Of a stretch of 64,000 bases of DNA, positions 1 through 64,000 are shown in pieces. The position numbers and the translations under genes are program-made. Within the stretch, counting starts at the first letter, position 1, and the number at the start of each line of letters is the position of its first letter. This DNA is from Hymenobacter plasmatis (GTDB lineage Bacteria > Bacteroidota > Bacteroidia > Cytophagales > Hymenobacteraceae): positions 124,001 to 188,000 of the forward strand of contig NZ_JAJFAW010000006.1 of the NCBI RefSeq assembly GCF_020711255.1, given 5' to 3'. The notes below the pieces were generated by a model that was not told the DNA's origin, ran no database searches, and saw only the letters and a list, made by a program, of their open reading frames with translations.

Positions 1-132
1 CATCCACCACTGGCTGAAGCACGATTTGGTAATGACACCATCCTTACTGGGCTGGTGGCCCCAGAAAAACAAGTACTTGACGCGGATACCCTGCGCCAGA
101 TGCTCAAGCAGCCAAGCGGTGGAGTAGAGCAT
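1..132 (-). CDS. NADAR family protein, N-terminal part only (runs off the left edge)
   Basis: Translating the minus strand from ATG at 132 gives 44 residues with no stop before the window edge. Residues KYLFFWGHQ, then ITKSCFSQWW, match the opening block of NADAR (DUF1768, YbiA-like) proteins, where an aromatic FFWGH segment is followed by a KxCxSQWW segment and later a TAEHxM motif, which would lie outside the window. NADAR proteins bind NAD/ADP-ribose-type ligands, and some family members remove ADP-ribose from guanine bases in DNA. An in-frame TAA lies upstream of the ATG, so the start is well bounded. The gene sits downstream of moxR on the same strand, separated by a dispersed repeat. 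Only the N-terminus is visible, so the subfamily cannot be given. Confidence 0.72.
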   Translation of the reverse strand, partial: MLYSTAWLLEHLAQGIRVKYLFFWGHQPSKDGVITKSCFSQWWM

Positions 133-163
133 GGTTTTTTGATTTAACAGTATTTACACTGAA

Positions 164-272
164 TGTCATGCCGAGCGGAGTCGAAGTATCTCTACCGTTT
201 CGTTGCAACGGTATTGAACGGCATTGATTACTATCGAGGTAGAGATGCTTCAGCTTCGCTCAACATGACGTT
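164..272. repeat. TCATGCTGAGC-family inverted repeat, copy A
   Basis: The left arm reads TCATGCCGAGCGGAGTCGAA and continues into GTATCTCTACC. The right arm, read on the minus strand, is GTCATGTTGAGCGAAGCTGA followed by AGCATCTCTACC. The arms flank a spacer containing GATTACTATCG. Similar copies lie near 4079, 21988, 35798 and 37704. This copy fills the space between moxR and the NADAR gene. Confidence 0.85.
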
Positions 273-290
273 TTAATGGCTCCTCGGATT

Positions 291-1331
291 CTACCGCGGC
301 ACTTCTATGGCCTGCATAATCTGCTTCACCACGTCATCGGGTGTGCTACCTTCTATCTCGCGCTCGGGCGTGAGCATGATGCGGTGGCGCAGTACGCTGG
401 GGGCCAGAAACTGCACGTCTTCGGGCGTCACAAAGTCGCGGCCGCGCAGGGCGGCCAGGGCTTTGGCGCCGTTGAGCAGGGCCAGCGAGGCGCGGGGTGA
501 CGCGCCCAGGTACAGCGATTTGTGGGCGCGCGTCTGGCCCACCAGCTTGGCGATGTACTCCAGAATATTGGGCTCGACGCGCTGTTGGCGCACTTGCTGG
601 CGCAGGGCGTGCAGGTCGGCGGCTGAAAGGATGGGCTGCACAGCCTCCAGGTTAGTGCTGCCCAGGCCGGCGTGGTGGCCGCTGAGAATCTGCACTTCCT
701 CGGCCAGCGTGGGGTAGCCCACGTGTAGCTTAAACAGGAAGCGGTCGAGCTGGGCTTCGGGCAGGCGGTAGGTGCCTTCCTGCTCCACGGGGTTTTGGGT
801 GGCCAGTACCAGGAAGGGCTCGGCCATGGAGTAGGCGGTGCCGTCCTGGGTCACGGTGCGCTCCTCCATCACCTCAAACAGGGCCGATTGCGTCTTGGCG
901 GGGGCACGGTTGATTTCGTCAATCAGCACCACGCTGGCGAAAATGGGGCCGCGCCGAAACTCAAAGTCGGACTTGTTTTGCCGGTAGACGGAGGTGCCCA
1001 GCACGTCCGAGGGCATCAAATCGGGGGTGAACTGGATGCGGCTGAAAGGTACTTCCAGAGTGCGGGCCAGCAGCTTGGCCATGAGGGTCTTGGCCACGCC
1101 GGGTACGCCTTCCAGCAGCACGTGCCCATCGGCCAGCACGGCGGTGAGCAGCAACTCCAGCAGCTCAGTTTGGCCCACGATGATTTTGCCGATTTCCTGC
1201 CGAATGGCGTCGGTTTGGGCCGTGAGGCGGGCAAAGTCGGTGCGCGGAGCGAAGGTTGCTTCGGGGGCGGCGGGTGCTTCTAGCGCGTCGATGACTGGAG
1301 TGGGGGAGAAGTATGGGGTTTCGTTTTCCAT
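291..1331 (-). CDS. MoxR family AAA+ ATPase
   Basis: A 346-residue MoxR-type AAA+ ATPase, a cytoplasmic chaperone-like ATPase thought to remodel or activate partner proteins, often with VWA or DUF58 partners. Walker A is GVPGVAKT at residues 75-82, Walker B is VVLIDEI at about 134-140 followed by the NRAPAK signature, and a sensor segment ATQNPVEQEG follows near 185. A longer reading frame begins with TTG at 1358 inside the preceding gene. I chose ATG at 1331, which lies 4 nt after the TAG of the upstream small gene and suggests translational coupling. The DUF58 partner usually found beside MoxR is not adjacent; a repeat and a NADAR gene follow instead. Confidence 0.95.
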   Translation of the reverse strand: MENETPYFSPTPVIDALEAPAAPEATFAPRTDFARLTAQTDAIRQEIGKIIVGQTELLELLLTAVLADGHVLLEGVPGVAKTLMAKLLARTLEVPFSRIQFTPDLMPSDVLGTSVYRQNKSDFEFRRGPIFASVVLIDEINRAPAKTQSALFEVMEERTVTQDGTAYSMAEPFLVLATQNPVEQEGTYRLPEAQLDRFLFKLHVGYPTLAEEVQILSGHHAGLGSTNLEAVQPILSAADLHALRQQVRQQRVEPNILEYIAKLVGQTRAHKSLYLGASPRASLALLNGAKALAALRGRDFVTPEDVQFLAPSVLRHRIMLTPEREIEGSTPDDVVKQIMQAIEVPR

Positions 1332-1335
1332 GGAG

Positions 1336-1599
1336 CTATAAGGTGCTGGCGTAGCCAATAAAAGTCTGGGCGGTTTCCTCGTCGGCGCAGGCGGTTAGCA
1401 GCCGCCGGTGCACGGTGCGGGCGTATTCGGTTGAAACTAAATTTCTAGATACCAGCATCAAATCTTGCAGCAATCCTGCATATTCGGCCCAGCCAATTCC
1501 CTTCATCAAAGCTTTTTCCTGGGGCGAGCCCCCACTCAAAAACAGGTCGGCGTCCCAATTAAATTTGAGCAGAATCATCAGCTTTTCGACGGTGAGCAT
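1336..1599 (-). CDS. Hypothetical protein, 87 aa, in the MoxR cluster
   Basis: An 87-residue soluble protein that I do not recognise. It has no signal peptide or membrane segment and looks mostly helical (LMILLKFNWDADLF near the start, ADEETAQTFIGYASTL at the end). It starts with ATG at 1599 and ends only 4 nt before the moxR ATG, so it is very probably co-transcribed with moxR. The preceding DUF4350 gene ends at 1751, leaving about 150 bp in which I see no terminator. Its place between DUF4350 and MoxR suggests a small accessory factor of this cluster, but that is inference. Confidence 0.7.
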   Translation of the reverse strand: MLTVEKLMILLKFNWDADLFLSGGSPQEKALMKGIGWAEYAGLLQDLMLVSRNLVSTEYARTVHRRLLTACADEETAQTFIGYASTL

Positions 1600-1750
1600 G
1601 CAGCAAAATCAGGGAGACAGGTGAGCAAGGAAGACAGTCGGATAGGTGAGTGAAGCCCGAAAAAGCGACTTTAAATCTGTTTAAAGGCGCTTTGTAGGAA
1701 TAGTACAATTAGATAAAAAGGCGGTTTCTGAGCTCAGTGCAATAAGTGAA

Positions 1751-3139
1751 TTAACGGCGCGCTTCCCGCCTAAAATCACTTAGCGCCCGGCTCAGTTGGA
1801 GAAGTTGCTGGTCGTTCATCTGGGGAGCGGTGCGGGCAAAATTCACCAGTCGCAGCAGCTCATCTACGCGCGGGCGGGGCACGCCCGACTTCTGGCTGAG
1901 CCGCTCGCGGAAGTCGGCATTGCCGAAATCGGGGCTGGTTTCCTGAAAACGGGTGCGCAGGTAGTCGAGAAACAGCCCAACTTTTTTCTCGGCAATAAGG
2001 GCGTGGTTACTGCCCTGGCGGTAGAGGCTGGCCACGGTGCGCGTGAAAAGCAGTGTGGTATTGGGCAGAGCCTTGATGGTGGGAATGATGCGCTGGCGGC
2101 GCCGGGCCGCCACGAGCACCAACAGCAGGGCGCCTACCAGGGTGAGGTAATAGGCTTGGCGCAGGGCATCGTGCGCAAATACCACGCGCAGCAAGGACTG
2201 CTCGCCGGCCCGCCCTTGCTTCTGGTACTCATCCCACCATGTGCGGCGGGCGGGCAGGTACGCCAGCGCTGCCGCCGCAAAAGCCGCCGAGCGGGGCCGC
2301 AGCAGGTAATAGTTGGTAAACGCCAGGGGTGCGCTGCACAGATAGAAATGCCCGCGGCCGTAATTGAGCTGGATGAATACCGCCCGGCCCTGCGCATCGG
2401 TGGCCAGGGTGAGCCCCACGCGGCCCGAATCAACCACAAAGCGCTCCGTTGCGCCGGAGCCTGGCAGGCGGATGTGTGCGTGCTGCAAGGCGGGGTTGGT
2501 GAAGCGAAGGTCTACCGAATCGACTACCGGAAAGCCGGCGGGGCCTTTATGGGTAGGCGGCTCGGTTTGGATAGTCGAATAGCCCAGCGTATCCCGGAGA
2601 AAGGGGAAATGGTCGCTGAAATTTTCAGTGGCAATGAAAACGTCATTGCCCAGGGCGGCGAAAGCCAGCAAGGCTCGCGCATCCGACGTGTTGACCCTAA
2701 AATCCGGGCTTATAAATAAGTAATTGGCTTTGCCCTCTCGGATAGGCGCTAAGGACACCCATTCCGCAGTAGGAGGAAGGGCGCTGGTATCAGCTCTTGA
2801 CGAAGGTTCGGCCGCAACCGTGTCGAAAGCTGATTTGCTGGCCGTGGTCTCACCTTGAGCCACCGTCGCTGAATCAGCAGAAGCATCTATAGCCGCGGGC
2901 TCGTCGCTTCCCGTGAGCTGGTTGTATACGGGCAGGCGCACGGTTTCGATGGAATCGGTGCCGAGCAGGTGCGGGAGCTGGTCGTAGAGCACAAAAGTGC
3001 CGTGCGGAATCTTGTCCTTGTTGATGTACGTGTGCGCCCAGTTGAGCGGCTTGGGGCGGTTGTATTCCAGCGCCACATAGCCCACAAACAGCAGCGCAAT
3101 GCCCAGCAGATAAAGCCGAAAGGTGGTGAGATGGAGCAT
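1751..3139 (-). CDS. DUF4350 domain-containing membrane protein
   Basis: A 462-residue protein with an N-terminal membrane segment (about residues 8-25, LYLLGIALLFVGYVALEY), a large extracytoplasmic DUF4350 region with the opening NKDKIPHGTFVLYDQLPHLL, a second membrane segment near residues 335-352 (LVGALLLVLVAARRR), and a cytoplasmic tail of about 110 residues rich in Arg. DUF4350 proteins in Bacteroidota are encoded beside MoxR, DUF4129 and SpoIIM-like proteins; their biochemical role is not known. The ATG at 3139 overlaps the stop of the preceding DUF4129 gene (ATGA), a sign of translational coupling. Confidence 0.88.
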   Translation of the reverse strand: MLHLTTFRLYLLGIALLFVGYVALEYNRPKPLNWAHTYINKDKIPHGTFVLYDQLPHLLGTDSIETVRLPVYNQLTGSDEPAAIDASADSATVAQGETTASKSAFDTVAAEPSSRADTSALPPTAEWVSLAPIREGKANYLFISPDFRVNTSDARALLAFAALGNDVFIATENFSDHFPFLRDTLGYSTIQTEPPTHKGPAGFPVVDSVDLRFTNPALQHAHIRLPGSGATERFVVDSGRVGLTLATDAQGRAVFIQLNYGRGHFYLCSAPLAFTNYYLLRPRSAAFAAAALAYLPARRTWWDEYQKQGRAGEQSLLRVVFAHDALRQAYYLTLVGALLLVLVAARRRQRIIPTIKALPNTTLLFTRTVASLYRQGSNHALIAEKKVGLFLDYLRTRFQETSPDFGNADFRERLSQKSGVPRPRVDELLRLVNFARTAPQMNDQQLLQLSRALSDFRREARR

Positions 3140-3990
3140 CAGGCAGGCAGCGTATTAGGCGAAACAATGGCCTCATGCCCAGTGGGCTGCTTGCTGGCCA
3201 GCAGCGCAGACACGGTGCGCTGGCCGGCCCGGGCTTGCTGGTAGAGGGCAGCATTTAGGCGCAGCTCGCCGTACCATACGTATTCAAACTGCCGGGTGGC
3301 CCCGCGAAAAGCCTCGCGCAAGGAACCCGCGGCCAGCTCAGCCAGGTAGGCGTGGTTGGTTTTGTCGGGTTGCCACTGGATGTGGCCGCGGACGGTGAGG
3401 TGCTTCAGCACTTCCAGGTAGCCCAGGCGCGTGGCCAAACGGAAGTTACCGGCCGCTTCGGCTTCGGCAATCCGGGCTGTGAAATCTACTTCGTGAATGT
3501 CTTCGGTGGTGGTATCGTAAGCCAGTCCGCGCCGCGCCGAACGCCCAAATGCTCCGGTAATGTCTACTTGCAACAGCTTGAGCACGGCGAAGGCGAGCAC
3601 CCCAAGCACGGCCGCGTAGAAGCCATATTTCCAGGCAAGTCTTGCGCCTGTGTGGCTGTTGGGGGAGGGCTTGCCCAGTAGCCGGCCCAGCCAGCGCCAC
3701 ACCCGGGCCCAGAAGGCGTCCCAGGCATCGGTGCTGGCGTCGGGCTCCACGTAGCGGAATTCGCGCTGGGCCTTCAGCTCGCGCAGGCGGGCCGCATCGA
3801 GCTGGCGGGTGGGCAGGGTGATGCTGCGGTCGGGCGGCAGTTGTTGCTGGGTATGCTTAGTGGTGGCAGGGGCGGGCGGCGAGCTGGCCGCGGTGGGCAA
3901 TGCCGCAGCCAGGCAAAGCGCCAATAGCGCGCGCCGGACCGGATTGCCCCGTTTGCTTAGGTTATATAGAATAGCTGCGATTCTGCGCAC
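3139..3990 (-). CDS. DUF4129 domain-containing membrane protein
   Basis: A 283-residue protein with an N-terminal hydrophobic export segment (RALLALCLAAALPTAAS, about residues 20-36), a periplasmic linker with the YVEP motif common in this family, one membrane segment near residues 125-143 (YGFYAAVLGVLAFAVLKLL), and a C-terminal DUF4129 helical domain containing HLTVRGHIQWQPDKTN. It begins the minus-strand run toward MoxR and overlaps the DUF4350 gene by ATGA. The start is uncertain: the only candidate near the signal segment is GTG at 3990. Function in the family is unknown; association with the MoxR/DUF4350 module is well established. Confidence 0.85.
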   Translation of the reverse strand: MRRIAAILYNLSKRGNPVRRALLALCLAAALPTAASSPPAPATTKHTQQQLPPDRSITLPTRQLDAARLRELKAQREFRYVEPDASTDAWDAFWARVWRWLGRLLGKPSPNSHTGARLAWKYGFYAAVLGVLAFAVLKLLQVDITGAFGRSARRGLAYDTTTEDIHEVDFTARIAEAEAAGNFRLATRLGYLEVLKHLTVRGHIQWQPDKTNHAYLAELAAGSLREAFRGATRQFEYVWYGELRLNAALYQQARAGQRTVSALLASKQPTGHEAIVSPNTLPA

Positions 3991-4078
3991 GCTGAGAAAG
4001 TGTCTGAAAATCTGGTTGGGGTTGGGCGCAAGGGCTGGGCGATTTGCGGCTTTTTTAGCTCAACTAATTCTATTCAGT

Positions 4079-4226
4079 TGTCATGCTGAGCCTGCGAAGC
4101 ATCTTATCGCCGATGAACAAATCGTTGAGCCGTGATAAGATGCTTCGCAGGCTCAGCATGACACGCGATTGGAGTATTAGTGACGCGGTAAAGATGCTTC
4201 GGCTGCGCTCAGCATGACGTTCTTTT
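4079..4226. repeat. TCATGCTGAGC-family repeat, copy B (three arms)
   Basis: The first two arms form a perfect dyad: GTCATGCTGAGCCTGCGAAG plus CATCTTATC, and its reverse complement ending at about 4152. A third arm in the reverse orientation (AAGATGCTTCGGCTGCGCTC then AGCATGACG) ends near 4219. The block lies upstream of the DUF4129 gene and downstream of the multispan protein gene ending at 4266. Confidence 0.88.
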
Positions 4227-4265
4227 AAGCGCAGGTAGCTTACCAAGAGCTGCGAAAGCTACTTC

Positions 4266-5261
4266 CTAATACTCGCCTTCCTCATCGGGGCGGAAGGTGT
4301 GGTTGCTCACTTGTGGCGCGGGCGTTTGGCCCAGCGAGTCCACCAGCTGGCGCAGGCCGATGCCGTCTTTGCGCTCCACGAGGTTGAAGTATTGAAACAG
4401 CATGGCCACCAGGGGCAGCACGGCCGTGAAAATCCAGCCCAACGCGTAGATGCTCATGGCGGCCACGCTCAGAATTTCGGAGTCAAAGCCAGGCAGCTTG
4501 AGCATGGTACGCACCACCATCAGGCCGTAGAAGGGAATGAGGAAAAGATAGTTCATCACGCCGGTGATGAAGGACATAATCATATAGAGGCCCAACGACG
4601 ACCACCACTTGCCCTTTATCAGGTAAAACGAGCGGCGCAGGGCAGCCAAAATGCCGTCGTCTTCCATCCAAAGAATGGGAAAATACAGCGTGAGGCAGAT
4701 GGCGGCCCAAAATGCAGGGAAGACGATGAGGAACACGAAGCCAGGGCCCAGCAAGGCCAGGCAGCCCATCAGCAGGCCGCCGCTCACGAGCATCAGCAGG
4801 CTTAGTACCAGCATGGCGCCCACCACCCGGCCCAGCCGTCGCCACACAAAGGCCCATACCTCGGCGGGCTTCACCGCTTCCTGGGCCGGGGTGTTGATGC
4901 GCACGCGCACAAAGGCGTACACTGTGCTCGAAAGCAGCAGAAACGCGGCCATGAAGCCCACCGTTGCCAGCCCAATTCCTAGCATCGACGTGATGGTAAA
5001 CGGGTTGTTGGGGAAAGTCTGGGTAATGCGCCCGCCGTGGGCGCTGGGCCCCGCCAGCGGTATCATCGACAGCACGTTGCTCACAAACAGCCCCATGCCG
5101 ATGCCCGCCAGCAGCGCGCCCGGCAGCACGAAATACACTAGGCACTTGAACAGCGGCCGAAATTGAGCCACCACAAATTCAAACGTGGCCCCGACTTTGG
5201 CGCCAAAATCCCGCTCTCGCCGAAAATCGGCCTCTTGGGTATAAGTAAGCTTTGCTTGCAT
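4266..5261 (-). CDS. Polytopic membrane protein of the MoxR/SpoIIM cluster
   Basis: A 331-residue integral membrane protein with about six or seven hydrophobic segments separated by short loops, a charged N-terminus (RRERDFGAKV) and a soluble C-terminal tail. It resembles the multispan proteins annotated as glycerophosphoryl diester phosphodiesterase membrane-domain-like, but no catalytic residues are visible and I assign no reaction. It follows the SpoIIM-like gene after 36 bp and is likely in the same operon. The fixed association with SpoIIM, RDD, DUF4129 and MoxR proteins suggests a role in a common envelope machine; that is inference. Confidence 0.75.
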   Translation of the reverse strand: MQAKLTYTQEADFRRERDFGAKVGATFEFVVAQFRPLFKCLVYFVLPGALLAGIGMGLFVSNVLSMIPLAGPSAHGGRITQTFPNNPFTITSMLGIGLATVGFMAAFLLLSSTVYAFVRVRINTPAQEAVKPAEVWAFVWRRLGRVVGAMLVLSLLMLVSGGLLMGCLALLGPGFVFLIVFPAFWAAICLTLYFPILWMEDDGILAALRRSFYLIKGKWWSSLGLYMIMSFITGVMNYLFLIPFYGLMVVRTMLKLPGFDSEILSVAAMSIYALGWIFTAVLPLVAMLFQYFNLVERKDGIGLRQLVDSLGQTPAPQVSNHTFRPDEEGEY

Positions 5262-5297
5262 ATGGGGTAGTAGGTGGTAGAAAAAGCAGGAGTAAGG

Positions 5298-6257
5298 TTA
5301 AGCCGCGGCTGCGGCCCCGAGGCGCCGCGCCAGCCGGATGGGGTACACAATAAAATACCAGCCAATGAAGGCCGCCGAGCCGCCGATGATGGCCAGGCTG
5401 GCCGCCACGGGCATTTCGGTGTGGCGCGTCACGAAGCCTTCCAGAAAGCCCGCCACCACAAAAATGGGCACCAGCCCAATGGCCAGCTTCAGGCCATCGC
5501 GCGCCGAGTGGCGGAAGGCCTCGGCCCGGCCGTAGGTGCCCGGAAACAGCAGCCCCCGCGCCATGACGAGCCCCGCGGCGCCCGCCACTATCAAGGCCGA
5601 GATTTCCAGCGTGCCGTGAATCCAGATGGTGAGCACCGAGGCGCGCAGCACGTGGTAGTGGTAGAAAAAGTACTGGAAAGAGCCCAGCATCAGCCCGGTG
5701 CGGAACAGCTGCACGAGCGTGCCTACGCCCAGGGTCACGCCCTGCACGAAGATGTTGAGTGCCACATAGATGTTGTTGGCCGTGATGCCCAGAAACATCA
5801 GCGTTTCGCCTTGCTGCTTGTACACGGCCATGGGGTCGCCCTTGCGGATGTTTTCGATGGTCTGGTTCACGTAAGTGTCGCCCATTATCACCCGCACAAA
5901 GGTGTCGTCGTAGGCCGCCGAAAGCGCCCCCAGAAACGTGAAGACCGCAAAGAGCAGCGCCGTGACGGCTAGCGTGCGGTGGTGGCGCGCCACCACCAGC
6001 GGCAGCTCCACGGCCCAAAACCGGGCAAAGCGCCCGCTACTCTCGCTCTTGTTGGCGTAGAGGCGCTGGTGCAGCTTGCTGGTGAGGTCGTTGAGGTAGG
6101 CGGTGGTAGGGGAGGCGGGGTAGAATGTTTGGGCATAGGCCAGGTCGTCGGTGAGGGCCACGAAGCGGGCGGCCAGCTCGTCAGGGCCGGCCGGGGGCTG
6201 CCGCTCGTACTGCTGCCAGCGCTCCTGGTTCTGGCGCAAAAAAACGGCTTCTCGCAT
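5298..6257 (-). CDS. Stage II sporulation protein M-like (SpoIIM) membrane protein
   Basis: A 319-residue protein with a cytoplasmic N-terminal region (begins MREAVFLRQNQERWQQYER) and six or so membrane segments from about residue 95, including HGTLEISALIVAGAAGLVMARGLLFP, a hallmark of the SpoIIM/DUF95 family. In non-sporulating Bacteroidota these proteins are encoded with RDD, DUF4129, DUF4350 and MoxR genes and their role is unresolved. It is the first gene of the minus-strand cluster and is divergent from the RDD gene, with about 250 bp between them that must hold both promoters. Confidence 0.9.
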   Translation of the reverse strand: MREAVFLRQNQERWQQYERQPPAGPDELAARFVALTDDLAYAQTFYPASPTTAYLNDLTSKLHQRLYANKSESSGRFARFWAVELPLVVARHHRTLAVTALLFAVFTFLGALSAAYDDTFVRVIMGDTYVNQTIENIRKGDPMAVYKQQGETLMFLGITANNIYVALNIFVQGVTLGVGTLVQLFRTGLMLGSFQYFFYHYHVLRASVLTIWIHGTLEISALIVAGAAGLVMARGLLFPGTYGRAEAFRHSARDGLKLAIGLVPIFVVAGFLEGFVTRHTEMPVAASLAIIGGSAAFIGWYFIVYPIRLARRLGAAAAA

Positions 6258-6508
6258 TGCTTGAATTTGAAGGGCTTAAAGATAGCGAGCCGCTGTCAGC
6301 GGGCCGCATCCCGTTGGGCTACTAACCGGGGCCTTTTGCATTATTCTTAAAGCCTGCCCATCGTGGGTTTTCAGCCTGTCAAAATTCTCGCAGCACTTGA
6401 GTAACACCGCCGCGCGACGCCACTACGGGGTAGGTCCGGTGGCCGTGCCCAGCATCCATCGGTTAAGCCCTATTTTGCGGGTCTGAAAGCTTTCTACCTC
6501 CTTATTGC

Positions 6509-7249
6509 ATGAGCACCATTCGCGTTCACACCGCCCAAAACGTCACGCTTGAGTACGAAGTCGCCGGCCTGGGCGACCGCATCGTAGCTACCATTATCGA
6601 CTACGTGGTGCTGGGCGCCTGGGTGTTTGCCTGGATGATGGTGCCCGCCGCCTTAGCTATTTCGGGCCGCCATTCTTCTAGCCAATTGTCCGGCGTCGCC
6701 ATGATTTTGGTGTTTGTAGTTGCCTATGCTCCCCTGCTTTTCTACAATCTGGTGTGCGAGGTTTTCTTCAATGGCCAAAGCATCGGCAAAAAAGCCATGA
6801 ACATCAAGGTGATGCGGCTCGACGGGACGGCGCCTCGTATCGGCGACTACCTGCTGCGCTGGCTGCTGCGCATTATCGACCTGCAGTTTGCTGGCCTGGT
6901 GGCCATTATCACCATTGCAGCCAACGGCCGGGGGCAGCGCCTGGGCGACCTGGCGGCCGGCACCACGGTGCTCAAGCTGCGGCCGCGCACGCAGTACCGC
7001 TCGCCCCTGGCCGAAGCCGGCCCCGTGGCAGGCTACCAGGTGGTATTTCCGGAAGCCGCCCTGCTCGCCGACCACGACGTGGCCCTGGTGCGCCAGCTGA
7101 TGCAGCAGGCCAGCGCCCGCCAAAACTACCAGCTGCTGAACGAGCTGGCCAATAAAGTGAAGTCCATCACCGGCATCCGCACCGACCTGCAGGACGCTCC
7201 CTTTCTGCAAACCATCCTGCGCGACCACGCGCACTTAGCCACCAGTTAA
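6509..7249 (+). CDS. RDD family membrane protein
   Basis: A 246-residue protein. The N-terminal portion carries the RDD signature region (EYEVAGLGDRIVATIIDYVVL, residues 14-34), with the first membrane span about 23-48 and a second span near 65-85. The conserved GQSIGKKAMNIKVMRLDG segment follows, then a further hydrophobic stretch and RGQRLGDLAAGTTVLK, which closes the family domain. The last 75 residues are soluble. RDD proteins have no agreed function; some act in ion or osmotic homeostasis. It is divergent from the SpoIIM-like gene and shares a bidirectional terminator with the convergent DUF4394 gene. Confidence 0.9.
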   Translation: MSTIRVHTAQNVTLEYEVAGLGDRIVATIIDYVVLGAWVFAWMMVPAALAISGRHSSSQLSGVAMILVFVVAYAPLLFYNLVCEVFFNGQSIGKKAMNIKVMRLDGTAPRIGDYLLRWLLRIIDLQFAGLVAIITIAANGRGQRLGDLAAGTTVLKLRPRTQYRSPLAEAGPVAGYQVVFPEAALLADHDVALVRQLMQQASARQNYQLLNELANKVKSITGIRTDLQDAPFLQTILRDHAHLATS

Positions 7250-7275
7250 AAGAGGTTGAGCTGATTATTAAACCT

Positions 7276-7311
7276 AAAAAAGCCTTCCTGCACGTGCAGG
7301 AAGGCTTTTTT
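7276..7311. terminator. Bidirectional rho-independent terminator
   Basis: A perfect 36-bp palindrome: A6, GCCTTCCTGCAC, GTGCAGGAAGGC, T6. It lies between the convergent RDD (+) and DUF4394 (-) genes and has a T-tract on either strand. Confidence 0.93.
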
Positions 7312-7333
7312 TAGCTCGGGAAATCCCAGATGG

Positions 7334-9337
7334 TTATTCCACAACCATCTGGCGCGCTGCGGCCGGCTGCCCGTCTACCACCAGGCGCACCACATACAGG
7401 CCGGCCTTCAGTGAGCTGGTTTCCAGGCGCAGGGTTTGGGCACCGGTGGGCAGCATCCCGGACGTCTGGGTGGCTACGCGCCGGCCCATGGCATCGAATA
7501 CGCCCAGCTCCACGCGCCCGGTGCGGGCCAGGGCGAAGGTGAGGCGCGTGGTGCCACTGGCAGGGTTGGGGTAGAGGTTGAAGCCGGTGGCGAGGTCGGT
7601 GCGCTCGCGCGCGGCAGTGACTACCCCAGTGGGCCCAGCAATGGCAATGTCGCGCGCGGCAATTCCGTTTCCGATGGGGCCTACCAGCGTGACGGTGCTG
7701 GCAATGTTAAACTGATTTACCGTGTACAGGCTGCTATTGAGGTCGGTACCGGTGTTGGCTACCATGTACATCGTCATGGTGCCTTGCGCTGGGGCGTAGA
7801 TATCAATGTCGACATTGGGAACCGCGGTATTCACCACAATGCCCGAATTGCCAAAAGTGCCCACCGAAATCAGGTTGCCGTCGTTTGGTGGGTTTTGCAG
7901 GGCCAGCACGTTCAGGGCCAGGTCGTAGTCGTAGAGGGTGGTGGAAGTGGCGGTGGCGCCTGCCACGCTGTTGGTGTAGGCGGCCGCGCCGATGGTGGGG
8001 GTGGCGCCGGCGTTGCGGTCGCCGGCGGCGTAGGCCAGCTGCGTGTCGGTGGCGGCTACGGTGCCATCCGTCGGGTTCAGGCGGAAATTGGCCCGATTGG
8101 CTCCCACCACCCGAATGCGGTCCACGGTGGGGTTGAAGTCGAAGCCCACCTTGCCGGTACCGAGCGCCAGGGCAATGGGCGTGGTGTTCACGGCCGCGGC
8201 GGCCCCGGTCTGGGAGTTAATGGTGTAGAGCTGATAGGTTTGCGCCGTGGCGTTGTAGCCCAGGCCATACAGCGTGTTGGTGGTGGGGCGAATGTCCATG
8301 CCCACCAGCGTCTGGGTTGCGTCTACTCCGGTAATGCCCACGGAAGTGCGAATCAAGCTGGGTTGGGCTGTGTCGAAGGTGAGCAGGTTATTGCCTGCCA
8401 GGGCGTAGGTCAATTGGCCAGTCACCGCGGGCAGCGTGGCCGGCCGGTCGATGGCAAAGGCAATGTCCGTTACTAGTGTACCAACTGGCCCGATGGCTCC
8501 CACCGCCGTCATGCCGGTTCCCATGATGAAATCCAGCGTGTAGAGCTGCGTGGTGGGCGTGGCCGCCGTGCCGGTGGCAATGGTCAGGTAGGCGTTGTTG
8601 GCGCGGGAAGTTGGGCTAAAATAGATGTCCAGGTCGGTGGCCAGGGCCGTCGCCGTGTTCACAGTGAGCTGGGCGCGGCTGTTGAGCGTACCTGCGTTCG
8701 GTGGGTCCTGGGTGGTGTAGCGGCTGTTGGCCTCGTCGATGTCGTAGAGCACCGTGGCGGTGGCGCCAATGTAGGAATTGCCGTAAGCAACCGCGCCCAC
8801 GCCGGGCGTTTGGGCTGCGTTGGCATCGGTAGTGGCGTAGGCCAGGTTGGTATCGGTGGCGGCCAGGGCCCCGTTGTTGGGGTTGAGCCGGAAGTTGCTG
8901 TTGTTGCTGCCCGTTACCCGGATGCGGTCCACGGTGGGGTTGAAGTCGAAACCGATGCGGCCCGTTGTGGTGCCCAGGTTTAGCGTAAGCGCGGCGCCTA
9001 CTGGCGAAAGGGCGCCGGTGCTGGTGCTCAGGGTGTAGAGCTGGACCTGCGTACCGGTGGGGTTGTAGCCCAGGGCAAATAGCTGCCCGGTGTTGGGCCG
9101 CGCGTCGAGCCCTACCAGGGTTTGCCCAACTCCCAGCCCCGTAATGGGCACGGTAGCCGTGAAGGTGCCGGGAGCAGTAGCCACAAACGTAACCAAAGAA
9201 GTAGCCGCCGTACCCGCCACCGAGGCCAGGCCATAAACCGTTTGGGCCGCAGCGGGCAGCATGGTGGCCCCCGCCAGGAGGGTACCGAAAGCCGCCCCTT
9301 TCAAGGCCGCTTTCCAGGTAGTAGAAGTAATGAGCAT
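7334..9337 (-). CDS. Duplicated DUF4394 protein with type IX secretion sorting domain
   Basis: A 667-residue secreted protein. A signal peptide (ALKGAAFGTLLAGATMLPAAAQ) is followed by two tandem DUF4394 modules, about residues 32-305 and 306-565. Both contain the block GFDFNPTVDRIRV, then NFRLNP and DTxLAYA, so the modules arose by duplication. DUF4394 units are predicted to be beta-propeller-like. The C-terminus (about 590-667) is a type A T9SS sorting domain with NLYPNPASG at its start and KAGLYVVRLV near the end, so the protein should be secreted or anchored by the Por system. I chose ATG at 9337; a TTG lies one codon upstream. Confidence 0.9.
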   Translation of the reverse strand: MLITSTTWKAALKGAAFGTLLAGATMLPAAAQTVYGLASVAGTAATSLVTFVATAPGTFTATVPITGLGVGQTLVGLDARPNTGQLFALGYNPTGTQVQLYTLSTSTGALSPVGAALTLNLGTTTGRIGFDFNPTVDRIRVTGSNNSNFRLNPNNGALAATDTNLAYATTDANAAQTPGVGAVAYGNSYIGATATVLYDIDEANSRYTTQDPPNAGTLNSRAQLTVNTATALATDLDIYFSPTSRANNAYLTIATGTAATPTTQLYTLDFIMGTGMTAVGAIGPVGTLVTDIAFAIDRPATLPAVTGQLTYALAGNNLLTFDTAQPSLIRTSVGITGVDATQTLVGMDIRPTTNTLYGLGYNATAQTYQLYTINSQTGAAAAVNTTPIALALGTGKVGFDFNPTVDRIRVVGANRANFRLNPTDGTVAATDTQLAYAAGDRNAGATPTIGAAAYTNSVAGATATSTTLYDYDLALNVLALQNPPNDGNLISVGTFGNSGIVVNTAVPNVDIDIYAPAQGTMTMYMVANTGTDLNSSLYTVNQFNIASTVTLVGPIGNGIAARDIAIAGPTGVVTAARERTDLATGFNLYPNPASGTTRLTFALARTGRVELGVFDAMGRRVATQTSGMLPTGAQTLRLETSSLKAGLYVVRLVVDGQPAAARQMVVE

Positions 9338-9540
9338 CAACGTAAGAGTTTGGTAAGCTGAGAAATAGAATTCAGATATTCAGCTACGGAATCCATTTCG
9401 CTTTCGGATTTCCCTTTCTCACTATTTAACCTCGTTTTAATCTGGCAGTTGGGCTGGCGGGTAGCAGACCCGCTGCTGCATCTACTCCCAAAATCGGGAA
9501 TGCGTACCGAAGGAGGCACCCAGCGCCAATCCCCGAAAAC

Positions 9541-9578
9541 AAAAAAGCGGCTTGCCCAATCTGGGCAAGCCGCTTTTG
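9541..9578 (-). terminator. Rho-independent terminator of the susCD operon
   Basis: The plus strand reads A6 GCGGCTTGCCC AATCT GGGCAAGCCGC TTTT. On the minus strand the hairpin is followed by a T-tract, 27 bp after the susD stop codon at 9605. Confidence 0.9.
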
Positions 9579-9604
9579 CAGGGACCGTACTAGGAGCAGC
9601 GCTC

Positions 9605-11104
9605 TTAGTTGCGGGTCATGAGCTTGTTGGTAGCCAGCTCCGTCGAAGGAATGGGCCACACATAAGCCGAATTGCTCGGGTCGATGGTCGGAACAGAGCC
9701 CTTGCCAGGAATCGGCGCATTCAGGCGCATGATGTCCATGTTGCGGATGCCTTCACCCAAAAATTCGATGCGACGCTCCAGCAGCAAGGCATCAATCATC
9801 GCCGTGGGGGTGGCAAAGCTGGCCGCCGTGTACACGCCGGCAGGGTTGGAGCGGCCGCGCACGGCATTGAGCAACGCCAGGGCCTGCGGGTCAACGGTGC
9901 TGGTCGAGCGCACGCGCGCTTCGGCTAGGTTCAGCAGCACCTCCGCGTAGCGAATCACCGGGGCCTTGTCGGTGAAGGGAGTACCGGTGGGGTACTTCTT
10001 CAGAAAAGACTCGGTGCCCGAGGTGGCCACAAAACTGGTGCGGCGCGCATCGGTAGCCGCCCAGCCGGGGTTGGTCAGAATGCCGCCGGCGGCGCCGTTC
10101 AGGGCATACTCACCGTTGCCACCCAGCGAAGAAGGCAGGTAGTAATAGGCCAGCTGGTTTTGGGTGCCCGGGGCATCCTGCGCCGTGAAGGGGAAAGACA
10201 GGATGCTTTCCACCGTTTCCTGGGGCGTGGCAAATACGGCAGCCACCGAGGCATTCAGCGCGTGGGGCACGCCGCTGGGCGCGACAAACGGCGCTGCGGC
10301 GGGTACCAGTTTGTTGGCTTCGGTAATCACGTCGGTGTAGCGGGCCATGTGCAGGTACACGCGCGTTTTCAGGGCAATGGCCGTGTTGCGGTGGGCCCGC
10401 GTTACGTTCAGGCTGCTTGAGCCGTTCGTCAGCGGCAGGTTCTGCTCGGCGTAGTTCAGGTCGGCCAGAATCTGGGTGTACACGTCGGCTACCGAGCTGC
10501 GCGCCAAGTCGTTGTTCTTGTCGGTCGTTTCACCCTGCAGGCGCAGGGGCAGGCCGGGCTTGCTGCCGTTACCATCGGCGTAGGGCCGGGCGTACAGCTG
10601 CAGCAGCGAGTGGTAGCACAGGGCGCGCAGCAGCCGGGCTTCGGCCTTGTAGTTGGTGGCCTTGGCGGCAAAGTCGGCGGGAAAAACGGGCCCGACAAAC
10701 TTAGACGCATTGGCATCCATGCCGGCCAGGAACACGTTGATTTGGTTGATGGCCTGATAAGCCGCCCCCCAGGTGTTGATGACGTCGTTCTGCGAGGCCT
10801 CGGCCAGCGTATGGTTCCACACGCTCTGGCCGGTTACGCCGTTGGAGGTTTTGTTGATGAAGTCGTTGGCCCGGATGTCGTTGTAAATCTGGAACCGGCC
10901 GCCCAGGAAGCTGCCCGATTTCACGTAGCTATACAGGTTGTTCACCTGCAGCGAAATGCGGGCCGGGGTGCTGAACACCACCTGGTCGGAGATGAGGGTA
11001 AGGGGAGCGGGGCTCAGCTTGTCGGTCTGGCAGGAGAACGTGCCCACCGCTAGGAATGCTGTGCAAACTACTACAGCAGCCTTTTTATTTAAAGATATCT
11101 TCAT
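9605..11104 (-). CDS. RagB/SusD family nutrient-uptake outer membrane lipoprotein
   Basis: A 499-residue SusD-like lipoprotein that caps the SusC channel at the cell surface and binds the substrate. The signal peptide ends at Cys25 (AVGTFSC). The helical TPR-like core (KAEARLLRALCYHSLLQLYARPY) and the C-terminal family block VIRYAEVLLNLAEARVRS, then ERRIEFLGEG and the C-terminal WPIPSTEL, are all present. I chose ATG at 11104; the longer frame to 11128 begins with TTG and overlaps susC. The gap from the susC stop is 13 nt. No glycoside hydrolase or other enzyme gene is adjacent, so the substrate cannot be inferred. Confidence 0.95.
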   Translation of the reverse strand: MKISLNKKAAVVVCTAFLAVGTFSCQTDKLSPAPLTLISDQVVFSTPARISLQVNNLYSYVKSGSFLGGRFQIYNDIRANDFINKTSNGVTGQSVWNHTLAEASQNDVINTWGAAYQAINQINVFLAGMDANASKFVGPVFPADFAAKATNYKAEARLLRALCYHSLLQLYARPYADGNGSKPGLPLRLQGETTDKNNDLARSSVADVYTQILADLNYAEQNLPLTNGSSSLNVTRAHRNTAIALKTRVYLHMARYTDVITEANKLVPAAAPFVAPSGVPHALNASVAAVFATPQETVESILSFPFTAQDAPGTQNQLAYYYLPSSLGGNGEYALNGAAGGILTNPGWAATDARRTSFVATSGTESFLKKYPTGTPFTDKAPVIRYAEVLLNLAEARVRSTSTVDPQALALLNAVRGRSNPAGVYTAASFATPTAMIDALLLERRIEFLGEGIRNMDIMRLNAPIPGKGSVPTIDPSNSAYVWPIPSTELATNKLMTRN

Positions 11105-11117
11105 TAGGTAGTTGCGA

Positions 11118-14100
11118 TTAGAAGCCAATGTTGAAGCCCACGGTGTAGGTCCGGGCTTGTCCTACCGAGTTGCGGTCGACGCCGGCGCCGGTGTTGCTGG
11201 AGCCGTTCGTCGAAATCTCGGGGTCGATGCCCGAGTACTTCGTGAGCAGGGCAGCGTTCTGCGCTTGCACGTAAATGCGGGCGCTGGCCACGTTGAGGCG
11301 GGTGAGCAGGCTCTGGCTGAACGAGTAGCCCAACGACACCTGGCGCAGGCGGGCGAAGTCGCCCTTCTCCACGTTCGAAGACATAACGATGGTCGAGCCG
11401 TTCGATACGTTGTCGCCGAACACCACCCGGGGCCACTTGGCGTTGTGGTTGCTTTCGGTCCAATGGTCAAGAATGTCCTTGTCGTTGTTCCAGAAGCGCT
11501 GGTCGTGCAGGCCCGACTTCGTGCCGTTGTAGATGTAGTTGCCGCCCGAGAACTGCACGAACAAGCCCAAATCGAAGGCTTTGTAGCGGAACGTGTTGTC
11601 GAAGCCGCCATAGTAGGTGGGCAGGGTAGGACCGTAGTAGATGCCGTCAACCAACTGGTTGGGAGCTGTGGCGGGTTTACCATCCATGGTCGTCCAGCCC
11701 GAGCCTAAGTGCTCGTACTGCACCACCGTGCCGTCGGCTTTCTGAATCATGCGGCGGCCGTTGGCGGGGTTCACGCCCAGCGAAGGCACCGCCAGGATTT
11801 CACCCACGGAGTGGCCTACTTGGGTGTAGTTGGCAGTTTCGAGGCTGGTAGCCGTGCCAATGCGCTGGCCTTCGGTGGCCAGGCCCAGCACGCGGTTCTT
11901 GAGCGTCGTCACGTTGCCGCTCACCGTCCAGGTAAAGTCTTTGGCCTGGATGGCATTGTAGGTCAGGTTCAGCTCAATGCCGGTGTTGCGCATCGAGCCC
12001 ACGTTGCCCAGGATGGTGTTGCCGGGGATGCCTTTCGACGGCGCCTGGGGAACGTCCAGAATCAGGCCGTCGACCAGGTTTTGGTAGTAAGCGAAATCGC
12101 CGCGCAGCCGGTCCTGAAAGAAGCCGAACGAGAGGCCCAGGTCGGTTTTCTTGCTGGTTTCCCAGGTTAGGCTCGGGTTGCCGGCGCCGCTGAAGTACAG
12201 CGTGGCGTTGGAACCGTACAGGCCAGACGAATAGGTTTGCAGCGCCGCGTAATCGGCGATGCCTTGGTTGTTACCCACGTTGCCGATGCTGCCCGTGATT
12301 TTCAGGAACGAAAAGGCCGGGGCAAACGAGGAGTTCTTCCAGAAATCTTCTTCCGACACCACGTAGCCGAGCGAGGCCCCGTAGAAGTTGCCGTATTTCT
12401 TCGCCCAGGCCGAATAGCCATCGCGGCGCACGTTGACCGTCGCGAGGTATTTGTGGTCGTAGTTGTAGTTCATCCGACCAAAAAACGACACCAGATAGTT
12501 CGCGCCCTGGAAGTTGCCGGCGGCCGAAATGTTGGTGAAGTTGCCCTGGTACGAGGTGAAGAACGGGTCGGCTACGGCCGTGCGGCTGGCGCCCCAGCGC
12601 AGAATATCGGTGTACTGCTGCTCGTTGCCGAGCAGGAACGAAAAGTTGTGCTTCTCGCCAAAGGAGTGGTCGTACTGGGCCGTGTTCTGCCAGTTCCACC
12701 GCTTGTTGGTGCGGTAGTAGTTATCGGCTTCGCCGCCGCCCGAGAAGCCGTCGCCGGCAATGGCCGTGTAAAACGCCTTGTCTTCGAACGAGATGTTGTT
12801 GATGCCGTAGCTGGTGCGCAGGTTCAGGCCTTTGAGAATTTCCCAGTCAGCGTACACGCTGCCCTGGATTTCGCTGCCTTCGGAGTTGAAGTAGTTGTTT
12901 TCCAGGTCAACCAAGGGGTTGTAGTAGCCCGGCAGCAGGGGCGCGCCCGTGGAGCTGGTGGGGTTGATGTTGGGACCCGGGCCGATGCCGGCGCCACTCG
13001 TGTTGTAGCTGCCATCGGGGTTGAAGGGGGCAATGTTGGGGGGCAGCACCAGAGGCAGGCGGCCCAGGCCGGCCGTGCCGAAAGCACCGCCGGCGCCGCT
13101 GGCCGAGCCGGAGTTGGGCGAGGAGTTTTGCGTGTTGGAGTAGCCCACGCGCATGCCCACCGTGAAGTTGTTAAACACTTTGTGGTCCACATTCAGGCGG
13201 GCCGAAACGCGCTTGAAGTCGTTGCGCACCAGCATGCCTTTCTGGTTGGTGTAGCCCACCGAGGAGTAGAAATTGGTTTTGTCGGTGCCGCCCGAAAAGT
13301 TCAGGTTGTGCGCCTGCGAGAAGCCCGTGCGGTAGATGTAGTCGTACCAGCGGGTGTCGGCCGAATTGCCATTGGCATCGGTGAGCTTGAAGCCTTCCAC
13401 GTTGGCACCCGCGCCGCCCACCGATTTCTGGTTGGCGTTGAGGTTGCGCACGGCTTCGTTCTTGACGTTGACGTAGTCCTGCGCGCCCATCACGTCGTAC
13501 AGCCGCACCGGCTTGGTCCAGCCCACGTAGGTGTCGTAGCTCACATGGCTCTGGCCTTTCTTGCCTTTTTTGGTGGTCACGAGAATAACGCCGCCGGCCG
13601 CGCGCGAGCCGTAGATGGCCGTGGCCGAAGCATCCTTCAGCACTTCCATGCTCTCAATGTCGGCGGGGTTCAGGTTGCTCAACGGGTTGTTGGGCACGCT
13701 GCCCACCGCCGAAGAGTTGCCGCTGAAGGCCGGAATGCCGTCGATTACGATAAGCGGTGCCGAGCTCAGGTTGATGGAGTTCACCCCGCGAATGCGGATA
13801 ACGGGCGGGTTGTTCAGCAAGCCGTTGGGCGTGGTGATGTTGACGCCCGACGCCCGGCCCTGCAAGGCCTGGTCGAAGCTCTGCACCGGAGCGGTGGCAA
13901 TTTGCTTGCCGCTCACGGTGGCCACGTTGCCGGTCAGGTCGCGGCGCGACTGCGTGCCGTAGCCCACCACCACCACCTCGTCGAGGCCGGTGGGGTTCAC
14001 CTTCAGGGTCACGTTGATGGTCGACTGGTTGCCGATGGCCACCTCTTTGTTGTCGTAGCCCACGAACGAGTAAACCAACGTGGTGGCTCCTTCTGGAACC

Positions 14101-14291
14101 GACAGGCTGTACTTGCCATCGGAATCGGTGGAGGTGCCCTGGTTACCGCCCTTCACGATTACGGTCACGCCCGGAATCGAGGCGCCATCCGAGCCCACCA
14201 CCGCACCGGAAACCGTCCGGCTCTGGGCTTGCAGGTCGTGGGCCACAAAGGCCAGGACCATTGAAAAAAATAAGAGTAAGATTCTTCTCAT
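11118..14291 (-). CDS. SusC/RagA family TonB-linked outer membrane protein
   Basis: A 1057-residue TonB-dependent transporter. It has a signal peptide (residues 1-22), an N-terminal carboxypeptidase-D-like domain (about 27-100, SGAVVGSDGASIPGVTVIVKG), the SusC signature VVVGYGTQSRRDLTG near residue 110, a plug domain to about 230 with ATAIYGSRAAGGVILVTTKKG, and a 22-strand barrel ending in Phe as expected for BAM-dependent porins. It imports a nutrient captured by the SusD partner, using TonB-ExbBD energy. It is the first gene of a two-gene operon, with a 473-bp upstream region. No regulator or degradative enzyme is encoded nearby. Confidence 0.97.
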   Translation of the reverse strand: MRRILLLFFSMVLAFVAHDLQAQSRTVSGAVVGSDGASIPGVTVIVKGGNQGTSTDSDGKYSLSVPEGATTLVYSFVGYDNKEVAIGNQSTINVTLKVNPTGLDEVVVVGYGTQSRRDLTGNVATVSGKQIATAPVQSFDQALQGRASGVNITTPNGLLNNPPVIRIRGVNSINLSSAPLIVIDGIPAFSGNSSAVGSVPNNPLSNLNPADIESMEVLKDASATAIYGSRAAGGVILVTTKKGKKGQSHVSYDTYVGWTKPVRLYDVMGAQDYVNVKNEAVRNLNANQKSVGGAGANVEGFKLTDANGNSADTRWYDYIYRTGFSQAHNLNFSGGTDKTNFYSSVGYTNQKGMLVRNDFKRVSARLNVDHKVFNNFTVGMRVGYSNTQNSSPNSGSASGAGGAFGTAGLGRLPLVLPPNIAPFNPDGSYNTSGAGIGPGPNINPTSSTGAPLLPGYYNPLVDLENNYFNSEGSEIQGSVYADWEILKGLNLRTSYGINNISFEDKAFYTAIAGDGFSGGGEADNYYRTNKRWNWQNTAQYDHSFGEKHNFSFLLGNEQQYTDILRWGASRTAVADPFFTSYQGNFTNISAAGNFQGANYLVSFFGRMNYNYDHKYLATVNVRRDGYSAWAKKYGNFYGASLGYVVSEEDFWKNSSFAPAFSFLKITGSIGNVGNNQGIADYAALQTYSSGLYGSNATLYFSGAGNPSLTWETSKKTDLGLSFGFFQDRLRGDFAYYQNLVDGLILDVPQAPSKGIPGNTILGNVGSMRNTGIELNLTYNAIQAKDFTWTVSGNVTTLKNRVLGLATEGQRIGTATSLETANYTQVGHSVGEILAVPSLGVNPANGRRMIQKADGTVVQYEHLGSGWTTMDGKPATAPNQLVDGIYYGPTLPTYYGGFDNTFRYKAFDLGLFVQFSGGNYIYNGTKSGLHDQRFWNNDKDILDHWTESNHNAKWPRVVFGDNVSNGSTIVMSSNVEKGDFARLRQVSLGYSFSQSLLTRLNVASARIYVQAQNAALLTKYSGIDPEISTNGSSNTGAGVDRNSVGQARTYTVGFNIGF

Positions 14292-14764
14292 GTGGTTGGT
14301 TTTTAAGTAAAAAGTGAGTGTACTTATTTTCGCTAATGTAGCGGCCCTGCTTACACAACCGTGTTATCGTTTCAGAAAAAATAATCAACAAAAAACAGCC
14401 TTCTTATATAACCTAATGGTAATGAGCGTAATTGAATGAATTAAAATTTTCCGATATTCAAGAGGTTTTTATAAATAATGGGATGAAAAACCCGGCCGGA
14501 AATAAGCCGATGGCTGCTAACCCGGCGGTCCTATTGGCCCAAAGCCGCCTGCTGGCTTTCCCCAATCGTATCCAGCGTGTTACCACCAGGGCTATGCTTG
14601 CTTTTGGCTATATACACGCCCTCTGGTGTCTCGCGGCACCCTTCGCGGGCGGCCTAAAAAGAACGGGCCCCTCCGTTGATTGCTCAACCGGAGGGGCCCG
14701 TTTACTCAATTACAACGCCGGGCAATGAGCCAGTGAAGGCCCACCCATCAACGCTATCCTGGGA
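14292..14764. other. Noncoding region upstream of susC
   Basis: 473 bp without a convincing gene. It should contain the susC promoter in the AT-rich part (14292-14440), but I find no clean TAnnTTTG box with a proper -33 element. The SDR terminator lies at its right end (14663-14702). The 14440-14640 section is GC-richer, and I see no recognisable RNA in it. Confidence 0.6.
14663..14702 (-). terminator. Rho-independent terminator after the SDR gene
   Basis: An ACGGGCCCCTCCGGTTGAGC-type hairpin on the minus strand: stem ACGGGCCCCTCCG / CGGAGGGGCCCGT, loop about 14 nt. It lies 63 bp downstream of the SDR stop at 14765. Confidence 0.8.
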
Positions 14765-15478
14765 TTACCACGGCACGGGCTGGCCCTGCCAGGTCACGAA
14801 GCTGCCGTTTTCTTCGGCGTGCAGCTGCTCGGCCAGGCGGATGATGCCGCGGGCCGAGTCGGCCGGCTCCTGGGTGGCGTGGTCGCCGCCCATGTCGGTG
14901 CGCATCCAGCCCGGGTCCACGATAACCGAAATCAGGCCCATGTGGCCGATTTCGGCGGCCAAGCTGCGCATGTACATGTTCAGGGCGGCCTTGCTGGCGC
15001 TGTAGTGGTAGGGGTCGCCGGTGGCTTTCCAGGTCAGGGAGCCCTGGCCCGACGAAATGCTGATGATGCGGCCCTTGCGGCCGGCGCGCAGCAGCGGCAG
15101 CAGCGCCTGCGACACCAGCAGCGGCCCGATGGCATTGACCTGCATGGTTTCGATGGCATCGTCGTGGGTGAGCTGGCCCAGGCGCTGGTGGGCATCGCCG
15201 GAGCCCGCGTGCGGGTACACGCCGGCGTTGTTTATCAGCACGTCGAGGGCGTCGGTGTTGTCGCTCACGGTTTTCACGGCGGCGGCAATGGAGGCCGCGT
15301 CGGTCACGTCGAGGGGCACGAGCACGAGCCGGTCGGAATACTGCTGGTGCAGCTGCTGGAGCTGGGTAGCGGCCGCGGGGTGCCGGCTGGCGGCAAATAC
15401 ATGGTCGCCGAGCTCGAGGTACTGGCGGGTAAGTTCGAGGCCCAGGCCCCGGTTGGCTCCGGTGATGAGAACGCGCAT
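14765..15478 (-). CDS. SDR family NAD(P)-dependent oxidoreductase
   Basis: A 237-residue short-chain dehydrogenase with a Rossmann fold. The cofactor motif TGANRGLG is at residues 6-13, DVTD near 58 contacts the adenine ring, NNAG is near 85, the catalytic Ser lies in ISISSGQG, and the YxxxK pair is in YHYSASKAA. Length is normal for the classical SDR family, and the protein resembles the sniffer/carbonyl reductase-like group. The substrate cannot be predicted. The gene stands alone between the susC upstream region and a divergent GNAT gene. Confidence 0.93.
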   Translation of the reverse strand: MRVLITGANRGLGLELTRQYLELGDHVFAASRHPAAATQLQQLHQQYSDRLVLVPLDVTDAASIAAAVKTVSDNTDALDVLINNAGVYPHAGSGDAHQRLGQLTHDDAIETMQVNAIGPLLVSQALLPLLRAGRKGRIISISSGQGSLTWKATGDPYHYSASKAALNMYMRSLAAEIGHMGLISVIVDPGWMRTDMGGDHATQEPADSARGIIRLAEQLHAEENGSFVTWQGQPVPW

Positions 15479-15613
15479 ATAGTTTTAAGGTGGAGGGCTA
15501 TTAGAAAAGGACGGGAACTTGAGGCCGAAGTTTACGCACAAAACTGCTTACTGGCGCCCCACCTGTACGTGGCACGACCGGTTTCCCACCGAATGGTTTT
15601 CTTGCGTCCGCGT

Positions 15614-16153
15614 ATGGCTTTCTCCCTTACTTCCCTTGGCGCCGCCGAAGCCCGGGCCGCGCTGCCGCACCTCGTCGGGCTGCTCCTCGATGCCGTGGCG
15701 TCGGGAGCGGCCGTGGGCTTTCTGCCCCCGCTGGCGGCGGATGAAGCGCACAAGTACTGGCAGGGCGTTATCGAAGCGCTGGAAGGCGGGCACCGGGTGC
15801 TGCTGGTGGCCTACCCGGCCGGCGAAGCCATCCTGTTGGGCGCAGTGCAGCTTGACTTGGCCACTCGGCCGAATGCGCTGCACCGGGCCGAAGTATCCAA
15901 GCTGCTGGTGCACCGCCTAGCCCGCCGCCAAGGCCTGGCCCGGCAACTGCTGCAGGCCCTGGAAGTAGAGGCGCGGCGCCTGGGCCGCACCACCCTGGTA
16001 CTCGATACCCGCCACGGCGACGTTGCCGAACGGCTTTACCTGGGAATGGGCTATCAACTGGTGGGCTTGATTCCGGCGTATTTTATCAATAACGACGGCC
16101 AGCCACACGCCACGACACTGTACTATAAGCTGTTGGGCGCTGTCGAGACGTAA
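15614..16153 (+). CDS. GNAT family N-acetyltransferase
   Basis: A 179-residue acetyltransferase. The acetyl-CoA binding segment is HRLARRQGLARQLLQALE (the R/Q-x-x-G-x-G/A pattern of motif A), preceded by the strand AEVSKLLV and followed by LVLDTRHGDVAERLYLGMGYQLVG, the usual motif B. I chose ATG at 15614; another in-frame ATG at 15593 would add 7 residues. The open frame continues far upstream, but only as the shadow of the divergent SDR gene. The acceptor substrate is unknown. No linked operon partner. Confidence 0.85.
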   Translation: MAFSLTSLGAAEARAALPHLVGLLLDAVASGAAVGFLPPLAADEAHKYWQGVIEALEGGHRVLLVAYPAGEAILLGAVQLDLATRPNALHRAEVSKLLVHRLARRQGLARQLLQALEVEARRLGRTTLVLDTRHGDVAERLYLGMGYQLVGLIPAYFINNDGQPHATTLYYKLLGAVET

Positions 16154-16298
16154 GAAGCGGCTAGAAACCAAATGCGGAGCAACGCAAACATCCCCAATTA
16201 TCGCCGAAACCCTTCGGTTTTCGCCACAGACCCGCCGCTTGTACGTCTAGGTTGCGGGGGCAGAGCTTCGGCCGAATTCACAGCATAGCAGCTGGCGC

Positions 16299-16322
16299 GG
16301 CTCCGTGGTAGTTCACGGAGCC
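16299..16322 (-). other. Hairpin across the stop codon of the acyltransferase gene
   Basis: GGCTCCGTG, loop GTAGTT, CACGGAGCC. This 9-bp stem overlaps the TGA at 16313-16315. No T-tract follows on the minus strand, so it is not a standard intrinsic terminator. Confidence 0.5.
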
Positions 16323-17455
16323 GTGCTGGCCTCGGCTTTCCGCTGTGCGGGCATGGCCCGGCTACGGTAGATGCCCACGGCCTGGGCCAGCCCGCGCCCC
16401 AGCGAGCGGCGCAGTGGCTGCTCCACCCACACGTGCAGCAGGTAGGACGCCACCAACATCGCGGCCAGGGTGCTGCCCACCAACGCGTATTTGTTGGTAC
16501 TGGGCCCCAGCCGGTGAAAGACTACGAAGCCAATGTTGCCGTGCAGCAGGTACAAGGGGTAAGTGAGCGCGCCGAGGGAAGTCAGCCACGAAAACCGGCT
16601 CAGGTTGAGCCAGCGGAAAGCCACCCCGCCCATCAGGAGAAAGCACCCGGTCACGACCACCAGGCAAACCTTGCGCGAGACGTCGTCGTGGAAGGCAGAC
16701 GTTTGCTCGATGGCGCGGTAAAAAGTCTGGTGCAGCGCCAGCCCATAGGCGGCCAGCAGCAGCGCGTATCGGAACCAGGTCCGCCCCGCAGGTGGTTGGA
16801 GCAGGGAAAAAAGCATGCCGGCGGCGAAAAATGGGGCATAGCGTGGAAAAAAGAGCCGCTCGAAGGGCGTGGCCGTCATGGGCCCAAAGCCCACCCAAGC
16901 CGTGTAGGCCAGCCACCCGGCCAGCACCCAATCCACGTGCGGCAGCAGGCGGTAGGCCAAGAGCAGCGAGACGAGAAAGTAAAAGGTGAGCTCCACCGTC
17001 AGCGACCAATACACCCCGTCCAGGGGCCAAGCGCCCAAAAATTCGTGCAGCATGGTCATGTTGTACACGTACCGCCCGGCATCGGCTCGCAGGCCCGCAG
17101 GCATTGACACCGCGCCCGTACCCGCGCCCCAGCCCAGCAGCACGAGGAAAGTGAGCGTGCAGGCCGTCCAAAAGGCCGGGTACAGGCGGGTGACGCGGGC
17201 CAGCAGGAACTGCCGCACGGTTTTGCCACGGGCGCTGAGTAGCACAACGTAGCCAGAAATAAGGAAGAACAACTCGACGCCCAGAAAGCCATAGCGCGTG
17301 ACGCGGTCCAGTTCCGGAAAGGCCAAGGGGCTGAAGTTGCCCGGGGCCTGGGGGCGGTACGTGTAGTGAAAGCACACCACGGACAGCGCCGCCACAAAGC
17401 GCAGGGCGTCGAGCTCGTAAAAACGGACGGGGGACTGTCGGGGCTCGGGTTCCAT
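16313..17455 (-). CDS. Acyltransferase 3 family membrane protein
   Basis: A 380-residue integral membrane O-acyltransferase of the OafA/NodX type. The N-terminus has the family opening ELDALRFVAALSVVCFHYT (residues 14-32) with the conserved His near 30. A segment FLGVELFFLISGYVVLLSARG follows, then about eight more membrane segments. These enzymes transfer acetyl or other acyl groups to sugars of lipopolysaccharide, exopolysaccharide or similar polymers. The gene stands alone, so the acceptor is unknown. The start is ATG at 17455; the cytoplasmic lead-in RQSPVRFYELDALR is typical. Confidence 0.93.
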   Translation of the reverse strand: MEPEPRQSPVRFYELDALRFVAALSVVCFHYTYRPQAPGNFSPLAFPELDRVTRYGFLGVELFFLISGYVVLLSARGKTVRQFLLARVTRLYPAFWTACTLTFLVLLGWGAGTGAVSMPAGLRADAGRYVYNMTMLHEFLGAWPLDGVYWSLTVELTFYFLVSLLLAYRLLPHVDWVLAGWLAYTAWVGFGPMTATPFERLFFPRYAPFFAAGMLFSLLQPPAGRTWFRYALLLAAYGLALHQTFYRAIEQTSAFHDDVSRKVCLVVVTGCFLLMGGVAFRWLNLSRFSWLTSLGALTYPLYLLHGNIGFVVFHRLGPSTNKYALVGSTLAAMLVASYLLHVWVEQPLRRSLGRGLAQAVGIYRSRAMPAQRKAEASTAP

Positions 17456-17827
17456 GCCAGCGGGTAGAGAAGCAGCGGAAAAGCCTAAAGCTATTTCACT
17501 TGCTTGGCTTGTCCTAATGCCGCGCGGCGCTTGGTTTATTCACCGTTCGGCTTGCTGCCCGGGCGGCCGAAGTTAACTAGCCGAAAATACAAGTTACTAG
17601 TCATCAGCTTATTATAACTAAAGTAGCCTGTGCGCTCAAATAAGCCAGCTTGCCCGCCATTCTAGTCGCAATAAATAGCCGGGTGCTATATCCGAATCAG
17701 GAGAGTAACCAGTAATAAAAAATTTCCGAATAAAATATTTTATTACACCGCTTATACAACTGCCAAAAGCAAAGGAGCAGCCGGTACGAATCGGCTGCTC
17801 CTTTGCTTTTGTATCCCCGTCGTTGCT
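17456..17827. other. Noncoding region between the acyltransferase and GNAT-nitrilase genes
   Basis: 372 bp without a gene. The only structure I see is the terminator at 17764-17810. The AT-rich stretch at about 17700-17760 (AAAAAATTTCCGAATAAAAT-like) may contain the acyltransferase promoter, but no TAnnTTTG box is evident. Confidence 0.6.
17764..17810 (-). terminator. Rho-independent terminator after the GNAT-nitrilase gene
   Basis: Perfect stem AAAAGCAAAGGAGCAGCCG / CGGCTGCTCCTTTGCTTTT around a loop of about 9 nt, located 17 bp after the stop of the minus-strand gene ending at 17828. Confidence 0.92.
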
Positions 17828-19570
17828 TTAACCAGCGGCAATGGCCTTGCGGCGGCTGCGGGTGATGCGCTCTTCGGTGCCTTGGCTGAGCAACTCGTCG
17901 TCGCGGTCCGATTTTTTTACTGTCCAGCCCAGCGAGTACAGGTCTTTGCGGCGGTCGCGCAGGTTGCGCACGGCGCCGCTGGTGTTCAGGTCTTTGAGCA
18001 AGTCCAGGTCGAGGTCGGCAATCAGGGTCATCTCGGTGTTGGGCGTGGCTTCAGCCACGATGGCATCGTGCGGAAAGGCGAAGTCCGAAGGGCTGAACAC
18101 GGCGCTCTGCGAGTACTGAATGTCCATGTTCTCGACGCGGGGCAGGTTGCCCACCGAGCCGGTGATGGCCACGTAGCATTCGTTTTCAATGGCCCGGGCC
18201 TGGGCGCAGATGCGCACGCGCTGGTAGGCGTTTTTGGTGTCGGTCCAGAACGGCACAAACAGGATTTTCACGCCTTCGTCGCTCAGCATGCGGGCCAGCT
18301 CCGGGAATTCCACGTCGTAGCACACCAGAATGCCGATTTTGCCGAAGTCGGTGTCGAAGCACTTGAGCTTGTCGCCGCCGCGCATGCCCCAGTAGCTGGC
18401 CTCGTCGGGCGTTACGTGCAGCTTGTACTGCTCGTCCACGGTGCCGTCGCGGCGGCAGAGGTAGGCCACGTTGAACAGCTTACCGTCCTCATAAACAGGC
18501 ATGGAGCCGGCCACGATGTTGATGTTGTAGCTCACGGCCAGCTCCATCATCTTCGCCTTGATGGGCTCGGTGAACGCCGCCATGGCCCGGATGGCCACCG
18601 CCGGCGAGTCCTCGTTGGTGAGGGCCATGAGCGGGGCGTTGAAAAACTCCGGGAACATCACGCAGTCGGCCTTGTAGCCCGATACCGTGTCCACGAAGAA
18701 CTCCATTTGCTGCAGCAGGTCTTCCAGGCTGCGGGTGGCGCGCATCTGCCACTGCACAATGCCGATGCGTACGTTGCTCTTGGTGTTGCCAATGAGCTTT
18801 TCCTCTTCCTCGTAGTACACGTTAATCCACTCCAGCAGCGTAGCGAAGGCTTTCGACTCGGAGTCGTAGGGCAGGTAGCCGCGGATGATTTTGCGAACGT
18901 GAAACTCGTTGGAAAGCTGGAAGGTGAGGATGGGGTCGACCACTTCCTTGTTGCGCACCATCTCCACGTACTTGGCGGGGGTCATCTCATTGGCGTACTG
19001 GGCGTAGCCGGGAATGCGGCCGCCGGCCACCATGGCCCGCAGGTTCAGGTTTTCGCACAGCTCCTTGCGGGCGTCGTAGAGGCGGCGGCCCAAGCGAAGG
19101 CTGCGGTACTCGGGGTCCACGAATACGTCGACGCCGTAGAGCGTGTCGCCGTTGTCGTTGTGGGTATCAAACTTGCCGTGGCCCGTGATTTTGGCATAGG
19201 TGTGGCGGTCGCCGAAGTCGCTGTACTGCACGATGATGGCCAGCGCCGCGGCCACCAGGCGGCCGTTGTCTTCAATGCCAATCTGGCCTTCGGGAAACTT
19301 GCGGAGCAGGGCCGCAAACTCATCGGCCGCCCAGGCGCCTTCCATGTTGGAGTACACCTTGTCCATGATTTCCTTCACGGCCTTGAAGTCGGAGCGGCGC
19401 AGCGTGCGGAGCACCAGCTTGTGGGCCGGCACGGCCGTGGGCGTGAGCCGCTCGACAACCGCCGGGGTAAGCGCGGGCTTGCCCACTTTTTTGGCATGGC
19501 TGCCGCCAGTGGTGGCTTTGCCATTAGAGGAGGCAGCAGCCGAAGCTTTGCCGTTAGAAGAAGTGGCCAT
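17828..19570 (-). CDS. Bifunctional GNAT acetyltransferase / carbon-nitrogen hydrolase
   Basis: A 580-residue fusion. Residues 1-35 are low-complexity, with SSNGKA occurring twice. Residues of about 50-230 form a GNAT domain (GVDVFVDPEYRSLRLGRRLYDARKEL carries the acetyl-CoA loop). Residues of about 268-540 form a nitrilase-superfamily domain with the catalytic triad visible: Glu in MFPEFFN, Lys in EQYKLHVTP, Cys in LVCYDVEFPE. Such fusions occur in several phyla as amidohydrolases with an attached acetyltransferase; the substrate is not established. The gene is monocistronic, with a strong terminator. Confidence 0.93.
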   Translation of the reverse strand: MATSSNGKASAAASSNGKATTGGSHAKKVGKPALTPAVVERLTPTAVPAHKLVLRTLRRSDFKAVKEIMDKVYSNMEGAWAADEFAALLRKFPEGQIGIEDNGRLVAAALAIIVQYSDFGDRHTYAKITGHGKFDTHNDNGDTLYGVDVFVDPEYRSLRLGRRLYDARKELCENLNLRAMVAGGRIPGYAQYANEMTPAKYVEMVRNKEVVDPILTFQLSNEFHVRKIIRGYLPYDSESKAFATLLEWINVYYEEEEKLIGNTKSNVRIGIVQWQMRATRSLEDLLQQMEFFVDTVSGYKADCVMFPEFFNAPLMALTNEDSPAVAIRAMAAFTEPIKAKMMELAVSYNINIVAGSMPVYEDGKLFNVAYLCRRDGTVDEQYKLHVTPDEASYWGMRGGDKLKCFDTDFGKIGILVCYDVEFPELARMLSDEGVKILFVPFWTDTKNAYQRVRICAQARAIENECYVAITGSVGNLPRVENMDIQYSQSAVFSPSDFAFPHDAIVAEATPNTEMTLIADLDLDLLKDLNTSGAVRNLRDRRKDLYSLGWTVKKSDRDDELLSQGTEERITRSRRKAIAAG

Positions 19571-19662
19571 ATATAGTTCGAAAACGAAACGACTGGAGAA
19601 ATTGGGCTGAAAACCGTTGCAACGCGGCTATTTAAGAAGCCGGTCCAACAAATTTACCCGTA

Positions 19663-19698
19663 AAAAAACCCGTTGGCAGAGGTAGCCAACGGGTTGAT
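19663..19698 (-). terminator. Rho-independent terminator after scoB
   Basis: On the minus strand CAACCCGTTGGC, loop TACCTCT, GCCAACGGG, then T7. It lies about 100 bp downstream of the scoB stop at 19801. Confidence 0.85.
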
Positions 19699-19800
19699 AA
19701 ACGAAAACCTAGACAGAACGGTGCATTAAGGCCGAAATTACACCCGCACCACGCCGCGCGGAGTAAAGAAACAGGCGGCAGCCCCGCAGAATTAATTGAG

Positions 19801-20460
19801 CTAAACGCCCTGCATCTCGGGCACTTCGCCATCGGGCACCACCAACTTCCCGGCGGTGGCGGCTTTAATCTGCTCCACGCTCACGCCGGGCGCTCGCTCG
19901 CGCAGCACAAAGCCGTCGGGCGTCACGTCGAGCACGGCCAGCTCGGTCACGATTTTCTTCACGCAGTGCAGGCCCGTGATGGGCAGCGTGCACTGGGGCA
20001 GCAGCTTGCTGGAGCCGTCGCGGGCCACGTGCTGCATGGCCACGATGATGTTCTTGGCGGAGGCCACCAGGTCCATGGCGCCGCCCATACCCTTCACCAT
20101 CTTGCCCGGGATTTTCCAGTTGGCAATGTCGCCGTTTTCGGATACTTCCATGGCCCCCAGGATGGTCAGGTCCACGTGCTCGCCGCGAATCATGCCGAAG
20201 GAATCGGCCGAGGAGAAGAGGCTGGAGCCGGGCAGCGTGGTCACGGTCTGCTTGCCGGCATTGATGAGGTCGGGGTCCACCTGGTCTTCGGTGGGGAAGG
20301 GGCCCATGCCAAGCAAGCCGTTTTCGGACTGCAACTCCACGTTGATGCCGGCCGGGATGTAGTTGGCCACCAGCGTGGGAATGCCGATGCCGAGGTTGAC
20401 GTACGAGCCGTCTTTTACTTCCTGGGCTATTCTTTTGGCGATGCCGTGTTTGTCGAGCAT
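19801..20460 (-). CDS. scoB: 3-oxoacid CoA-transferase subunit B
   Basis: A 219-residue beta subunit of a family I CoA transferase, which moves CoA between succinyl-CoA and 3-oxo acids such as acetoacetate. Family block [15 protein letters not shown] is near residue 25, and the catalytic Glu lies in [14 protein letters not shown] chose ATG at 20460 (start [15 protein letters not shown], normal length); a TTG-initiated frame reaches 20490. The alpha subunit is about 1.7 kb upstream on the same strand, separated by a serine hydrolase and a repeat array, which is unusual because the subunits are normally adjacent. The heptamer TTGAGCT overlaps the stop codon. Confidence 0.95.
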
Positions 20461-20538
20461 AAAGTTGGGCTGAGCTACGCTTCCGGCCAATTGGCGGGGC
20501 TGCGCGGATTTGGTGGGTGGGATTTGGGAGATGGGAAA

Positions 20539-21966
20539 TTACTTGGTGCCCGTACCCGTGGCCCCCGGAGAAGCCGCTGGTACTTTTTGGTTGGGCACAA
20601 ACGACTGGTAAACGGCCGTTTTGAACTTGCCGGCCAGGTCGCGGCTTGTGCTGCTGGGGTACTTCTGGGTATAAATCAGGGCCACCAGCTTTTCCTGCGG
20701 GTCAACCCAATACGTGGTGCCGAAAATGCCGCCCCACTCGTATGAACCCGCCGACAGCCCCGGAGCCTGCGCGTTTTGGGGCATGGTGATGCTGAAGCCC
20801 AAACCAAACTTGTGGTCGCCCTGGTTTACCTCCCCGATTTGGTTTTGCGTCATCAGCGCCACCGTGGCGGGCTTGAGCAACTGGCGGCCGTTGTAGGTAC
20901 CGTTGTTCAGCATCATTTGCAGGAACTGGGCATAGTCGTCGATGGTAGACGACAGGCCCGCACCGCCCGAGAAATAGGTGCCCGCCGACGCCTTGGGATA
21001 GTCGGGAAACATGCCGTCGTGCGGCGCCATTGGCACCGTCTGCTTGGCCGTATTCTCGGTGTAGAGCATCACCAGGCGCGCCCGCTTGTCGGCGGGCAGG
21101 TAGAAGTAGGTGTCGCGCATGCCCAGGGGTTCAAACAACCGGCGGCGCAGGTACTGGTCCAGCGGCTGGCCCGAGAGCACCTCAATCAGCCGGCCCAGTA
21201 CGTCCACGCTCAGCCCGTAGGTAAACCGCTCGCCCGGCTGGTGCATGAGGGGGAGCGGCCCCAGCGCATCCATGGACTTTGCCAATGAGCCGGCCGGCGT
21301 GCCAATGCCACTCGGAATGTGGGCTTTCGCATAAATGGCAGTGGCTTCCTTGGTGCCAATCACGGGGTAGCTGATGCCGGAAGTGTGGGAAAGCAGCTGC
21401 CGGATGGTCACCTCGCTCTTGGCCGGCACAGTGGTGTAGCTGGAATCGACCGCGTTGAAGGTAGCCAGCACTTTGGGGTTGGCAAAGGCGGGCAAATACT
21501 TCGAAATGGGGTCGTCTAGCTTGAATTTGCCCTCGTCGTAGAGCATCATCAGCCCCGCGCTAACCAGCGCCTTGGTCTGGGAGGCGATGCGGAAAATACC
21601 ATTCGTCGGCAGCGGGGTTTGGGTAAACATGTTGTCAACGCCGAAGGACTTGCGGTACACCACCTTGCCGTCGCGCAGCACCAGCGCAAGGGCGCCGGGT
21701 ACGTGCTTGTCGTAGCGGCGTATGGAGCCATTGACAGTTGGCTTCGATAATGGGCCGTACACGCCGCGCGAGCCCAAATCGGCTGTGTATTGCGTCAGCA
21801 ACTCATCGATGCGCCGGGCCTCGGCCGGGTCGATGGTTGGTGGCGCTACTGCTGGGGCCAGCACCGTTTTGGGTCGCGCCGCCTTGCGGACGGGTGCCGC
21901 AACCTGCGCCGTCGCCACATAGCCGCTCAGCAGCAACAGCAACATGAGAGAAGAGCTCTTTTTCAT
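20539..21966 (-). CDS. Serine hydrolase, class C beta-lactamase/CubicO-like
   Basis: A 475-residue exported protein. A signal peptide (residues 1-20, LMLLLLLSGYVATAQ) precedes a beta-lactamase-like domain from about residue 55. The nucleophile motif SQTK is at 129-132, the second catalytic motif is near YGLSVDVLG, and a C-terminal segment YEWGGIFGTTYWVDPQEKL stands in for the KTG strand as in CubicO esterases. It is likely a periplasmic esterase or peptidase; true beta-lactamase activity is not implied. It sits between the two halves of a CoA transferase, 78 bp before scoB. Confidence 0.92.
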   Translation of the reverse strand: MKKSSSLMLLLLLSGYVATAQVAAPVRKAARPKTVLAPAVAPPTIDPAEARRIDELLTQYTADLGSRGVYGPLSKPTVNGSIRRYDKHVPGALALVLRDGKVVYRKSFGVDNMFTQTPLPTNGIFRIASQTKALVSAGLMMLYDEGKFKLDDPISKYLPAFANPKVLATFNAVDSSYTTVPAKSEVTIRQLLSHTSGISYPVIGTKEATAIYAKAHIPSGIGTPAGSLAKSMDALGPLPLMHQPGERFTYGLSVDVLGRLIEVLSGQPLDQYLRRRLFEPLGMRDTYFYLPADKRARLVMLYTENTAKQTVPMAPHDGMFPDYPKASAGTYFSGGAGLSSTIDDYAQFLQMMLNNGTYNGRQLLKPATVALMTQNQIGEVNQGDHKFGLGFSITMPQNAQAPGLSAGSYEWGGIFGTTYWVDPQEKLVALIYTQKYPSSTSRDLAGKFKTAVYQSFVPNQKVPAASPGATGTGTK

Positions 21967-21987
21967 AGGCTATTTTAAAAATCGGCT

Positions 21988-22170
21988 GTCATGCTGAGCA
22001 TAGCGAAGCATCTCACCAGCGCCGTCTGTCATGCAGAGCGGAGCGAAGCATCTTATCAACGCGGAACGACTCAGGCGTGAGAAGATGCTTCGCTGTGCTC
22101 TGCATGACAGGCGAATGGAATTACTCTCGTGGTAGAGATGCTTCGCTCCGCTCGGCATGACGTCCTCTTT
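21988..22170. repeat. TCATGCTGAGC-family compound array, copy C (four arms)
   Basis: Four arms in about 180 bp: two forward (TCATGCTGAGCATAGCGAAG; TCATGCAGAGCGGAGCGAAG) and two reverse (AAGATGCTTCGCTGTGCTCT; AGAGATGCTTCGCTCCGCTC then GGCATGACG). This makes two nested dyads. It fills the whole space between scoA and the serine hydrolase gene and abuts the scoA stop codon. Confidence 0.9.
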
Positions 22171-22172
22171 TT

Positions 22173-22889
22173 CTACAAATGCTGCCTTATGCCTGCCTGC
22201 CGCACGGTGCGTTGCTCAATGCGCTTTTCGTAGTGGGCGCCCTGGTAAATGCGCTGCACGAAAATGCCCGGTGTGTGAATCTGGTTGGGGTCGAGCTCGC
22301 CGGCGGGCACCAGTTCCTCTACTTCGGCCACGGTGATTTTGCCGGCGGTGGCCATCATCGGGTTGAAGTTGCGGGCCGTGCCTTTGTAAACGAGGTTGCC
22401 GGCGGTATCGCCTTTCCAGGCTTTCACCAAAGCAAAATCGGCGATGAGGCCGGTTTCCATCAGGTACATCTTGCCGTTGAACTCGCGGCTTTCTTTGCCT
22501 TCGCCCACCTCCGTGCCGTAGCCGGCCGGGGTGAAAAAGGCCGGAATGCCCGCCCCGCCGGCCCGGCACCGCTCCGCCAGCGTGCCCTGCGGAATCAGCT
22601 CCACTTCCAGCTCCCCGCTGAGCAGCTGCCGCTCAAACTCGGCGTTTTCGCCCACGTAGCTGGAAATCATCTTTTTCACCTGCTTGGTTTGCAGCAGCAG
22701 GCCGATGCCGAAATCATCCACGCCGGCGTTGTTGGAGATGCAGGTGAGGTTTTTCACGCCGAGGCGCAGCAGCTCCTGAATGGAGTTTTCGGGGATGCCG
22801 CACAGGCCGAAGCCACCCAGCATCAAGGTCATGCCATCGGCGAGGCCTTGGAGGGCGGCTTGGGCGTTCGGAACGGTTTTGTCTATCAT
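22173..22889 (-). CDS. scoA: 3-oxoacid CoA-transferase subunit A
   Basis: A 238-residue alpha subunit of a family I CoA transferase, partner of the B subunit at 19801-20460. The glycine-rich CoA-binding block is [16 protein letters not shown] (residues 22-37); [16 protein letters not shown] and [18 protein letters not shown] are typical of the family. The ATG at 22889 overlaps the TGA of the upstream carboxypeptidase-like gene (ATGA), so translation may be coupled. The stop is followed at once by the four-arm repeat array. Separation from subunit B could disturb subunit stoichiometry; this is inference. Confidence 0.95.
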
Positions 22890-24151
22890 CGGTGGGTGGG
22901 AGTGGTGCTACGGGTGGGAGTGGTGCTGGCAGTAGCGGTGGGCGGTACGTAATCGACCGGCAAAAATTCACCTATTTTCTCAAAGCCCCAATAGTCGCCG
23001 TTATAGGCCTCGAGTGGGTTCACCAGCGAGCCGTTGGCTTGAATTTCGGCCTCGCGGCCCTGCAGCTTCAGCCGCGACACCTGCCGCTTGGCGGGGTAGG
23101 GCGTGCGCGAGGGGCCCAGCGAGGCCATGCGGCGATTGTAAGCGGGGTCGGGAGCTTCGCCGAAATGGGTCACCTGCAGCTCGCCGGTGAAGCGCAGGTA
23201 GGTGTGCCGCCCGTCGGCCGACACCCGGCGCAGGCTGTCGATGGGCCGGGGCTCGGGGTAGAGCGAGGCCAGGGCGGGGGCAATGGCGTCCCACTTGGCC
23301 AGCGAGTCCTGCTCGGCGTCTGTGAACGCGCCATCGGGCCGGCGCGCGAGCAGGGCGGTGCGTTGGGCTTCGGCGCGCTCGTAGCGTGGGTTGGGCACCA
23401 CCAGCACCTGTTGGGCTAGGAAGTTGTCGGCTTTCAGGCGGTTTTGGTACACGCTGCGCAGGAAGTGCATGAAGGAGCCCGTGTAGGCAATGGCGCGGTT
23501 GGTGGCCCACTGCTTGCGCTGGCGGTCGTCGCGCGGCGTCATTTCTTCAAACACCGGCTGGCCGTAGTAGGCAATGGACCGGTCTTCGTCGTCGTACACA
23601 AACTGCAGCCCGTAGTACTTGAGGCGGTAGCCCAGGGCGTCGTTGTCTATCTGCACGTACTCTTTGGCCTGGGCCGTGAGCTGCTTGGTCGAGTCGTCGT
23701 AGAGCACGCGCACCTGCTCGGGGTTGCTGATGTGGCATTGGGCTGAGAACGTGCTCTGGCCAACGAATAGCTTGGAGAATTTCTGGTATTCCTCGGGCTT
23801 GTTAGGGGCTGGCTGCACCACTACTTCGCCCAGCTGGTTGCCCGTGGGGCCCAGCTGCAGCGTCACGGTCTGGGCGGCCGGACCAACGGTAATGGTCTGC
23901 TTGGCCAGGCGGTAGCCTACGTAGGAGCCCACCACGTCGTAGGTGCCGGCCGGCACCTTGGGAAATTCGAATTTGCCCTGCTCGGTGGTCGTCACGCCCA
24001 GGGTGGTGTTGGCCAGAAATACGCTGGCAAAGGCCAGCGGCTCGTGCGTGACCGAGTCCTGTACCACACCGCTGAGTTTGCCCTGGGCCTGCGCCGCGCT
24101 CAGGGCACCCAACCAGCAGCAGCACACTAGAAATATCCGTAAGTAATTCAT
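22886..24151 (-). CDS. Carboxypeptidase-like regulatory domain protein
   Basis: A 421-residue exported protein. A signal peptide (residues 1-22, [15 protein letters not shown]) precedes a carboxypeptidase-D-like beta-sandwich (about 25-100, [20 protein letters not shown]) of the kind found at the N-termini of TonB-linked receptors. The remaining 310 residues form a Bacteroidota-type domain without clear catalytic motifs. The C-terminal tail [12 protein letters not shown] is encoded by two copies of an 18-bp unit (22895-22927). The end overlaps the scoA start by 4 nt. Likely periplasmic or outer-membrane associated; function unknown. Confidence 0.85.
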
Positions 24152-24185
24152 GAACAGCTTAATTATGGGATAAAAAGAAGCCGAG

Positions 24186-25133
24186 CTACTTCAGGGCGGC
24201 CCGGGTATTCTCCGCATCCAACGCCAATTGGGCCGTTAGCGCGTCCAGCCCGTCATATTTTTCTTCTGCTCGGAGCCAGGCCACAAACTCAAGGGTGAGC
24301 AGCTGGTCGTATAAATCACCGGTGAAATCCAGCAGATTGACTTCAATCGTCTGAGCTAAATCGTTGCCAATGGTGGGCCGCACGCCAATGCTGAGCATGG
24401 CCTCGTGCCGGGTGCCCGCGGCGGTGGTAGCCCACACGGCGTAAATGCCGCGGGCCGGCACCAGCTTCAGCGGCTCGGTGGGCACCAGGTTGGCGGTGGG
24501 GTAGCCGATGGTGCGGCCCAACTTCTGGCCGTGCACCACCGTGCCCGTGAGCGGGTACTGGTAGCCGAGGTAGCGGTTGGCGGTGGCGATGTCGCCTTGG
24601 CGCAGGGCCTGGCGGATGCGGGTGCTGCTCACGCCCACCGCATCTACGTCGGCGCGCGGAATCTCCTCTACCGTGAAGCCGTAGCGGGCGGCGTGCTGGG
24701 TGAGGTAGTCGAACCCACCTTCCCGGTTTTTGCCAAAGCGGTGGTCATAGCCGATAACCAGCTGCTTGGTGCCCACCGTTTTCAGCAACAGGTTCTGGAT
24801 GTATTCCTCAGAGGTCCACTGCGCGAATTCCTTGGTGAAGGGCACAATGAGCAGGTAATCAACACCGAGTTGAGCCAGCTTCTCAATTCGCTCGTCTAGG
24901 GTGTTGAGCAGCTGCAGCTCCAGCAGCTCGGGGTGGGAGGGCGGCGGCCCCAGCACCAGCCGCGGGTGCGGCCAGTAGGTGATGACCACCGCCGGGCCGC
25001 CGCTGGCCTGCGCCACTTCGCGCAGCCGCGCCATGATGCGCTGGTGCCCCACGTGGACGCCATCGAACGTGCCGCTCGTGACGACAGCATTGGCAAGAAA
25101 AGGAAATTGAGCCGGGTCGCGGATGACGTGCAT
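24186..25133 (-). CDS. ribF: Bifunctional riboflavin kinase/FAD synthetase
   Basis: A 315-residue enzyme that makes FMN from riboflavin and ATP and then FAD from FMN and ATP. The N-terminal adenylyltransferase domain shows TSGTFDGVHVGHQ (residues 19-31) with the HxGH nucleotidyl-transfer motif, and later GYDHRFGKNREGG and SSTRIRQAL. The C-terminal kinase domain shows GRTIGYPTANL and DLYDQLLTLEFVAWLR. I chose ATG at 25133, which gives the usual length; the longer frame to 25226 has no family similarity. A TACCTTCG box lies about 40 bp upstream. It closes the ftsX-DUF3098-uppP-truB-ribF run. Confidence 0.97.
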   Translation of the reverse strand: MHVIRDPAQFPFLANAVVTSGTFDGVHVGHQRIMARLREVAQASGGPAVVITYWPHPRLVLGPPPSHPELLELQLLNTLDERIEKLAQLGVDYLLIVPFTKEFAQWTSEEYIQNLLLKTVGTKQLVIGYDHRFGKNREGGFDYLTQHAARYGFTVEEIPRADVDAVGVSSTRIRQALRQGDIATANRYLGYQYPLTGTVVHGQKLGRTIGYPTANLVPTEPLKLVPARGIYAVWATTAAGTRHEAMLSIGVRPTIGNDLAQTIEVNLLDFTGDLYDQLLTLEFVAWLRAEEKYDGLDALTAQLALDAENTRAALK

Positions 25134-25173
25134 TGGGGCGCCGGGGAAGCGAATGGACGAAAAGGATGTGCCG

Positions 25174-25181
25174 CGAAGGTA
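25174..25181 (-). promoter_or_regulatory. Near-consensus -7 box upstream of ribF
   Basis: TACCTTCG on the minus strand, one mismatch from TACCTTTG, with a leader of about 40 nt to the ribF ATG at 25133. Confidence 0.45.
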
Positions 25182-25250
25182 ACGGGCACTTACCCGAACT
25201 GCGCGCTGCCGCTGCGGCCGCCCCAAAACCGGCGAGCCCCAGCCAGCGGG

Positions 25251-26096
25251 TTATTCCGGCGCCGTGTCCGGCGCGGGGGCGGCGGCATCGTGGGCCTCGT
25301 GCTCTTTGGCGGCCAGCGCATCGGCCTGAAGAGCCGCATAATACTGCAGACCCACGCGGTTGGGGGCAATGCGGGGCCGCTCGATGCGGGGCCGGCCTTC
25401 GCCCTCGGGCCGGGCCGGGCGCAGCGCCTGAATAGCCTCGAGCGAAAACGCGTCTTCTACCCGAAACTCGCCAATGCGGGTGCGCACCAGCCGGGTGAGG
25501 TGGGCGCCGCAGCCCAGAGCTACGCCCAGGTCGCGGGCTAGGCTGCGGATATACGTGCCTTTGGAGCAGACTACCCGGAAATCCACTTCGGGCAGCGCAA
25601 TGCGCGTGAGCTCGAAGGTTTTTATTTCGACGGTCTTGGATTTGATTTCAGCCTCCTGGCCGTTGCGGGCAATTTCGTAGGCGCGCTTGCCGTCGATTTT
25701 TACAGCCGAGAACAGCGGCGGTGTTTGCTGAATGGTTCCCACGAAGGGCAGCGTCGCGGAGGTAATCTCCTCGGGGGTGAGGTGGGCGTAGGGGCGGGCC
25801 ATGTCCACGGCCGTTTCCAGGTCGAAGCTGGGCGTGGTTTCGCCGAGGCGGAAGGTGCCGGCGTACTCCTTTTCCTGGGCCTGAATCAGGTCAATTTCCT
25901 TGGTTTTCTTGCCCGTGCAAAGAATGAGCAGACCGGTGGCCAGGGGGTCGAGGGTGCCGGCGTGGCCAATCTTCTTGATGCGCAGCGCGTTTTTCACCTT
26001 GCGCACCACGTCAAACGAAGTCCAGGTCAGGGGCTTGTCGAGCAGCAGGACTTCGCCCGTCTCAAAATCAAAATCGGCTAGCTGCTTCGCACTCAT
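25251..26096 (-). CDS. truB: tRNA pseudouridine(55) synthase TruB
   Basis: A 281-residue enzyme that forms pseudouridine 55 in the T-loop of tRNAs. The catalytic Asp50 lies in [13 protein letters not shown] (residues 45-57). The N-terminal block [20 protein letters not shown] and the RNA-contacting [12 protein letters not shown] are present. The last 45 residues are a low-complexity, charged and Ala/Pro-rich tail instead of a PUA domain. The start codon overlaps the stop of uppP (ATGA). Confidence 0.97.
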
Positions 26097-26923
26097 ACCA
26101 GTTGTAAGTTAATGCCCAGGCCCAACATTATCAGGAGCAAGCCGCCCACGATGATGCGGTAGATACCAAAGGCCCGGAAGCCGTATTTGGTTACGAAACC
26201 CACGAACAGCCGGATGGCCAGCAGCGCCACCACAAAGGCCACTACATTGCCCAGTACCAGCTGCTTCACCTCCACAGCCGTGAAGGTGTGGGCCAGGTCC
26301 AGCCCCTGGGCTTTCGTCACTTTGTAGTAGTCGTACAAGTCTTTCACCGCGGCAGCCGCCATGGTGGGCATGGCCAGGAAGAAGGCAAACTCGGCGGCGG
26401 CCCGGCGCGTGAGCTTCTGGGTGAGGCCCCCGATGATGGTGGCCGCCGACCGGCTCACGCCCGGTACCACCGCAATGCACTGAAACAGCCCAATGGTGAA
26501 GGCCTCGCGCCAGCTGGGCGTCGTGACGGGGTGGCCACCGTGGTTGGGCTCCTCCTGCGGAAACCACCGGTCGATGAACAGCAGCACGATGCCGCCCACC
26601 AGCAGCATCACGGCCACCGTCGTCACCGATTCCAGCAGCGCATCAATGTGCTTCTTGAGCAAGAGGCCCACCACCACAATGGGAAGAAAGGCCACCAGTA
26701 ACTTCAAATAGAAATCGAAGCTCTGAAAAAAGCGCTTCCAGTACACGGCCAGCACCGAAAGGATGGCGCCGAACTGAATAACCACCAAGTAAAGTTTGGT
26801 GAACGCTGTGGTGGGAATGCCTAGCAGGGCCGAGGCAATAATCATGTGCCCGGTGCTGGATACGGGCAAAAACTCGGTGATGCCCTCCACGATGGCGAGG
26901 AGCAGCGCGTGCCAATAGGTCAT
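26093..26923 (-). CDS. uppP: Undecaprenyl-diphosphate phosphatase
   Basis: A 276-residue integral membrane enzyme (BacA family) that converts undecaprenyl diphosphate to the monophosphate, recycling the lipid carrier for peptidoglycan and other envelope polymers. The first signature [15 protein letters not shown] is at residues 13-27, and the second, [14 protein letters not shown], is near 154-167. About eight membrane segments. Length is typical. It overlaps truB by ATGA and follows the DUF3098 gene by 13 nt. Confidence 0.97.
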
Positions 26924-26936
26924 AAAGGAAGCGGAA

Positions 26937-27260
26937 TTACAGGCGCTTGTAGGCCGGGGCCGCCACCGGAGCCGCCGGGGCCGAGGTCAGGCTGTCGGTA
27001 GTGGTGCCGGGAGCGACTGTAGGAGCGTTGGTGCTCGAAGTCAGGGTTTTGTCGCGCACCAGAATGGCGGCGAACTCAATGCCAAAGCCGAGCAGGAGCA
27101 ACAGCGGCCCCAGCGTGATGCCCACGAAGTCCTCGCCGTAGTTCTCTTTGTCGCCGAACATCATGGTGATGAAGCCAGCGGCCAGAGCGGCCAGCCCAAT
27201 CCACATCAGGCGGTAGTTGCGGGGGCCGAAGGCGAAGCGAGGCGCGGGTTTAGGTGTCAT
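26937..27260 (-). CDS. DUF3098 domain-containing membrane protein
   Basis: A 107-residue protein with two membrane segments (about residues 18-36, [17 protein letters not shown], and 50-69, [19 protein letters not shown]), the conserved core of DUF3098, and a Thr/Ala/Pro-rich C-terminal tail. The family is restricted to Bacteroidota and always near ftsX and uppP; its role is unknown, although the context points to cell division or envelope growth. Confidence 0.9.
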
Positions 27261-27263
27261 TTA

Positions 27264-27358
27264 GCAATTAACAGTTTTCATTTAACCATAACCATTTAGC
27301 ACTTTCAACTAGCACCTACAGCACGGCTGTTAAATGTTAATTGATAATTGTTAAATGA
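27264..27358. repeat. AT-rich inverted repeat (CAATTAACA/TTTAAC units)
   Basis: The left part is CAATTAACAGTTTTCATTTA-like and the right part is GTTAAATGTTAATTGATAAT-like, so the arms are built from the same CATTTAACA and CAATTAACA units in opposite orientation. It fills the ftsX to DUF3098 spacer exactly and differs sharply in base composition from the GC-rich genes on both sides. Confidence 0.6.
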
Positions 27359-27359
27359 C

Positions 27360-28259
27360 TTAGTACAGGTCGTCGAGCGACATTTTTAAGTATTTGTGCA
27401 CGGCGCGGGCCGAGCTGAAAAAGCCGATTATCACACCCAGCACCACCACGCCCAGCAGGAGCAGGCCCAGCCGGAGGTCGTCGCGCAGCAGGCGCAGCGG
27501 CTCAATTTCGAGGTAAGCATACTGCAGCAGCGCCACCAGCAGCAGGGCCGCCAGCAAGCCGCTCGCCAGGCCTTGCCACGTGGCCCTTCGCAGAAACGGC
27601 TGCTGGATAAAGAGCGGCGTAGCGCCCACCAGTTGCATGGACCGGATAAGGAAGCGCTGCGAAAACAGCGCCAGCTTAATCGTATTGTTAATCAGAATGA
27701 CCACCACCAGCACCAGCACCGCCGCAAAGCCCAGCAGCACCAGGCTCAGGCGGGTAAGGTTGTTGTTGATGCTGGCAAAGAGGTCTTGCGGGTACTGCAC
27801 CTCAAACACGCCGCGCTGCGTGGAAAGGCTGCGCTCCAGCTGCCGCAGGTGCAGGGTATCGGTGTATTCGGGCTTGATTTTGAGCACGTAGGCGTCGCGC
27901 AGCGGGTTGTCGGCCAGGAACTGGCGGAAGTCTTCGCCGGTGCTTTGCAGCAGCTGGCGGGCGCCTTCTTCCCGGCTCACAAACCGGATTTGGGGCTTGC
28001 CGTTGCGCTCGGCCACGTAGGGCAGGTGCCCCAGGTCCTGCTGCAGGCGCAGCAATTCGGTTTCCGGCAAATCGCGGTCGAGATACACCTGCACCTCCAG
28101 GTTTTCGCGCACCACTTCCGAGAGTTTCTGCGCGTGAATCAGCAGCAAGCCAAACAAGCCAATCACCACCAAGGCCAGCGTAATGCTGAACACCACGAGC
28201 AACGTAGGATAAGAGCCGAGCTTTTTCTTGCGGGTGCTGGGGGTGGTGGGGGCGGCCAT
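27360..28259 (-). CDS. ftsX: Cell division protein FtsX
   Basis: A 299-residue permease-like protein of the FtsEX complex, which couples ATP hydrolysis by FtsE to activation of cell-wall hydrolases at the septum. It has the expected four membrane segments: one at about residues 19-42, an extracytoplasmic domain of about 120 residues, then three spans at about 170-195, 220-243 and 262-285. FtsE is not encoded next to it in this window, as is common in Bacteroidota. A TACCTTTG box ends only 7 nt before the ATG, so the mRNA may be nearly leaderless. Confidence 0.94.
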   Translation of the reverse strand: MAAPTTPSTRKKKLGSYPTLLVVFSITLALVVIGLFGLLLIHAQKLSEVVRENLEVQVYLDRDLPETELLRLQQDLGHLPYVAERNGKPQIRFVSREEGARQLLQSTGEDFRQFLADNPLRDAYVLKIKPEYTDTLHLRQLERSLSTQRGVFEVQYPQDLFASINNNLTRLSLVLLGFAAVLVLVVVILINNTIKLALFSQRFLIRSMQLVGATPLFIQQPFLRRATWQGLASGLLAALLLVALLQYAYLEIEPLRLLRDDLRLGLLLLGVVVLGVIIGFFSSARAVHKYLKMSLDDLY

Positions 28260-28266
28260 AGGTTGG

Positions 28267-28274
28267 CAAAGGTA
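28267..28274 (-). promoter_or_regulatory. -7 promoter box TACCTTTG for ftsX
   Basis: Exact TACCTTTG on the minus strand, 7 nt before the ftsX ATG at 28259. If used, transcription starts within a few bases of the start codon. Confidence 0.6.
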
Positions 28275-28345
28275 GCTGCCGGGGGCGATGAAAGCACGTC
28301 GTGCTTCGCTGTGCGCAGCAGGGCGTGCTGTTATACTTTCTAAAA

Positions 28346-31300
28346 CTACAGATTCGTTCTCGGGTCTTCGTCAACGGTCAGCACTTCCTTGCCTTCGCGG
28401 GCTTTTTGGGTGTTGCGCTCCTTCTTCTTGGGATTTTTGCGGCTGAACAGCTCCCCAAACGAGTTGAACTGCTCGGTGTGCAGTACGGAGAGGCCCGCGC
28501 GGGGCTGGTTGATGGTTTCCAGGTCGCGTGGGGTGGTTTCGTAGCGCAGCTTGGTGCGGAACTTGCCGTCGGGCCGCAGGTAATACTCCAGGCTCAGGTC
28601 GCCGAGCAGCGAGGCCTGGCCAGCCGTATTGCCCGAGTTGGGCTGCGCGGTGCCGGTGTTTACCAGGTTGGCGTTGCTGGTAAAGCCCCCTTCGCGGGTC
28701 ACGCGCAGGCGGCCGTTCAGGAACGAATAGCTCAGGCGCACCTGCAGGGCCTGCAGCTGCTCGGCGGTGAGGCCGTTGATGTTAAAGTCAATCTCCAGGT
28801 TCTGGTCGATTTGCGACGTGAGCAGGCCCAGCTGTGTGCTCAAAATCTGGCCCAGGCTGTTCTGCACGGTGTTGTCCTGGCCGCGTAGGGAAATGGAGTT
28901 AGCAATGGAGCCGGGCGGCGACAGCTGCTTGAACACCAGCAAGCTGAACACCTGCTTGTTCAATTCCTGCTCGTCGTTGCGGAGCGACGACGTGAACGCG
29001 GCCAATTCGCCCTGCAGCGTGCCCGGCGCATCGTTGAACTCAAGGTTGAGCTTGATGGCCGGCAGCAGGAGCGGGCCGGTCAGGTTCATCACGGCCGTTA
29101 CGGGTACCACGGCGGCACTGCCCGAGGCCCCCGTGCCGAGTACCGGCGCCAGCGAGGTGCGCTGGGTGTAGGTAGCCGTCACGTTCATTTCGCCGGCCAG
29201 TGGGTCGCCGTTCCAGGAAATAAGACCGCCAGGCCGCACCACAAACTCCTTGTTAATCAGTCCTTGTAGCGTGAAATTGTAGGCCCCGCGCACGATTTCC
29301 ACCTGCCCGTACATGTTGAAGTCGCCCCGGGTGTCGATTGCCAGGCGCAGCTGCCCGGCCGCCGAGCCGCGAATAACGTCGCCGGTGCTCTCGTCGAGCA
29401 GGATTTCCACGTAGGCCTCCGGCGTGATGGTCAGGTTCATGTTGAGCTTGATGCCCGACAAGTCGATTTTATCCTGCACGGCCACCGTCTGCGCCTTTTT
29501 TATCAGCACGGTGTCCCCAATCGGGTTGTTGTTCACGAACTTGATGTAGCCGGCTTTTTGGGCCCGGGCGGCATTATCGAGCGGCAGCGAAATGCGCGTG
29601 CCGGCCTCGCTGCTGGCCCGCACCACAATGTCGAGGTCGCTGGTGGGGCCCGTTACGCGGGCCGTGCCCGTGGCGTAGGCCGTGCCGAAGTACAGCTCGT
29701 TGTCTTTGCGCGTGGTGTTGAGCACCTGCATCCGGCGGAAGTTGGCCGCAATGTCCAGGGTCATGTCCTTGAAGCCGTGGTGCCGCACGATGCCGTCGAC
29801 AGTGCCGGTATTGCCCAGCACGTCGCGCAGGCGGATGTTGCGGAACTCGATGGTGCGATTGGTGAAGGTGATGCGGTCGGCGAAGGTGTAGGTGGTGCCC
29901 AGGTAGCCGAAGGTCAGGCGGCCGTTGCTCACGTCGACCTGCCCAAGCAGGTTGGGCGCGGCAAACAGGCCGGTGAGCCGCAGTTCGCCCTTGCCGGTGC
30001 CGCCCAGGTTCCGGAATAACGAGCCCAGAAACGGCTGGGCCAGCACAATGGGCGCGTCGTTGAGCGTGCCCGTCAGGTTAAACTGGTTGGTGGGGTCCTT
30101 GGGCGCAATGTCGCCGAGCACCGTCAGCACCGACTGGCCGGCCCGGGCCACGTCCAGGTTCACGTTTAGCTTGCTGGCCGTGTTGTCCCAGTCGCCGCGG
30201 CCGGCCACCTGCCCGATAAGCGTGCCATCGTAGGTCAATGAATCCACCCCAATTGTGCTGTTGATGGTGAGCGGGCCGTACACGCCGCTCACGGTGCCCA
30301 GGGCATTCACGCGGCCTTCGAGGCGCTGCCCAATCAGGGTGTTCAGCGTGGCCAACTGGAAGTCTCGTACCGACAGCTCCAGGGGCCGCTTTTTAGCATC
30401 GGGAGAGATAAAGCCCTGCGCTCCCACAAACTGGTTGCCGCTACTGAAATTCAGGTTGTTAATTTCGAACTCGCGGCCGTAGCCGGAAATGCGCACCGAG
30501 TTATTTGGAGCAATGGCCCAATCCTTATCCAGCAGGTGCAGGCCCGATTGACGAAACACCACTTCCACCGCGCGCGGCAAAAAGCCCAGCGAGCCGTTGA
30601 TAACCGCCTTGTTGGTGGTGCCCGTTTGGGCCAGCGACGTGGAGAAGTTGATGCGCTGCTGGTCCCACACGCCCTCCAGAATAAACTTTTCGGTGTGCCC
30701 CAGCGTGGGCAGCACCTGCCGCTCGCTCGTGATGCTGGCCTGGGCCAGAATATCGGCCTTGTACGGCAGCTTAGAGGTAAGGAAGTCGAAGTCGTTGTTC
30801 ACCGTGCGCACGGGGCCGTAGCGCAGGCTGTCGAGGTGGCCGCCGAGCTGGAAGATGGAAGTCTCGCCGCTGCGGAACGACCCGTCGATGCGGCTGCCGT
30901 TGGCTACTTCCAGGTCGGGCACAAACAGCGCCAGCAGCGGGTTGGGCCGCTTCAGATTCAGCAGCAGATCAATCTGATACACCGGCAGCACGCGTTGGCG
31001 CTTCTTGCGGTAGTAGTTGGCCGTGGCGGTGGCGTTGCTTTCAAAATTGAGCCGGTATTCGGTGATGAGCGTCATCACGTCGTGCACCACGTCGGAGGTG
31101 TTGAACGTGCCGGCCACGCTGGCATCCACCGCCTCCGAGCGCAGCGTTACACGGCGCTGGTTGCGGCTGTTGCGGGTGCTCACCACGTCGAGGGTGTCGA
31201 GGTTGAGCTTGCGGCTGCCCATGCTAAAGTGGGACTTGCGCAGGTAGGCATGGCCGATGAGTGAGTCGAGCTCCACACCCTTGAACTTGACGTCGGCCGT

Positions 31301-32950
31301 GGTGGCCACCGTAAACGGCTGGCTGGTGAGGCCCAGGGTGCGCAGGTTGGCGTAGTCAATCTTGGTCTTGACGGCCACGTCTTGATGCTCGCGGTCGAGG
31401 TCGACGTGGCCGTCGCCCACGAGGCGCACGGCCGGGTCGTTCACGGCAAAGTGCCCGCTAAAGGCCTGCTGGTGAAAGTCGCCCTTAAGGGAAATGTTGT
31501 GGTAGCGGTAGCCGTTGAGCCAAATGGCAGGCACCGTGAGCGTGGCCTGCCCCCGCGCAAAGGGCGGGATGAATCCCACGCCCGCCACGTGCCCATTCAG
31601 CGTCACGTCCCGAATTACTGATTCATCGCCCAAAAACTTGCCCAACTGGAAGTTGTTCGACCGCACCGTGCCTTCGTAAGCCGCGTGGGTCAGGTCGGAT
31701 TTGGTCTTGAGGTTCACGTCCGTGGCCACAAAGCCTAGGGCCGTGTCGAACGAGGCATTGGCCACGAAGTCGTTGTAGAAGCCCAGCACCTGGCCTTGCA
31801 GCTTCACCCGGCCCAGACGCTGCACAATCTTATTGGCCGAGGCGGGCAACCAGCGCTCCAGGTCGCTGGCCAGCACCACCGACGGCATCAGGCGCAGGTC
31901 GATGAAGCTTTCCTTGTAATTGGGCAGGTTGTCGGCGTGCGCCCGCTTGGCCACAATATGGGTGCCCTTGCCGTAGCGCACGTCGAGGTTGTTCACCTTG
32001 AAATCGCGCACGTAGCCGGAAGCGTCGCCGGAAATCGCCACCGATTCGTGCATCGTCGCCAGCTGGGGGGCAAACTTGGCAATGTCGTCGGTGTACACCC
32101 GCGAGCCCCGCAGGTGGGCAATGGTCTTCATCGAGTCATTGTAGTCGGCGAAGTTGCCGAACACGCGGTACTCAAAGCGCACGTAGTCTTTGATTTGGCT
32201 CTTGCCCACCCGCAAACTCAGGTTCTTGAACTCCCAGAAATGCGGGTGGTACAGCATGTCGGCCGTGATTTCGCGCAGCTGCGTTTGCGACGGCGTTTCC
32301 ACCGCGTGCAGGTGGCTAATGCGCATGCCTACTGTGTCGCCGAGGTGTATCCGGGAGATGTCGGCGTAGATGCTGTCGGCCACCAGGTGGTCGTAGTCAA
32401 TGCTCTTGCCGTAGGTCTTCGCATGCGGCACGTCCTGCTTTTCAATGGCAAAGTGGCCGTTGCGCAGGGCAACGTCGGAAATCCGAAAATCAAACGGCGC
32501 CTTTTTGGTCGTGTCAGTTGAAGGGCCCACCAGCCGCTTCACGGCCGCCAAAAATTGGTTGAACGTGGTGGAATCGGGCTGGCCCGCCAGGTTTTTTAGC
32601 TCAAACCGTGGCTCGTTCAGGGTGAGCTTGGCAATGTGCAGGTGCCGCGGGTCAAACACCGAGAAGAGGGAAATATTGGCATCGGCCTGCCCAATGCTGA
32701 ACAGCTCCCCGCCGCGCCGGTCCTGCACGCGCACGCCTTCGAGCAGCACGCGCGAAAACGGCCGCACATCAACCCGCCCAATCGTAACGCGCTGGCCCAG
32801 CTTGCGCGTCAGAATATCCGCGGCCTCGTGGGCTATCCGCGTTTGCACGCTGGGAATCCGCAAAGCAATTAGCGCCCCCACCACGGCCAGCACCACCACC
32901 AGCCCCAGGCCCAGCAGTACTTTTAGCAGAACGGAGAAGAAACGACGCAC
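28346..32950 (-). CDS. TamB-like translocation/assembly module protein (DUF490)
   Basis: About 1534 residues. An N-terminal membrane anchor (VLLKVLLGLGLVVVLAVVGAL) is followed by a very long repetitive beta-rich periplasmic region, and the C-terminal TamB domain covers about the last 350 residues (QVEIVRGAYNFTLQGLINKEF, later FNDAPGTLQGELAAFTSSLRND). AsmA/TamB proteins bridge inner and outer membranes and move lipids or help outer-membrane protein assembly. The start is uncertain: I chose GTG at 32950 directly before the membrane anchor; TTG at 33022 would add 24 residues. It is divergent from tsaD across about 300 bp. Confidence 0.92.
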   Translation of the reverse strand: MRRFFSVLLKVLLGLGLVVVLAVVGALIALRIPSVQTRIAHEAADILTRKLGQRVTIGRVDVRPFSRVLLEGVRVQDRRGGELFSIGQADANISLFSVFDPRHLHIAKLTLNEPRFELKNLAGQPDSTTFNQFLAAVKRLVGPSTDTTKKAPFDFRISDVALRNGHFAIEKQDVPHAKTYGKSIDYDHLVADSIYADISRIHLGDTVGMRISHLHAVETPSQTQLREITADMLYHPHFWEFKNLSLRVGKSQIKDYVRFEYRVFGNFADYNDSMKTIAHLRGSRVYTDDIAKFAPQLATMHESVAISGDASGYVRDFKVNNLDVRYGKGTHIVAKRAHADNLPNYKESFIDLRLMPSVVLASDLERWLPASANKIVQRLGRVKLQGQVLGFYNDFVANASFDTALGFVATDVNLKTKSDLTHAAYEGTVRSNNFQLGKFLGDESVIRDVTLNGHVAGVGFIPPFARGQATLTVPAIWLNGYRYHNISLKGDFHQQAFSGHFAVNDPAVRLVGDGHVDLDREHQDVAVKTKIDYANLRTLGLTSQPFTVATTADVKFKGVELDSLIGHAYLRKSHFSMGSRKLNLDTLDVVSTRNSRNQRRVTLRSEAVDASVAGTFNTSDVVHDVMTLITEYRLNFESNATATANYYRKKRQRVLPVYQIDLLLNLKRPNPLLALFVPDLEVANGSRIDGSFRSGETSIFQLGGHLDSLRYGPVRTVNNDFDFLTSKLPYKADILAQASITSERQVLPTLGHTEKFILEGVWDQQRINFSTSLAQTGTTNKAVINGSLGFLPRAVEVVFRQSGLHLLDKDWAIAPNNSVRISGYGREFEINNLNFSSGNQFVGAQGFISPDAKKRPLELSVRDFQLATLNTLIGQRLEGRVNALGTVSGVYGPLTINSTIGVDSLTYDGTLIGQVAGRGDWDNTASKLNVNLDVARAGQSVLTVLGDIAPKDPTNQFNLTGTLNDAPIVLAQPFLGSLFRNLGGTGKGELRLTGLFAAPNLLGQVDVSNGRLTFGYLGTTYTFADRITFTNRTIEFRNIRLRDVLGNTGTVDGIVRHHGFKDMTLDIAANFRRMQVLNTTRKDNELYFGTAYATGTARVTGPTSDLDIVVRASSEAGTRISLPLDNAARAQKAGYIKFVNNNPIGDTVLIKKAQTVAVQDKIDLSGIKLNMNLTITPEAYVEILLDESTGDVIRGSAAGQLRLAIDTRGDFNMYGQVEIVRGAYNFTLQGLINKEFVVRPGGLISWNGDPLAGEMNVTATYTQRTSLAPVLGTGASGSAAVVPVTAVMNLTGPLLLPAIKLNLEFNDAPGTLQGELAAFTSSLRNDEQELNKQVFSLLVFKQLSPPGSIANSISLRGQDNTVQNSLGQILSTQLGLLTSQIDQNLEIDFNINGLTAEQLQALQVRLSYSFLNGRLRVTREGGFTSNANLVNTGTAQPNSGNTAGQASLLGDLSLEYYLRPDGKFRTKLRYETTPRDLETINQPRAGLSVLHTEQFNSFGELFSRKNPKKKERNTQKAREGKEVLTVDEDPRTNL

Positions 32951-33116
32951 CGGGCAGGAGGGGATTAAGCGGAAAACGCGAGGTAATCCGCAAAGTTGCG
33001 GTTTTTTAGCCGTTTGCGACAACGGCTGGGCAGCCTAGCGCAAGTATCAAGCCATGGGAACGGTCGGACCGGGGCTCGGGTTCATCTTTCGGTGCCCGGC
33101 CGCGGGGCCGCGCTGC

Positions 33117-33124
33117 TACCTTTG
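33117..33124 (+). promoter_or_regulatory. -7 promoter box TACCTTTG for tsaD
   Basis: Exact TACCTTTG, 122 nt upstream of the tsaD ATG, in the spacer between the divergent tamB-like and tsaD genes. Confidence 0.55.
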
Positions 33125-33246
33125 CCGAGCCGAAAAGTAAGGCGGGCGGTTGCATAGCACAGCCATATACCGCTATGCGCTTCCTCACCGGCACCCCTCC
33201 TTATCCCTGATTTATACGCCGCGAAGCGCTATTTCGCGCTATTACC

Positions 33247-34257
33247 ATGCTTGCTCGCCCCATTATCCTTGCCATCGAATCATCCTGCGACGACACCGGC
33301 GCGGCCGTGCTGGCCGGCGGCCAGCTGCTGAGCAATGTGGTGGCCACCCAAAAAGTGCACGAGCAGTACGGTGGCGTGGTGCCCGAGCTGGCGTCGCGGG
33401 CGCACCAGCAGCACATGCTGCCTGTGGTCACGGCCGCCTTGCGGGAAGCTGGGATTACCAAGGACGACCTTGATGCCGTGGCCGTGACCCAGGGCCCCGG
33501 CCTGCTCGGCTCTTTATTAGTAGGCGGTATGTTTGCCAAAACCATGGCGTTGGCCCTGGGCAAGCCGCTGCTGGCCGTGAACCACATGCGCGCCCACATT
33601 CTGGCCCACTTCCTGCGCGACCCCAAGCCCAGCTTTCCCTTCCTCTGCCTCACGGTGAGCGGCGGCCACACGCAACTGGTGGTGGTGAAATCGGCGCTGG
33701 AAATGGAGGTGATGGGCCAAACCATCGACGACGCGGCCGGCGAAGCGTTCGACAAAACCGCTAAGCTGCTCGGCCTGCCGTACCCCGGCGGTCCGCACCT
33801 CGACAAGCTGGCCCGCCAGGGCAACCCTCAGCGCTTTGCCTTTCCGGTGGGGGCCATGCCGGGCTACGACTTTTCGTTTAGTGGGCTAAAAACCTCGGTG
33901 CTGTATTTCCTGAAGAAAGAAACGGCTGCTAACCCCGAGTTCGTGGCCGAAAACCTGCCCGACCTCTGCGCCAGCATTCAGCACACCATTGTGGCCACGC
34001 TGCTGCGCCAGCTCCGCCGCGCCGCCGCCGACACTGGCCTGACGCAAGTGGCCCTGGCCGGCGGCGTAGCGGCTAACTCCGGCCTGCGCACCGCCCTGGA
34101 GGCCGAAGCCGTGGCCCAAGGCTGGGAGGTATTCATCCCAGACTTTGCCTTTTGCACCGACAACGCGGCCATGGTGGCCATGACGGCACACTTCCAGTAC
34201 GAAGCCGGCGACTTCGCCACCCAGCTCACCAGCCCCGACCCGCGCCTGAAGCTGTAA
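33247..34257 (+). CDS. tsaD: tRNA N6-adenosine threonylcarbamoyltransferase TsaD
   Basis: A 336-residue ASKHA-fold enzyme that, with TsaB and TsaE, transfers the threonylcarbamoyl group to A37 of ANN-decoding tRNAs. It shows ESSCDDTGAAVL (residues 9-20), the metal-binding HMRAHILAHFL (His about 112 and 116), the nucleotide-binding LTVSGGHTQLV and the C-terminal ALAGGVAANSGLR and FCTDNAAMVA. Length is typical. The start is ATG at 33247; the leader carries a TACCTTTG box. TsaB and TsaE are not in this window. Confidence 0.98.
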   Translation: MLARPIILAIESSCDDTGAAVLAGGQLLSNVVATQKVHEQYGGVVPELASRAHQQHMLPVVTAALREAGITKDDLDAVAVTQGPGLLGSLLVGGMFAKTMALALGKPLLAVNHMRAHILAHFLRDPKPSFPFLCLTVSGGHTQLVVVKSALEMEVMGQTIDDAAGEAFDKTAKLLGLPYPGGPHLDKLARQGNPQRFAFPVGAMPGYDFSFSGLKTSVLYFLKKETAANPEFVAENLPDLCASIQHTIVATLLRQLRRAAADTGLTQVALAGGVAANSGLRTALEAEAVAQGWEVFIPDFAFCTDNAAMVAMTAHFQYEAGDFATQLTSPDPRLKL

Positions 34258-34359
34258 CTCCAACTTTCAGTTGAAACGGTCGTCCGCGCCGCCTGCTTTC
34301 GCGTTCTACCATTACCGTACAATGTCCCTCCCACTAAAAGTGGGAGTTATCCTCCCTAC

Positions 34360-34818
34360 ATGGCCAAAGACGATAAACCCGCCATCATCAACATCAAAAA
34401 CCGCCGCGCCAGCCACGAATACACTTTTCTGGCCAAGTACGATGCGGGCGTGATGCTGCAAGGCACTGAAATAAAGAGCATTCGCGACGGCAACGTCAAC
34501 CTGCAGGACGGCTATTGCTTGTTCCACACCGACGGCAGCCTCTGGATTCACGGCGTGCGCATCGCGCCCTATTCTCTGGGTACCTACAACAACCACGACG
34601 CCATGCGCGAGCGCAAGCTCCTGCTCAACAAGCGCGAGCTCAAGCAGCTGGCCGGCAAAAGCGTCGACCAGGGCCTGACCATAGTGCCCCTGCGCCTCTT
34701 CGTAACCGACCGCGGCTTTGCTAAAATTGAAATTGCCCTGGCCCAAGGCAAGAAGCTGTTCGACAAACGCAACGACCTCAAGGAAAAAGCCCAGAAGCGC
34801 GACATGGAACGCCTCTAA
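34360..34818 (+). CDS. smpB: SsrA-binding protein SmpB
   Basis: A 152-residue partner of tmRNA in trans-translation, which rescues stalled ribosomes. It shows the OB-fold core with NRRASHEYTFLAKYDAGVML, GTEIKSIRDGNVNL and IAPYSLGTYNNHD, and the basic C-terminal tail (KKLFDKRNDLKEKAQKRDM) that enters the mRNA channel. Length is typical. It lies about 100 bp downstream of tsaD on the same strand. tmRNA itself is not in this window. Confidence 0.98.
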   Translation: MAKDDKPAIINIKNRRASHEYTFLAKYDAGVMLQGTEIKSIRDGNVNLQDGYCLFHTDGSLWIHGVRIAPYSLGTYNNHDAMRERKLLLNKRELKQLAGKSVDQGLTIVPLRLFVTDRGFAKIEIALAQGKKLFDKRNDLKEKAQKRDMERL

Positions 34819-34819
34819 G

Positions 34820-34964
34820 GAGTGACTGAGCGGCAGAATGACAGAGTGAAGCACCGCTCAGCTGCCGAGCCTCATTCCGCTTTCGCCTTTCTTTGCAGGA
34901 AATTACTCAGTTGCTCTGGCACTCAGTCCCTCGATATTTAGTCACTTTCTCACTTCGTCACTCT
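34820..34964. repeat. GTGAC-type imperfect inverted repeat
   Basis: The left arm AGTGACTGAGCGGCAGAATG continues into ACAGAGTGA. The right arm, read on the minus strand, is AGAGTGACGAAGTGAGAAAG followed by TGACTAAA. Both arms are built of GTGAC/GTGA units around an unrelated centre. The right arm ends 1 base before the TTG start of the C40 peptidase gene. Confidence 0.5.
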
Positions 34965-34965
34965 T

Positions 34966-35757
34966 TTGAATCCCGGTATCTGCGCCCTGAGCGCTGTCCC
35001 CGTCCGCGCCGAGCCCAACGACCGGGCTGAGCTGGTTACCCAACTACTTTTTGGCGAGTGCTACCAGGTGCTGGTCAAGCAGGAAAACTGGTTCCAGGTA
35101 CAGCTCGCCGCCGACGGCTACGTGGGCTGGATGGATTACAAGCAACATACGCCCGTATTGGCGGACTACTACGACGCCTGGTGCGCCCAGGACCACCCCC
35201 GCGTGCTGGACGTGGTGCAGGCCGTGAGCGACGCCACCACCAAAATTCCGCTCACCCTGGGCAGCCGCCTGCCGTTTTTCGATGGCATGAACCTGCGCCT
35301 CGGCGACCGGCAGTACTTTTTCAATGGCACCGCCACCAACCCCACCGCCGCCCCCGACCCGGTTCGCCAGGCCGCGCTGCTGCGCAAAATGGCCCTGCTC
35401 TATTTGAAGGCCCCTTATGTGTGGGGCGGCAAAAGTGTGTTCGGCCTCGACTGCTCGGGCCTGTGCCAGCAGCTGTATGGCCTAGTGGGCATTCAGCTCC
35501 CGCGCGATGCCCGCCAGCAGATTGACCACGGCCGCCCCGTGCACTTCGTGGCCCAGACTAAGCCCGGCGACCTGGCTTTTTTCGATAACTCGGAAGGCCG
35601 GATTGTGCACGTGGGCATGGTGATGGACGAAGGCCAAATCCTGCATGCCCACGGCGAAGTCCGCCTCGACCCGCTCGACCACAACGGCATCTACAACCGC
35701 GACAGGCAGCGCTACTCCCACAAACTGCGCCTGCTCAAGCGCCTGCTGCCGGAGTAG
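34966..35757 (+). CDS. C40 family peptidase (NlpC/P60) with N-terminal SH3 domain
   Basis: A 263-residue cell-wall endopeptidase. The N-terminal SH3-like region covers about residues 1-75 (VPVRAEPNDRAELVTQLLFGE, then YVGWMD). The NlpC/P60 domain is about 130-260, with catalytic Cys in VFGLDCSGLCQQLYG, His in GRIVHVGMVM and the third polar residue in ILHAHGEVR. No signal peptide is visible. The only start compatible with homologues is TTG at 34966: an in-frame TAG at 34939 blocks extension and no ATG occurs before residue 55. It follows smpB after a repeat. Confidence 0.88.
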   Translation: MNPGICALSAVPVRAEPNDRAELVTQLLFGECYQVLVKQENWFQVQLAADGYVGWMDYKQHTPVLADYYDAWCAQDHPRVLDVVQAVSDATTKIPLTLGSRLPFFDGMNLRLGDRQYFFNGTATNPTAAPDPVRQAALLRKMALLYLKAPYVWGGKSVFGLDCSGLCQQLYGLVGIQLPRDARQQIDHGRPVHFVAQTKPGDLAFFDNSEGRIVHVGMVMDEGQILHAHGEVRLDPLDHNGIYNRDRQRYSHKLRLLKRLLPE

Positions 35758-35797
35758 GGGAGGCGGCCAGATTGACTCATAGGCGGTTATCCAGCAC

Positions 35798-35892
35798 GTC
35801 ATGCTGAGCTTGTCGAAGCATCTCTACCACGAGCGTAATTAAATTGCTTACCGGGAGAGATGCTTTAGCAAGCTCAGCATGACGTTCTTTTT
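35798..35892. repeat. TCATGCTGAGC-family inverted repeat, copy D
   Basis: The left arm is GTCATGCTGAGCTTGTCGAA plus GCATCTCTACC. The right arm in reverse is AGAGATGCTTTAGCAAGCTC plus AGCATGACG. The spacer contains GAGCGTAATT, which matches the AATTACTCTCG-type core of copy C in reverse. It lies between the C40 peptidase and HNH genes. Confidence 0.88.
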
Positions 35893-35988
35893 TCTGTCCT
35901 TCGCTTCACTGAACTTAACCCAATACCGCTTGTTTATTTGCTTGGAAACCGCTAGCTTTCGGCGGGTTATCCGAGCCCAAAAGCGTGT

Positions 35989-36483
35989 ATGGACCAAAAA
36001 GTGTTAGTGCTGAATGGCGACTATACCGCCATCACCCTGTGCAGCGTGCAAAAGGCGTTCGTGCTCTTGTTTCTCGACAAAGCTGAAATGGTGGCCAAGT
36101 CGGAGCACGGCACGCTGCGCACCATTTCGCATGCCTACCCCAAGCCCAGCATCATTCGCTTGCAGCGGTACGTGCGCGTGCCCTACAAAGGCATTGCCCT
36201 GAGCCGCCACAATATTTTCAAGCGCGACCATTTTGAGTGCCAGTACTGCGGCTCCACCAAAAACCTGACGCTCGACCACGTGGTGCCCCGCTCGCGCGGC
36301 GGCGAGTCGTCGTGGACCAACCTGCTCACGGCCTGCGCCCGCTGCAACCACGCAAAGGGCCACCACACGCCCAACGAAGCCGGCCTCACCATCCGGCAGC
36401 AGCCCAAGAAACCCACCCTAGCGGGTTTTCTCAAGCTATCGGCCGGCACCATCGACCAGAATTGGCACGCGTATTTAAATTGA
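35989..36483 (+). CDS. HNH endonuclease
   Basis: A 164-residue protein with a C-terminal HNH domain. Zinc Cys pairs are C84/C87 (CQYC) and C116/C119 (CARC). The catalytic block LDHVVPRSRGG has His97, and Asn111 lies in SWTNLLTAC. The N-terminal 75 residues (KVLVLNGDYTAITLCSVQKA) are typical of a widespread single-copy HNH family of Bacteroidota and Cyanobacteria whose biological role is not defined. No methyltransferase or phage gene is linked, so it is probably not a restriction enzyme. The stop TGA lies within the TTGAGCT heptamer. Confidence 0.92.
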   Translation: MDQKVLVLNGDYTAITLCSVQKAFVLLFLDKAEMVAKSEHGTLRTISHAYPKPSIIRLQRYVRVPYKGIALSRHNIFKRDHFECQYCGSTKNLTLDHVVPRSRGGESSWTNLLTACARCNHAKGHHTPNEAGLTIRQQPKKPTLAGFLKLSAGTIDQNWHAYLN

Positions 36484-36534
36484 GCTGAACCGTAAGTTTT
36501 AAACTAAGTTGGACCATGCGCCGTTGGAGAGGGG

Positions 36535-36542
36535 TACCTTTG
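36535..36542 (+). promoter_or_regulatory. -7 promoter box TACCTTTG for the desaturase gene
   Basis: Exact TACCTTTG, 25 nt upstream of the ATG at 36568. Confidence 0.6.
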
Positions 36543-36567
36543 TGCCTCGTTTCCCCAAATCCCGCCC

Positions 36568-37635
36568 ATGTCCTTACCCAAATTCGCCGCTACTCGCTCC
36601 TTTCACACCGAGCTTAAAACTCGCATCAATCAATACTTTGAGGAGTCGGGCCGGCGGACAACGGGCGGTGCTGGCCTTCTGTCTAAAGCGGTACTGCTGG
36701 TGGGCCTTTTGATTGGCCTTTACGTGCACGTGGTGTTCTTCACGCCCGCCACGGGCTGGGCCCTGCTCGAATGCGCGCTGGCGGGCTGCGTTATCGCCGC
36801 CATCGGCTTCAACGTGATGCACGACGGCGCCCACGGCAGCTTCTCCCGCTTTTCCTGGGTTAATAAACTGGCGGCGTACACGCTAGGCGTGCTGGGCGGC
36901 AGCCCCTACATGTGGAACTCCAAGCACAACCTCATCCACCACACCTACACCAACATCGACGGCCACGACGACGACATCGACATCCGCCCCTGGATGCGCA
37001 TGACGCCCGACCAGCCCAAGCACGCGCTGCACCGCTACCAGCACTTCTATTTCTGGGTGCTGTACTGCCTCCTCTACCTGTCCTGGGTTTTTGCCATGGA
37101 CTACCAGAAGTACTTTACCCGCCAAATCGGCGCCATCGGCCTGAAGCCCATGAACACCGGCGAGCACGTCAGCTTCTGGGGTTTTAAGGCGCTGAACCTG
37201 GTGCTTTACATTGCGTTGCCCGTTTACATGGTGGGGTTCCTGCCCTGGTTGGCCGGCTTTCTGCTCAGCACGTCGATAGCGGGCTTGGTGCTTAGCATGG
37301 TATTCCAGTTGGCCCACACCGTAGAGGACGCTGCCTTCCCGGTTCCTCACCCCGTTACGGCCAAGCTCGAAGATGAGTGGGCCATCCACCAGGTGCGCAC
37401 CACCGCCAACTTCGCTACCGATAACAAATTGGTAAGCTGGCTCGTGGGCGGCCTCAACTTCCAGATTGAGCACCACTTGTTCCCCAAGATTTCGCACGTG
37501 CATTACCCCGCCATCAGCAAGATTGTGCAGCAGGTGTGCAGCGAGTTTGATGTGACTTATAACAACTACCGGCACACCCGCTCGGCCATTGCCTCGCACG
37601 TAGGCTTCCTCCGCCAGATGGGCCGCGCCGCCTAA
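36568..37635 (+). CDS. Membrane fatty acid desaturase (acyl-CoA desaturase family)
   Basis: A 355-residue di-iron integral membrane desaturase that introduces a double bond into acyl chains of membrane lipids. Histidine boxes are HDGAH (residues 85-89), HNLIHH (120-125) and QIEHH near residue 293. The QxxHH form of the third box is typical of front-end type desaturases. Membrane segments lie at about 41-58, 68-84, 153-170 and 210-250. Its own promoter box lies 25 nt upstream and a terminator follows 22 bp after the stop. No electron-donor gene is linked. Confidence 0.95.
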   Translation: MSLPKFAATRSFHTELKTRINQYFEESGRRTTGGAGLLSKAVLLVGLLIGLYVHVVFFTPATGWALLECALAGCVIAAIGFNVMHDGAHGSFSRFSWVNKLAAYTLGVLGGSPYMWNSKHNLIHHTYTNIDGHDDDIDIRPWMRMTPDQPKHALHRYQHFYFWVLYCLLYLSWVFAMDYQKYFTRQIGAIGLKPMNTGEHVSFWGFKALNLVLYIALPVYMVGFLPWLAGFLLSTSIAGLVLSMVFQLAHTVEDAAFPVPHPVTAKLEDEWAIHQVRTTANFATDNKLVSWLVGGLNFQIEHHLFPKISHVHYPAISKIVQQVCSEFDVTYNNYRHTRSAIASHVGFLRQMGRAA

Positions 37636-37656
37636 ATTGAGCTAAACCCAATAAAC

Positions 37657-37693
37657 AAAAAGCCCCAACGCACCTGCGTCGGGGCTTTTTTTG
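37657..37693 (+). terminator. Rho-independent terminator after the desaturase gene
   Basis: AAAAAGCCCC AACGCACCTGCGTC GGGGCTTTTTTT. Stem AAAAAGCCCCGACGC-like with a small loop, followed by T7 on the plus strand. Confidence 0.9.
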
Positions 37694-37703
37694 TGCGAGA
37701 ACA

Positions 37704-37800
37704 TCATGCTGAGCGCAGTTGAAGCATCTCGCTCGCATCGTTCAACGATTGAGTTACTACCACAGGCGAGATGCTTCGGCTGCGCTCAGCATGACCTTCT
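37704..37800. repeat. TCATGCTGAGC-family inverted repeat, copy E
   Basis: The left arm is TCATGCTGAGCGCAGTTGAA plus GCATCTCGC. The right arm in reverse is GCGAGATGCTTCGGCTGCGC plus TCAGCATGA. The spacer includes GAGTTACTACC. It lies between the desaturase terminator and the end of the convergent alpha/beta hydrolase gene. Confidence 0.88.
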
Positions 37801-37807
37801 TAATTGA

Positions 37808-38644
37808 TTACCGGCCAACAAACGACAATAAATCAGTCGTCAGTTGGTCTTTGTCGGTGAAGAACAGGCCGTGCGGCGCGCCCTTATACACCTTGTATTC
37901 AGCCTGCGGAATCATTTTGGCCGTGCGAGCGCCGCTGGCCTCGATGGGCACCGTGGCATCTTCATCGCCGTGAATCACCAGGGTGGGTACTTTTATCATC
38001 TGCAAATCAGCTCGAAAATCGGTGCTGGAGAAGGCCGTGGCGCAGTCACGCGTGGCATTGGGCGCGGCCAGCGAAGCCACCGTGAAGTTCCAGTCCAGCA
38101 CGCCCTGGCTCACGGGGTGGCTTATCATGCCCACGCCGTAAAAACTCTTGGCGAAGGTTTGCAGAAAGTCGAACCGGTCTTTCTTCATGCCATCCTGCAT
38201 GCCGTCGAACACCGATTGGGGCACGCCTTCGGGGTTGTTGTTGGTCTTGAGCATGAACGGCGTGACGGCGCTGACGAAGGCCACGCGGGCAATGCGGGCG
38301 TCGCCGTAGGTGCCGAGGTAGCGGGCTATTTCGCCGCCGCCCATCGAGAAGCCCACCAGCGTCACGTTGTTCAGGTCCAGTTCTTCGAGCAGGGCGTTGA
38401 GGTCGGCGGCCAGCGTGTCGTAGTCGTAGCCCGTCCAGGGCCGCGACGACTTGCCGAAGCCGCGCCGGTCGTAGGCCACCACGCGCAGGCCGTGCTTGGG
38501 CAGCTCCACCATCTGGTGCTCCCACATGGTGTGGTCGAGCGGCCAGCCGTGAATCAGCACCACGGGGTTGCCCTGGCCCCAGTCTTCGTAAAAAATGTTC
38601 ACCGGGTGCCCGGCGGTATCGGTTCCTGCTTTTAGAATGGCCAT
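37808..38644 (-). CDS. Alpha/beta hydrolase (non-heme chloroperoxidase-like)
   Basis: A 278-residue soluble hydrolase. The oxyanion region IHGWPLDH is at residues 31-38, the nucleophile elbow GFSMGG has Ser100, the acid Asp lies in VIHGDEDATVP, and the His in KGAPHGLFFTDK. Overall it resembles cofactor-free haloperoxidases/arylesterases, whose physiological substrates are mostly unknown. No signal peptide. It stands alone, convergent with the desaturase gene. Confidence 0.93.
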   Translation of the reverse strand: MAILKAGTDTAGHPVNIFYEDWGQGNPVVLIHGWPLDHTMWEHQMVELPKHGLRVVAYDRRGFGKSSRPWTGYDYDTLAADLNALLEELDLNNVTLVGFSMGGGEIARYLGTYGDARIARVAFVSAVTPFMLKTNNNPEGVPQSVFDGMQDGMKKDRFDFLQTFAKSFYGVGMISHPVSQGVLDWNFTVASLAAPNATRDCATAFSSTDFRADLQMIKVPTLVIHGDEDATVPIEASGARTAKMIPQAEYKVYKGAPHGLFFTDKDQLTTDLLSFVGR

Positions 38645-38842
38645 GCGTGAAAGTGTTTTGGAGTAAGGGAAAGATGTCTTTTCTCTTACCGTCCGCGGCC
38701 GGGTGTGGTTGCAAAGCTCACTAGGTCAATGCCGCAATTGAGACGATAGTGGAAGAGGATGATATTATATCCAGCCGTTGAGCTTCATCAGAAGTAGATT
38801 AGGATTGCCGCCAATGTGCTAGCATTCATGCCCCAAATCCCG

Positions 38843-38850
38843 TACCTTTG
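38843..38850 (+). promoter_or_regulatory. -7 promoter box TACCTTTG for rpsA
   Basis: Exact TACCTTTG, 115 nt upstream of the rpsA ATG; no good -33 box is visible at the standard spacing. Confidence 0.55.
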
Positions 38851-38854
38851 CGGC

Positions 38855-38954
38855 CCCGCCAGGGTGGCGGGCCTTGCTGCACAACGGCAAGGTGTTCAAC
38901 AAGAACCGCGTAATGGCCCGGGCACCGGCCGATACGTTTACCTAAGAGGTGCCC
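38855..38954 (+). promoter_or_regulatory. Three-hairpin leader of rpsA, candidate autoregulatory element
   Basis: Three consecutive stem-loops lie between the -7 box and the ATG: CCCGCC/GGCGGG (38855-38871), CCTTGC/GCAAGG (38872-38892) and GGGCACC/GGTGCCC (38920-38954). The last ends 11 nt before the start codon. The E. coli rpsA initiation region also folds into three hairpins bound by S1; whether this one is bound is unknown. Confidence 0.45.
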
Positions 38955-38965
38955 AACAGCTATTT

Positions 38966-41158
38966 ATGGCAGATTTGATTGACGATTTCGACTGGGATAA
39001 TGTCGGAGCCACCGGTTTTGGTGGAAACTACTCGGCTGACCAGCGTGCCGAGATGGAGAGAATGTACGGCGACACGCTCACGACCGTACAGGAAGAAGAA
39101 GTAGTGAAGGGCACCGTGGTTGGCATCACCGACCGCGACGTAATCCTGAACATCGGCTTCAAATCCGATGGCTTGGTGTCGATTACCGAATTCCGCGACC
39201 TGCCCGATTTGAAAATCGGCGACGAGGTGGAGGTATTCATCGAAGACCAGGAAGATGCCAACGGCCAGCTCATCCTGAGCCGCAAGAAAGCTAAAATCAA
39301 GCAGGCCTGGAAGGCCATTTACGATGCCCTCGAGCTGGATACCATCCTCGAAGGCGTAGTGAAGCGTCGCACCAAAGGCGGCCTCATCATGGAGCTCGAC
39401 GGCGTCGAAGCCTTCCTGCCCGGCTCGCAAATCGACGTGAAGCCTATCCGCGACTTCGACATTTATGTTGGCCGTCGCATGGAAGTGAAAGTTGTGAAAA
39501 TCAACTCCGCTTTCGACAACGTAGTGGTTTCGCACAAAGTACTCATCGAGAAAGACCTCGAGAAGCAGCGTGAGGCCATCCTGAACAACCTGGAGAAAGG
39601 CCAGATTCTGGAAGGCAACATCAAGAACATGACCAACTTCGGCGTGTTCATCGACCTCGGCGGTGTCGACGGTCTGCTGCACATCACGGACATTTCGTGG
39701 GGCCGCATCGCTCACCCGAGCGAAGTACTCCAGTTGGACCAGAAACTGAACATCGTGGTTCTGGACTTCGACGAAGCCAAGAAGCGTATCAGCCTCGGCT
39801 TGAAGCAGCTGACTCCCCACCCATGGGATTCGCTGCCTGCCGACCTGCAGCCGGGCTCCAAAGTATCGGGCCGCATCGTGAACGTGGCCGACTACGGCGC
39901 TTTCATGGAAGTGGTACCGGGCGTAGAAGGCCTCATCCACGTTTCGGAAATGAGCTGGAGCCAGCACCTGCGCAACCCGCAGGACTTCATCAAGCAGGGC
40001 GATACGGTAGAAGCGCAGATTCTGACGCTCGACCGCGAAGACCGCAAGATGAGCCTCGGCATCAAGCAACTGACCGAAGACCCCTGGACGCGTGGCGACT
40101 TCGGCGACAAGTACGCCGTGGGCACCAAGCACAGCGGCCTCGTGCGCAACCTGACCAACTTCGGCCTGTTCGTTGAACTGGAAGAAGGTGTAGACGGCCT
40201 CGTGCACGTTTCGGACCTGTCGTGGACCAAGAAAATCAAGCACCCATCGGAAATGGTGAAGGTGGGCGACAAGCTGGACGTAGTTGTGTTGGAGCTGGAC
40301 CTGGGCGCCCGTCGCCTGGCCCTGGGCCACAAGCAGCTGGAGGAAAACCCCTGGGATACGTTCCAGTCGGTGTTCACCCCCGGCTCGGTACACCGTGCTA
40401 CCATCACCGAGAAGTCGGAGCGTGGTGCAGTTCTCGAGTTGCCTTACGGCATCGAGGGCTTCGCGTACCCCAAGTCGTTGGTGAAGGAAGACGGCAGCAC
40501 CGCCGAAAACGGCGAAGCTCTGGACTTCCGCGTAACCGAGTTCTCGAAGGATGACCGCCGCATCGTGCTTTCGCACACTGCCGTGTACAACCAGGCTGCT
40601 GCAGCCGAGGACGACAGCCGCAACGCCAAGTTCAAGAAGAAGACCAACGCCAAAGGTGGTGAGCCTCAGGGCGAAGGCAAAATCAGCGACCTGAAGAAGA
40701 CCGAAGAGAAGTCCACGCTGGGCGACCTCGACGCTCTGAGCGCCCTGCGCGACCAGATGATGGGCAACGAGCGCAAGGCTGGTGAGCAGAAGCTTGCTGC
40801 TGCCGCTGCCAAGCCTGCTGCTGAGGAAGCTCCTGCTGCCAAGGCTCCGAAGGCCGCTAAAGCTGCTCCGGCTGCTGAGGCTCCTGCCGAAGAAGGTGGC
40901 TTGCTGGCCGGCATCGCCGGTGCTGCTGCTGCTGCCCTCGACAAAGTGAAGGAAGTAGCCGCCGACGCTGCCGAAGCCGTTTCGAACAACGAAACCTTCG
41001 ACAAAGTGAAGCACGCTGCCACTGACGCCGTAGACGCCGTAACCCACTCCGCTGCTTTCGAGAAAGCTTCGGAAGTAGCCGGCGACTTGGTTGACAAAGC
41101 CAAAGACCTGATTGCTGGCGAAGACGCCGACAAAAAGGACGACGAAGCCAAAGCCTAA
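38966..41158 (+). CDS. rpsA: 30S ribosomal protein S1 with long Ala/Lys-rich tail
   Basis: A 730-residue protein. Six S1 RNA-binding repeats are visible in order, with openings VVKGTVVGITDRDVIL, ILEGVVKRRTKGGLIM, ILEGNIKNMTNFGVFI, KVSGRIVNVADYGAFM, KHSGLVRNLTNFGLFV and VHRATITEKSERGAVL. S1 recruits mRNA to the 30S subunit. From about residue 600 there is a linker and then a tail of about 100 residues rich in Ala, Lys and Glu (DKVKEVAADAAEAV and similar), longer than most S1 proteins. I chose ATG at 38966 (MADLIDDFDWDN); the open frame extends upstream to 38816 through the leader. Confidence 0.96.
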   Translation: MADLIDDFDWDNVGATGFGGNYSADQRAEMERMYGDTLTTVQEEEVVKGTVVGITDRDVILNIGFKSDGLVSITEFRDLPDLKIGDEVEVFIEDQEDANGQLILSRKKAKIKQAWKAIYDALELDTILEGVVKRRTKGGLIMELDGVEAFLPGSQIDVKPIRDFDIYVGRRMEVKVVKINSAFDNVVVSHKVLIEKDLEKQREAILNNLEKGQILEGNIKNMTNFGVFIDLGGVDGLLHITDISWGRIAHPSEVLQLDQKLNIVVLDFDEAKKRISLGLKQLTPHPWDSLPADLQPGSKVSGRIVNVADYGAFMEVVPGVEGLIHVSEMSWSQHLRNPQDFIKQGDTVEAQILTLDREDRKMSLGIKQLTEDPWTRGDFGDKYAVGTKHSGLVRNLTNFGLFVELEEGVDGLVHVSDLSWTKKIKHPSEMVKVGDKLDVVVLELDLGARRLALGHKQLEENPWDTFQSVFTPGSVHRATITEKSERGAVLELPYGIEGFAYPKSLVKEDGSTAENGEALDFRVTEFSKDDRRIVLSHTAVYNQAAAAEDDSRNAKFKKKTNAKGGEPQGEGKISDLKKTEEKSTLGDLDALSALRDQMMGNERKAGEQKLAAAAAKPAAEEAPAAKAPKAAKAAPAAEAPAEEGGLLAGIAGAAAAALDKVKEVAADAAEAVSNNETFDKVKHAATDAVDAVTHSAAFEKASEVAGDLVDKAKDLIAGEDADKKDDEAKA

Positions 41159-41175
41159 CGCTTAGCTTCCGCTAA

Positions 41176-41213
41176 TGAAAAAGCCCCGGCCGTAATGCCG
41201 GGGCTTTTTTTGT
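41176..41213 (+). terminator. Rho-independent terminator after rpsA
   Basis: AAAAAGCCCCGGC, loop CGTAAT, GCCGGGGCTTTTTTT, beginning 18 bp after the rpsA stop codon. Confidence 0.93.
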
Positions 41214-41222
41214 GCCTTAACC

Positions 41223-41253
41223 TTGCCCACCCCAAACGGGCTGCTTACCTTTG
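41223..41253 (+). promoter_or_regulatory. Promoter of tRNA-Cys (-33 TTG, -7 TACCTTTG)
   Basis: TTG at 41223-41225, 20 bp spacer, TACCTTTG at 41246-41253, then 20 bp to the first base of the tRNA. This is the cleanest Bacteroidota-type promoter in the window. Confidence 0.75.
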
Positions 41254-41273
41254 CGCTCCCAAAGACCACTACT

Positions 41274-41344
41274 GGTGACGTGACCGAGTGGCTAGGTAGA
41301 GGTCTGCAAAACCTCCTACGGCGGTTCGAATCCGCCCGTCACCT
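41274..41344 (+). tRNA. tRNA-Cys (anticodon GCA)
   Basis: A 71-nt cloverleaf: acceptor GGTGACG/CGTCACC, D stem ACC/GGT, anticodon stem GAGGT/ACCTC with loop CTGCAAA (anticodon GCA), a 4-nt variable loop, and T stem GGCGG/CCGCC with loop TTCGAAT. The discriminator base is T, as expected for tRNA-Cys. The 3' CCA is not encoded. It has its own promoter and terminator, between rpsA and cphA. Confidence 0.96.
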
Positions 41345-41358
41345 CTGATTATTAAGGA

Positions 41359-41397
41359 AGAAGCCCCATTTGCCAACCGGCAGGTGGGGCTTTTTTC
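41359..41397 (+). terminator. Rho-independent terminator after tRNA-Cys
   Basis: AAGCCCCA, TTTGCC AACC GGCAGG, TGGGGCTT, then T-rich tract. It begins 15 bp after the tRNA. Confidence 0.85.
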
Positions 41398-41504
41398 TTG
41401 CTACAAAAGGCGGTTCGCCGGTTTTGGGCTGCATTATGCCTAAATTTAGCAGCCAAGCCCAGGGTACTTACGTACGGGGCTCCAAACGCCTTTCCTTTCC
41501 ACAC

Positions 41505-44144
41505 ATGAAAATCATTGACCTGCGCACCATGCGCGGCCCAAGCTACTGGTCTGTTAAACACACCAAGCTTATCGTTGCCAAAGTTGATTTGGAAGAATTT
41601 GCCGGGAAATGGTCGAATGCCGTGCCCGGGCTGGGCGGGCGGTTAATCAAGCTCTTCCCGAACATTGGGCAGGCACAGCCGAGCGGCATGAGCGGCGGCA
41701 AGCAGTCGGCTAAGCGCCCCCCGCTCACTTTGGACCAGTTGAACGACGGCGAGCCCTTGGGCCACGTCATCTACCACGTTGCGCTGGAGCTCCAGCGGCT
41801 GGCCGGCATGCCCGTGTTCTGGGGCAAGTCGTACCCAGCCCTAGAGGAAGGGGTGGAGTACGTGGTGTTTGACTACCAGGAAGAGCGCGCTGGCCGCCGG
41901 GCCATCGAAACCGCCGTGGAAATTGTGGAAGCGGCGTGCAAAAAAGAGAAGGTGGACCTGAAACCCATCATCGACGAGCTGCACGAAATTCGGGAAGAGG
42001 AGTTTATCGGGCCCAGTACCTACAGCATTGTGGCGGAAGCGGCGTCCCGCAACATTCCCTACATCTCGCTCAAGAATAGCAACATCATCCAGTTGGGCTA
42101 CGGCGTAAACCAGAAGCGCATCTGGGCCACTACCACCAGCTACACGTCGCACGCCGGGGTGGAGGTAGCCGGCAATAAGAACCGCACCAAAGCCATGCTG
42201 AAAGACGCGGGCGTGCCCGTGCCCCGCGGCACCACCGTGTACTCGGAGGACGGGCTGCGCGACGCAATTGAAGAGTTGGGCTTCCCCATCGTGACCAAGC
42301 CCCTGGACGGCAACCACGGCAAGGGCGCCACCATCCGCATCATGAACTGGAAAGATGCCGCGGAGGGGCTGAAGGCCGCCCAGGCGTATTCGCGGGCCGT
42401 GATTGTGGAGCAGTTCATCGAAGGCTTTGACTTCCGCCTACTGGTAGTTAACGGTAAGCTCATTGCCGCGGCCAAGCGCACGCCCGCCGCCGTAACCGGC
42501 GATGGCACCAGCACCATTCAGCAGCTGATTGACGAAGTGAACAAAGACCCCCGCCGCGGCGTGGGCCACGAGAAAGTGCTGACGGCCATTAAAGCCGACA
42601 AGCACACGCTCGACATTCTCAAAAGCAAAGACCTAACGCTAAAATCGGTGTTGCCAGCCGGCGAGACGCTGTACCTGAAAAGCACGGCCAACATTAGCAC
42701 CGGCGGCACCGCCGCTGACGTGACCGACCAGATGCACCCCTACAACGTGCTGCTGGCCGAGCGGGTGGCGGGTATCGTGGGGCTCGACATCTGCGGCATC
42801 GACCTCATGGCCACCGACATTGCCGTGCCGCTGAACGAAAGCCGCGGCGCTGTGATAGAAGTAAATGCCGCGCCCGGGTTCCGCATGCACATTTCGCCAG
42901 CCCAAGGGCTGCCGCGCAACGTGGCCGCGCCCGTGGTCGACATGCTGTTTCCGCCCGGTACCCCCGCCCGCATCCCCATCATTGCCGTGACGGGCACCAA
43001 CGGCAAAACCACGACCACGCGCCTCATTGCGCACCTAGTGGCCAGTAAGGGCTATAAAGTGGGCTTTACGACTACGGACGGCATCTACATTCAGGGCGTG
43101 CAGCTAGAGAAAGGCGACTGCACCGGTAGCCAAAGCGCCGAATTCGTGTTGAAGGACCCCACCGTAAACTATGCCGTGCTCGAAACGGCTCGCGGCGGCA
43201 TGCTGCGCTCGGGCCTGGGCTTCAACACCTGCGACATTGCCGTGGTGACCAACGTGGCTGCCGACCACCTGGGCATGCGCGACATCCACACGGTGGAGGA
43301 AATGGCGGCCGTGAAGGGCGTACTGCCCCGCACGGTGCGCAAAAGCGGCTGGGCTGTGCTCAACGCCGACGATGACCTGGTGTACGCCATGGCCCGCACC
43401 GTCGACTGCCGCGTGGCCTTGTTCAGCATGGACGAGAATAATCCCCGCATCCTCGAGCACGTGGAGGCCGGCGGTGTGGCGGCCGTTTATGAGGAAGGGT
43501 ACATCACCATTTACAAAAACAGTTACAAGCTGCGCATCGACCGCGCCGCCGAATTCCCCATCACGTTTGGCGGCCGGGCTGGCTTCAACATCGAGAATAG
43601 CCTGGCGGCAGCGCTGGCCGGCTACCTGGCCGGCTTCGACCGGGACGACATCAAAACTGCCTTCCGTACATTCATTCCCTCGGGCTCGAAAACGCCGGGC
43701 CGGATGAACGTGTACAAGTTTCCGAGGTACGAAGTCATCGTGGACTATGCCCACAATACGGCCGGCATTACCAAGTTTGCCGAGTTTATGGAAGCCACAC
43801 CGGCTACTCGAAAAATAGGAGTGGTGTCGGGCCTGGGCGACCGTCGCGATGAAGACACGATGGGTTTTGCGCGCATTGCCGGCCGCATTTTCGACGAAGT
43901 GGTACTGCGACAGGACCGCGACCTGCGCGGCAAAACTGCCGAAGAAATCAAAGCCCTCATGGAGCGCGGCCTGCGCCTCGACAAGGAAGACTTGCCCATC
44001 ACCTACATCGAGAAGGAGATGGATGCCATCGACCATGTACTGGAAACGGCTCCGGAGGGCTCAGTTATTACCCTCTTTACCGAAAACATCTCGGCGGTGC
44101 TCTCGAAGCTGGATAAATACGAAGCTCTGGTAGCCACGGCCTAA
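41505..44144 (+). CDS. cphA: Cyanophycin synthetase
   Basis: An 879-residue ATP-dependent polymerase of multi-L-arginyl-poly-L-aspartate. An N-terminal domain (about residues 1-160) is followed by an ATP-grasp domain (about 200-480, with KPLDGNHGKGATIRI and EVNAAPGFRMH) and a Mur-ligase-like domain (about 490-879) with P-loop VTGTNGKTTTTRLIAH and later PSGSKTPGRMNVYKF and VDYAHN. The ATP-grasp part adds Asp and the Mur part adds Arg. I chose ATG at 41505 (MKIIDLRTMRGPSYWS), the family's usual start and length. No cyanophycinase or isoaspartyl peptidase gene is adjacent; a strong terminator follows. Confidence 0.96.
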   Translation: MKIIDLRTMRGPSYWSVKHTKLIVAKVDLEEFAGKWSNAVPGLGGRLIKLFPNIGQAQPSGMSGGKQSAKRPPLTLDQLNDGEPLGHVIYHVALELQRLAGMPVFWGKSYPALEEGVEYVVFDYQEERAGRRAIETAVEIVEAACKKEKVDLKPIIDELHEIREEEFIGPSTYSIVAEAASRNIPYISLKNSNIIQLGYGVNQKRIWATTTSYTSHAGVEVAGNKNRTKAMLKDAGVPVPRGTTVYSEDGLRDAIEELGFPIVTKPLDGNHGKGATIRIMNWKDAAEGLKAAQAYSRAVIVEQFIEGFDFRLLVVNGKLIAAAKRTPAAVTGDGTSTIQQLIDEVNKDPRRGVGHEKVLTAIKADKHTLDILKSKDLTLKSVLPAGETLYLKSTANISTGGTAADVTDQMHPYNVLLAERVAGIVGLDICGIDLMATDIAVPLNESRGAVIEVNAAPGFRMHISPAQGLPRNVAAPVVDMLFPPGTPARIPIIAVTGTNGKTTTTRLIAHLVASKGYKVGFTTTDGIYIQGVQLEKGDCTGSQSAEFVLKDPTVNYAVLETARGGMLRSGLGFNTCDIAVVTNVAADHLGMRDIHTVEEMAAVKGVLPRTVRKSGWAVLNADDDLVYAMARTVDCRVALFSMDENNPRILEHVEAGGVAAVYEEGYITIYKNSYKLRIDRAAEFPITFGGRAGFNIENSLAAALAGYLAGFDRDDIKTAFRTFIPSGSKTPGRMNVYKFPRYEVIVDYAHNTAGITKFAEFMEATPATRKIGVVSGLGDRRDEDTMGFARIAGRIFDEVVLRQDRDLRGKTAEEIKALMERGLRLDKEDLPITYIEKEMDAIDHVLETAPEGSVITLFTENISAVLSKLDKYEALVATA

Positions 44145-44163
44145 AGCTTACTTACCAAGTTGA

Positions 44164-44217
44164 GCTAAAGCAAAAGAGCCCGCTTCGTTGTGAAGCGGGC
44201 TCTTTTGCTTTAGCTCA
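44164..44217. terminator. Long palindromic terminator between cphA and the coiled-coil gene
   Basis: GCTAAAGCAAAAGAGCCCGC, loop TTCGTTGTGAA, GCGGGCTCTTTTGCTTTAGC. A near-perfect stem of more than 20 bp, usable on both strands between convergent genes. TTGAGCT heptamers in opposite orientation extend the palindrome at both ends. Confidence 0.9.
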
Positions 44218-44255
44218 ACCCCTGGCTCAACTCGGTGAGCGCCGGGATATGTGGG

Positions 44256-45206
44256 TTATTTCAGCGTGAAGGTGGTTTTGCCCATCAGCTGGCCGCTTTC
44301 ATACAGCTCCACGGTGTGCTGGCCTTTCTTATATTCGGCGCCTTTGGCGTACACAAACTCGAGTTTCTGCTTGGTGTTGTCGTACACCACGTCTTGCTTT
44401 TGAGTATAAAAAGCTTCCTGGCCATCCACGGTGAAGGTGCCGCCGCCGGTGCTCAGGTTATACAGGGCGGCGCCGTCGGGCTCAAGAATGCGCATGTAAA
44501 TGGCTTTGGTTTCCTTCGGCGACACGTCGTTGCGGGCCAGGTTGAAGGTAACCTTCACCTTTTCCACCTTCTTGGCCTTGAACTCTTCCTTGTCGTCCTC
44601 CTTCTCCTTGTTCTTGGAGGTTATGATGGCCACTTTGATATTGTCGGCCTGCAGGCGCGAGGCCACGCCTACTTTTTCCGACAGCTCCTGGTTGGACCGC
44701 ACGATGGTGCTGATGGTGTCGGTCAGCTTGTTCTGCTTTTCCTTCAGCGTGCTCGTTTCGGTGTAAAGCGTTTCGTTGTCTTTTTTGAGCTGGGCAATGT
44801 CATCGTCCTTCTTGCGCAACTGGCCTTCCAGGTTCAGGGCGCGCTGCTTGAAGAGGTTTTGTTGGGCAATGGAGAAGCTGCCTGCCTTGAAGGAGCGCAG
44901 CTTCAGCAGGTCGGCATTGACGCTGGCAATCTTGGACTCCAGCGAATCGTTGCTCAGGCCCAGGGCCTGCAATTCCTGGCTCTGCCGCTCAAAATCAGCC
45001 TTCAGTGCTTCGTATTGCTTGATTTGGTCCTGCAGTTTGGTGTCCTTAGCTTTTACCTCGGTGGTCAGCTCCTCGTTCTTTTGGCCTTTCTGCTGGTTGA
45101 GGTAAAACAAAACCCCATTGATGCCAAGCAGCACCAGCACAAGGGCTACCCAAAGTAGGACGCGGCTGTTATTGGAACGGGGTTCGGGGGTTTCGTTAGG
45201 GTCCAT
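44256..45206 (-). CDS. Membrane-anchored coiled-coil protein
   Basis: A 316-residue protein that I recognise only as a Bacteroidota-type conserved hypothetical. A short cytoplasmic lead (DPNETPEPRSNNSR) precedes one membrane segment (about residues 16-36, VLLWVALVLVLLGINGVLFYL) and a long coiled coil (about 40-185, with many KxxxL/E heptads such as LKKDNETLYTETSTLKEK). A C-terminal beta-rich domain (about 205-316) contains KVKVTFNLARNDV and GQHTVELYESGQLMGKTTF. It should project into the periplasm. Function unknown; the gene is monocistronic. Confidence 0.82.
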   Translation of the reverse strand: MDPNETPEPRSNNSRVLLWVALVLVLLGINGVLFYLNQQKGQKNEELTTEVKAKDTKLQDQIKQYEALKADFERQSQELQALGLSNDSLESKIASVNADLLKLRSFKAGSFSIAQQNLFKQRALNLEGQLRKKDDDIAQLKKDNETLYTETSTLKEKQNKLTDTISTIVRSNQELSEKVGVASRLQADNIKVAIITSKNKEKEDDKEEFKAKKVEKVKVTFNLARNDVSPKETKAIYMRILEPDGAALYNLSTGGGTFTVDGQEAFYTQKQDVVYDNTKQKLEFVYAKGAEYKKGQHTVELYESGQLMGKTTFTLK

Positions 45207-45267
45207 GCGGGAATTATTAAGCGAGAAATGCGATAAGTATTTGAGGCGCCCGCCGCAGTGCGGCGCT

Positions 45268-45275
45268 TACCTTTG
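45268..45275 (+). promoter_or_regulatory. -7 promoter box TACCTTTG for the TPMT-like gene
   Basis: Exact TACCTTTG, 56 nt upstream of the ATG at 45332. Confidence 0.6.
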
Positions 45276-45331
45276 GGCGTAAAAATAGGGGACTTCCGTG
45301 CCCTGGCAAGTTTTACCTAAACTTTGACGGA

Positions 45332-45940
45332 ATGGAAACGCTTTTTCCGGCCTTCGATGCTGCCTACTGGCAAGGCCGTTACGCCGCCGGGCGCGACGGC
45401 TGGGATGCCCACCGCATCACGCCCCCGCTGCGTGCGTACTTCGACCAGCTCGACGTAGCGCAGCAGCCGCGCATCCTCATCCCTGGGGCCGGCCGGGCCT
45501 ACGAGGCCGAGTACCTGCACCAGCTAGGCTTCCGGCACGTGTTTGTAGCCGACCTGGCACCCGAGCCCCTGCAAGCGCTGGCAGCCCGCGTGCCCGATTT
45601 TCCGGCCGACCACTTGCTGCTGGCCGACTTCTTTGCGCTGCCCAACGCCCCGCTTTACGATATAATTGTGGAGCAAACCTTCTTTTGTGCCTTAAACCCG
45701 GCCTTGCGCCCAGCCTATGCCCAGAACTGTGCCGCGCTGCTGCGGCCCGGCGGCACGCTAATGGGGCTGCTGTTCGACACCGATTTTGGCCCGGTGCAGG
45801 AGCCCCCGTTTGGCGGCACCAAAGAAGAGTACCGCCAGTACTTTGCGCCGTATTTCGACTTCCGCCATTTCGAAACGGCCACCAACTCGCTTGCGCCCCG
45901 GCAGGGGCGGGAGCTGTTTATTTGTTTGAAAAATAAATAA
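45332..45940 (+). CDS. SAM-dependent methyltransferase, thiopurine-methyltransferase-like
   Basis: A 202-residue class I methyltransferase of the TPMT family. It has the family opening YWQGRYAAGRDGWDAHRITPPL, the SAM-binding motif ILIPGAGRAYEAEYL (about residues 48-62), the acidic strand VFVADLAPEPL, and EQTFFCALNPALR, which is diagnostic of TPMT-like enzymes. The natural substrate in bacteria is uncertain (thiols, or selenium and tellurium species). It is followed after 6 bp by kdsA, probably in one transcript. Confidence 0.9.
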   Translation: METLFPAFDAAYWQGRYAAGRDGWDAHRITPPLRAYFDQLDVAQQPRILIPGAGRAYEAEYLHQLGFRHVFVADLAPEPLQALAARVPDFPADHLLLADFFALPNAPLYDIIVEQTFFCALNPALRPAYAQNCAALLRPGGTLMGLLFDTDFGPVQEPPFGGTKEEYRQYFAPYFDFRHFETATNSLAPRQGRELFICLKNK

Positions 45941-45946
45941 TTACTT

Positions 45947-46804
45947 ATGCTCACTGCCCTCGCCAACACGCTCCCGCATTTTCGCCACACCAATTCCGGC
46001 CAGTTTTTCCTCATGGCGGGCCCCTGCGTCATCGAAGGCGAAGACATGGCGCTGCGCATTGCCGAGCGCATCAAGCACATCACCGACAAGCTCCAAATCC
46101 CCTTTATTTTCAAAGGCTCCTACCGCAAGGCCAACCGCTCGCGGCTCGACTCCTTCACCGGCATCGGCGACGAAACGGCGCTGCGCATCCTGCAGAAAGT
46201 AGGCCGCGAAATCGGCGTACCCACCGTTACCGACATCCACGAATCGGGTGAGGCGGCGCTCGCGGCGGAGTACGTTGACGTACTGCAAATCCCGGCCTTC
46301 CTGTGCCGGCAAACCGATTTGCTCATTGCCGCGGCCCAAACCGGCAAAGTGGTGAACGTAAAGAAAGGTCAGTTTCTGAGTGGCGAGGCCATGAAGTGGG
46401 CCGTGGACAAAATCCGGCAGTCCGGCAATGAGCACGTCATCCTCACCGAGCGGGGCAACTCCTTCGGCTATTCCGACCTCGTGGTGGATTTCCGCAACCT
46501 GCCCGCCATGCGCGAATTCCGGGTGCCCGTGGTGATGGACGTGACGCACTCCCTGCAACGCCCCAACCAGAGCAGCGGCGTGACCGGCGGCCAGCCCGCC
46601 CTCATCGAAACCATTGCCAAAGCGGCCATCGCCGTGGGGGCCGACGGCCTGTTCATCGAAACCCATCCCACGCCGGCTACCGCGCTATCAGATGGCGCCA
46701 ACATGCTGCCGCTCGACCAACTCGAAGCCCTGCTGGTGAAGCTGACGCGGGTGCGCGAGGCCATTCGGGATTCTGGTGAGGTTGAGCTAAATCAACTGCC
46801 CTAA
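45947..46804 (+). CDS. kdsA: 3-deoxy-8-phosphooctulonate synthase
   Basis: A 285-residue TIM-barrel enzyme condensing arabinose 5-phosphate and phosphoenolpyruvate into KDO 8-phosphate for lipopolysaccharide. It shows MAGPCVIEGEDMA (residues 23-35), FKGSYRKANRS (54-64), TDIHESGEA, QIPAFLCRQTDLL, VKKGQFLSGEAMKW and DVTHSLQRPN. The Cys in AGPC and His/Asp/Glu residues of the metal-dependent class are not all resolvable by eye, so the metal class is left open. It lies 6 bp after a methyltransferase gene and 21 bp before an STM3941-like gene. Confidence 0.97.
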   Translation: MLTALANTLPHFRHTNSGQFFLMAGPCVIEGEDMALRIAERIKHITDKLQIPFIFKGSYRKANRSRLDSFTGIGDETALRILQKVGREIGVPTVTDIHESGEAALAAEYVDVLQIPAFLCRQTDLLIAAAQTGKVVNVKKGQFLSGEAMKWAVDKIRQSGNEHVILTERGNSFGYSDLVVDFRNLPAMREFRVPVVMDVTHSLQRPNQSSGVTGGQPALIETIAKAAIAVGADGLFIETHPTPATALSDGANMLPLDQLEALLVKLTRVREAIRDSGEVELNQLP

Positions 46805-46825
46805 GGAAAGAAGGGTAGCATACAT

Positions 46826-47353
46826 ATGGTTGAGCTGAATCTTTATAAATCCCGGTGGGTATCAATCAAACTGATGCTGGGGTGTCTGCTTTTTGTGGGG
46901 ATTGGATACTTTATGCTTGGGCAGCCCGATGCGCCGCAATGGGTTGCCTGGCTGAGCATAGCGTTTTTTGGGCTGGGTTTTCCCGTTGGCGTTTATCAAT
47001 TGCTCGACCGCCGTCCGCAGATAATCATCAACGAACTTGGGATTTTCGACCGAACCACTCACCACGAGTTTATCAACTGGGAGATTATCCAGGACGTTTA
47101 CCTCGCCCAAGTGCATAAGCAGCGCATCATCTGCTTAATCGTGGACGAAGAATTTGAGCCTTCCCGTAAGAAAGGAAAAATCAAGCAGGGCATCGCCACT
47201 TTCAGCAAGCAGTTGGGATTTCAAGAGTTGAACCTCACCCTAACCTACCTAGATGTTGATGCCGAGCGGCTGGCGGAGTTTGTACTGGCCATGCGCAGCG
47301 CCGAGCGACCCAACCGAGAGGCAATGGTGCAGAAGGCTATTGCCAACCTATAA
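46826..47353 (+). CDS. STM3941-like small membrane protein
   Basis: A 175-residue protein with two close membrane segments (about residues 14-30, LMLGCLLFVGIGYFML, and 38-57, VAWLSIAFFGLGFPVGVYQL), followed by a cytoplasmic domain containing QIIINELGIFDRTTHHEFINWEIIQ, the core of the STM3941/PH-like family. Function unknown. The upstream sequence AAGGAAAGAAGG is a rare Shine-Dalgarno-like stretch here. Likely co-transcribed with kdsA. It ends 11 bp from the end of the convergent methyltransferase gene. Confidence 0.75.
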   Translation: MVELNLYKSRWVSIKLMLGCLLFVGIGYFMLGQPDAPQWVAWLSIAFFGLGFPVGVYQLLDRRPQIIINELGIFDRTTHHEFINWEIIQDVYLAQVHKQRIICLIVDEEFEPSRKKGKIKQGIATFSKQLGFQELNLTLTYLDVDAERLAEFVLAMRSAERPNREAMVQKAIANL

Positions 47354-47364
47354 TATTGCGGGTA

Positions 47365-48180
47365 TCAGGTCCGCAGACAAAAATGCTGCTTGGGCTGATT
47401 CTTTCGAAAGAAAACCAGCCCAATATAAAATAGGTCAACCGTCATGGTCACCTCTGGATGGGCTTTGATGGCCTCCCAGGCCCGTTCCATTTCCTTTGAC
47501 CAGTGGATGTCGTCGAAGACAAACACGGATTCGTTGGTGCGATGCGCCAAGCATTGCTCGAAATAGCGCAGCGTTGGCTCGAAGCGGTGGTTGCCGTCGA
47601 AAAAGGCAAAGTCGACGGGTTTGCCCAGGGCCGCCAGGGCGGGAGCGAGGGTATCGTCGATGTTGCCCTCAACGATGCTGATGTTGCGCAGGCCCAGCGT
47701 GGCAAACGTTTCGCGGGCCACGGCCGCCACATTGGGGCAGCCCTCGAAGGTGACGACCTGCTGGCGCGAGTCGGCCGCAGCCAGGTAGGAAGTGGTGAGG
47801 CCAAGCGAGGTGCCCAACTCTAAAATGGTGGCCGGCCGGAAATAATTGACCAGCCGAAACAGCAGCTTCGCCAGATGCGGCGGTTTGGCCGCCGTACGGG
47901 CAATGTCGGCTACGCGGCGCTGCTGGCCCGAGCCGGTATGGGAGCCGGCCCCAAAGTCGGTGACGCCGATGCTGGCCGGGCTGCGGAGCAACTCTTGGCG
48001 CCGCGCCTCAATGGGGGCATAGGCCCCGAAAAAGCCGGTGTGGCGCACCACTGAGGTGTAGAGCCCAAACACGAACGGGGAGTGGAGCCCGTGGGCATTG
48101 CCCGAACGAAGCCAGAAGCGGAGGTAAGCGAGGAGTTGAAACAAGAAGCGGGCGGGCAATGCGAACCGCAAAGGTCGCAC
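47365..48180 (-). CDS. Class I SAM-dependent methyltransferase (O-methyltransferase-like)
   Basis: A 271-residue protein. The N-terminus has a hydrophobic or amphipathic stretch and the motif NAHGLHSPFVFGLY (residues 28-41), typical of a Bacteroidota clade. SAM-binding motif I is ILELGTSLGLTTSYLA (about 118-133), followed by VVTFEGCPN and the DFAFFDGNHRFEP block of O-methyltransferase-like enzymes. Substrate unknown. The start is uncertain: GTG at 48180 is used, with TTG codons 9 and 21 nt downstream as alternatives. Near-consensus GACCTTTG at 48169-48176 would fall inside the gene. Confidence 0.88.
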   Translation of the reverse strand: MRPLRFALPARFLFQLLAYLRFWLRSGNAHGLHSPFVFGLYTSVVRHTGFFGAYAPIEARRQELLRSPASIGVTDFGAGSHTGSGQQRRVADIARTAAKPPHLAKLLFRLVNYFRPATILELGTSLGLTTSYLAAADSRQQVVTFEGCPNVAAVARETFATLGLRNISIVEGNIDDTLAPALAALGKPVDFAFFDGNHRFEPTLRYFEQCLAHRTNESVFVFDDIHWSKEMERAWEAIKAHPEVTMTVDLFYIGLVFFRKNQPKQHFCLRT

Positions 48181-48207
48181 GCCCGCCCGCTATTCTCCGA
48201 AACGTTA

Positions 48208-48594
48208 TTAATTGAGCCGGTAAGGCACCATCAGCGTGAACTCGGGGATTTCCACCGAGAATTCCTGGCCGTTGGCCAGGCGCTCCATCAGGTAGGTGCC
48301 GCGCATCTTGCCCACCCCCGACTTCAGGTTGCAGCCGCTCACGTACTGGTGCGCCTCGCCGGGCTCGAGCACGGGCTGGCGGCCCACCACGCCCTCGCCC
48401 TCCACTTCGCGCACCACGCCGTTGGCATCGTGGATGTGCCAGTGTCGTCGCAATAGCTTCACGGTAAACTCGCTATTATTGCGAATATCTATTTTATAGG
48501 CGAACACGAAATGCTCTTGGCCGGGGCTGGAGTAATCGGGCAGGTAGTTGGTCGTAACCGAAACGGTGACGCCTTGCGTAGTGGTGGTGGGCAT
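48208..48594 (-). CDS. apaG: Co2+/Mg2+ efflux-associated protein ApaG
   Basis: A 128-residue single-domain protein with the ApaG beta-sandwich. Visible family blocks are FAYKIDIRNNSEFTVKLLRR, HWHIHDANGVVREVEGEGVVG, the QPVLEPGEAHQYVSGC region and GTYLMERLANGQEF. ApaG affects cobalt and magnesium handling and Ap4A levels in enterobacteria; the mechanism is unknown. It lies 27 bp upstream of the methyltransferase gene on the same strand and is probably co-transcribed with it. Confidence 0.95.
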   Translation of the reverse strand: MPTTTTQGVTVSVTTNYLPDYSSPGQEHFVFAYKIDIRNNSEFTVKLLRRHWHIHDANGVVREVEGEGVVGRQPVLEPGEAHQYVSGCNLKSGVGKMRGTYLMERLANGQEFSVEIPEFTLMVPYRLN

Positions 48595-48708
48595 AGGTCT
48601 CGTAGCTTATAGGTAGCTGCGGGCGTAACATGCGCCCGCCAGAATTGGTTTTACGCAAAAGTTACGCTTGAACGCCGCAAAAGCCCATTTATTTCCCCAA
48701 AAATTTCG

Positions 48709-49371
48709 ATGGTAAAGATAGCCGAAAGCTGGCAGCACGTGTTAGCCGATGAGTTTGAGAAGCCGTATTTCCAACGCCTAATTGCCTTTGTGAAAGGGGA
48801 GTATGCCACGGCTACCGTTTACCCGGCCGGGCCCCAGATTTTTCATGCGTTCGACGCCACGCCCTTCGACAAAGTAAAGGTGGTGATACTGGGCCAGGAC
48901 CCTTATCACGGGCGAAACCAAGCCCACGGGCTTTCTTTCTCGGTGCAGGACGGGCAGCGCACACCGCCCTCGCTTCAAAATATTTTCAAGGAGCTCCAGG
49001 ACGACATCCCCGGTACCACGCCCGCCACCAACGGCAACCTCGACCGCTGGGCCAAGCAAGGGGTGCTGCTCCTCAACGCCACCCTTACCGTGCGGGCCGG
49101 CGAGCCCGCCTCGCACCAAAAAAAAGGCTGGGAAGAATTCACCGACGCCGTTATCCGCAAGGTTTCGGAAGAGAAAGAGCACGTCGTATTCATTCTCTGG
49201 GGCGCGTACGCGGGCAAGAAATCTGAGCTGATTGACGAGAAAAAACACCTGATAATCAAATCGGTGCATCCTTCTCCATTTGCGGCTGATAAAGGATTTT
49301 TTGGCAGCAAGCCCTTTAGCAAGACCAATGCGTGGCTCAAGAGCAAAGGGCTGACGCCGATAGAGTGGTAG
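48709..49371 (+). CDS. ung: Uracil-DNA glycosylase
   Basis: A 220-residue family 1 UDG that removes uracil from DNA. The catalytic water-activating Asp64 lies in GQDPYHGRNQAHGLSFSV. LLLNATLTV, FILWGAYAGKK and the second catalytic motif VHPSPFAADKGFFG (His near 188) are all present. Length is typical. The start ATG at 48709 gives the family's opening (SWQHVLADEFEKPYF). The TAG stop overlaps the heptamer AGCTCAA (TTGAGCT on the other strand). Confidence 0.98.
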   Translation: MVKIAESWQHVLADEFEKPYFQRLIAFVKGEYATATVYPAGPQIFHAFDATPFDKVKVVILGQDPYHGRNQAHGLSFSVQDGQRTPPSLQNIFKELQDDIPGTTPATNGNLDRWAKQGVLLLNATLTVRAGEPASHQKKGWEEFTDAVIRKVSEEKEHVVFILWGAYAGKKSELIDEKKHLIIKSVHPSPFAADKGFFGSKPFSKTNAWLKSKGLTPIEW

Positions 49372-49392
49372 CTCAACTTCAGCCCCAGTGGC

Positions 49393-49550
49393 ACCTCACC
49401 CCCGGCCCCTCTCCCCAGGAAAGGGGAGCCACGGCACAAGAAATAGCTCAATTCTTGAGAACAGAAAGCCCCGGCTCAATATTGAGCCGGGGCTTTCTGT
49501 TGCTTAGCGTCAGGCTCCGCTCTCTAATGGAGAGGGGCCGGGGGTGAGGT
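49393..49550. repeat. Nested inverted repeats around a 40-bp perfect palindrome
   Basis: The outer arms are 22-bp exact inverted repeats: ACCTCACCCCCGGCCCCTCT plus CC at 49393-49414, and the reverse complement at 49529-49550. Inside lies a perfect 40-bp palindrome, 49461-49500, with half-site ACAGAAAGCCCCGGCTCAAT. It fills the space between the convergent ung and lepB genes; the inner palindrome may serve as a bidirectional terminator although its T-tract is short. Confidence 0.93.
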
Positions 49551-49556
49551 CAACTT

Positions 49557-50705
49557 CTAGTGAATCAGGTTGAACAGCCGGTTCCACCGGATTTTATGCC
49601 AGAAATCAGCATTGGGGTCAACTGACAGCCAGATGAGTACGGCCTTACCCACTACGTGGTCTTCGGGCACGAAGCCCCAGAAGCGCGAGTCTTCGGAGTT
49701 GTGGCGGTTGTCGCCCATCATCATGTAGTAGTTCTGCTTAACGGTGTAGCTGGTGAGCATTTTGCCATTTTGATAAATCATGCCGTCTTTCCAGGTGATG
49801 CCGGTGTTGTGTTCGTAGCGGGCCACGATTTTGTAGTAAATGGCGGCATTGCCGGGCGTGAGAGCGATGGTCTGGCCTTTCTTGGGAATGGGCAGCGGGC
49901 CGTAATTATCGAGTGTCCAGCCGCGGGGAGTGGCGCTCATGGCGTCGGAGTTGCGGAAATCGGCTACGTCCGGGAACAGCTGCACCTGGGGCTGAATGAC
50001 GGTCATGCTCTTCACGTAGGGCTGCTTACGGAAGTAATTGGCCGCCGCTACGGTGCAGCTGATGGCGTAGCCCGATTTGCCGTCGGGCGTGGTGACGGCC
50101 TGCGGGCTCCCGTTGGGCTGGTCGTAGTCGACGATGCCCTGGGCGCGCAAGGCGGCCAGCACCTCGTCGTTGGGGTTGTCGACCTGCATGAAGTAGGTGG
50201 TTTCGAGGCCGGGAGGCGTCACGCCGGGCTTGCCGTTGAGGTACACCTGGGCATCTTTGATTTCGAGGGTGTCGCCGGCAATGGCCACACAGCGCTTGAT
50301 GTAGTTGGTGCGCAAGTCGGCGGGGTACTGCGACTCGTGAGGCACGTGAAACACCACCACGTCGTTGCGCTTGATGCTGCTAAAGCCCGGCAGCCGGTAG
50401 GTGGGCAGCTGAATCAGTTCCGAGTAGCTTTTCAGGCCCGTTCCCCAAATGGTTTGGTGGGTGAGGGGCACCTGCAGCGGTGTTTGGGGTGTGATGGGGC
50501 CGTAGTGCAGCTTGCTCACAAACAGGTAGTCGCCCACCAGCAGCGAATTCTCCATGCTGGGCGAGGGAATGGTGTACGCCTCAAACGTGGCCCAACGGAT
50601 GAGCGTAGCCGCCACAATGGCAAAAATCAACGAATCGGCCCATTCACGGCCCTTCGTTTTAGGCGGTTTGGGAGTGGTGGAACGGTCGGTTTTGAGCAGT
50701 GACAT
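49557..50705 (-). CDS. lepB: Signal peptidase I
   Basis: A 382-residue membrane-bound peptidase that removes signal peptides at the periplasmic face. One membrane segment is at about residues 23-41; the catalytic Ser50 is in YTIPSPSMENSLLVGDYLF, and the Lys general base region is TNYIKRCVAIAGDTL (box D), with GDNRHNSEDSRFWG (box E). An insertion of about 120 residues between boxes is typical of Bacteroidota LepB. I chose ATG at 50705; a TTG-initiated frame reaches 50729. It is the last gene of the par-dapB-lepB group. Confidence 0.97.
   Translation of the reverse strand: MSLLKTDRSTTPKPPKTKGREWADSLIFAIVAATLIRWATFEAYTIPSPSMENSLLVGDYLFVSKLHYGPITPQTPLQVPLTHQTIWGTGLKSYSELIQLPTYRLPGFSSIKRNDVVVFHVPHESQYPADLRTNYIKRCVAIAGDTLEIKDAQVYLNGKPGVTPPGLETTYFMQVDNPNDEVLAALRAQGIVDYDQPNGSPQAVTTPDGKSGYAISCTVAAANYFRKQPYVKSMTVIQPQVQLFPDVADFRNSDAMSATPRGWTLDNYGPLPIPKKGQTIALTPGNAAIYYKIVARYEHNTGITWKDGMIYQNGKMLTSYTVKQNYYMMMGDNRHNSEDSRFWGFVPEDHVVGKAVLIWLSVDPNADFWHKIRWNRLFNLIH
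50338..50353. promoter_or_regulatory. Possible degenerate parS site inside lepB
   Basis: TGAGGCACGTGAAACA matches the canonical parS palindrome TGTTTCACGTGAAACA at 13 of 16 positions; the right half is perfect. It lies about 2 kb from parB. It may be coincidental, because it also encodes part of a conserved LepB segment. Confidence 0.3.
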
Positions 50706-50795
50706 GGGGAGCAAGCTTGGGCCTGGCAATGAAAATCAGGTAAAGAAACGCAGCAGAATGCTGGCAGGCGCCACCACCCCGAGCAGGTGGGGCAA

Positions 50796-51515
50796 TTACA
50801 AATCCAGCAGTTCTTTCATTCCAAAGACGCCCTTGCGGCCGGGGAGCCACTCGGCGGCCAGTAGCGCGCCCATGGCAAAGCCTTCGCGGCTGTGGGCTTC
50901 GTGCTTGAGCTCCAGGGTGTCTACTGCCGAAGTGTAGGTGACGATGTGCGTGCCCACGGCGTCGCCGGTGCGCTCGCTGAGGATGGCCAGCTCGGCTTCG
51001 GTCTGGGCCGGCTCGTTGCGCCAGCTGGTTTTGCTGGGGAAGTGGCGGATGATGCCTTCGGCCGTGGTGAGGGCCGTGCCGCTGGGCTGGTCGATTTTCT
51101 GGGTGTGGTGGATTTCGCGTACCGACACGTCGTACCCGCCAAACTGGTGCATTTTGGCGGCCATGTATTCGTTGAAGTGGAAGAACAGGTTCACGCCCAC
51201 GCTGTAATTGGAGGCGTAGAACAGGCTGCCATTCAGTTCTTTGGTCAGGGTTTTGGCTTCTTCGAAATGATGCAGCCAGCCCGTGGAGCCGCACACCACG
51301 GGGATGCCCTGGTGCAGGCAGGCCGTGATGTTGGCCAACGCCGAATCGGGATGCGTGAATTCGATGGCCACATCGGCCGTGGCGGGCGTGAAGTCGGTGA
51401 TGTTGAGCTGGCTGGCGTGCAGGTCCACAATGCCCGCAATCTCGTGGCCGCGCTCAGTAGCCAGCGCCGCAATGGTTTGGCCCATTTTCCCGTAGCCGAT
51501 GAGTAGAATTTTCAT
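50796..51515 (-). CDS. dapB: 4-hydroxy-tetrahydrodipicolinate reductase
   Basis: A 239-residue NAD(P)H-dependent enzyme of lysine and diaminopimelate synthesis. The nucleotide-binding motif GYGKMGQTIA is at residues 7-16, VAIEFTHPDSALANI near 50, the GSTGW segment near 78, the catalytic block VREIHHTQKIDQPSGTAL with the conserved His pair and Lys, and a closing GKGV-like segment (PGRKGVFGMKELL). Shorter than E. coli DapB, as is usual for Bacteroidota. It lies between the DUF5683 and lepB genes. Confidence 0.97.
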   Translation of the reverse strand: MKILLIGYGKMGQTIAALATERGHEIAGIVDLHASQLNITDFTPATADVAIEFTHPDSALANITACLHQGIPVVCGSTGWLHHFEEAKTLTKELNGSLFYASNYSVGVNLFFHFNEYMAAKMHQFGGYDVSVREIHHTQKIDQPSGTALTTAEGIIRHFPSKTSWRNEPAQTEAELAILSERTGDAVGTHIVTYTSAVDTLELKHEAHSREGFAMGALLAAEWLPGRKGVFGMKELLDL

Positions 51516-51624
51516 GCGTGGTAGTTAGTAATCGGTGGTCGGGTAGTCCGGCAAAAGGTAATCGGCAAAAATTGGGCTGCCAAGTACGGTGGCGGGCTAC
51601 TGCAAACGGACCATTAAAGGAAAT

Positions 51625-52356
51625 TTATTTGACCCGTAGCGCAAATAGGACGCCCGGTGCTGTGGGCAGAGCCAGGGCCCGCCCGGGCACCGGCAATAGC
51701 GCCGGCTGCCAATGCAGGCTTAGGTCTTCGCTCACGTCAAAGCTCTTCAGGTGGGCATCCACCAGGGCATCCACAATTTGCAGGCTGTAGGCCAGGCCGA
51801 TGTAGAGGTAGAAAAGGTCCCGGTTGCCGCGGTAGAAGCGAATGCCGGTATTAATGGCGTCGATGCTGGGTTCGCGCCGAACGGGCATCGGCAGGCTAAT
51901 GTCCTGCGGACGAGCCCCACCCGCGACACCCGCCTGGGAAGTGAGGAAATCACTAGCGTCGACGTACTGTCGAAAGCGAGTCTGATAGAAATACTCCCCA
52001 TAAATTACCCCACCCAGGGAGCCATACACCAAGGGCAGCTTCCACCACCGGTGGTTATAAATCTGGCCCGCGCCGGGTAAAATAGCCGCCAGCAGCGCCG
52101 CCTTGCCGGGCCGGGTGAGGCGAATGCCCGGAAAGCCAAAGGCCCGAAACATATGCTCGGTGCGCTTGGCCGAGTCGGCGGCGGCTTTCCTTCGCTTGTC
52201 GGCGGGCGTAACCACTACTTCTCGTGCCTCAGTCGTATCAGGGCGAATCACTGGCGGTGTAGGCGGGGCAAATACCTGCGCCTGGCCACTGTTGCCGGCC
52301 AGGAGCAGGCCCACGAAAACCAGCAGGGGCGCGATGTGGTGATACGATTTTGTCAT
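51625..52356 (-). CDS. DUF5683 domain-containing protein
   Basis: A 243-residue exported or membrane protein. A signal-like segment (about residues 9-26, LLVFVGLLLAGNSGQAQ) is followed by a Pro/charged linker and a conserved domain from about residue 75 (KAALLAAILPGAGQIYNHRWWKLPLVYG), the DUF5683 signature, with two membrane-associated stretches. Found in Bacteroidota between parB and dapB; the function is unknown. The position suggests a link with chromosome segregation or envelope growth, but that is inference from gene order. Confidence 0.88.
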   Translation of the reverse strand: MTKSYHHIAPLLVFVGLLLAGNSGQAQVFAPPTPPVIRPDTTEAREVVVTPADKRRKAAADSAKRTEHMFRAFGFPGIRLTRPGKAALLAAILPGAGQIYNHRWWKLPLVYGSLGGVIYGEYFYQTRFRQYVDASDFLTSQAGVAGGARPQDISLPMPVRREPSIDAINTGIRFYRGNRDLFYLYIGLAYSLQIVDALVDAHLKSFDVSEDLSLHWQPALLPVPGRALALPTAPGVLFALRVK

Positions 52357-52467
52357 AGCAAACCTGCTAACGGAAAACGCCCGGTTTTAGCGTATTAGCC
52401 GACTTTGGCCTCCGAAGAATGGCTCTTCGGCGGTTGAAAAGTCCGCACCAACCACCTGAGGGTGGTA

Positions 52468-53460
52468 TCAGGAAGGATGCAGAATGTGCAGGATGCGCTG
52501 CATGTCCTCCACCGAATCGAAGGCAATTTTGATTTCGCCGCTGCCTTTGGGGCCGGGCCGCACCTGCACCCGCGAACCAAACCGGTCGGTGAGGTGGCGC
52601 TCGGTGCGGCGCAGCTCGGCGGCGGGCACTACCGATTGAACTGGCGCTGTGGCGGTATTGCCGGCAGTTTCGGCGCCATTAGTAGCCGAAGGACGGCCAA
52701 AACCGCCCCGTACCAATTCCTCAACCCGGCGCACGGACAGTTCCTCGGCCACAATCTTGCGGAACAGCTCCACCTGGGCCTTGGGGTCTTCGATGCCGAT
52801 GAGGGCGCGGGCGTGGCCCATGCTGATTTCGGCATCGCGCAGGCCAATCTGCACGTCGGGCGGCAGCTTGAGCAGGCGCAGGTAGTTGGTGACGGTAGAG
52901 CGGTTTTTGCCCACTCGGTCGCCCAGCTCTTCCTGGCGCAGGTTGCACTCGCTCAGCAGGCGCTGGTAGCTGAGGGCAATTTCGATGGCATTCAGGTTTT
53001 CGCGCTGAATGTTCTCAATCAGGGCCATTTCCAGCATTTGCTGGTCGTCGGCCTTGCGGATGTAGGCCGGAATGGTCTCCAGGCCGGCAAGCTTGGAGGC
53101 CTGTAAACGCCGTTCGCCCGAAATGAGCTGGTAGGCGTTGGTGCCGAGCTGGCGCAGCGTCACGGGCTGAATAATGCCCTGAATTTTAATGCTTTCGGCC
53201 AGTTCCTGAAGGGCTTGCTGGTCGAAGTGGGTGCGGGGCTGGTAGGGGTTGGCCTCGATGTGCTCCACCGAAATAAAGCCCACCGAATTGACGGGGTGCG
53301 ACACCAGCCGGTCGCTGGGGCCGGGCCGGTCGCCTTTTTTCTCGTAGCTGCCCTCAATCAGGGCGTTCAGGCCCCGGCCCAGGCCGCCAATCTTGCGCTT
53401 AGGTATAGGAGCCGCGGCCGTGGCCGGAGTGGTTTTCTCGTCGTTCTTCTCTGGAGTCAT
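52468..53460 (-). CDS. parB: Chromosome-partitioning protein ParB
   Basis: A 330-residue ParB/Spo0J. After a short basic N-terminus with KRKIGGLGRGLNALIEG (the ParA-stimulating segment), the CTPase domain shows NPYQPRTHFD, the GERRLQASKLAGL box and ALIENIQRENLNAIEIALSYQ. A helix-turn-helix parS-binding domain (LGDRVGKNRSTVTNYLRLLKLP) and a C-terminal dimerisation domain follow. I chose ATG at 53460; a further ATG at 53496 and a TTG at 53535 would extend it. It is separated from parA by about 260 bp with a terminator-like hairpin. Confidence 0.97.
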   Translation of the reverse strand: MTPEKNDEKTTPATAAAPIPKRKIGGLGRGLNALIEGSYEKKGDRPGPSDRLVSHPVNSVGFISVEHIEANPYQPRTHFDQQALQELAESIKIQGIIQPVTLRQLGTNAYQLISGERRLQASKLAGLETIPAYIRKADDQQMLEMALIENIQRENLNAIEIALSYQRLLSECNLRQEELGDRVGKNRSTVTNYLRLLKLPPDVQIGLRDAEISMGHARALIGIEDPKAQVELFRKIVAEELSVRRVEELVRGGFGRPSATNGAETAGNTATAPVQSVVPAAELRRTERHLTDRFGSRVQVRPGPKGSGEIKIAFDSVEDMQRILHILHPS

Positions 53461-53645
53461 CTCGGCAAGGTCCTGTTGGCCGAAAGGTCGGCGCATACGG
53501 AACTTCAAAATTACGGATTGTTGGGCGAAGGACAAGCCGGGAAGTTTGACGGGTCTGGTTCAGCTTAAAATCAGTTCTAATTAAGCCTGGATTTCAGCCC
53601 CGGCGAGGCAACATATCGGTAGAGAACTGGCGCATTAAGAACGAT

Positions 53646-53701
53646 AAAGCCCCGGCGGGGCGCCACTCGTTCAACGAATGCCGCTCCGCCGGGGCTTTTA
53701 T
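53646..53701 (-). terminator. Terminator-like hairpin between parA and parB
   Basis: AAAGCCCCGGCGG...CCGCCGGGGCTTT with an internal secondary stem (ACTCGTTCAACGAAT). A T-rich tract follows on the minus strand, 19 bp after the parA stop at 53720, so parB likely needs its own promoter. Confidence 0.85.
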
Positions 53702-53719
53702 TTAGCTCAACTTACCAAA

Positions 53720-54529
53720 TTAAATTCGCTCGTCCTCAGCGGTTTCCTCTGGGCGGGCTTCTACGCTGTTCTTTTCCACAATCTCGCGGGCCAGGTTCAG
53801 GTAGCTAATGGAGCCTTTGCTTTCCGCGTCGTGCAAAATAACGGGGATGCCGAAGCTGGGCGACTCGCTCAGCTTCACGTTGCGGGGGATGATGGTGTCG
53901 AAGGCCAGCTGCTGGAAGTGCATCCGAACCTCTTCCACCACTTGGTTGGAAAGGCGCAGGCGCACGTCGTACATCGTGAGCAGGATGCCTTCGATTTCCA
54001 GTTCCGTATTCAGGCGGCTCTGGATGATTTTGATGGTATTGAGCAGCTTGCCCAAACCTTCCAGGGCAAAATACTCGCACTGCACCGGGATGATAACCGA
54101 GTGCGCGGCCGTGAGGGCGTTCACGGTGATAAGGCCGAGCGAAGGCGAGCAGTCAATGATGATGAAATCGTACTGCTCGGCGAGGGGGCGCAGGGCCTCC
54201 TTCATTTTTTCTTCCCGGTTGGGCAGGTTTATCATCTCTACCTCGGCGCCCACCAGGTCGATGTGGGAGGGCATAAGGTCGAGGTGGGGCAGAATATTGG
54301 TGGGCAGGATGATATCCTGGGCGTTGATGCCGTCCACCATGCATTCGTAAATGCTGTTCTGGATGTCCTTGGGGTCGTAGCCGACGCCGGAAGTGGCGTT
54401 GGCCTGGGGGTCGGCGTCGACGAGCAGGGTCCGGTAGTCCAGGGCGGCCAGGGACGCCGCGAGGTTAATGGAAGTAGTGGTTTTGCCCACCCCGCCTTTC
54501 TGATTGGCTACCGCGATGATTTTTCCCAT
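53720..54529 (-). CDS. parA: Chromosome-partitioning ATPase ParA
   Basis: A 269-residue ParA/Soj ATPase. The deviant Walker A motif NQKGGVGKTTTSINLA is at residues 9-24, Walker A' DADPQANATSG near 38-48, and Walker B FIIIDCSPSLGLIT near 120. It dimerises on the nucleoid with ATP and is released by ParB bound to parS, segregating chromosome origins. Length is typical. It is followed by a hairpin and then parB; an inverted repeat lies just upstream of the ATG. Confidence 0.98.
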   Translation of the reverse strand: MGKIIAVANQKGGVGKTTTSINLAASLAALDYRTLLVDADPQANATSGVGYDPKDIQNSIYECMVDGINAQDIILPTNILPHLDLMPSHIDLVGAEVEMINLPNREEKMKEALRPLAEQYDFIIIDCSPSLGLITVNALTAAHSVIIPVQCEYFALEGLGKLLNTIKIIQSRLNTELEIEGILLTMYDVRLRLSNQVVEEVRMHFQQLAFDTIIPRNVKLSESPSFGIPVILHDAESKGSISYLNLAREIVEKNSVEARPEETAEDERI

Positions 54530-54537
54530 GAGTCTCT

Positions 54538-54630
54538 AATTGTCAGTTGTTCGTTGTCAGTTGTAGGCTAAAGCGGGCAGAAACAGGAGAAAAGAACAAC
54601 CTGACAACTGACAACGAATAACTGACAACT
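54538..54630. repeat. TGTCAGTTGT-type inverted repeat upstream of parA
   Basis: Left arm 54538-54564 and right arm 54604-54630 are 27-nt inverted repeats matching at 25 of 27 positions (core TTGTCAGTT then TTCGTTGTCAGTTGT), with a 39-nt loop. It begins 9 bp before the parA start codon, in the space between divergent parA and the peptide-binding protein gene. The AT-rich composition contrasts with both genes. Confidence 0.85.
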
Positions 54631-54654
54631 AATAACTTTTGCCGTAGCATTGCA

Positions 54655-54662
54655 CAAAGATA
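54655..54662 (-). promoter_or_regulatory. Possible -7 box TATCTTTG for parA
   Basis: TATCTTTG on the minus strand fits TAnnTTTG, 125 nt upstream of the parA ATG. If used, the inverted repeat would be in the 5' leader. Confidence 0.4.
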
Positions 54663-54680
54663 CATTCTTTCCCTGTTCGC

Positions 54681-56375
54681 ATGCCCCCTTTTTTGGCTCG
54701 CTGGACTAGCCGCATAGCTAAACCGCTGGGGCCCTTGGTGGCCCTGCTGGCACTAGGCGGCTGCCACGATGCGGCCCGCCCGGCCGCCGATGAGCGCCGC
54801 GTGTTCCGCTACAACCAGCCCGAGGCCCTCACCTCGCTCGACCCCGCCTTTGCCCGCAACCAGGCCAACTGGTGGGCCGTGGGGCAACTCTACAGCGGGC
54901 TGGTGGAGCTGGACTCGACCCTGCTGCCCACCCCGGCCCTTGCTCGCACGTTCAGTATTTCGCCCGATGGTCGGCTCTACACCTTCGTGCTGCGGCCGGG
55001 CGTGCGCTTTCACGACAGCGAAGTTTTTCCCGGGGGTAAAGGGCGCGAAGTAAAGGCGGCAGACTTCGTTTATTCCTTCAAACGCATTCTGGACCCGGCT
55101 ACGGCCAGCACGGGCGGATGGATTTTCCGGGGCAAGGTGCTGGAGAAGCCCGATGGTACGCCCAGCGATACCTGTTTTGTGGCGGTCAATGACTCGACGC
55201 TGCGCATCCATCTCAAGGAGCCGTTTATTCCGTTCCTGGGCATTCTCACCATGCCCTATGCCTACGTGGTGCCCCACGAAGCGGTAGAAAAGTACGGCAA
55301 GGACTTCCGCGAGCACCCGGTAGGCACCGGGCCGTTCCGGTTCAAGCTTTGGGATGAAGGCAACGTGCTGCTGTATGCACGCAACCCCACCTACTGGCGG
55401 CGCGACCGCCAGGGCCGCCCGCTGCCCTACCTTGATGCCGTGGCCATCAGCTTCCTGGCCGACCGCAAAACGGAGTTCCTGACCTTCATGCAGGGCAAGT
55501 TGGATTTCCTTTCGGGCATTCGCGCCGGCTCCCGCGACTTGATTATGAATCCCGATGGCACCATTCGGGACGATTTCAAGGGCAAGTTCACGGTGCAGAA
55601 AGTGCCGTATCTGAACAACGAGTACCTGGGCTTTCAACTCGATTCGGCGAATCTGACCGGGGAGCAGGCCATCCAGGGACGGGCCCTGCGTGACAAGCGC
55701 GTGCGGCAGGCGTTGAATTATGCACTGAACAAGCCCGAGATGCTGACCTACATCCTGAACCGGGTGGGGCAGGCGGGCACGTCGGGCTTCGTGCCGGCCG
55801 CCCTGCCGTCATTCTCCGAGAAGCTGGTGCCCGGCTACACCTACCAGCCCCAGAAGGCCCGGCAACTGCTGCGCGCGGCGGGCTACGGGCCCCAGCGGCC
55901 GCTGCGCCTACGCCTGAGTACCGTGCTGGAACGCAAGGAGATAGGCGAATACCTGCAGAAGCAGTGGGCCGATGTAGGCGTACAGGTGCAGATTGACATC
56001 AACCAATCGGCAGCCCAACAAGACCTCGTAGATAACGGCCGCGTGGCCTTCTTCGCCAAAAGCTGGCTGGGCGACTACCCCGATGCCGAAAACTACCTGG
56101 CGCTGTTCTACAGCCCCAATTTCAGCCCCGCCGGCCCCGACAAAACGCACTTCAAAAACGCGGCCTACGACAAGCTCTACGACGAAGCCCGCCGCACCCA
56201 GGACGTGGCCAAACGCACGGCTATGTACCAGGCCATGGACCGAATAATCGTGGAGGAATGCCCGGTTATCAGCCTGTATTACGACGAGGTGGTGCGGCTC
56301 ACGCAAAACAACGTACACGGCCTCACGCCCAACCCCATGAACCAACTGCTGCTCGAGCGGGTGCACAAAGACTAG
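54681..56375 (+). CDS. ABC transporter substrate-binding lipoprotein (peptide/nickel type, SBP family 5)
   Basis: A 564-residue lipoprotein with lipobox LALGGC (Cys28). The SBP_bac_5 domain covers the rest, with EALTSLDPAFARNQANWW, RPGVRFHDSEVF, ADFVYSFKRILDP, DAVAISFLADRKTEFLTF and RVRQALNYALNKPEML. Such proteins bind oligopeptides or similar ligands for Dpp/Opp transporters. The permease and ATPase genes are not adjacent here, so it is an orphan binding protein in this window; ligand unknown. The next gene encodes an esterase. Confidence 0.94.
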   Translation: MPPFLARWTSRIAKPLGPLVALLALGGCHDAARPAADERRVFRYNQPEALTSLDPAFARNQANWWAVGQLYSGLVELDSTLLPTPALARTFSISPDGRLYTFVLRPGVRFHDSEVFPGGKGREVKAADFVYSFKRILDPATASTGGWIFRGKVLEKPDGTPSDTCFVAVNDSTLRIHLKEPFIPFLGILTMPYAYVVPHEAVEKYGKDFREHPVGTGPFRFKLWDEGNVLLYARNPTYWRRDRQGRPLPYLDAVAISFLADRKTEFLTFMQGKLDFLSGIRAGSRDLIMNPDGTIRDDFKGKFTVQKVPYLNNEYLGFQLDSANLTGEQAIQGRALRDKRVRQALNYALNKPEMLTYILNRVGQAGTSGFVPAALPSFSEKLVPGYTYQPQKARQLLRAAGYGPQRPLRLRLSTVLERKEIGEYLQKQWADVGVQVQIDINQSAAQQDLVDNGRVAFFAKSWLGDYPDAENYLALFYSPNFSPAGPDKTHFKNAAYDKLYDEARRTQDVAKRTAMYQAMDRIIVEECPVISLYYDEVVRLTQNNVHGLTPNPMNQLLLERVHKD

Positions 56376-56423
56376 GCTGGTTGAGCTGATAAAAAGGAAA
56401 TTACACTTTACTGAAAAAGAATT

Positions 56424-57293
56424 ATGGCCCGTCTCAACAAGATTGTTTTCATGTTTTTGCCGGGCCTGTTTTTGCTCTTCGCAGCCCATGGCCAGTCTGT
56501 TGGGCAAGCATCGGAGGCTGCGCCCCTGGTGATGGGCCAAACGTTTACGCTGCAATCCAAAGCGCTGAGCGAGACCCGCCGAATCAATGTGTATCTGCCG
56601 GCCGGCTATGCCGAATCGACCACCTTGCAGCTGCCCGTGCTGTACATGCCGGACGGCGGCATGGCCGAAGACTTTTTGCACGTGGCCGGGCTGGTGCAAG
56701 TGCTGGTGGGCAACGGCACGATGCGCCCCTTTATCTTGGTGGGCATTGAAAACACCCAGCGCCGGCGCGACCTGACCGGCCCCACCACCAACGCTGAGGA
56801 CAAGAAGATAGCGCCGCACGTGGGTGGCTCAGCCGCGTTTCGCCAGTTCATCCGCACCGAACTGATGCCGGCGGTGAAGCAGCGCTACCGCACCACGGCC
56901 GAAACGGCCATCGTGGGGGAGTCACTGGCCGGGTTATTCGTGGTCGAAACCCTGCTGCTGGAGCCCGATTTGTTCGATTCTTACCTGGCTTTCGACCCCA
57001 GCCTGTGGTGGAACAACGAGCAGCTGGCCAACCAGGCCAGCACCTTGCTCAATGCCAAGCCCAAGGCCGGCCAGCCCAAGTTCCTGTACCTGGCTACCGG
57101 CAGCGACGCGGGACTTGCGCCGCCTGTCGGGCGCCTCACCAAGGCGCTGGGCAGCACCCCTGAGCGCAGCATTGCCTGGCACTACGAGCCCATGCCGCAG
57201 GAAACCCACGCGACCATCTATCATCCCGCCGCGCTCAAGGCCTTCCGGCTGGTCTTCAAGCCCAAAGCCACTAATTCGCCGGGGACGCACTAA
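56424..57293 (+). CDS. Exported alpha/beta hydrolase-fold esterase (esterase D/IroE-like)
   Basis: A 289-residue protein with a signal peptide (residues 1-23, IVFMFLPGLFLLFAAHGQ). The putative-esterase domain shows RRINVYLPAGY, PVLYMPDGGMAEDF, the nucleophile in AIVGESLAGLFVVETLL and the distal His near HATIYHPAALKAF. Family members include siderophore esterases and esterase D-like enzymes; the substrate is uncertain. It follows the peptide-binding lipoprotein by about 48 bp and may share its transcript. Confidence 0.88.
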   Translation: MARLNKIVFMFLPGLFLLFAAHGQSVGQASEAAPLVMGQTFTLQSKALSETRRINVYLPAGYAESTTLQLPVLYMPDGGMAEDFLHVAGLVQVLVGNGTMRPFILVGIENTQRRRDLTGPTTNAEDKKIAPHVGGSAAFRQFIRTELMPAVKQRYRTTAETAIVGESLAGLFVVETLLLEPDLFDSYLAFDPSLWWNNEQLANQASTLLNAKPKAGQPKFLYLATGSDAGLAPPVGRLTKALGSTPERSIAWHYEPMPQETHATIYHPAALKAFRLVFKPKATNSPGTH

Positions 57294-57336
57294 AGTGTTA
57301 GTAGAAGCTAGCGGAGGCTGAATAATTGAGCTGGCC

Positions 57337-57891
57337 CTATCTATCGGCCCGCAGCTCGGCCAAGGCGTCGAACTGATTGGCGAAGCGGTTGAACAGGTTT
57401 TGCACGTTTTCGGGGGCGCCTTCTTCCACCACCACGGTCTTGAGCTGGCCGTTGGGCTGGCGTATGCCAATTACCGTGCTGGGCAGGTCGCTGGTATTCT
57501 TGGAGTATCGTTCCTGAAACTGCTCAAAGTGGGCTTCCTTGGCCATACGCAGCAGGTCGGCTAGCGCGGCCGGGGCCATTTTAAGCTCTTTGGTGCCCAT
57601 CACGGGTACGGCCCGCCGGCCCTCGTAGGCCACGCGGCCATCGGCGTAGACTTGCATTTTGTAGGCCGGGCAGGTGCCGAAGCACGGCGTGCGCTCGAAG
57701 GTGAGCACGGGTTCAGCATCCTGCTTCCCCTGAACAGTTGAGGCTTGGGTAGCAGTAAAAGCCCCTTTTTTACTGACTTTTTTGGCCTTTACCTTCTGCT
57801 TGGTCTGCGAAGTAGGCGTGGCTTTTTGGGCGCAGGCGGGTAAGGTGAAGCTGAATGCGAAAAGCAATACAAGAGCAAAGAGGTAGCGCAT
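57337..57891 (-). CDS. DUF6438 domain lipoprotein
   Basis: A 184-residue protein with signal sequence YLFALVLLFAFSFTLPAC; LPAC is a plausible lipobox. A Lys/Thr-rich linker (about residues 23-60) is followed by the DUF6438 domain (about 65-175) with FERTPCFGTCPAYKMQVYADGRV, whose conserved Cys pair (CFGTC) is the family mark. Function unknown. I chose ATG at 57891; the frame to 57909 starts with TTG. It is convergent with the esterase gene. Confidence 0.88.
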   Translation of the reverse strand: MRYLFALVLLFAFSFTLPACAQKATPTSQTKQKVKAKKVSKKGAFTATQASTVQGKQDAEPVLTFERTPCFGTCPAYKMQVYADGRVAYEGRRAVPVMGTKELKMAPAALADLLRMAKEAHFEQFQERYSKNTSDLPSTVIGIRQPNGQLKTVVVEEGAPENVQNLFNRFANQFDALAELRADR

Positions 57892-57946
57892 GGCCGAATA
57901 TTTAAGCAATGACAGACTGGAGTGCCTGCGTGAATATAGGCAAACA

Positions 57947-57995
57947 AAAAACCGGCAGAACGAAAACCGTGCCTGGGCTTTCGTTCTGCCGGTTT
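57947..57995 (-). terminator. Rho-independent terminator after yidC
   Basis: AAACCGGCAGAACGAAA and its complement TTTCGTTCTGCCGGTTT around a 15-nt loop; a T6 tract follows on the minus strand. It lies 63 bp after the yidC stop at 58058. Confidence 0.9.
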
Positions 57996-58057
57996 GAAGG
58001 GCAATAAGTTAGGTCGTCATGCTATGTTGAATCGGCGCATGACAACCTGCTTGTTTA

Positions 58058-59842
58058 CTAGGACTTCTTCTTGGCCTGGGCTTCGCGCTCCTGCGCGGCT
58101 TTCATGGCTTCGGCAATGCGCCCTTGGATGCCACCGGGCTTCTTGTCCTTGTTTTTGATTTTGTTGGCGTCGAGCTGCGCGCGGATTTTGGTGTCGTCCA
58201 CGAATGCTTTGGTGAGGGCTTGCTGGCCGAAGGTGATAACGTTCGACACAAAGTAGTACCAGGTGAGGCCGGCCGCAAAGCTGTTCAATACGAACAGGAA
58301 GATGATGGGCATCAGGTAACTGTAGGTCTTCATCGGGCCCTGCATGGCCGTGTTGGTCTGGTTGCTCTGCCAGGTCATGAGCAGGGTGGAGGCCGTCATC
58401 AGCAGCGTGAACATCGAAACGTGGTCGCCGTACCATTTCACGTAGAAAGGCAGCTTGATAAAGACGTCGTAGCTGCTCAAGTCCTTGGCCCACAGGAAGC
58501 TCTGCTGGCGCAGCTCAATGGCGTTGGGGAAGAACTGAAACATGGCGAACAGAATCGGCAGCGTGAGCAGCGTGGGCACGCAGCCGCTCAGGGGCGATAC
58601 GCCGAAGGTCTGGTAGAGCTTCATCGTCTCCTGCTGCACCTTGGTCTGGTCGTCGCCGTACTTGGCTTTCAGCTCATCGATTTCCGGCTTCAGCACTTTC
58701 ATGCGGGCTTGGCTCTCGTACGTTTTGTAGGTGAGCGGCCACGTCACGAGCTTAATCAGCAGCACCAGCAGCGCGATAATCAGGCCGTAGGAGCCAATGA
58801 ACTGCTCCAGGAAGTGGAACACCGGCAGCACCACAAAGCGGTTTACCCAGCGGAACAAGCCCCAGCCCAGGTACACGTTGCGGTCGAACTCCGGCGCTAC
58901 TTGCTTCAGCAGGTTGAAAGAGTTGGGGCCGAAGAAGAAGCGGTACTGGCCACGGCCCTGCTCCACCTCGGCCACCGGGATGGTGAGGGTGGTGCTCAGC
59001 GTTTTGATGCTCGTGGAGTCGGCGAGGTTCACGTCCGAATTGAACGCGCCGCCCGTGAAGGGCTGCTGGTCGGCGATGAGGCCGGCCACGAAGAAGTCGT
59101 GCTTGTGGGCCGCCCACTTTACCGGGCCGGCGGCCTTAATTTCCTCGGGCTTTTCGCTGGCTTCGGCCAGGGCGCCCTGGTCGCCGGCGGCCAGGTAATG
59201 GTTGATGGTGGTGTGGTTGCGGTTCTGCTTCAGGTCCTGCTCGGTCTGGCGCACCTGGTCCACAAAGGTGAAGGTGAGCGGCTCCTGGGCCACCGCCTGC
59301 TCCAGGCCATTCAGGCGCAGGTTGTAGGCCAGCTCAAAGCTGTTGGCGGGCAGGGTATAGGTCTGCACGATGCTGCCCCCGGCCACGGGTGCCGTGAAGG
59401 TGAGCACCGATGCACCCGCAGCCTGCGAAGGCACCGACTGGAACACCAGGTCCGAAAACTTCACAGTTTTACCGTCCACGGTGCGGAAGCGCGTGTCCAT
59501 GCGGGCGCTTTTGGCATCGAACAAGTCGAGCGGCTGGCCGAAGAACGTCTTGTACTTGTTCAGGCGCACGGCCGTCACGCGGCCGCCGCGGGTCGAAAAG
59601 GTGACGGTGAGGTTGGCATTGGTCAGGGTTACATCCTGGGCTGTGCCAGCCGTGGTGTCGAGGGCCGCTTCCGGTGCGATGGCCGGTACTGCCGCAGGAG
59701 CAGCGGCGGGGGCGGCGGCAGTAGTAGCCGGCGGCGTCTTACCTGTAGCTTTTTTGTCATCCTTCTTCGGGCTGAAAAAGAAGAGGTACACGAGGAGCAA
59801 GGCCGAAATAAGGAAAAGGCCGGTTGCTTGATTTTTGTCCAT
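58058..59842 (-). CDS. yidC: Membrane protein insertase YidC
   Basis: A 594-residue Gram-negative type YidC that inserts and folds inner-membrane proteins with or without SecYEG. An N-terminal membrane segment (about residues 8-22) is followed by an Ala/Pro-rich linker, a large periplasmic beta-sandwich domain (about 70-340) and the conserved five-span insertase core (about 350-560) with SYGLIIALLVLLIKLVTWPLTYK and SGCVPTLLTLPILFAMFQFFPNAI. The C-terminus is charged. pyrG normally precedes yidC in Bacteroidota; here a repeat-flanked GIY-YIG gene lies between them. Its -7 box is 23 nt upstream. Confidence 0.97.
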   Translation of the reverse strand: MDKNQATGLFLISALLLVYLFFFSPKKDDKKATGKTPPATTAAAPAAAPAAVPAIAPEAALDTTAGTAQDVTLTNANLTVTFSTRGGRVTAVRLNKYKTFFGQPLDLFDAKSARMDTRFRTVDGKTVKFSDLVFQSVPSQAAGASVLTFTAPVAGGSIVQTYTLPANSFELAYNLRLNGLEQAVAQEPLTFTFVDQVRQTEQDLKQNRNHTTINHYLAAGDQGALAEASEKPEEIKAAGPVKWAAHKHDFFVAGLIADQQPFTGGAFNSDVNLADSTSIKTLSTTLTIPVAEVEQGRGQYRFFFGPNSFNLLKQVAPEFDRNVYLGWGLFRWVNRFVVLPVFHFLEQFIGSYGLIIALLVLLIKLVTWPLTYKTYESQARMKVLKPEIDELKAKYGDDQTKVQQETMKLYQTFGVSPLSGCVPTLLTLPILFAMFQFFPNAIELRQQSFLWAKDLSSYDVFIKLPFYVKWYGDHVSMFTLLMTASTLLMTWQSNQTNTAMQGPMKTYSYLMPIIFLFVLNSFAAGLTWYYFVSNVITFGQQALTKAFVDDTKIRAQLDANKIKNKDKKPGGIQGRIAEAMKAAQEREAQAKKKS

Positions 59843-59865
59843 TACTATTTTAAGTTGCGAAGGGG

Positions 59866-59873
59866 CAAAGGTA
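59866..59873 (-). promoter_or_regulatory. -7 promoter box TACCTTTG for yidC
   Basis: Exact TACCTTTG on the minus strand, 23 nt before the yidC ATG. The terminal repeat of the neighbouring cassette begins 11 bp upstream, so any -33 box lies within the cassette. Confidence 0.6.
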
Positions 59874-59884
59874 CGGAGTGAAGG

Positions 59885-59966
59885 GCCTCGTCTGTTATAC
59901 TGGATGGGCCACCTGTCATTGCGAGGCCGCAGGCCGTGGCAATCCGTCCTTAGAAAGCGACCAGCC
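59885..59966 (+). repeat. Left terminal inverted repeat of the GIY-YIG cassette
   Basis: 82 bp. It runs from GCCTCGTCTGT at the outer end to GCGACCAGCC at the inner end, with CCACCTGTCATTGCGAG and GGCAATCCGTCCT between them. Confidence 0.85.
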
Positions 59967-59986
59967 CTGAAAAGTGATAACGCCTT

Positions 59987-60268
59987 TTATCCCGCTAGTT
60001 CTTTCCAAGCCGGATTTTCCGTGTTAATCAGCGCCAGCTTTTTAGCGCGAGAACCTGCTTTAAGCTGTTTCTCGCGAGCAATTGCCGCATTGATATCTGG
60101 ATACGTTTCGAAATACACCAGCTTTTGCACGTTGTATTGCTTGGTAAATCCCTCGTGTACGCCAGCTTTATGCTCGGCTACGCGCCGGGCTAAGTCGTTG
60201 GTAACGCCGATGTATAAGACTGAGTGATTCGCATTGGTGAGCAGGTAGACGTAATAAGTGCGCACCAT
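59987..60268 (-). CDS. GIY-YIG nuclease domain protein (UPF0213/YhbQ-like)
   Basis: A 93-residue single-domain protein. The GIY-YIG motif appears as YVY (residues 6-8) and YIG (19-21), followed by TNDLARRVAEHK with the catalytic Arg28 and His33. The metal-binding Glu66 lies in AAIAREKQLK, and the end motif NPAWKEL is typical of this subfamily. All catalytic residues are present, so it is probably an active nuclease or nickase; its target is unknown. It is flanked on both sides by inverted repeats of the CATTGCGAG family inside the conserved pyrG-yidC spacer. Confidence 0.93.
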   Translation of the reverse strand: MVRTYYVYLLTNANHSVLYIGVTNDLARRVAEHKAGVHEGFTKQYNVQKLVYFETYPDINAAIAREKQLKAGSRAKKLALINTENPAWKELAG

Positions 60269-60292
60269 ATTTTAAGCTTTGTCACGTCTTTA

Positions 60293-60380
60293 GGCTGGTC
60301 GCAGTGAGAGGACGGATTGCCGCGTTTCGCTGCGCTCCACTCGCAATGACAGGTGGGCGCAACGCATTGACAGACGAGGC
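60293..60380 (-). repeat. Right terminal inverted repeat of the GIY-YIG cassette
   Basis: 88 bp, inverted relative to the left repeat. The outer end GCCTCGTCTGT (minus strand) lies 5 bp from the pyrG stop codon; the inner end is GCGACCAGCC. Confidence 0.85.
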
Positions 60381-60385
60381 AGCGT

Positions 60386-62029
<1,644 letters not shown>

Positions 62030-62038
62030 TTCGGGAGA

Positions 62039-62046
62039 CAAAGGTA
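62039..62046 (-). promoter_or_regulatory. -7 promoter box TACCTTTG for pyrG
   Basis: Exact TACCTTTG on the minus strand, 9 nt before the pyrG ATG at 62029; supports that start over the longer TTG frame. Confidence 0.6.
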
Positions 62047-62073
62047 GGGCTAGTTTCAAGGCCAGAGGCGCGT

Positions 62074-62081
62074 TAGCTTTG
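62074..62081 (+). promoter_or_regulatory. -7 box TAGCTTTG for the PBP4-type gene
   Basis: TAGCTTTG fits TAnnTTTG and lies 17 nt before the GTG at 62099, divergent from the pyrG promoter. Confidence 0.5.
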
Positions 62082-62098
62082 TAGAGCCGCGGCTTTAC

Positions 62099-63553
62099 GT
62101 GCCGCTACCGTTGCTAAAGTTGCTTGCTGTGCTGTTCCGTCGTCTTTCTTTTCTGTTGTTTCTGCTGCTGGGCGCTACCCAGCTGCCGGCCTGTGCCCAA
62201 TCTTCGGAAACGCCTGTGGCCGTGGTGCTGCCGGCTGCCAACCTGCCCTGGCTGCAGCTGCTGGTAGACAGCTCGGCCGTGCTGCGCCAACACCAGGTGG
62301 GCATCAGCGTGGCCGATGCGGGCACCGGCGAAACCTTATTTAGCTACAATGCCGCCAAGTATTTCACGCCGGCGAGCATGATGAAGCTGTTCAGCTTTTA
62401 TACCGGGCTGCACCTGCTGCCCGACTCGCTGCCCAGCCTGCGCTACTTCTCGCGCGGCGACACCCTGTTTTTCCAGGGCACCGGCGACCCCACTTTTCTG
62501 CACGGCGACGTGCCCAGCCGCCGGGCTTACACCTTCCTGCAGAGCCGGCCCGAAAAGCTGCTGGCCTACTCCGACATTGCCTGCGTGCCGGCCTACGGCC
62601 CGAGCTGGAGCTGGGATGATTTCACGTATTATTTCCAGCCCGAGCGCGGCCCGTTCCCCATCTACGGCAACACCGTCCGCTTCTACGCGGCGGCTCCACT
62701 GGTCCGTCCGCGCACCGGCGGCACGGCCTCGCTGGCCCACGCCGTGGCCCTGCCGCAGCGGGTGCGCGTGCTACCCCGCTCGTTTGCGCCGCTTACCGAG
62801 CCCGCGCCGGCCAACTTCCTGTCGCCCGACATCGACCCCGATACGCACGTGCGGCGTTCGCCCCTCGAAAACCGCTTTTACACCCTGGCATCGCCCAAGA
62901 AATGGATAGACGAGGTGCCTTTCAGCACCAGCCGCACGCTCTTGCTGCGCCTGCTGGGCGATACCCTGCGCCGTCCCATTGTGGGCGTGGTATGGCACCC
63001 CCGGCCTACCGATAAGGTGCAGACGCTGCGCGGACTGCCCGTCGATTCGCTGTACCGACGCATGCTGCGCGTGAGCGACAACTTCCTGGCCGAGCAGCTG
63101 CTGCTCATGTGCAGCACCACGCTCGGGCACGACTCGCTGAGCACCAGCCGCGTGATTCACTACGCCCTCAAGAAGGAGCTCAATACCCTGCCCGACCGGC
63201 CCGTGTGGGTCGACGGCTCGGGCCTGTCGCGGCTCAACCTCGTCACGCCCCGCACATTCACGGCACTACTGCTCAAGCTGCACCAGGAGGTGCCCGAGCC
63301 GCGCCTATTGAGCCTACTGGCCGCGGGCGGGCACCAGGGCACGTTGCGCAAGCGCTACCACGATGCCAACGGCACCTGGTTTTGGGGCAAAACTGGCACC
63401 TTGACCAACAACGTGAACATCTGCGGCTACGTGCGCACCAAGAGCGGCCGCCTGCTGGCCGTGAGCTTCTTCAACAACGGCTTCCCCGGCGATGACGCGC
63501 CCGTGCGCAACGAAATGGAGCGCCTGCTGCGCGAAATGCGCGACCGGCTGTAG
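62099..63553 (+). CDS. dacB: D-alanyl-D-alanine carboxypeptidase/endopeptidase (PBP4 type)
   Basis: A 484-residue periplasmic penicillin-binding protein of class C that trims or cleaves peptidoglycan cross-links. A hydrophobic signal segment ends near LPACAQ (a lipobox-like LPAC). The three active-site motifs are SMMK in [10 protein letters not shown] (about residues 93-96), SDN in [13 protein letters not shown] and KTG in [25 protein letters not shown] is also typical. The start is GTG at 62099; GTG at 62129 is an alternative. Divergent from pyrG. Confidence 0.95.
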
Positions 63554-63591
63554 GCGGGTATGGATAGGGCACTTTCAGCGAGCGAAAAACG

Positions 63592-63599
63592 TACCTTCG
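63592..63599 (+). promoter_or_regulatory. Near-consensus -7 box upstream of the small right-edge gene
   Basis: TACCTTCG, one mismatch from TACCTTTG, 3 nt before the ATG at 63603. If used, the mRNA would be leaderless. Confidence 0.4.
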
Positions 63600-63602
63600 A
63601 GC

Positions 63603-63821
63603 ATGAGCCCCGTTTTTAAGTCCCGCGACAAAGCCCAGATTGACGAGCAGCAGCGCCGCTACTACTGGAGCCTGACGCCGCACGAGCGTCTAGCACTGGC
63701 CGTGCGCCTCAACCAGCAGGCACGCCTGATTTATGCCGCCAACCTGGCCAACCCGCCCCTGATGACCGATGGAGGAAGAATACTTAAATCTGCTGCGCCA
63801 CTTCCACGCCGAGGGCGTTGA
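63603..63821 (+). CDS. Small hypothetical protein overlapping a nucleotidyltransferase gene
   Basis: A 72-residue soluble, charged protein. The central part (KAQIDEQQRRYYWSLTPHERLALAVRL) looks helical, with a YYWSLTPHERL segment reminiscent of short partner proteins encoded upstream of MNT-type nucleotidyltransferases. I chose ATG at 63603; the open frame extends upstream into dacB only as a shadow. The last 53 bp overlap the next gene in a different frame, a strong sign of a coupled two-gene unit. Function unknown. Confidence 0.7.
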   Translation: MSPVFKSRDKAQIDEQQRRYYWSLTPHERLALAVRLNQQARLIYAANLANPPLMTDGGRILKSAAPLPRRGR

Positions 63822-64000
63822 GTACGTGGTGGTAGGCGGCTACGCAGTTATTGCGCACGGCTTCCCGCGCACCACCGGTGACCTGGACCTGCTGGTGCGG
63901 CCCAGTGCGGCAAATGCCCGGCGCGTGGTGAAGGCCCTCAGCCAATTCGGCTATACCCAGGGAGAGTTCGAAGAAGCTGATTTCGTCACCGTTCCCAACT
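63769..64000 (+). CDS. Nucleotidyltransferase-fold protein, N-terminal part (runs off the right edge)
   Basis: 77 complete codons from ATG at 63769 to the window edge. The N-terminus VEYVVVGGYAVIAHGFPRTTGDLDLLV holds the polymerase-beta-like nucleotidyltransferase signature: GG at residues 23-24 and the metal-binding DxD pair (D38, D40). It resembles DUF6036/MNT-type proteins, some of which serve in AbiE-like or HEPN/MNT toxin-antitoxin pairs, either as toxin or as antitoxin. The start overlaps the preceding small gene by 53 bp. The rest of the gene is not visible. Confidence 0.82.
   Translation, partial: MEEEYLNLLRHFHAEGVEYVVVGGYAVIAHGFPRTTGDLDLLVRPSAANARRVVKALSQFGYTQGEFEEADFVTVPN

Follow-up and report, generated by a model that had tools for sequence, protein, structure and literature searches.

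The locus described here raises the question of whether a small nuclease gene lying between inverted repeats is a guest among them or the enzyme that spreads them. The gene occupies the spacer between two ORFs which we take, following the initial annotation, to be pyrG and yidC, in the window, that is, the whole 64-kb stretch of DNA analyzed, from a genome of 5.13 Mb (G000). The initial annotation had described a GIY-YIG gene enclosed by inverted arms, and this arrangement was confirmed: the product matches PF01541 with 62 bits against a cut-off of 22.6 (E 6.8e-17), and the arms align in inverted orientation over 17/17 nt and over 49 nt at 73%. The explanation we favor, with a probability of roughly three in four, is that the inverted arms and the small GIY-YIG nuclease between them make up a REP element, the nuclease cutting or nicking such arms and thereby spreading gene-less copies.

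The ends of the element were placed by comparison with gene-less copies in the same genome and with relatives (Table 1). Exact TGTCATTGCGAG occurs twice in the 64-kb window, once per arm, and the arms are laid out as TGTCATTGCGAG, a variable spacer, GGCAATC, CGTCCT, about 6 nt, and GCGACCAGCC. The best inverted alignment of the two flanks of the window gene (L058) scored 42, compared to 11–13 for three shuffles. The arms had been described as sharing four ordered blocks, and the arms are real, but the outermost block, GCCTCGTCTGT, falls outside the conserved element: in G067 and G068 the arm is followed directly by GACGAGGCC as flanking sequence on the yidC side, and on the pyrG side GCCTCGTCTGT was not found in G068, G067, or G007.

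Table 1. Features of the GIY-YIG/REP element and its neighbors (window coordinates)
Feature	Position	Strand	Remarks
Whole GIY-YIG/REP element, arm end to arm end	59914..60351	-	438 bp, from TGTCATTGCGAG (59914) to CTCGCAATGACA (60351); ends from 36 gene-less pairs and the same site in relatives
GIY-YIG nuclease, 93 aa	59987..60268	-	PF01541
Arm at nuclease gene 3' end	59914..59967	+	TGTCATTGCGAG-GCCGCAGGCC-GTGGCAATC, then CGTCCT...GCGACCAGCCC
Inverted arm at nuclease gene 5' end	60293..60351	-	Block set and order as in the other arm
Outer block GCCTCGTCTGT	59885..59895	+	Outside the conserved element; GACGAGGC is flank, yidC side
Inverted outer-block copy, pyrG side	60370..60380	-	Absent there in G068, G067, G007
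yidC (presumed), low-side neighbor	58058..59842	-	ORF
pyrG (presumed), high-side neighbor	60386..62059	-	ORF; relative in 119/120 genomes of the genus

Folded as DNA, the single window arms did no better than shuffles (z −0.70 and +0.41), and we therefore make no claim that a lone window arm is a stable hairpin. By the same measure an Azospirillum arm (L092) folded strongly (z −4.1) and that of L118 weakly (z −1.5), and the arms of L033 and L120 folded no better than shuffles. A search for RNA families returned one match, below the gathering score, which was taken as chance.

Across alignments of the nuclease, columns G21, R29, H33, E66, and N85 are invariant, and Arg, Glu, and Asn are presumably the catalytic set. 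The protein combines the GIY-YIG fold with the conserved Arg, Glu, and Asn of that superfamily. In an AlphaFold2 model (mean pLDDT 92), the nearest fold was that of the UPF0213 protein 1zg2 (Foldseek E 1.1e-4, TM 0.60), followed by Slx1 (E 0.004 to 0.04, TM 0.5-0.6), a structure-specific nuclease that acts on branched DNA. A search of NCBIfam gave nothing above the cut-offs, and a defense-system label was rejected as unsupported, the PADLOC matches being weak only (E 0.003 and worse). Among the matches listed from a scan of GTDB genomes, the two nearest named relatives are from Hymenobacter (L094, 78% identity, and L095, 71%), and the window is on this ground assigned to that genus.

The arms are a dispersed repeat in this genome. 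The arm pattern has 62 matches across the 5.13-Mb genome, compared to none for a reversed-pattern control. Allowing up to two mismatches per end, 37 of the 40 loci that cover these matches resolve as an inverted pair running from TGTCATTGCGAG to CTCGCAATGACA; one is the window copy (438 bp), and the other 36 are gene-less and 152–252 bp long. At the same limit, L040, L044, and L049 have no pair partner. The gene-less pairs share their arm ends with the window copy and, in many cases, also the inner blocks, and where the window copy carries the nuclease gene, the center of most of them, judged by eye, is a GC-rich hairpin followed by T. Terminator-like matches amounted to one, in L008, compared to 0.6 in shuffles. 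No consistent target-site duplication was found among the 37 elements; the largest excess, 4/37 with 3 nt placed 3 nt outside the ends, compares with 0.6 expected and was one of many tests. The base adjoining the element is C or T at 98% of ends.

The subfamily to which the nuclease belongs, defined by matches of at least 115 bits (the next match reached 94 bits), is present in 28 of 120 genomes of the genus at 63–100% identity and in one copy per genome. An arm lies within 450 nt of the gene at all 28 loci, and with at most one mismatch, inverted arms are found on both sides in 26; at L077 and L083 the arm is on the 3' side only. Three of the 28 genes (those of G095, G043, and G084) have a stop within the reading frame. 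By blastn of the flanks, the loci fall into about 11 places, although diverged flanks could hide shared ones. Five are at pyrG-yidC (L078 by its pyrG end only), and L063 and L068 have common flanks with the cassette in opposite orientation. Paralogous GIY-YIG genes of at most 60% identity lie between inverted repeats of another sequence in four of six cases inspected (L033, L037, L086, L087), perfect at L033 (31/31); L035 has no flanking inverted repeats, and L032 is at a contig end. Within 500 nt of the genes for two long GIY-YIG proteins of G000 (L034 and L036), no copy of the broad GTCAT motif described below was found. The nuclease and arms are thus tightly associated in the genus, at some 11 places.

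These observations also bear on whether the gene might simply serve its host as an Slx1-like nuclease that removes or processes REP hairpins, with the flanking repeats regulating or terminating its transcript. The proximity of its fold to UPF0213 and Slx1, the single subfamily copy per carrier genome, and the GC-rich hairpin followed by T in the gene-less copies would all fit such a role. Carriage in only 28/120 genomes, about 11 locations, and the existence of empty sites look like the distribution of mobile DNA and not of a housekeeping gene, and moreover the arms are the dispersed repeat itself. We consider a host-serving role quite improbable.

We compared the pyrG-yidC spacer in 31 genomes. 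In G000, G068, G007, and G067, where it measures 512–547 nt, the spacer contains the nuclease element, whereas in G033 and G034 it is empty at 84–85 nt. In 19 of the 31 it contains, by eye, a gene-less pair of repeats, either of this type or of a different one, and in G115 a single arm. No repeat was seen by eye in the spacers of G113, G045, G020, and G006, and the stretch from G042 lacks yidC. The spacer is thus a hot spot. The arrangement seen in the window is not fixed among relatives, empty sites, which the initial annotation had suggested looking for, do exist, and other repeats of this kind adjoin GIY-YIG genes, so that all three conditions which the initial annotation had named as refuting it are contradicted. 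In a pyrG tree, G000, G068, and G007 form one supported clade, and G067 groups with the non-carriers G091 and G008 (support 81/88). On this tree, therefore, the insertion does not trace to a single origin but calls for two changes, whether gains or losses; several of the middle forks are weak. The empty-site genome G034 groups with G029 and G074 (100/99), both of which have a gene-less pair.

We compared the type of repeat in each genome with the type beside its nuclease. The block following GCAATC is clade-specific, being CGTCCT in G000 and its relatives and CGCACCnGAACG in G079, G081, G104, and G055. Genome-wide counts of CGTCCT/CGCACCnGAACG were 44/0 in G000, 48/0 in G067, 33/0 in G068, 42/0 in G007, 108/0 in G014, 65/0 in G037, 69/0 in G043, and 43/0 in G092, compared to 0/84 in G079, 0/51 in G081, 0/16 in G104, and 0/4 in G055, so that in these 12 genomes the genome-wide type agrees with the type beside the genome's own nuclease. 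The summed count of both types has a median of 15.5 in carriers and 0 in non-carriers (Mann-Whitney p 1e-7, kinship ignored), and is above zero in 26/28 carriers and 40/92 non-carriers. Six non-carriers exceed 30 copies (G021, 112; G057, 89; G046, 55; G103, 35; G039, 34; G031, 32), and a separate pattern search identified further repeat-rich non-carriers (G058, 42; G020, 28; G101, 27); loss of the nuclease, or a diverged nuclease, could account for them. Among carriers, G003 and G114 have no match of either type, and G071 and G028 have only 3 and 2 copies; in all four, the genome's own second block differs.

A similar agreement was found beyond these genomes. For 19 genomes of named loci, we took genome-wide counts of three repeat types, and in all 15 whose nuclease is flanked by one of the counted types, that type is present genome-wide (flanking copies included). 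It is the commonest of the three in 12 of the 15, the exceptions being G128, G130, and G137.

Relatives of the nuclease are not confined to the genus. When GTDB genomes were scanned with an alignment of 12 rows, at least 569 related loci were matched, and the best 80 of these were taken. According to their record titles, these 80 come from Bacteroidota, Pseudomonadota, Clostridia, Bifidobacterium, Cyanobacteria, Chloroflexi, Planctomycetota, Elusimicrobiota, Ignavibacteriales, Fibrobacter, Zixiibacteriota, and several candidate phyla. A broad motif, in which GTCAT-xyz is followed, after at most about 45 nt, by z'y'x' (the reverse complement of xyz) and ATC, was derived from these loci and then scored on the same loci, leaving out the two from Hymenobacter. 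Within this best-80 sample, the motif is present within 300 nt of the gene in 67/78 loci and absent in 11/78; it lies on both sides in 45/78, compared to 0/58 at a distance of 1200–1500 nt. Its density within 300 nt of the gene is 4.71/kb, as against 0.56/kb in non-coding and 0.089/kb in coding DNA more than 500 nt away in the same 78 of the best 80 loci. Within 100 nt, again among the best 80, its orientation is biased, with 35 plus and 14 minus on the 5' side and 43 minus and 18 plus on the 3' side. Flanking repeats scoring at least 20 were inverted in 39/79 and direct in 40/79 of the best-80 loci, compared to 3/70 for a distant inverted control, and some of the genes have a complete repeat pair on each side. 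Most of the sampled relatives, from many phyla, therefore sit beside repeats with a CGTC/TGTC tag and a stem beginning with AT.

One conceivable account of this pattern is that there is no functional link, and that the repeats gather in intergenic DNA where small GIY-YIG genes happen to be. The higher frequency of the distant motif in non-coding than in coding DNA among the best-80 loci is in keeping with such a tendency, but near the gene the motif is 8 times denser than in other non-coding DNA of the same 78 loci, and neither the orientation bias nor the matching of types would be expected from it. Loci from a viral collection, which were not used to derive the motif, provide a further comparison. 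In 35 such loci of at least 41% identity, the motif occurs at 2.0/kb near the gene, in 13/35 loci, some of these 13 being near copies of one another, and at 0.03/kb in distant coding DNA, with none in 1.8 kb of distant non-coding DNA; near the genes of 22 GIY-YIG loci of the same collection below 41% identity, no motif was found.

Alternatively, RAYT-type Y1 transposases could be spreading the repeats, with the GIY-YIG gene as a bystander. REPINs elsewhere have been proposed to depend on RAYT (PMC3116915), and a Y1_Tnp match is present in 83/120 genomes of the genus, with three in G000. As a control, we took the 30 best-matching Y1 loci of the genus, none of them from G000. The motif occurs within 300 nt of these at 0.11/kb and on both sides in 0/30, compared to 4.08/kb and both sides in 23/29 for the GIY-YIG comparison loci (L059–L087). 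Moreover, no Y1_Tnp match was found in the repeat-rich genomes G014 (108 copies; 95% complete), G057 (89), G046 (55), G031 (32), and G040 (21), and Di Nocera et al. (2013; PMC3733652) state that no tyrosine transposase gene flanked by CGTC repeats was found. On the strength of motif density, both-side counts, and the Y1 control, we judge both explanations very unlikely, the Y1/RAYT one hardly credible and chance co-occurrence even less so.

The pairing of repeat and nuclease can also be followed on a tree of 88 nucleases, which was built on 92 columns from loci with the motif and in which 55/85 inner branches have support below 80. Repeat class changes 29 times on this tree, compared to a mean of 47.0 in shuffles, and none of 200 shuffles was as low. 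Class TGC accounts for 8 changes, compared to 28.9 in shuffles (0/500), although it includes 10 Hymenobacter rows that are near kin, and class TTC for 3, compared to 7.8 (0/500). Classes YCTG and GCT are weakly clustered (41/500 each), and classes TCC and CCC are not clustered (199/500 and 128/500). Because the TTC group unites nucleases from Planctomycetota, Thermodesulfobacteriota, Gammaproteobacteria, and Chloroflexota, the pairing crosses phyla. Repeat type thus clusters on the nuclease tree, across phyla.

Individual loci illustrate how gene and repeats are arranged. In Azospirillum lipoferum 4B, the gene lies between sufB and sufC in a spacer of 617 nt and is flanked by two complete pairs. 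The corresponding spacer is empty of both gene and GTCAT-type repeat in A. ramasamyi (91 nt), A. oryzae (87 nt), and Azospirillum sp. B510 (129 nt), whose aligned flanks are 94.9–96.5% identical. In Sinorhizobium meliloti Ak57, the full unit is preceded upstream by a second, shortened one that retains just the 3' part of the gene. A record from Neisseria gonorrhoeae shows the gene amid 11 GTCATTCCC-type motifs arrayed over 3.3 kb, and as CGTC-1 of Neisseriae is given as dRS3 in PMC3733652, these repeats can be equated with dRS3. We also chose 16 loci from plasmid matches (15 of 41 records) and phage matches (1 of 11). The exact motif is present within 400 nt in 10 of these 16 (at L091 solely 3' of the gene, from 199 nt onwards), and L327, L328, and L329 have inverted repeats of the same build in other letters, perfect over 29 nt at L328 and 31 nt at L329; neither the motif nor such repeats were found at L325, L330, or the phage locus L331.

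The main rival to our interpretation is that a homing-type GIY-YIG gene behaves as a parasite that lands in REP palindromes made by another agent and does not spread them. GIY-YIG homing nucleases are indeed mobile (PMC1564403), the A. lipoferum gene has a complete pair on either side, as though it had inserted among repeats, and some repeat-rich genomes lack the nuclease subfamily. There is little reason, however, why a gene that merely lands in repeats should follow repeat type from phylum to phylum, or stay at one subfamily copy per carrier genome beside that genome's own type. In Hymenobacter, moreover, there is mostly one arm per side, with the gene in place of the center of the pair, and the one other candidate tested for making the repeats, the Y1 transposase, shows no association with them. 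We therefore regard this explanation as unlikely, if well ahead of the other alternatives.

Returning to the reading in which the nuclease spreads the repeats, we envisage that the enzyme would recognize an arm that is extruded as a hairpin or cruciform, or that is single-stranded at the replication fork, and would cut near the tag. Host repair might then join the freed or copied repeat pair elsewhere. Under this scheme, the nuclease gene itself would seldom multiply, and its product would act in trans to move gene-less pairs, much as has been proposed for RAYT and REPINs. The initial annotation had placed a GIY-YIG nuclease in the position of RAYT beside REP-like repeats and had suggested a mobile cassette, a proposal that is supported by the 36 gene-less pairs in its own genome, the subfamily with arms in 28/120 genomes at some 11 places, the empty sites, the type matching, the occurrence of such repeats beside GIY-YIG genes in many phyla, and the Y1 loci without repeats.

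More broadly, and with somewhat less assurance, we think it probable that the partner missing for CGTC-tagged REPs across bacteria is to be found in small free-standing GIY-YIG nucleases. They would then constitute a second class of REP mobility beside RAYT and REPINs, run by a structure-specific, repair-type nuclease without a transposase, and would be the source of Neisseria dRS3, rickettsial RPEs, and the GTCAT repeats of Bacteroidota, Chloroflexota, Cyanobacteria, and candidate phyla. A candidate enzyme for these repeats, with matching repeat types and empty sites, makes testable a question left open in the 2013 survey (PMC3733652). If correct, this would add to bacterial mobile DNA a class with a GIY-YIG nuclease as its sole enzyme, and would give a role to many genes labeled only ‘GIY-YIG nuclease family protein’, with at least 569 related loci in GTDB genomes.

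Both CGTC REPs and the GIY-YIG superfamily were already known; for their pairing we found no precedent among the papers listed in the literature searched, which did not extend to preprints and most subscription journals. No mention of GIY-YIG was found in four articles on CGTC-tagged REPs (PMC3733652, PMC6006769, PMC12306157, PMC5896051). As described by Di Nocera et al. (2013; PMC3733652), CGTC-tagged REPs have a CGTC or TGTC tag and a stem with complementary AT at positions 1–2, occur mostly as opposed pairs in five phyla, show no association with transposase genes, and ‘apparently lack a dedicated transposase’; those named include repeats of Neisseria (dRS3), Rickettsia (RPE-4/RPE-6), A. 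lipoferum, S. meliloti, and N. aromaticivorans. The repeats beside the nuclease genes share the CGTC/TGTC tag and the AT-starting stem, and in all four of the organisms or groups named there that we inspected (L092, L292, L323, L328), a GIY-YIG gene lies among the repeats. The stem of 8–9 bp and loop of 4–5 nt of CGTC-tagged REPs fit the Azospirillum arm L092, whereas the middles of the window arms are longer and variable; their unpaired tail, which mostly fits CCA, reads CCA in A. lipoferum and Aeromonas and CCG in the window arms.

The system also resembles REPINs with their RAYT (the REPtron; PMC3116915) in having short tagged palindromes in inverted pairs and many copies, an enzyme gene in single copy between repeats of its own type, and, within one genome, more than one such system, each tied to a different repeat. 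It differs in its enzyme, a GIY-YIG nuclease (PF01541) of 90-odd residues where RAYT is a Y1 HUH tyrosine transposase, and in its tag, which is GTC (CGTC/TGTC) and not the GTAG of REPINs. The UPF0213 proteins 1zg2 and 1ywl, deposited as hypothetical proteins, are the closest solved sequences and include the best fold match. GIY-YIG homing endonucleases (I-TevI, I-BmoI, and phage genes) likewise belong to this nuclease superfamily and reside in mobile DNA, but the window nuclease, with 93 residues, has no room for a long DNA-binding extension, and its flanking repeat has dispersed gene-less copies. With insertion sequences and MITEs the element shares terminal inverted repeats and gene-less derivatives of a coding element, but among the 37 elements there is no consistent target-site duplication, and there is no known transposase. 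Some IS families also lack target-site duplications. The system thus differs from RAYT/REPtron in enzyme and tag, and from classical IS/MITE in having neither duplication nor transposase, and our best reading is that it works as a REPIN does with its RAYT, but by means of an unrelated enzyme.

Besides the arms of the main element, the window carries a second repeat family of the form GTCATGCTGAG/GTCATGCAGAG...GAAGCATC, which occurs as both pairs and singles. A pattern covering this family returned 278 matches in the H. plasmatis genome compared to 0 for the reversed control. This second, commoner family also borders a further small gene for a GIY-YIG protein in H. plasmatis (L037, G000:C9:58636-58860), indicating that at least two nuclease-repeat systems exist there side by side.

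Second-family repeats, pairs and singles, in the window
Feature	Position
Second-family repeat	4080-4218
Second-family repeat	21988-22161
Second-family repeat	35798-35883
Second-family repeat	37770-37795

Compared with two Hymenobacter relatives carrying the nuclease element between pyrG and yidC (G067 and G068), the H. plasmatis element has additional sequence separating its arms from the conserved flanks (window 59885-59913 and 60352-60380); on one side this includes a degenerate TGTCAATGCG. The addition is perhaps the leftover of an older arm. Among the dispersed arm pairs of this genome that lack the nuclease gene, inspection by eye revealed a GC-rich hairpin followed by T at the centre of most, including one at L008 1499-1670. 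These gene-less pairs may function as transcription terminators; the L008 locus held 1 terminator-like match versus 0.6 in shuffles.

In two other Hymenobacter loci, L063 and L068, the nuclease cassette lies in opposite orientations between flanking genes common to both, reflecting either inversion or independent insertions at one site. In Sinorhizobium meliloti, a shortened unit between repeats (L323 1110-1350) adjoins a full copy and has kept no more of the nuclease gene than its 3′ part; it looks like a gene-less derivative in formation. Seven genomes (G021, G031, G039, G046, G057, G058, and G103) each have more than 30 repeats and no member of the nuclease subfamily; the nuclease partner may have been lost or have diverged.

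In an Anaerolineaceae genome, TTGCGA-type repeats form a dense direct-orientation array of 15 units in 1.3 kb (G122:C1:45762-47097), and further such arrays were observed elsewhere in this genome. On Planktothrix agardhii plasmid p1, an MmeI-type restriction gene and the DISARM gene drmA lie on either side of the nuclease and its repeats.
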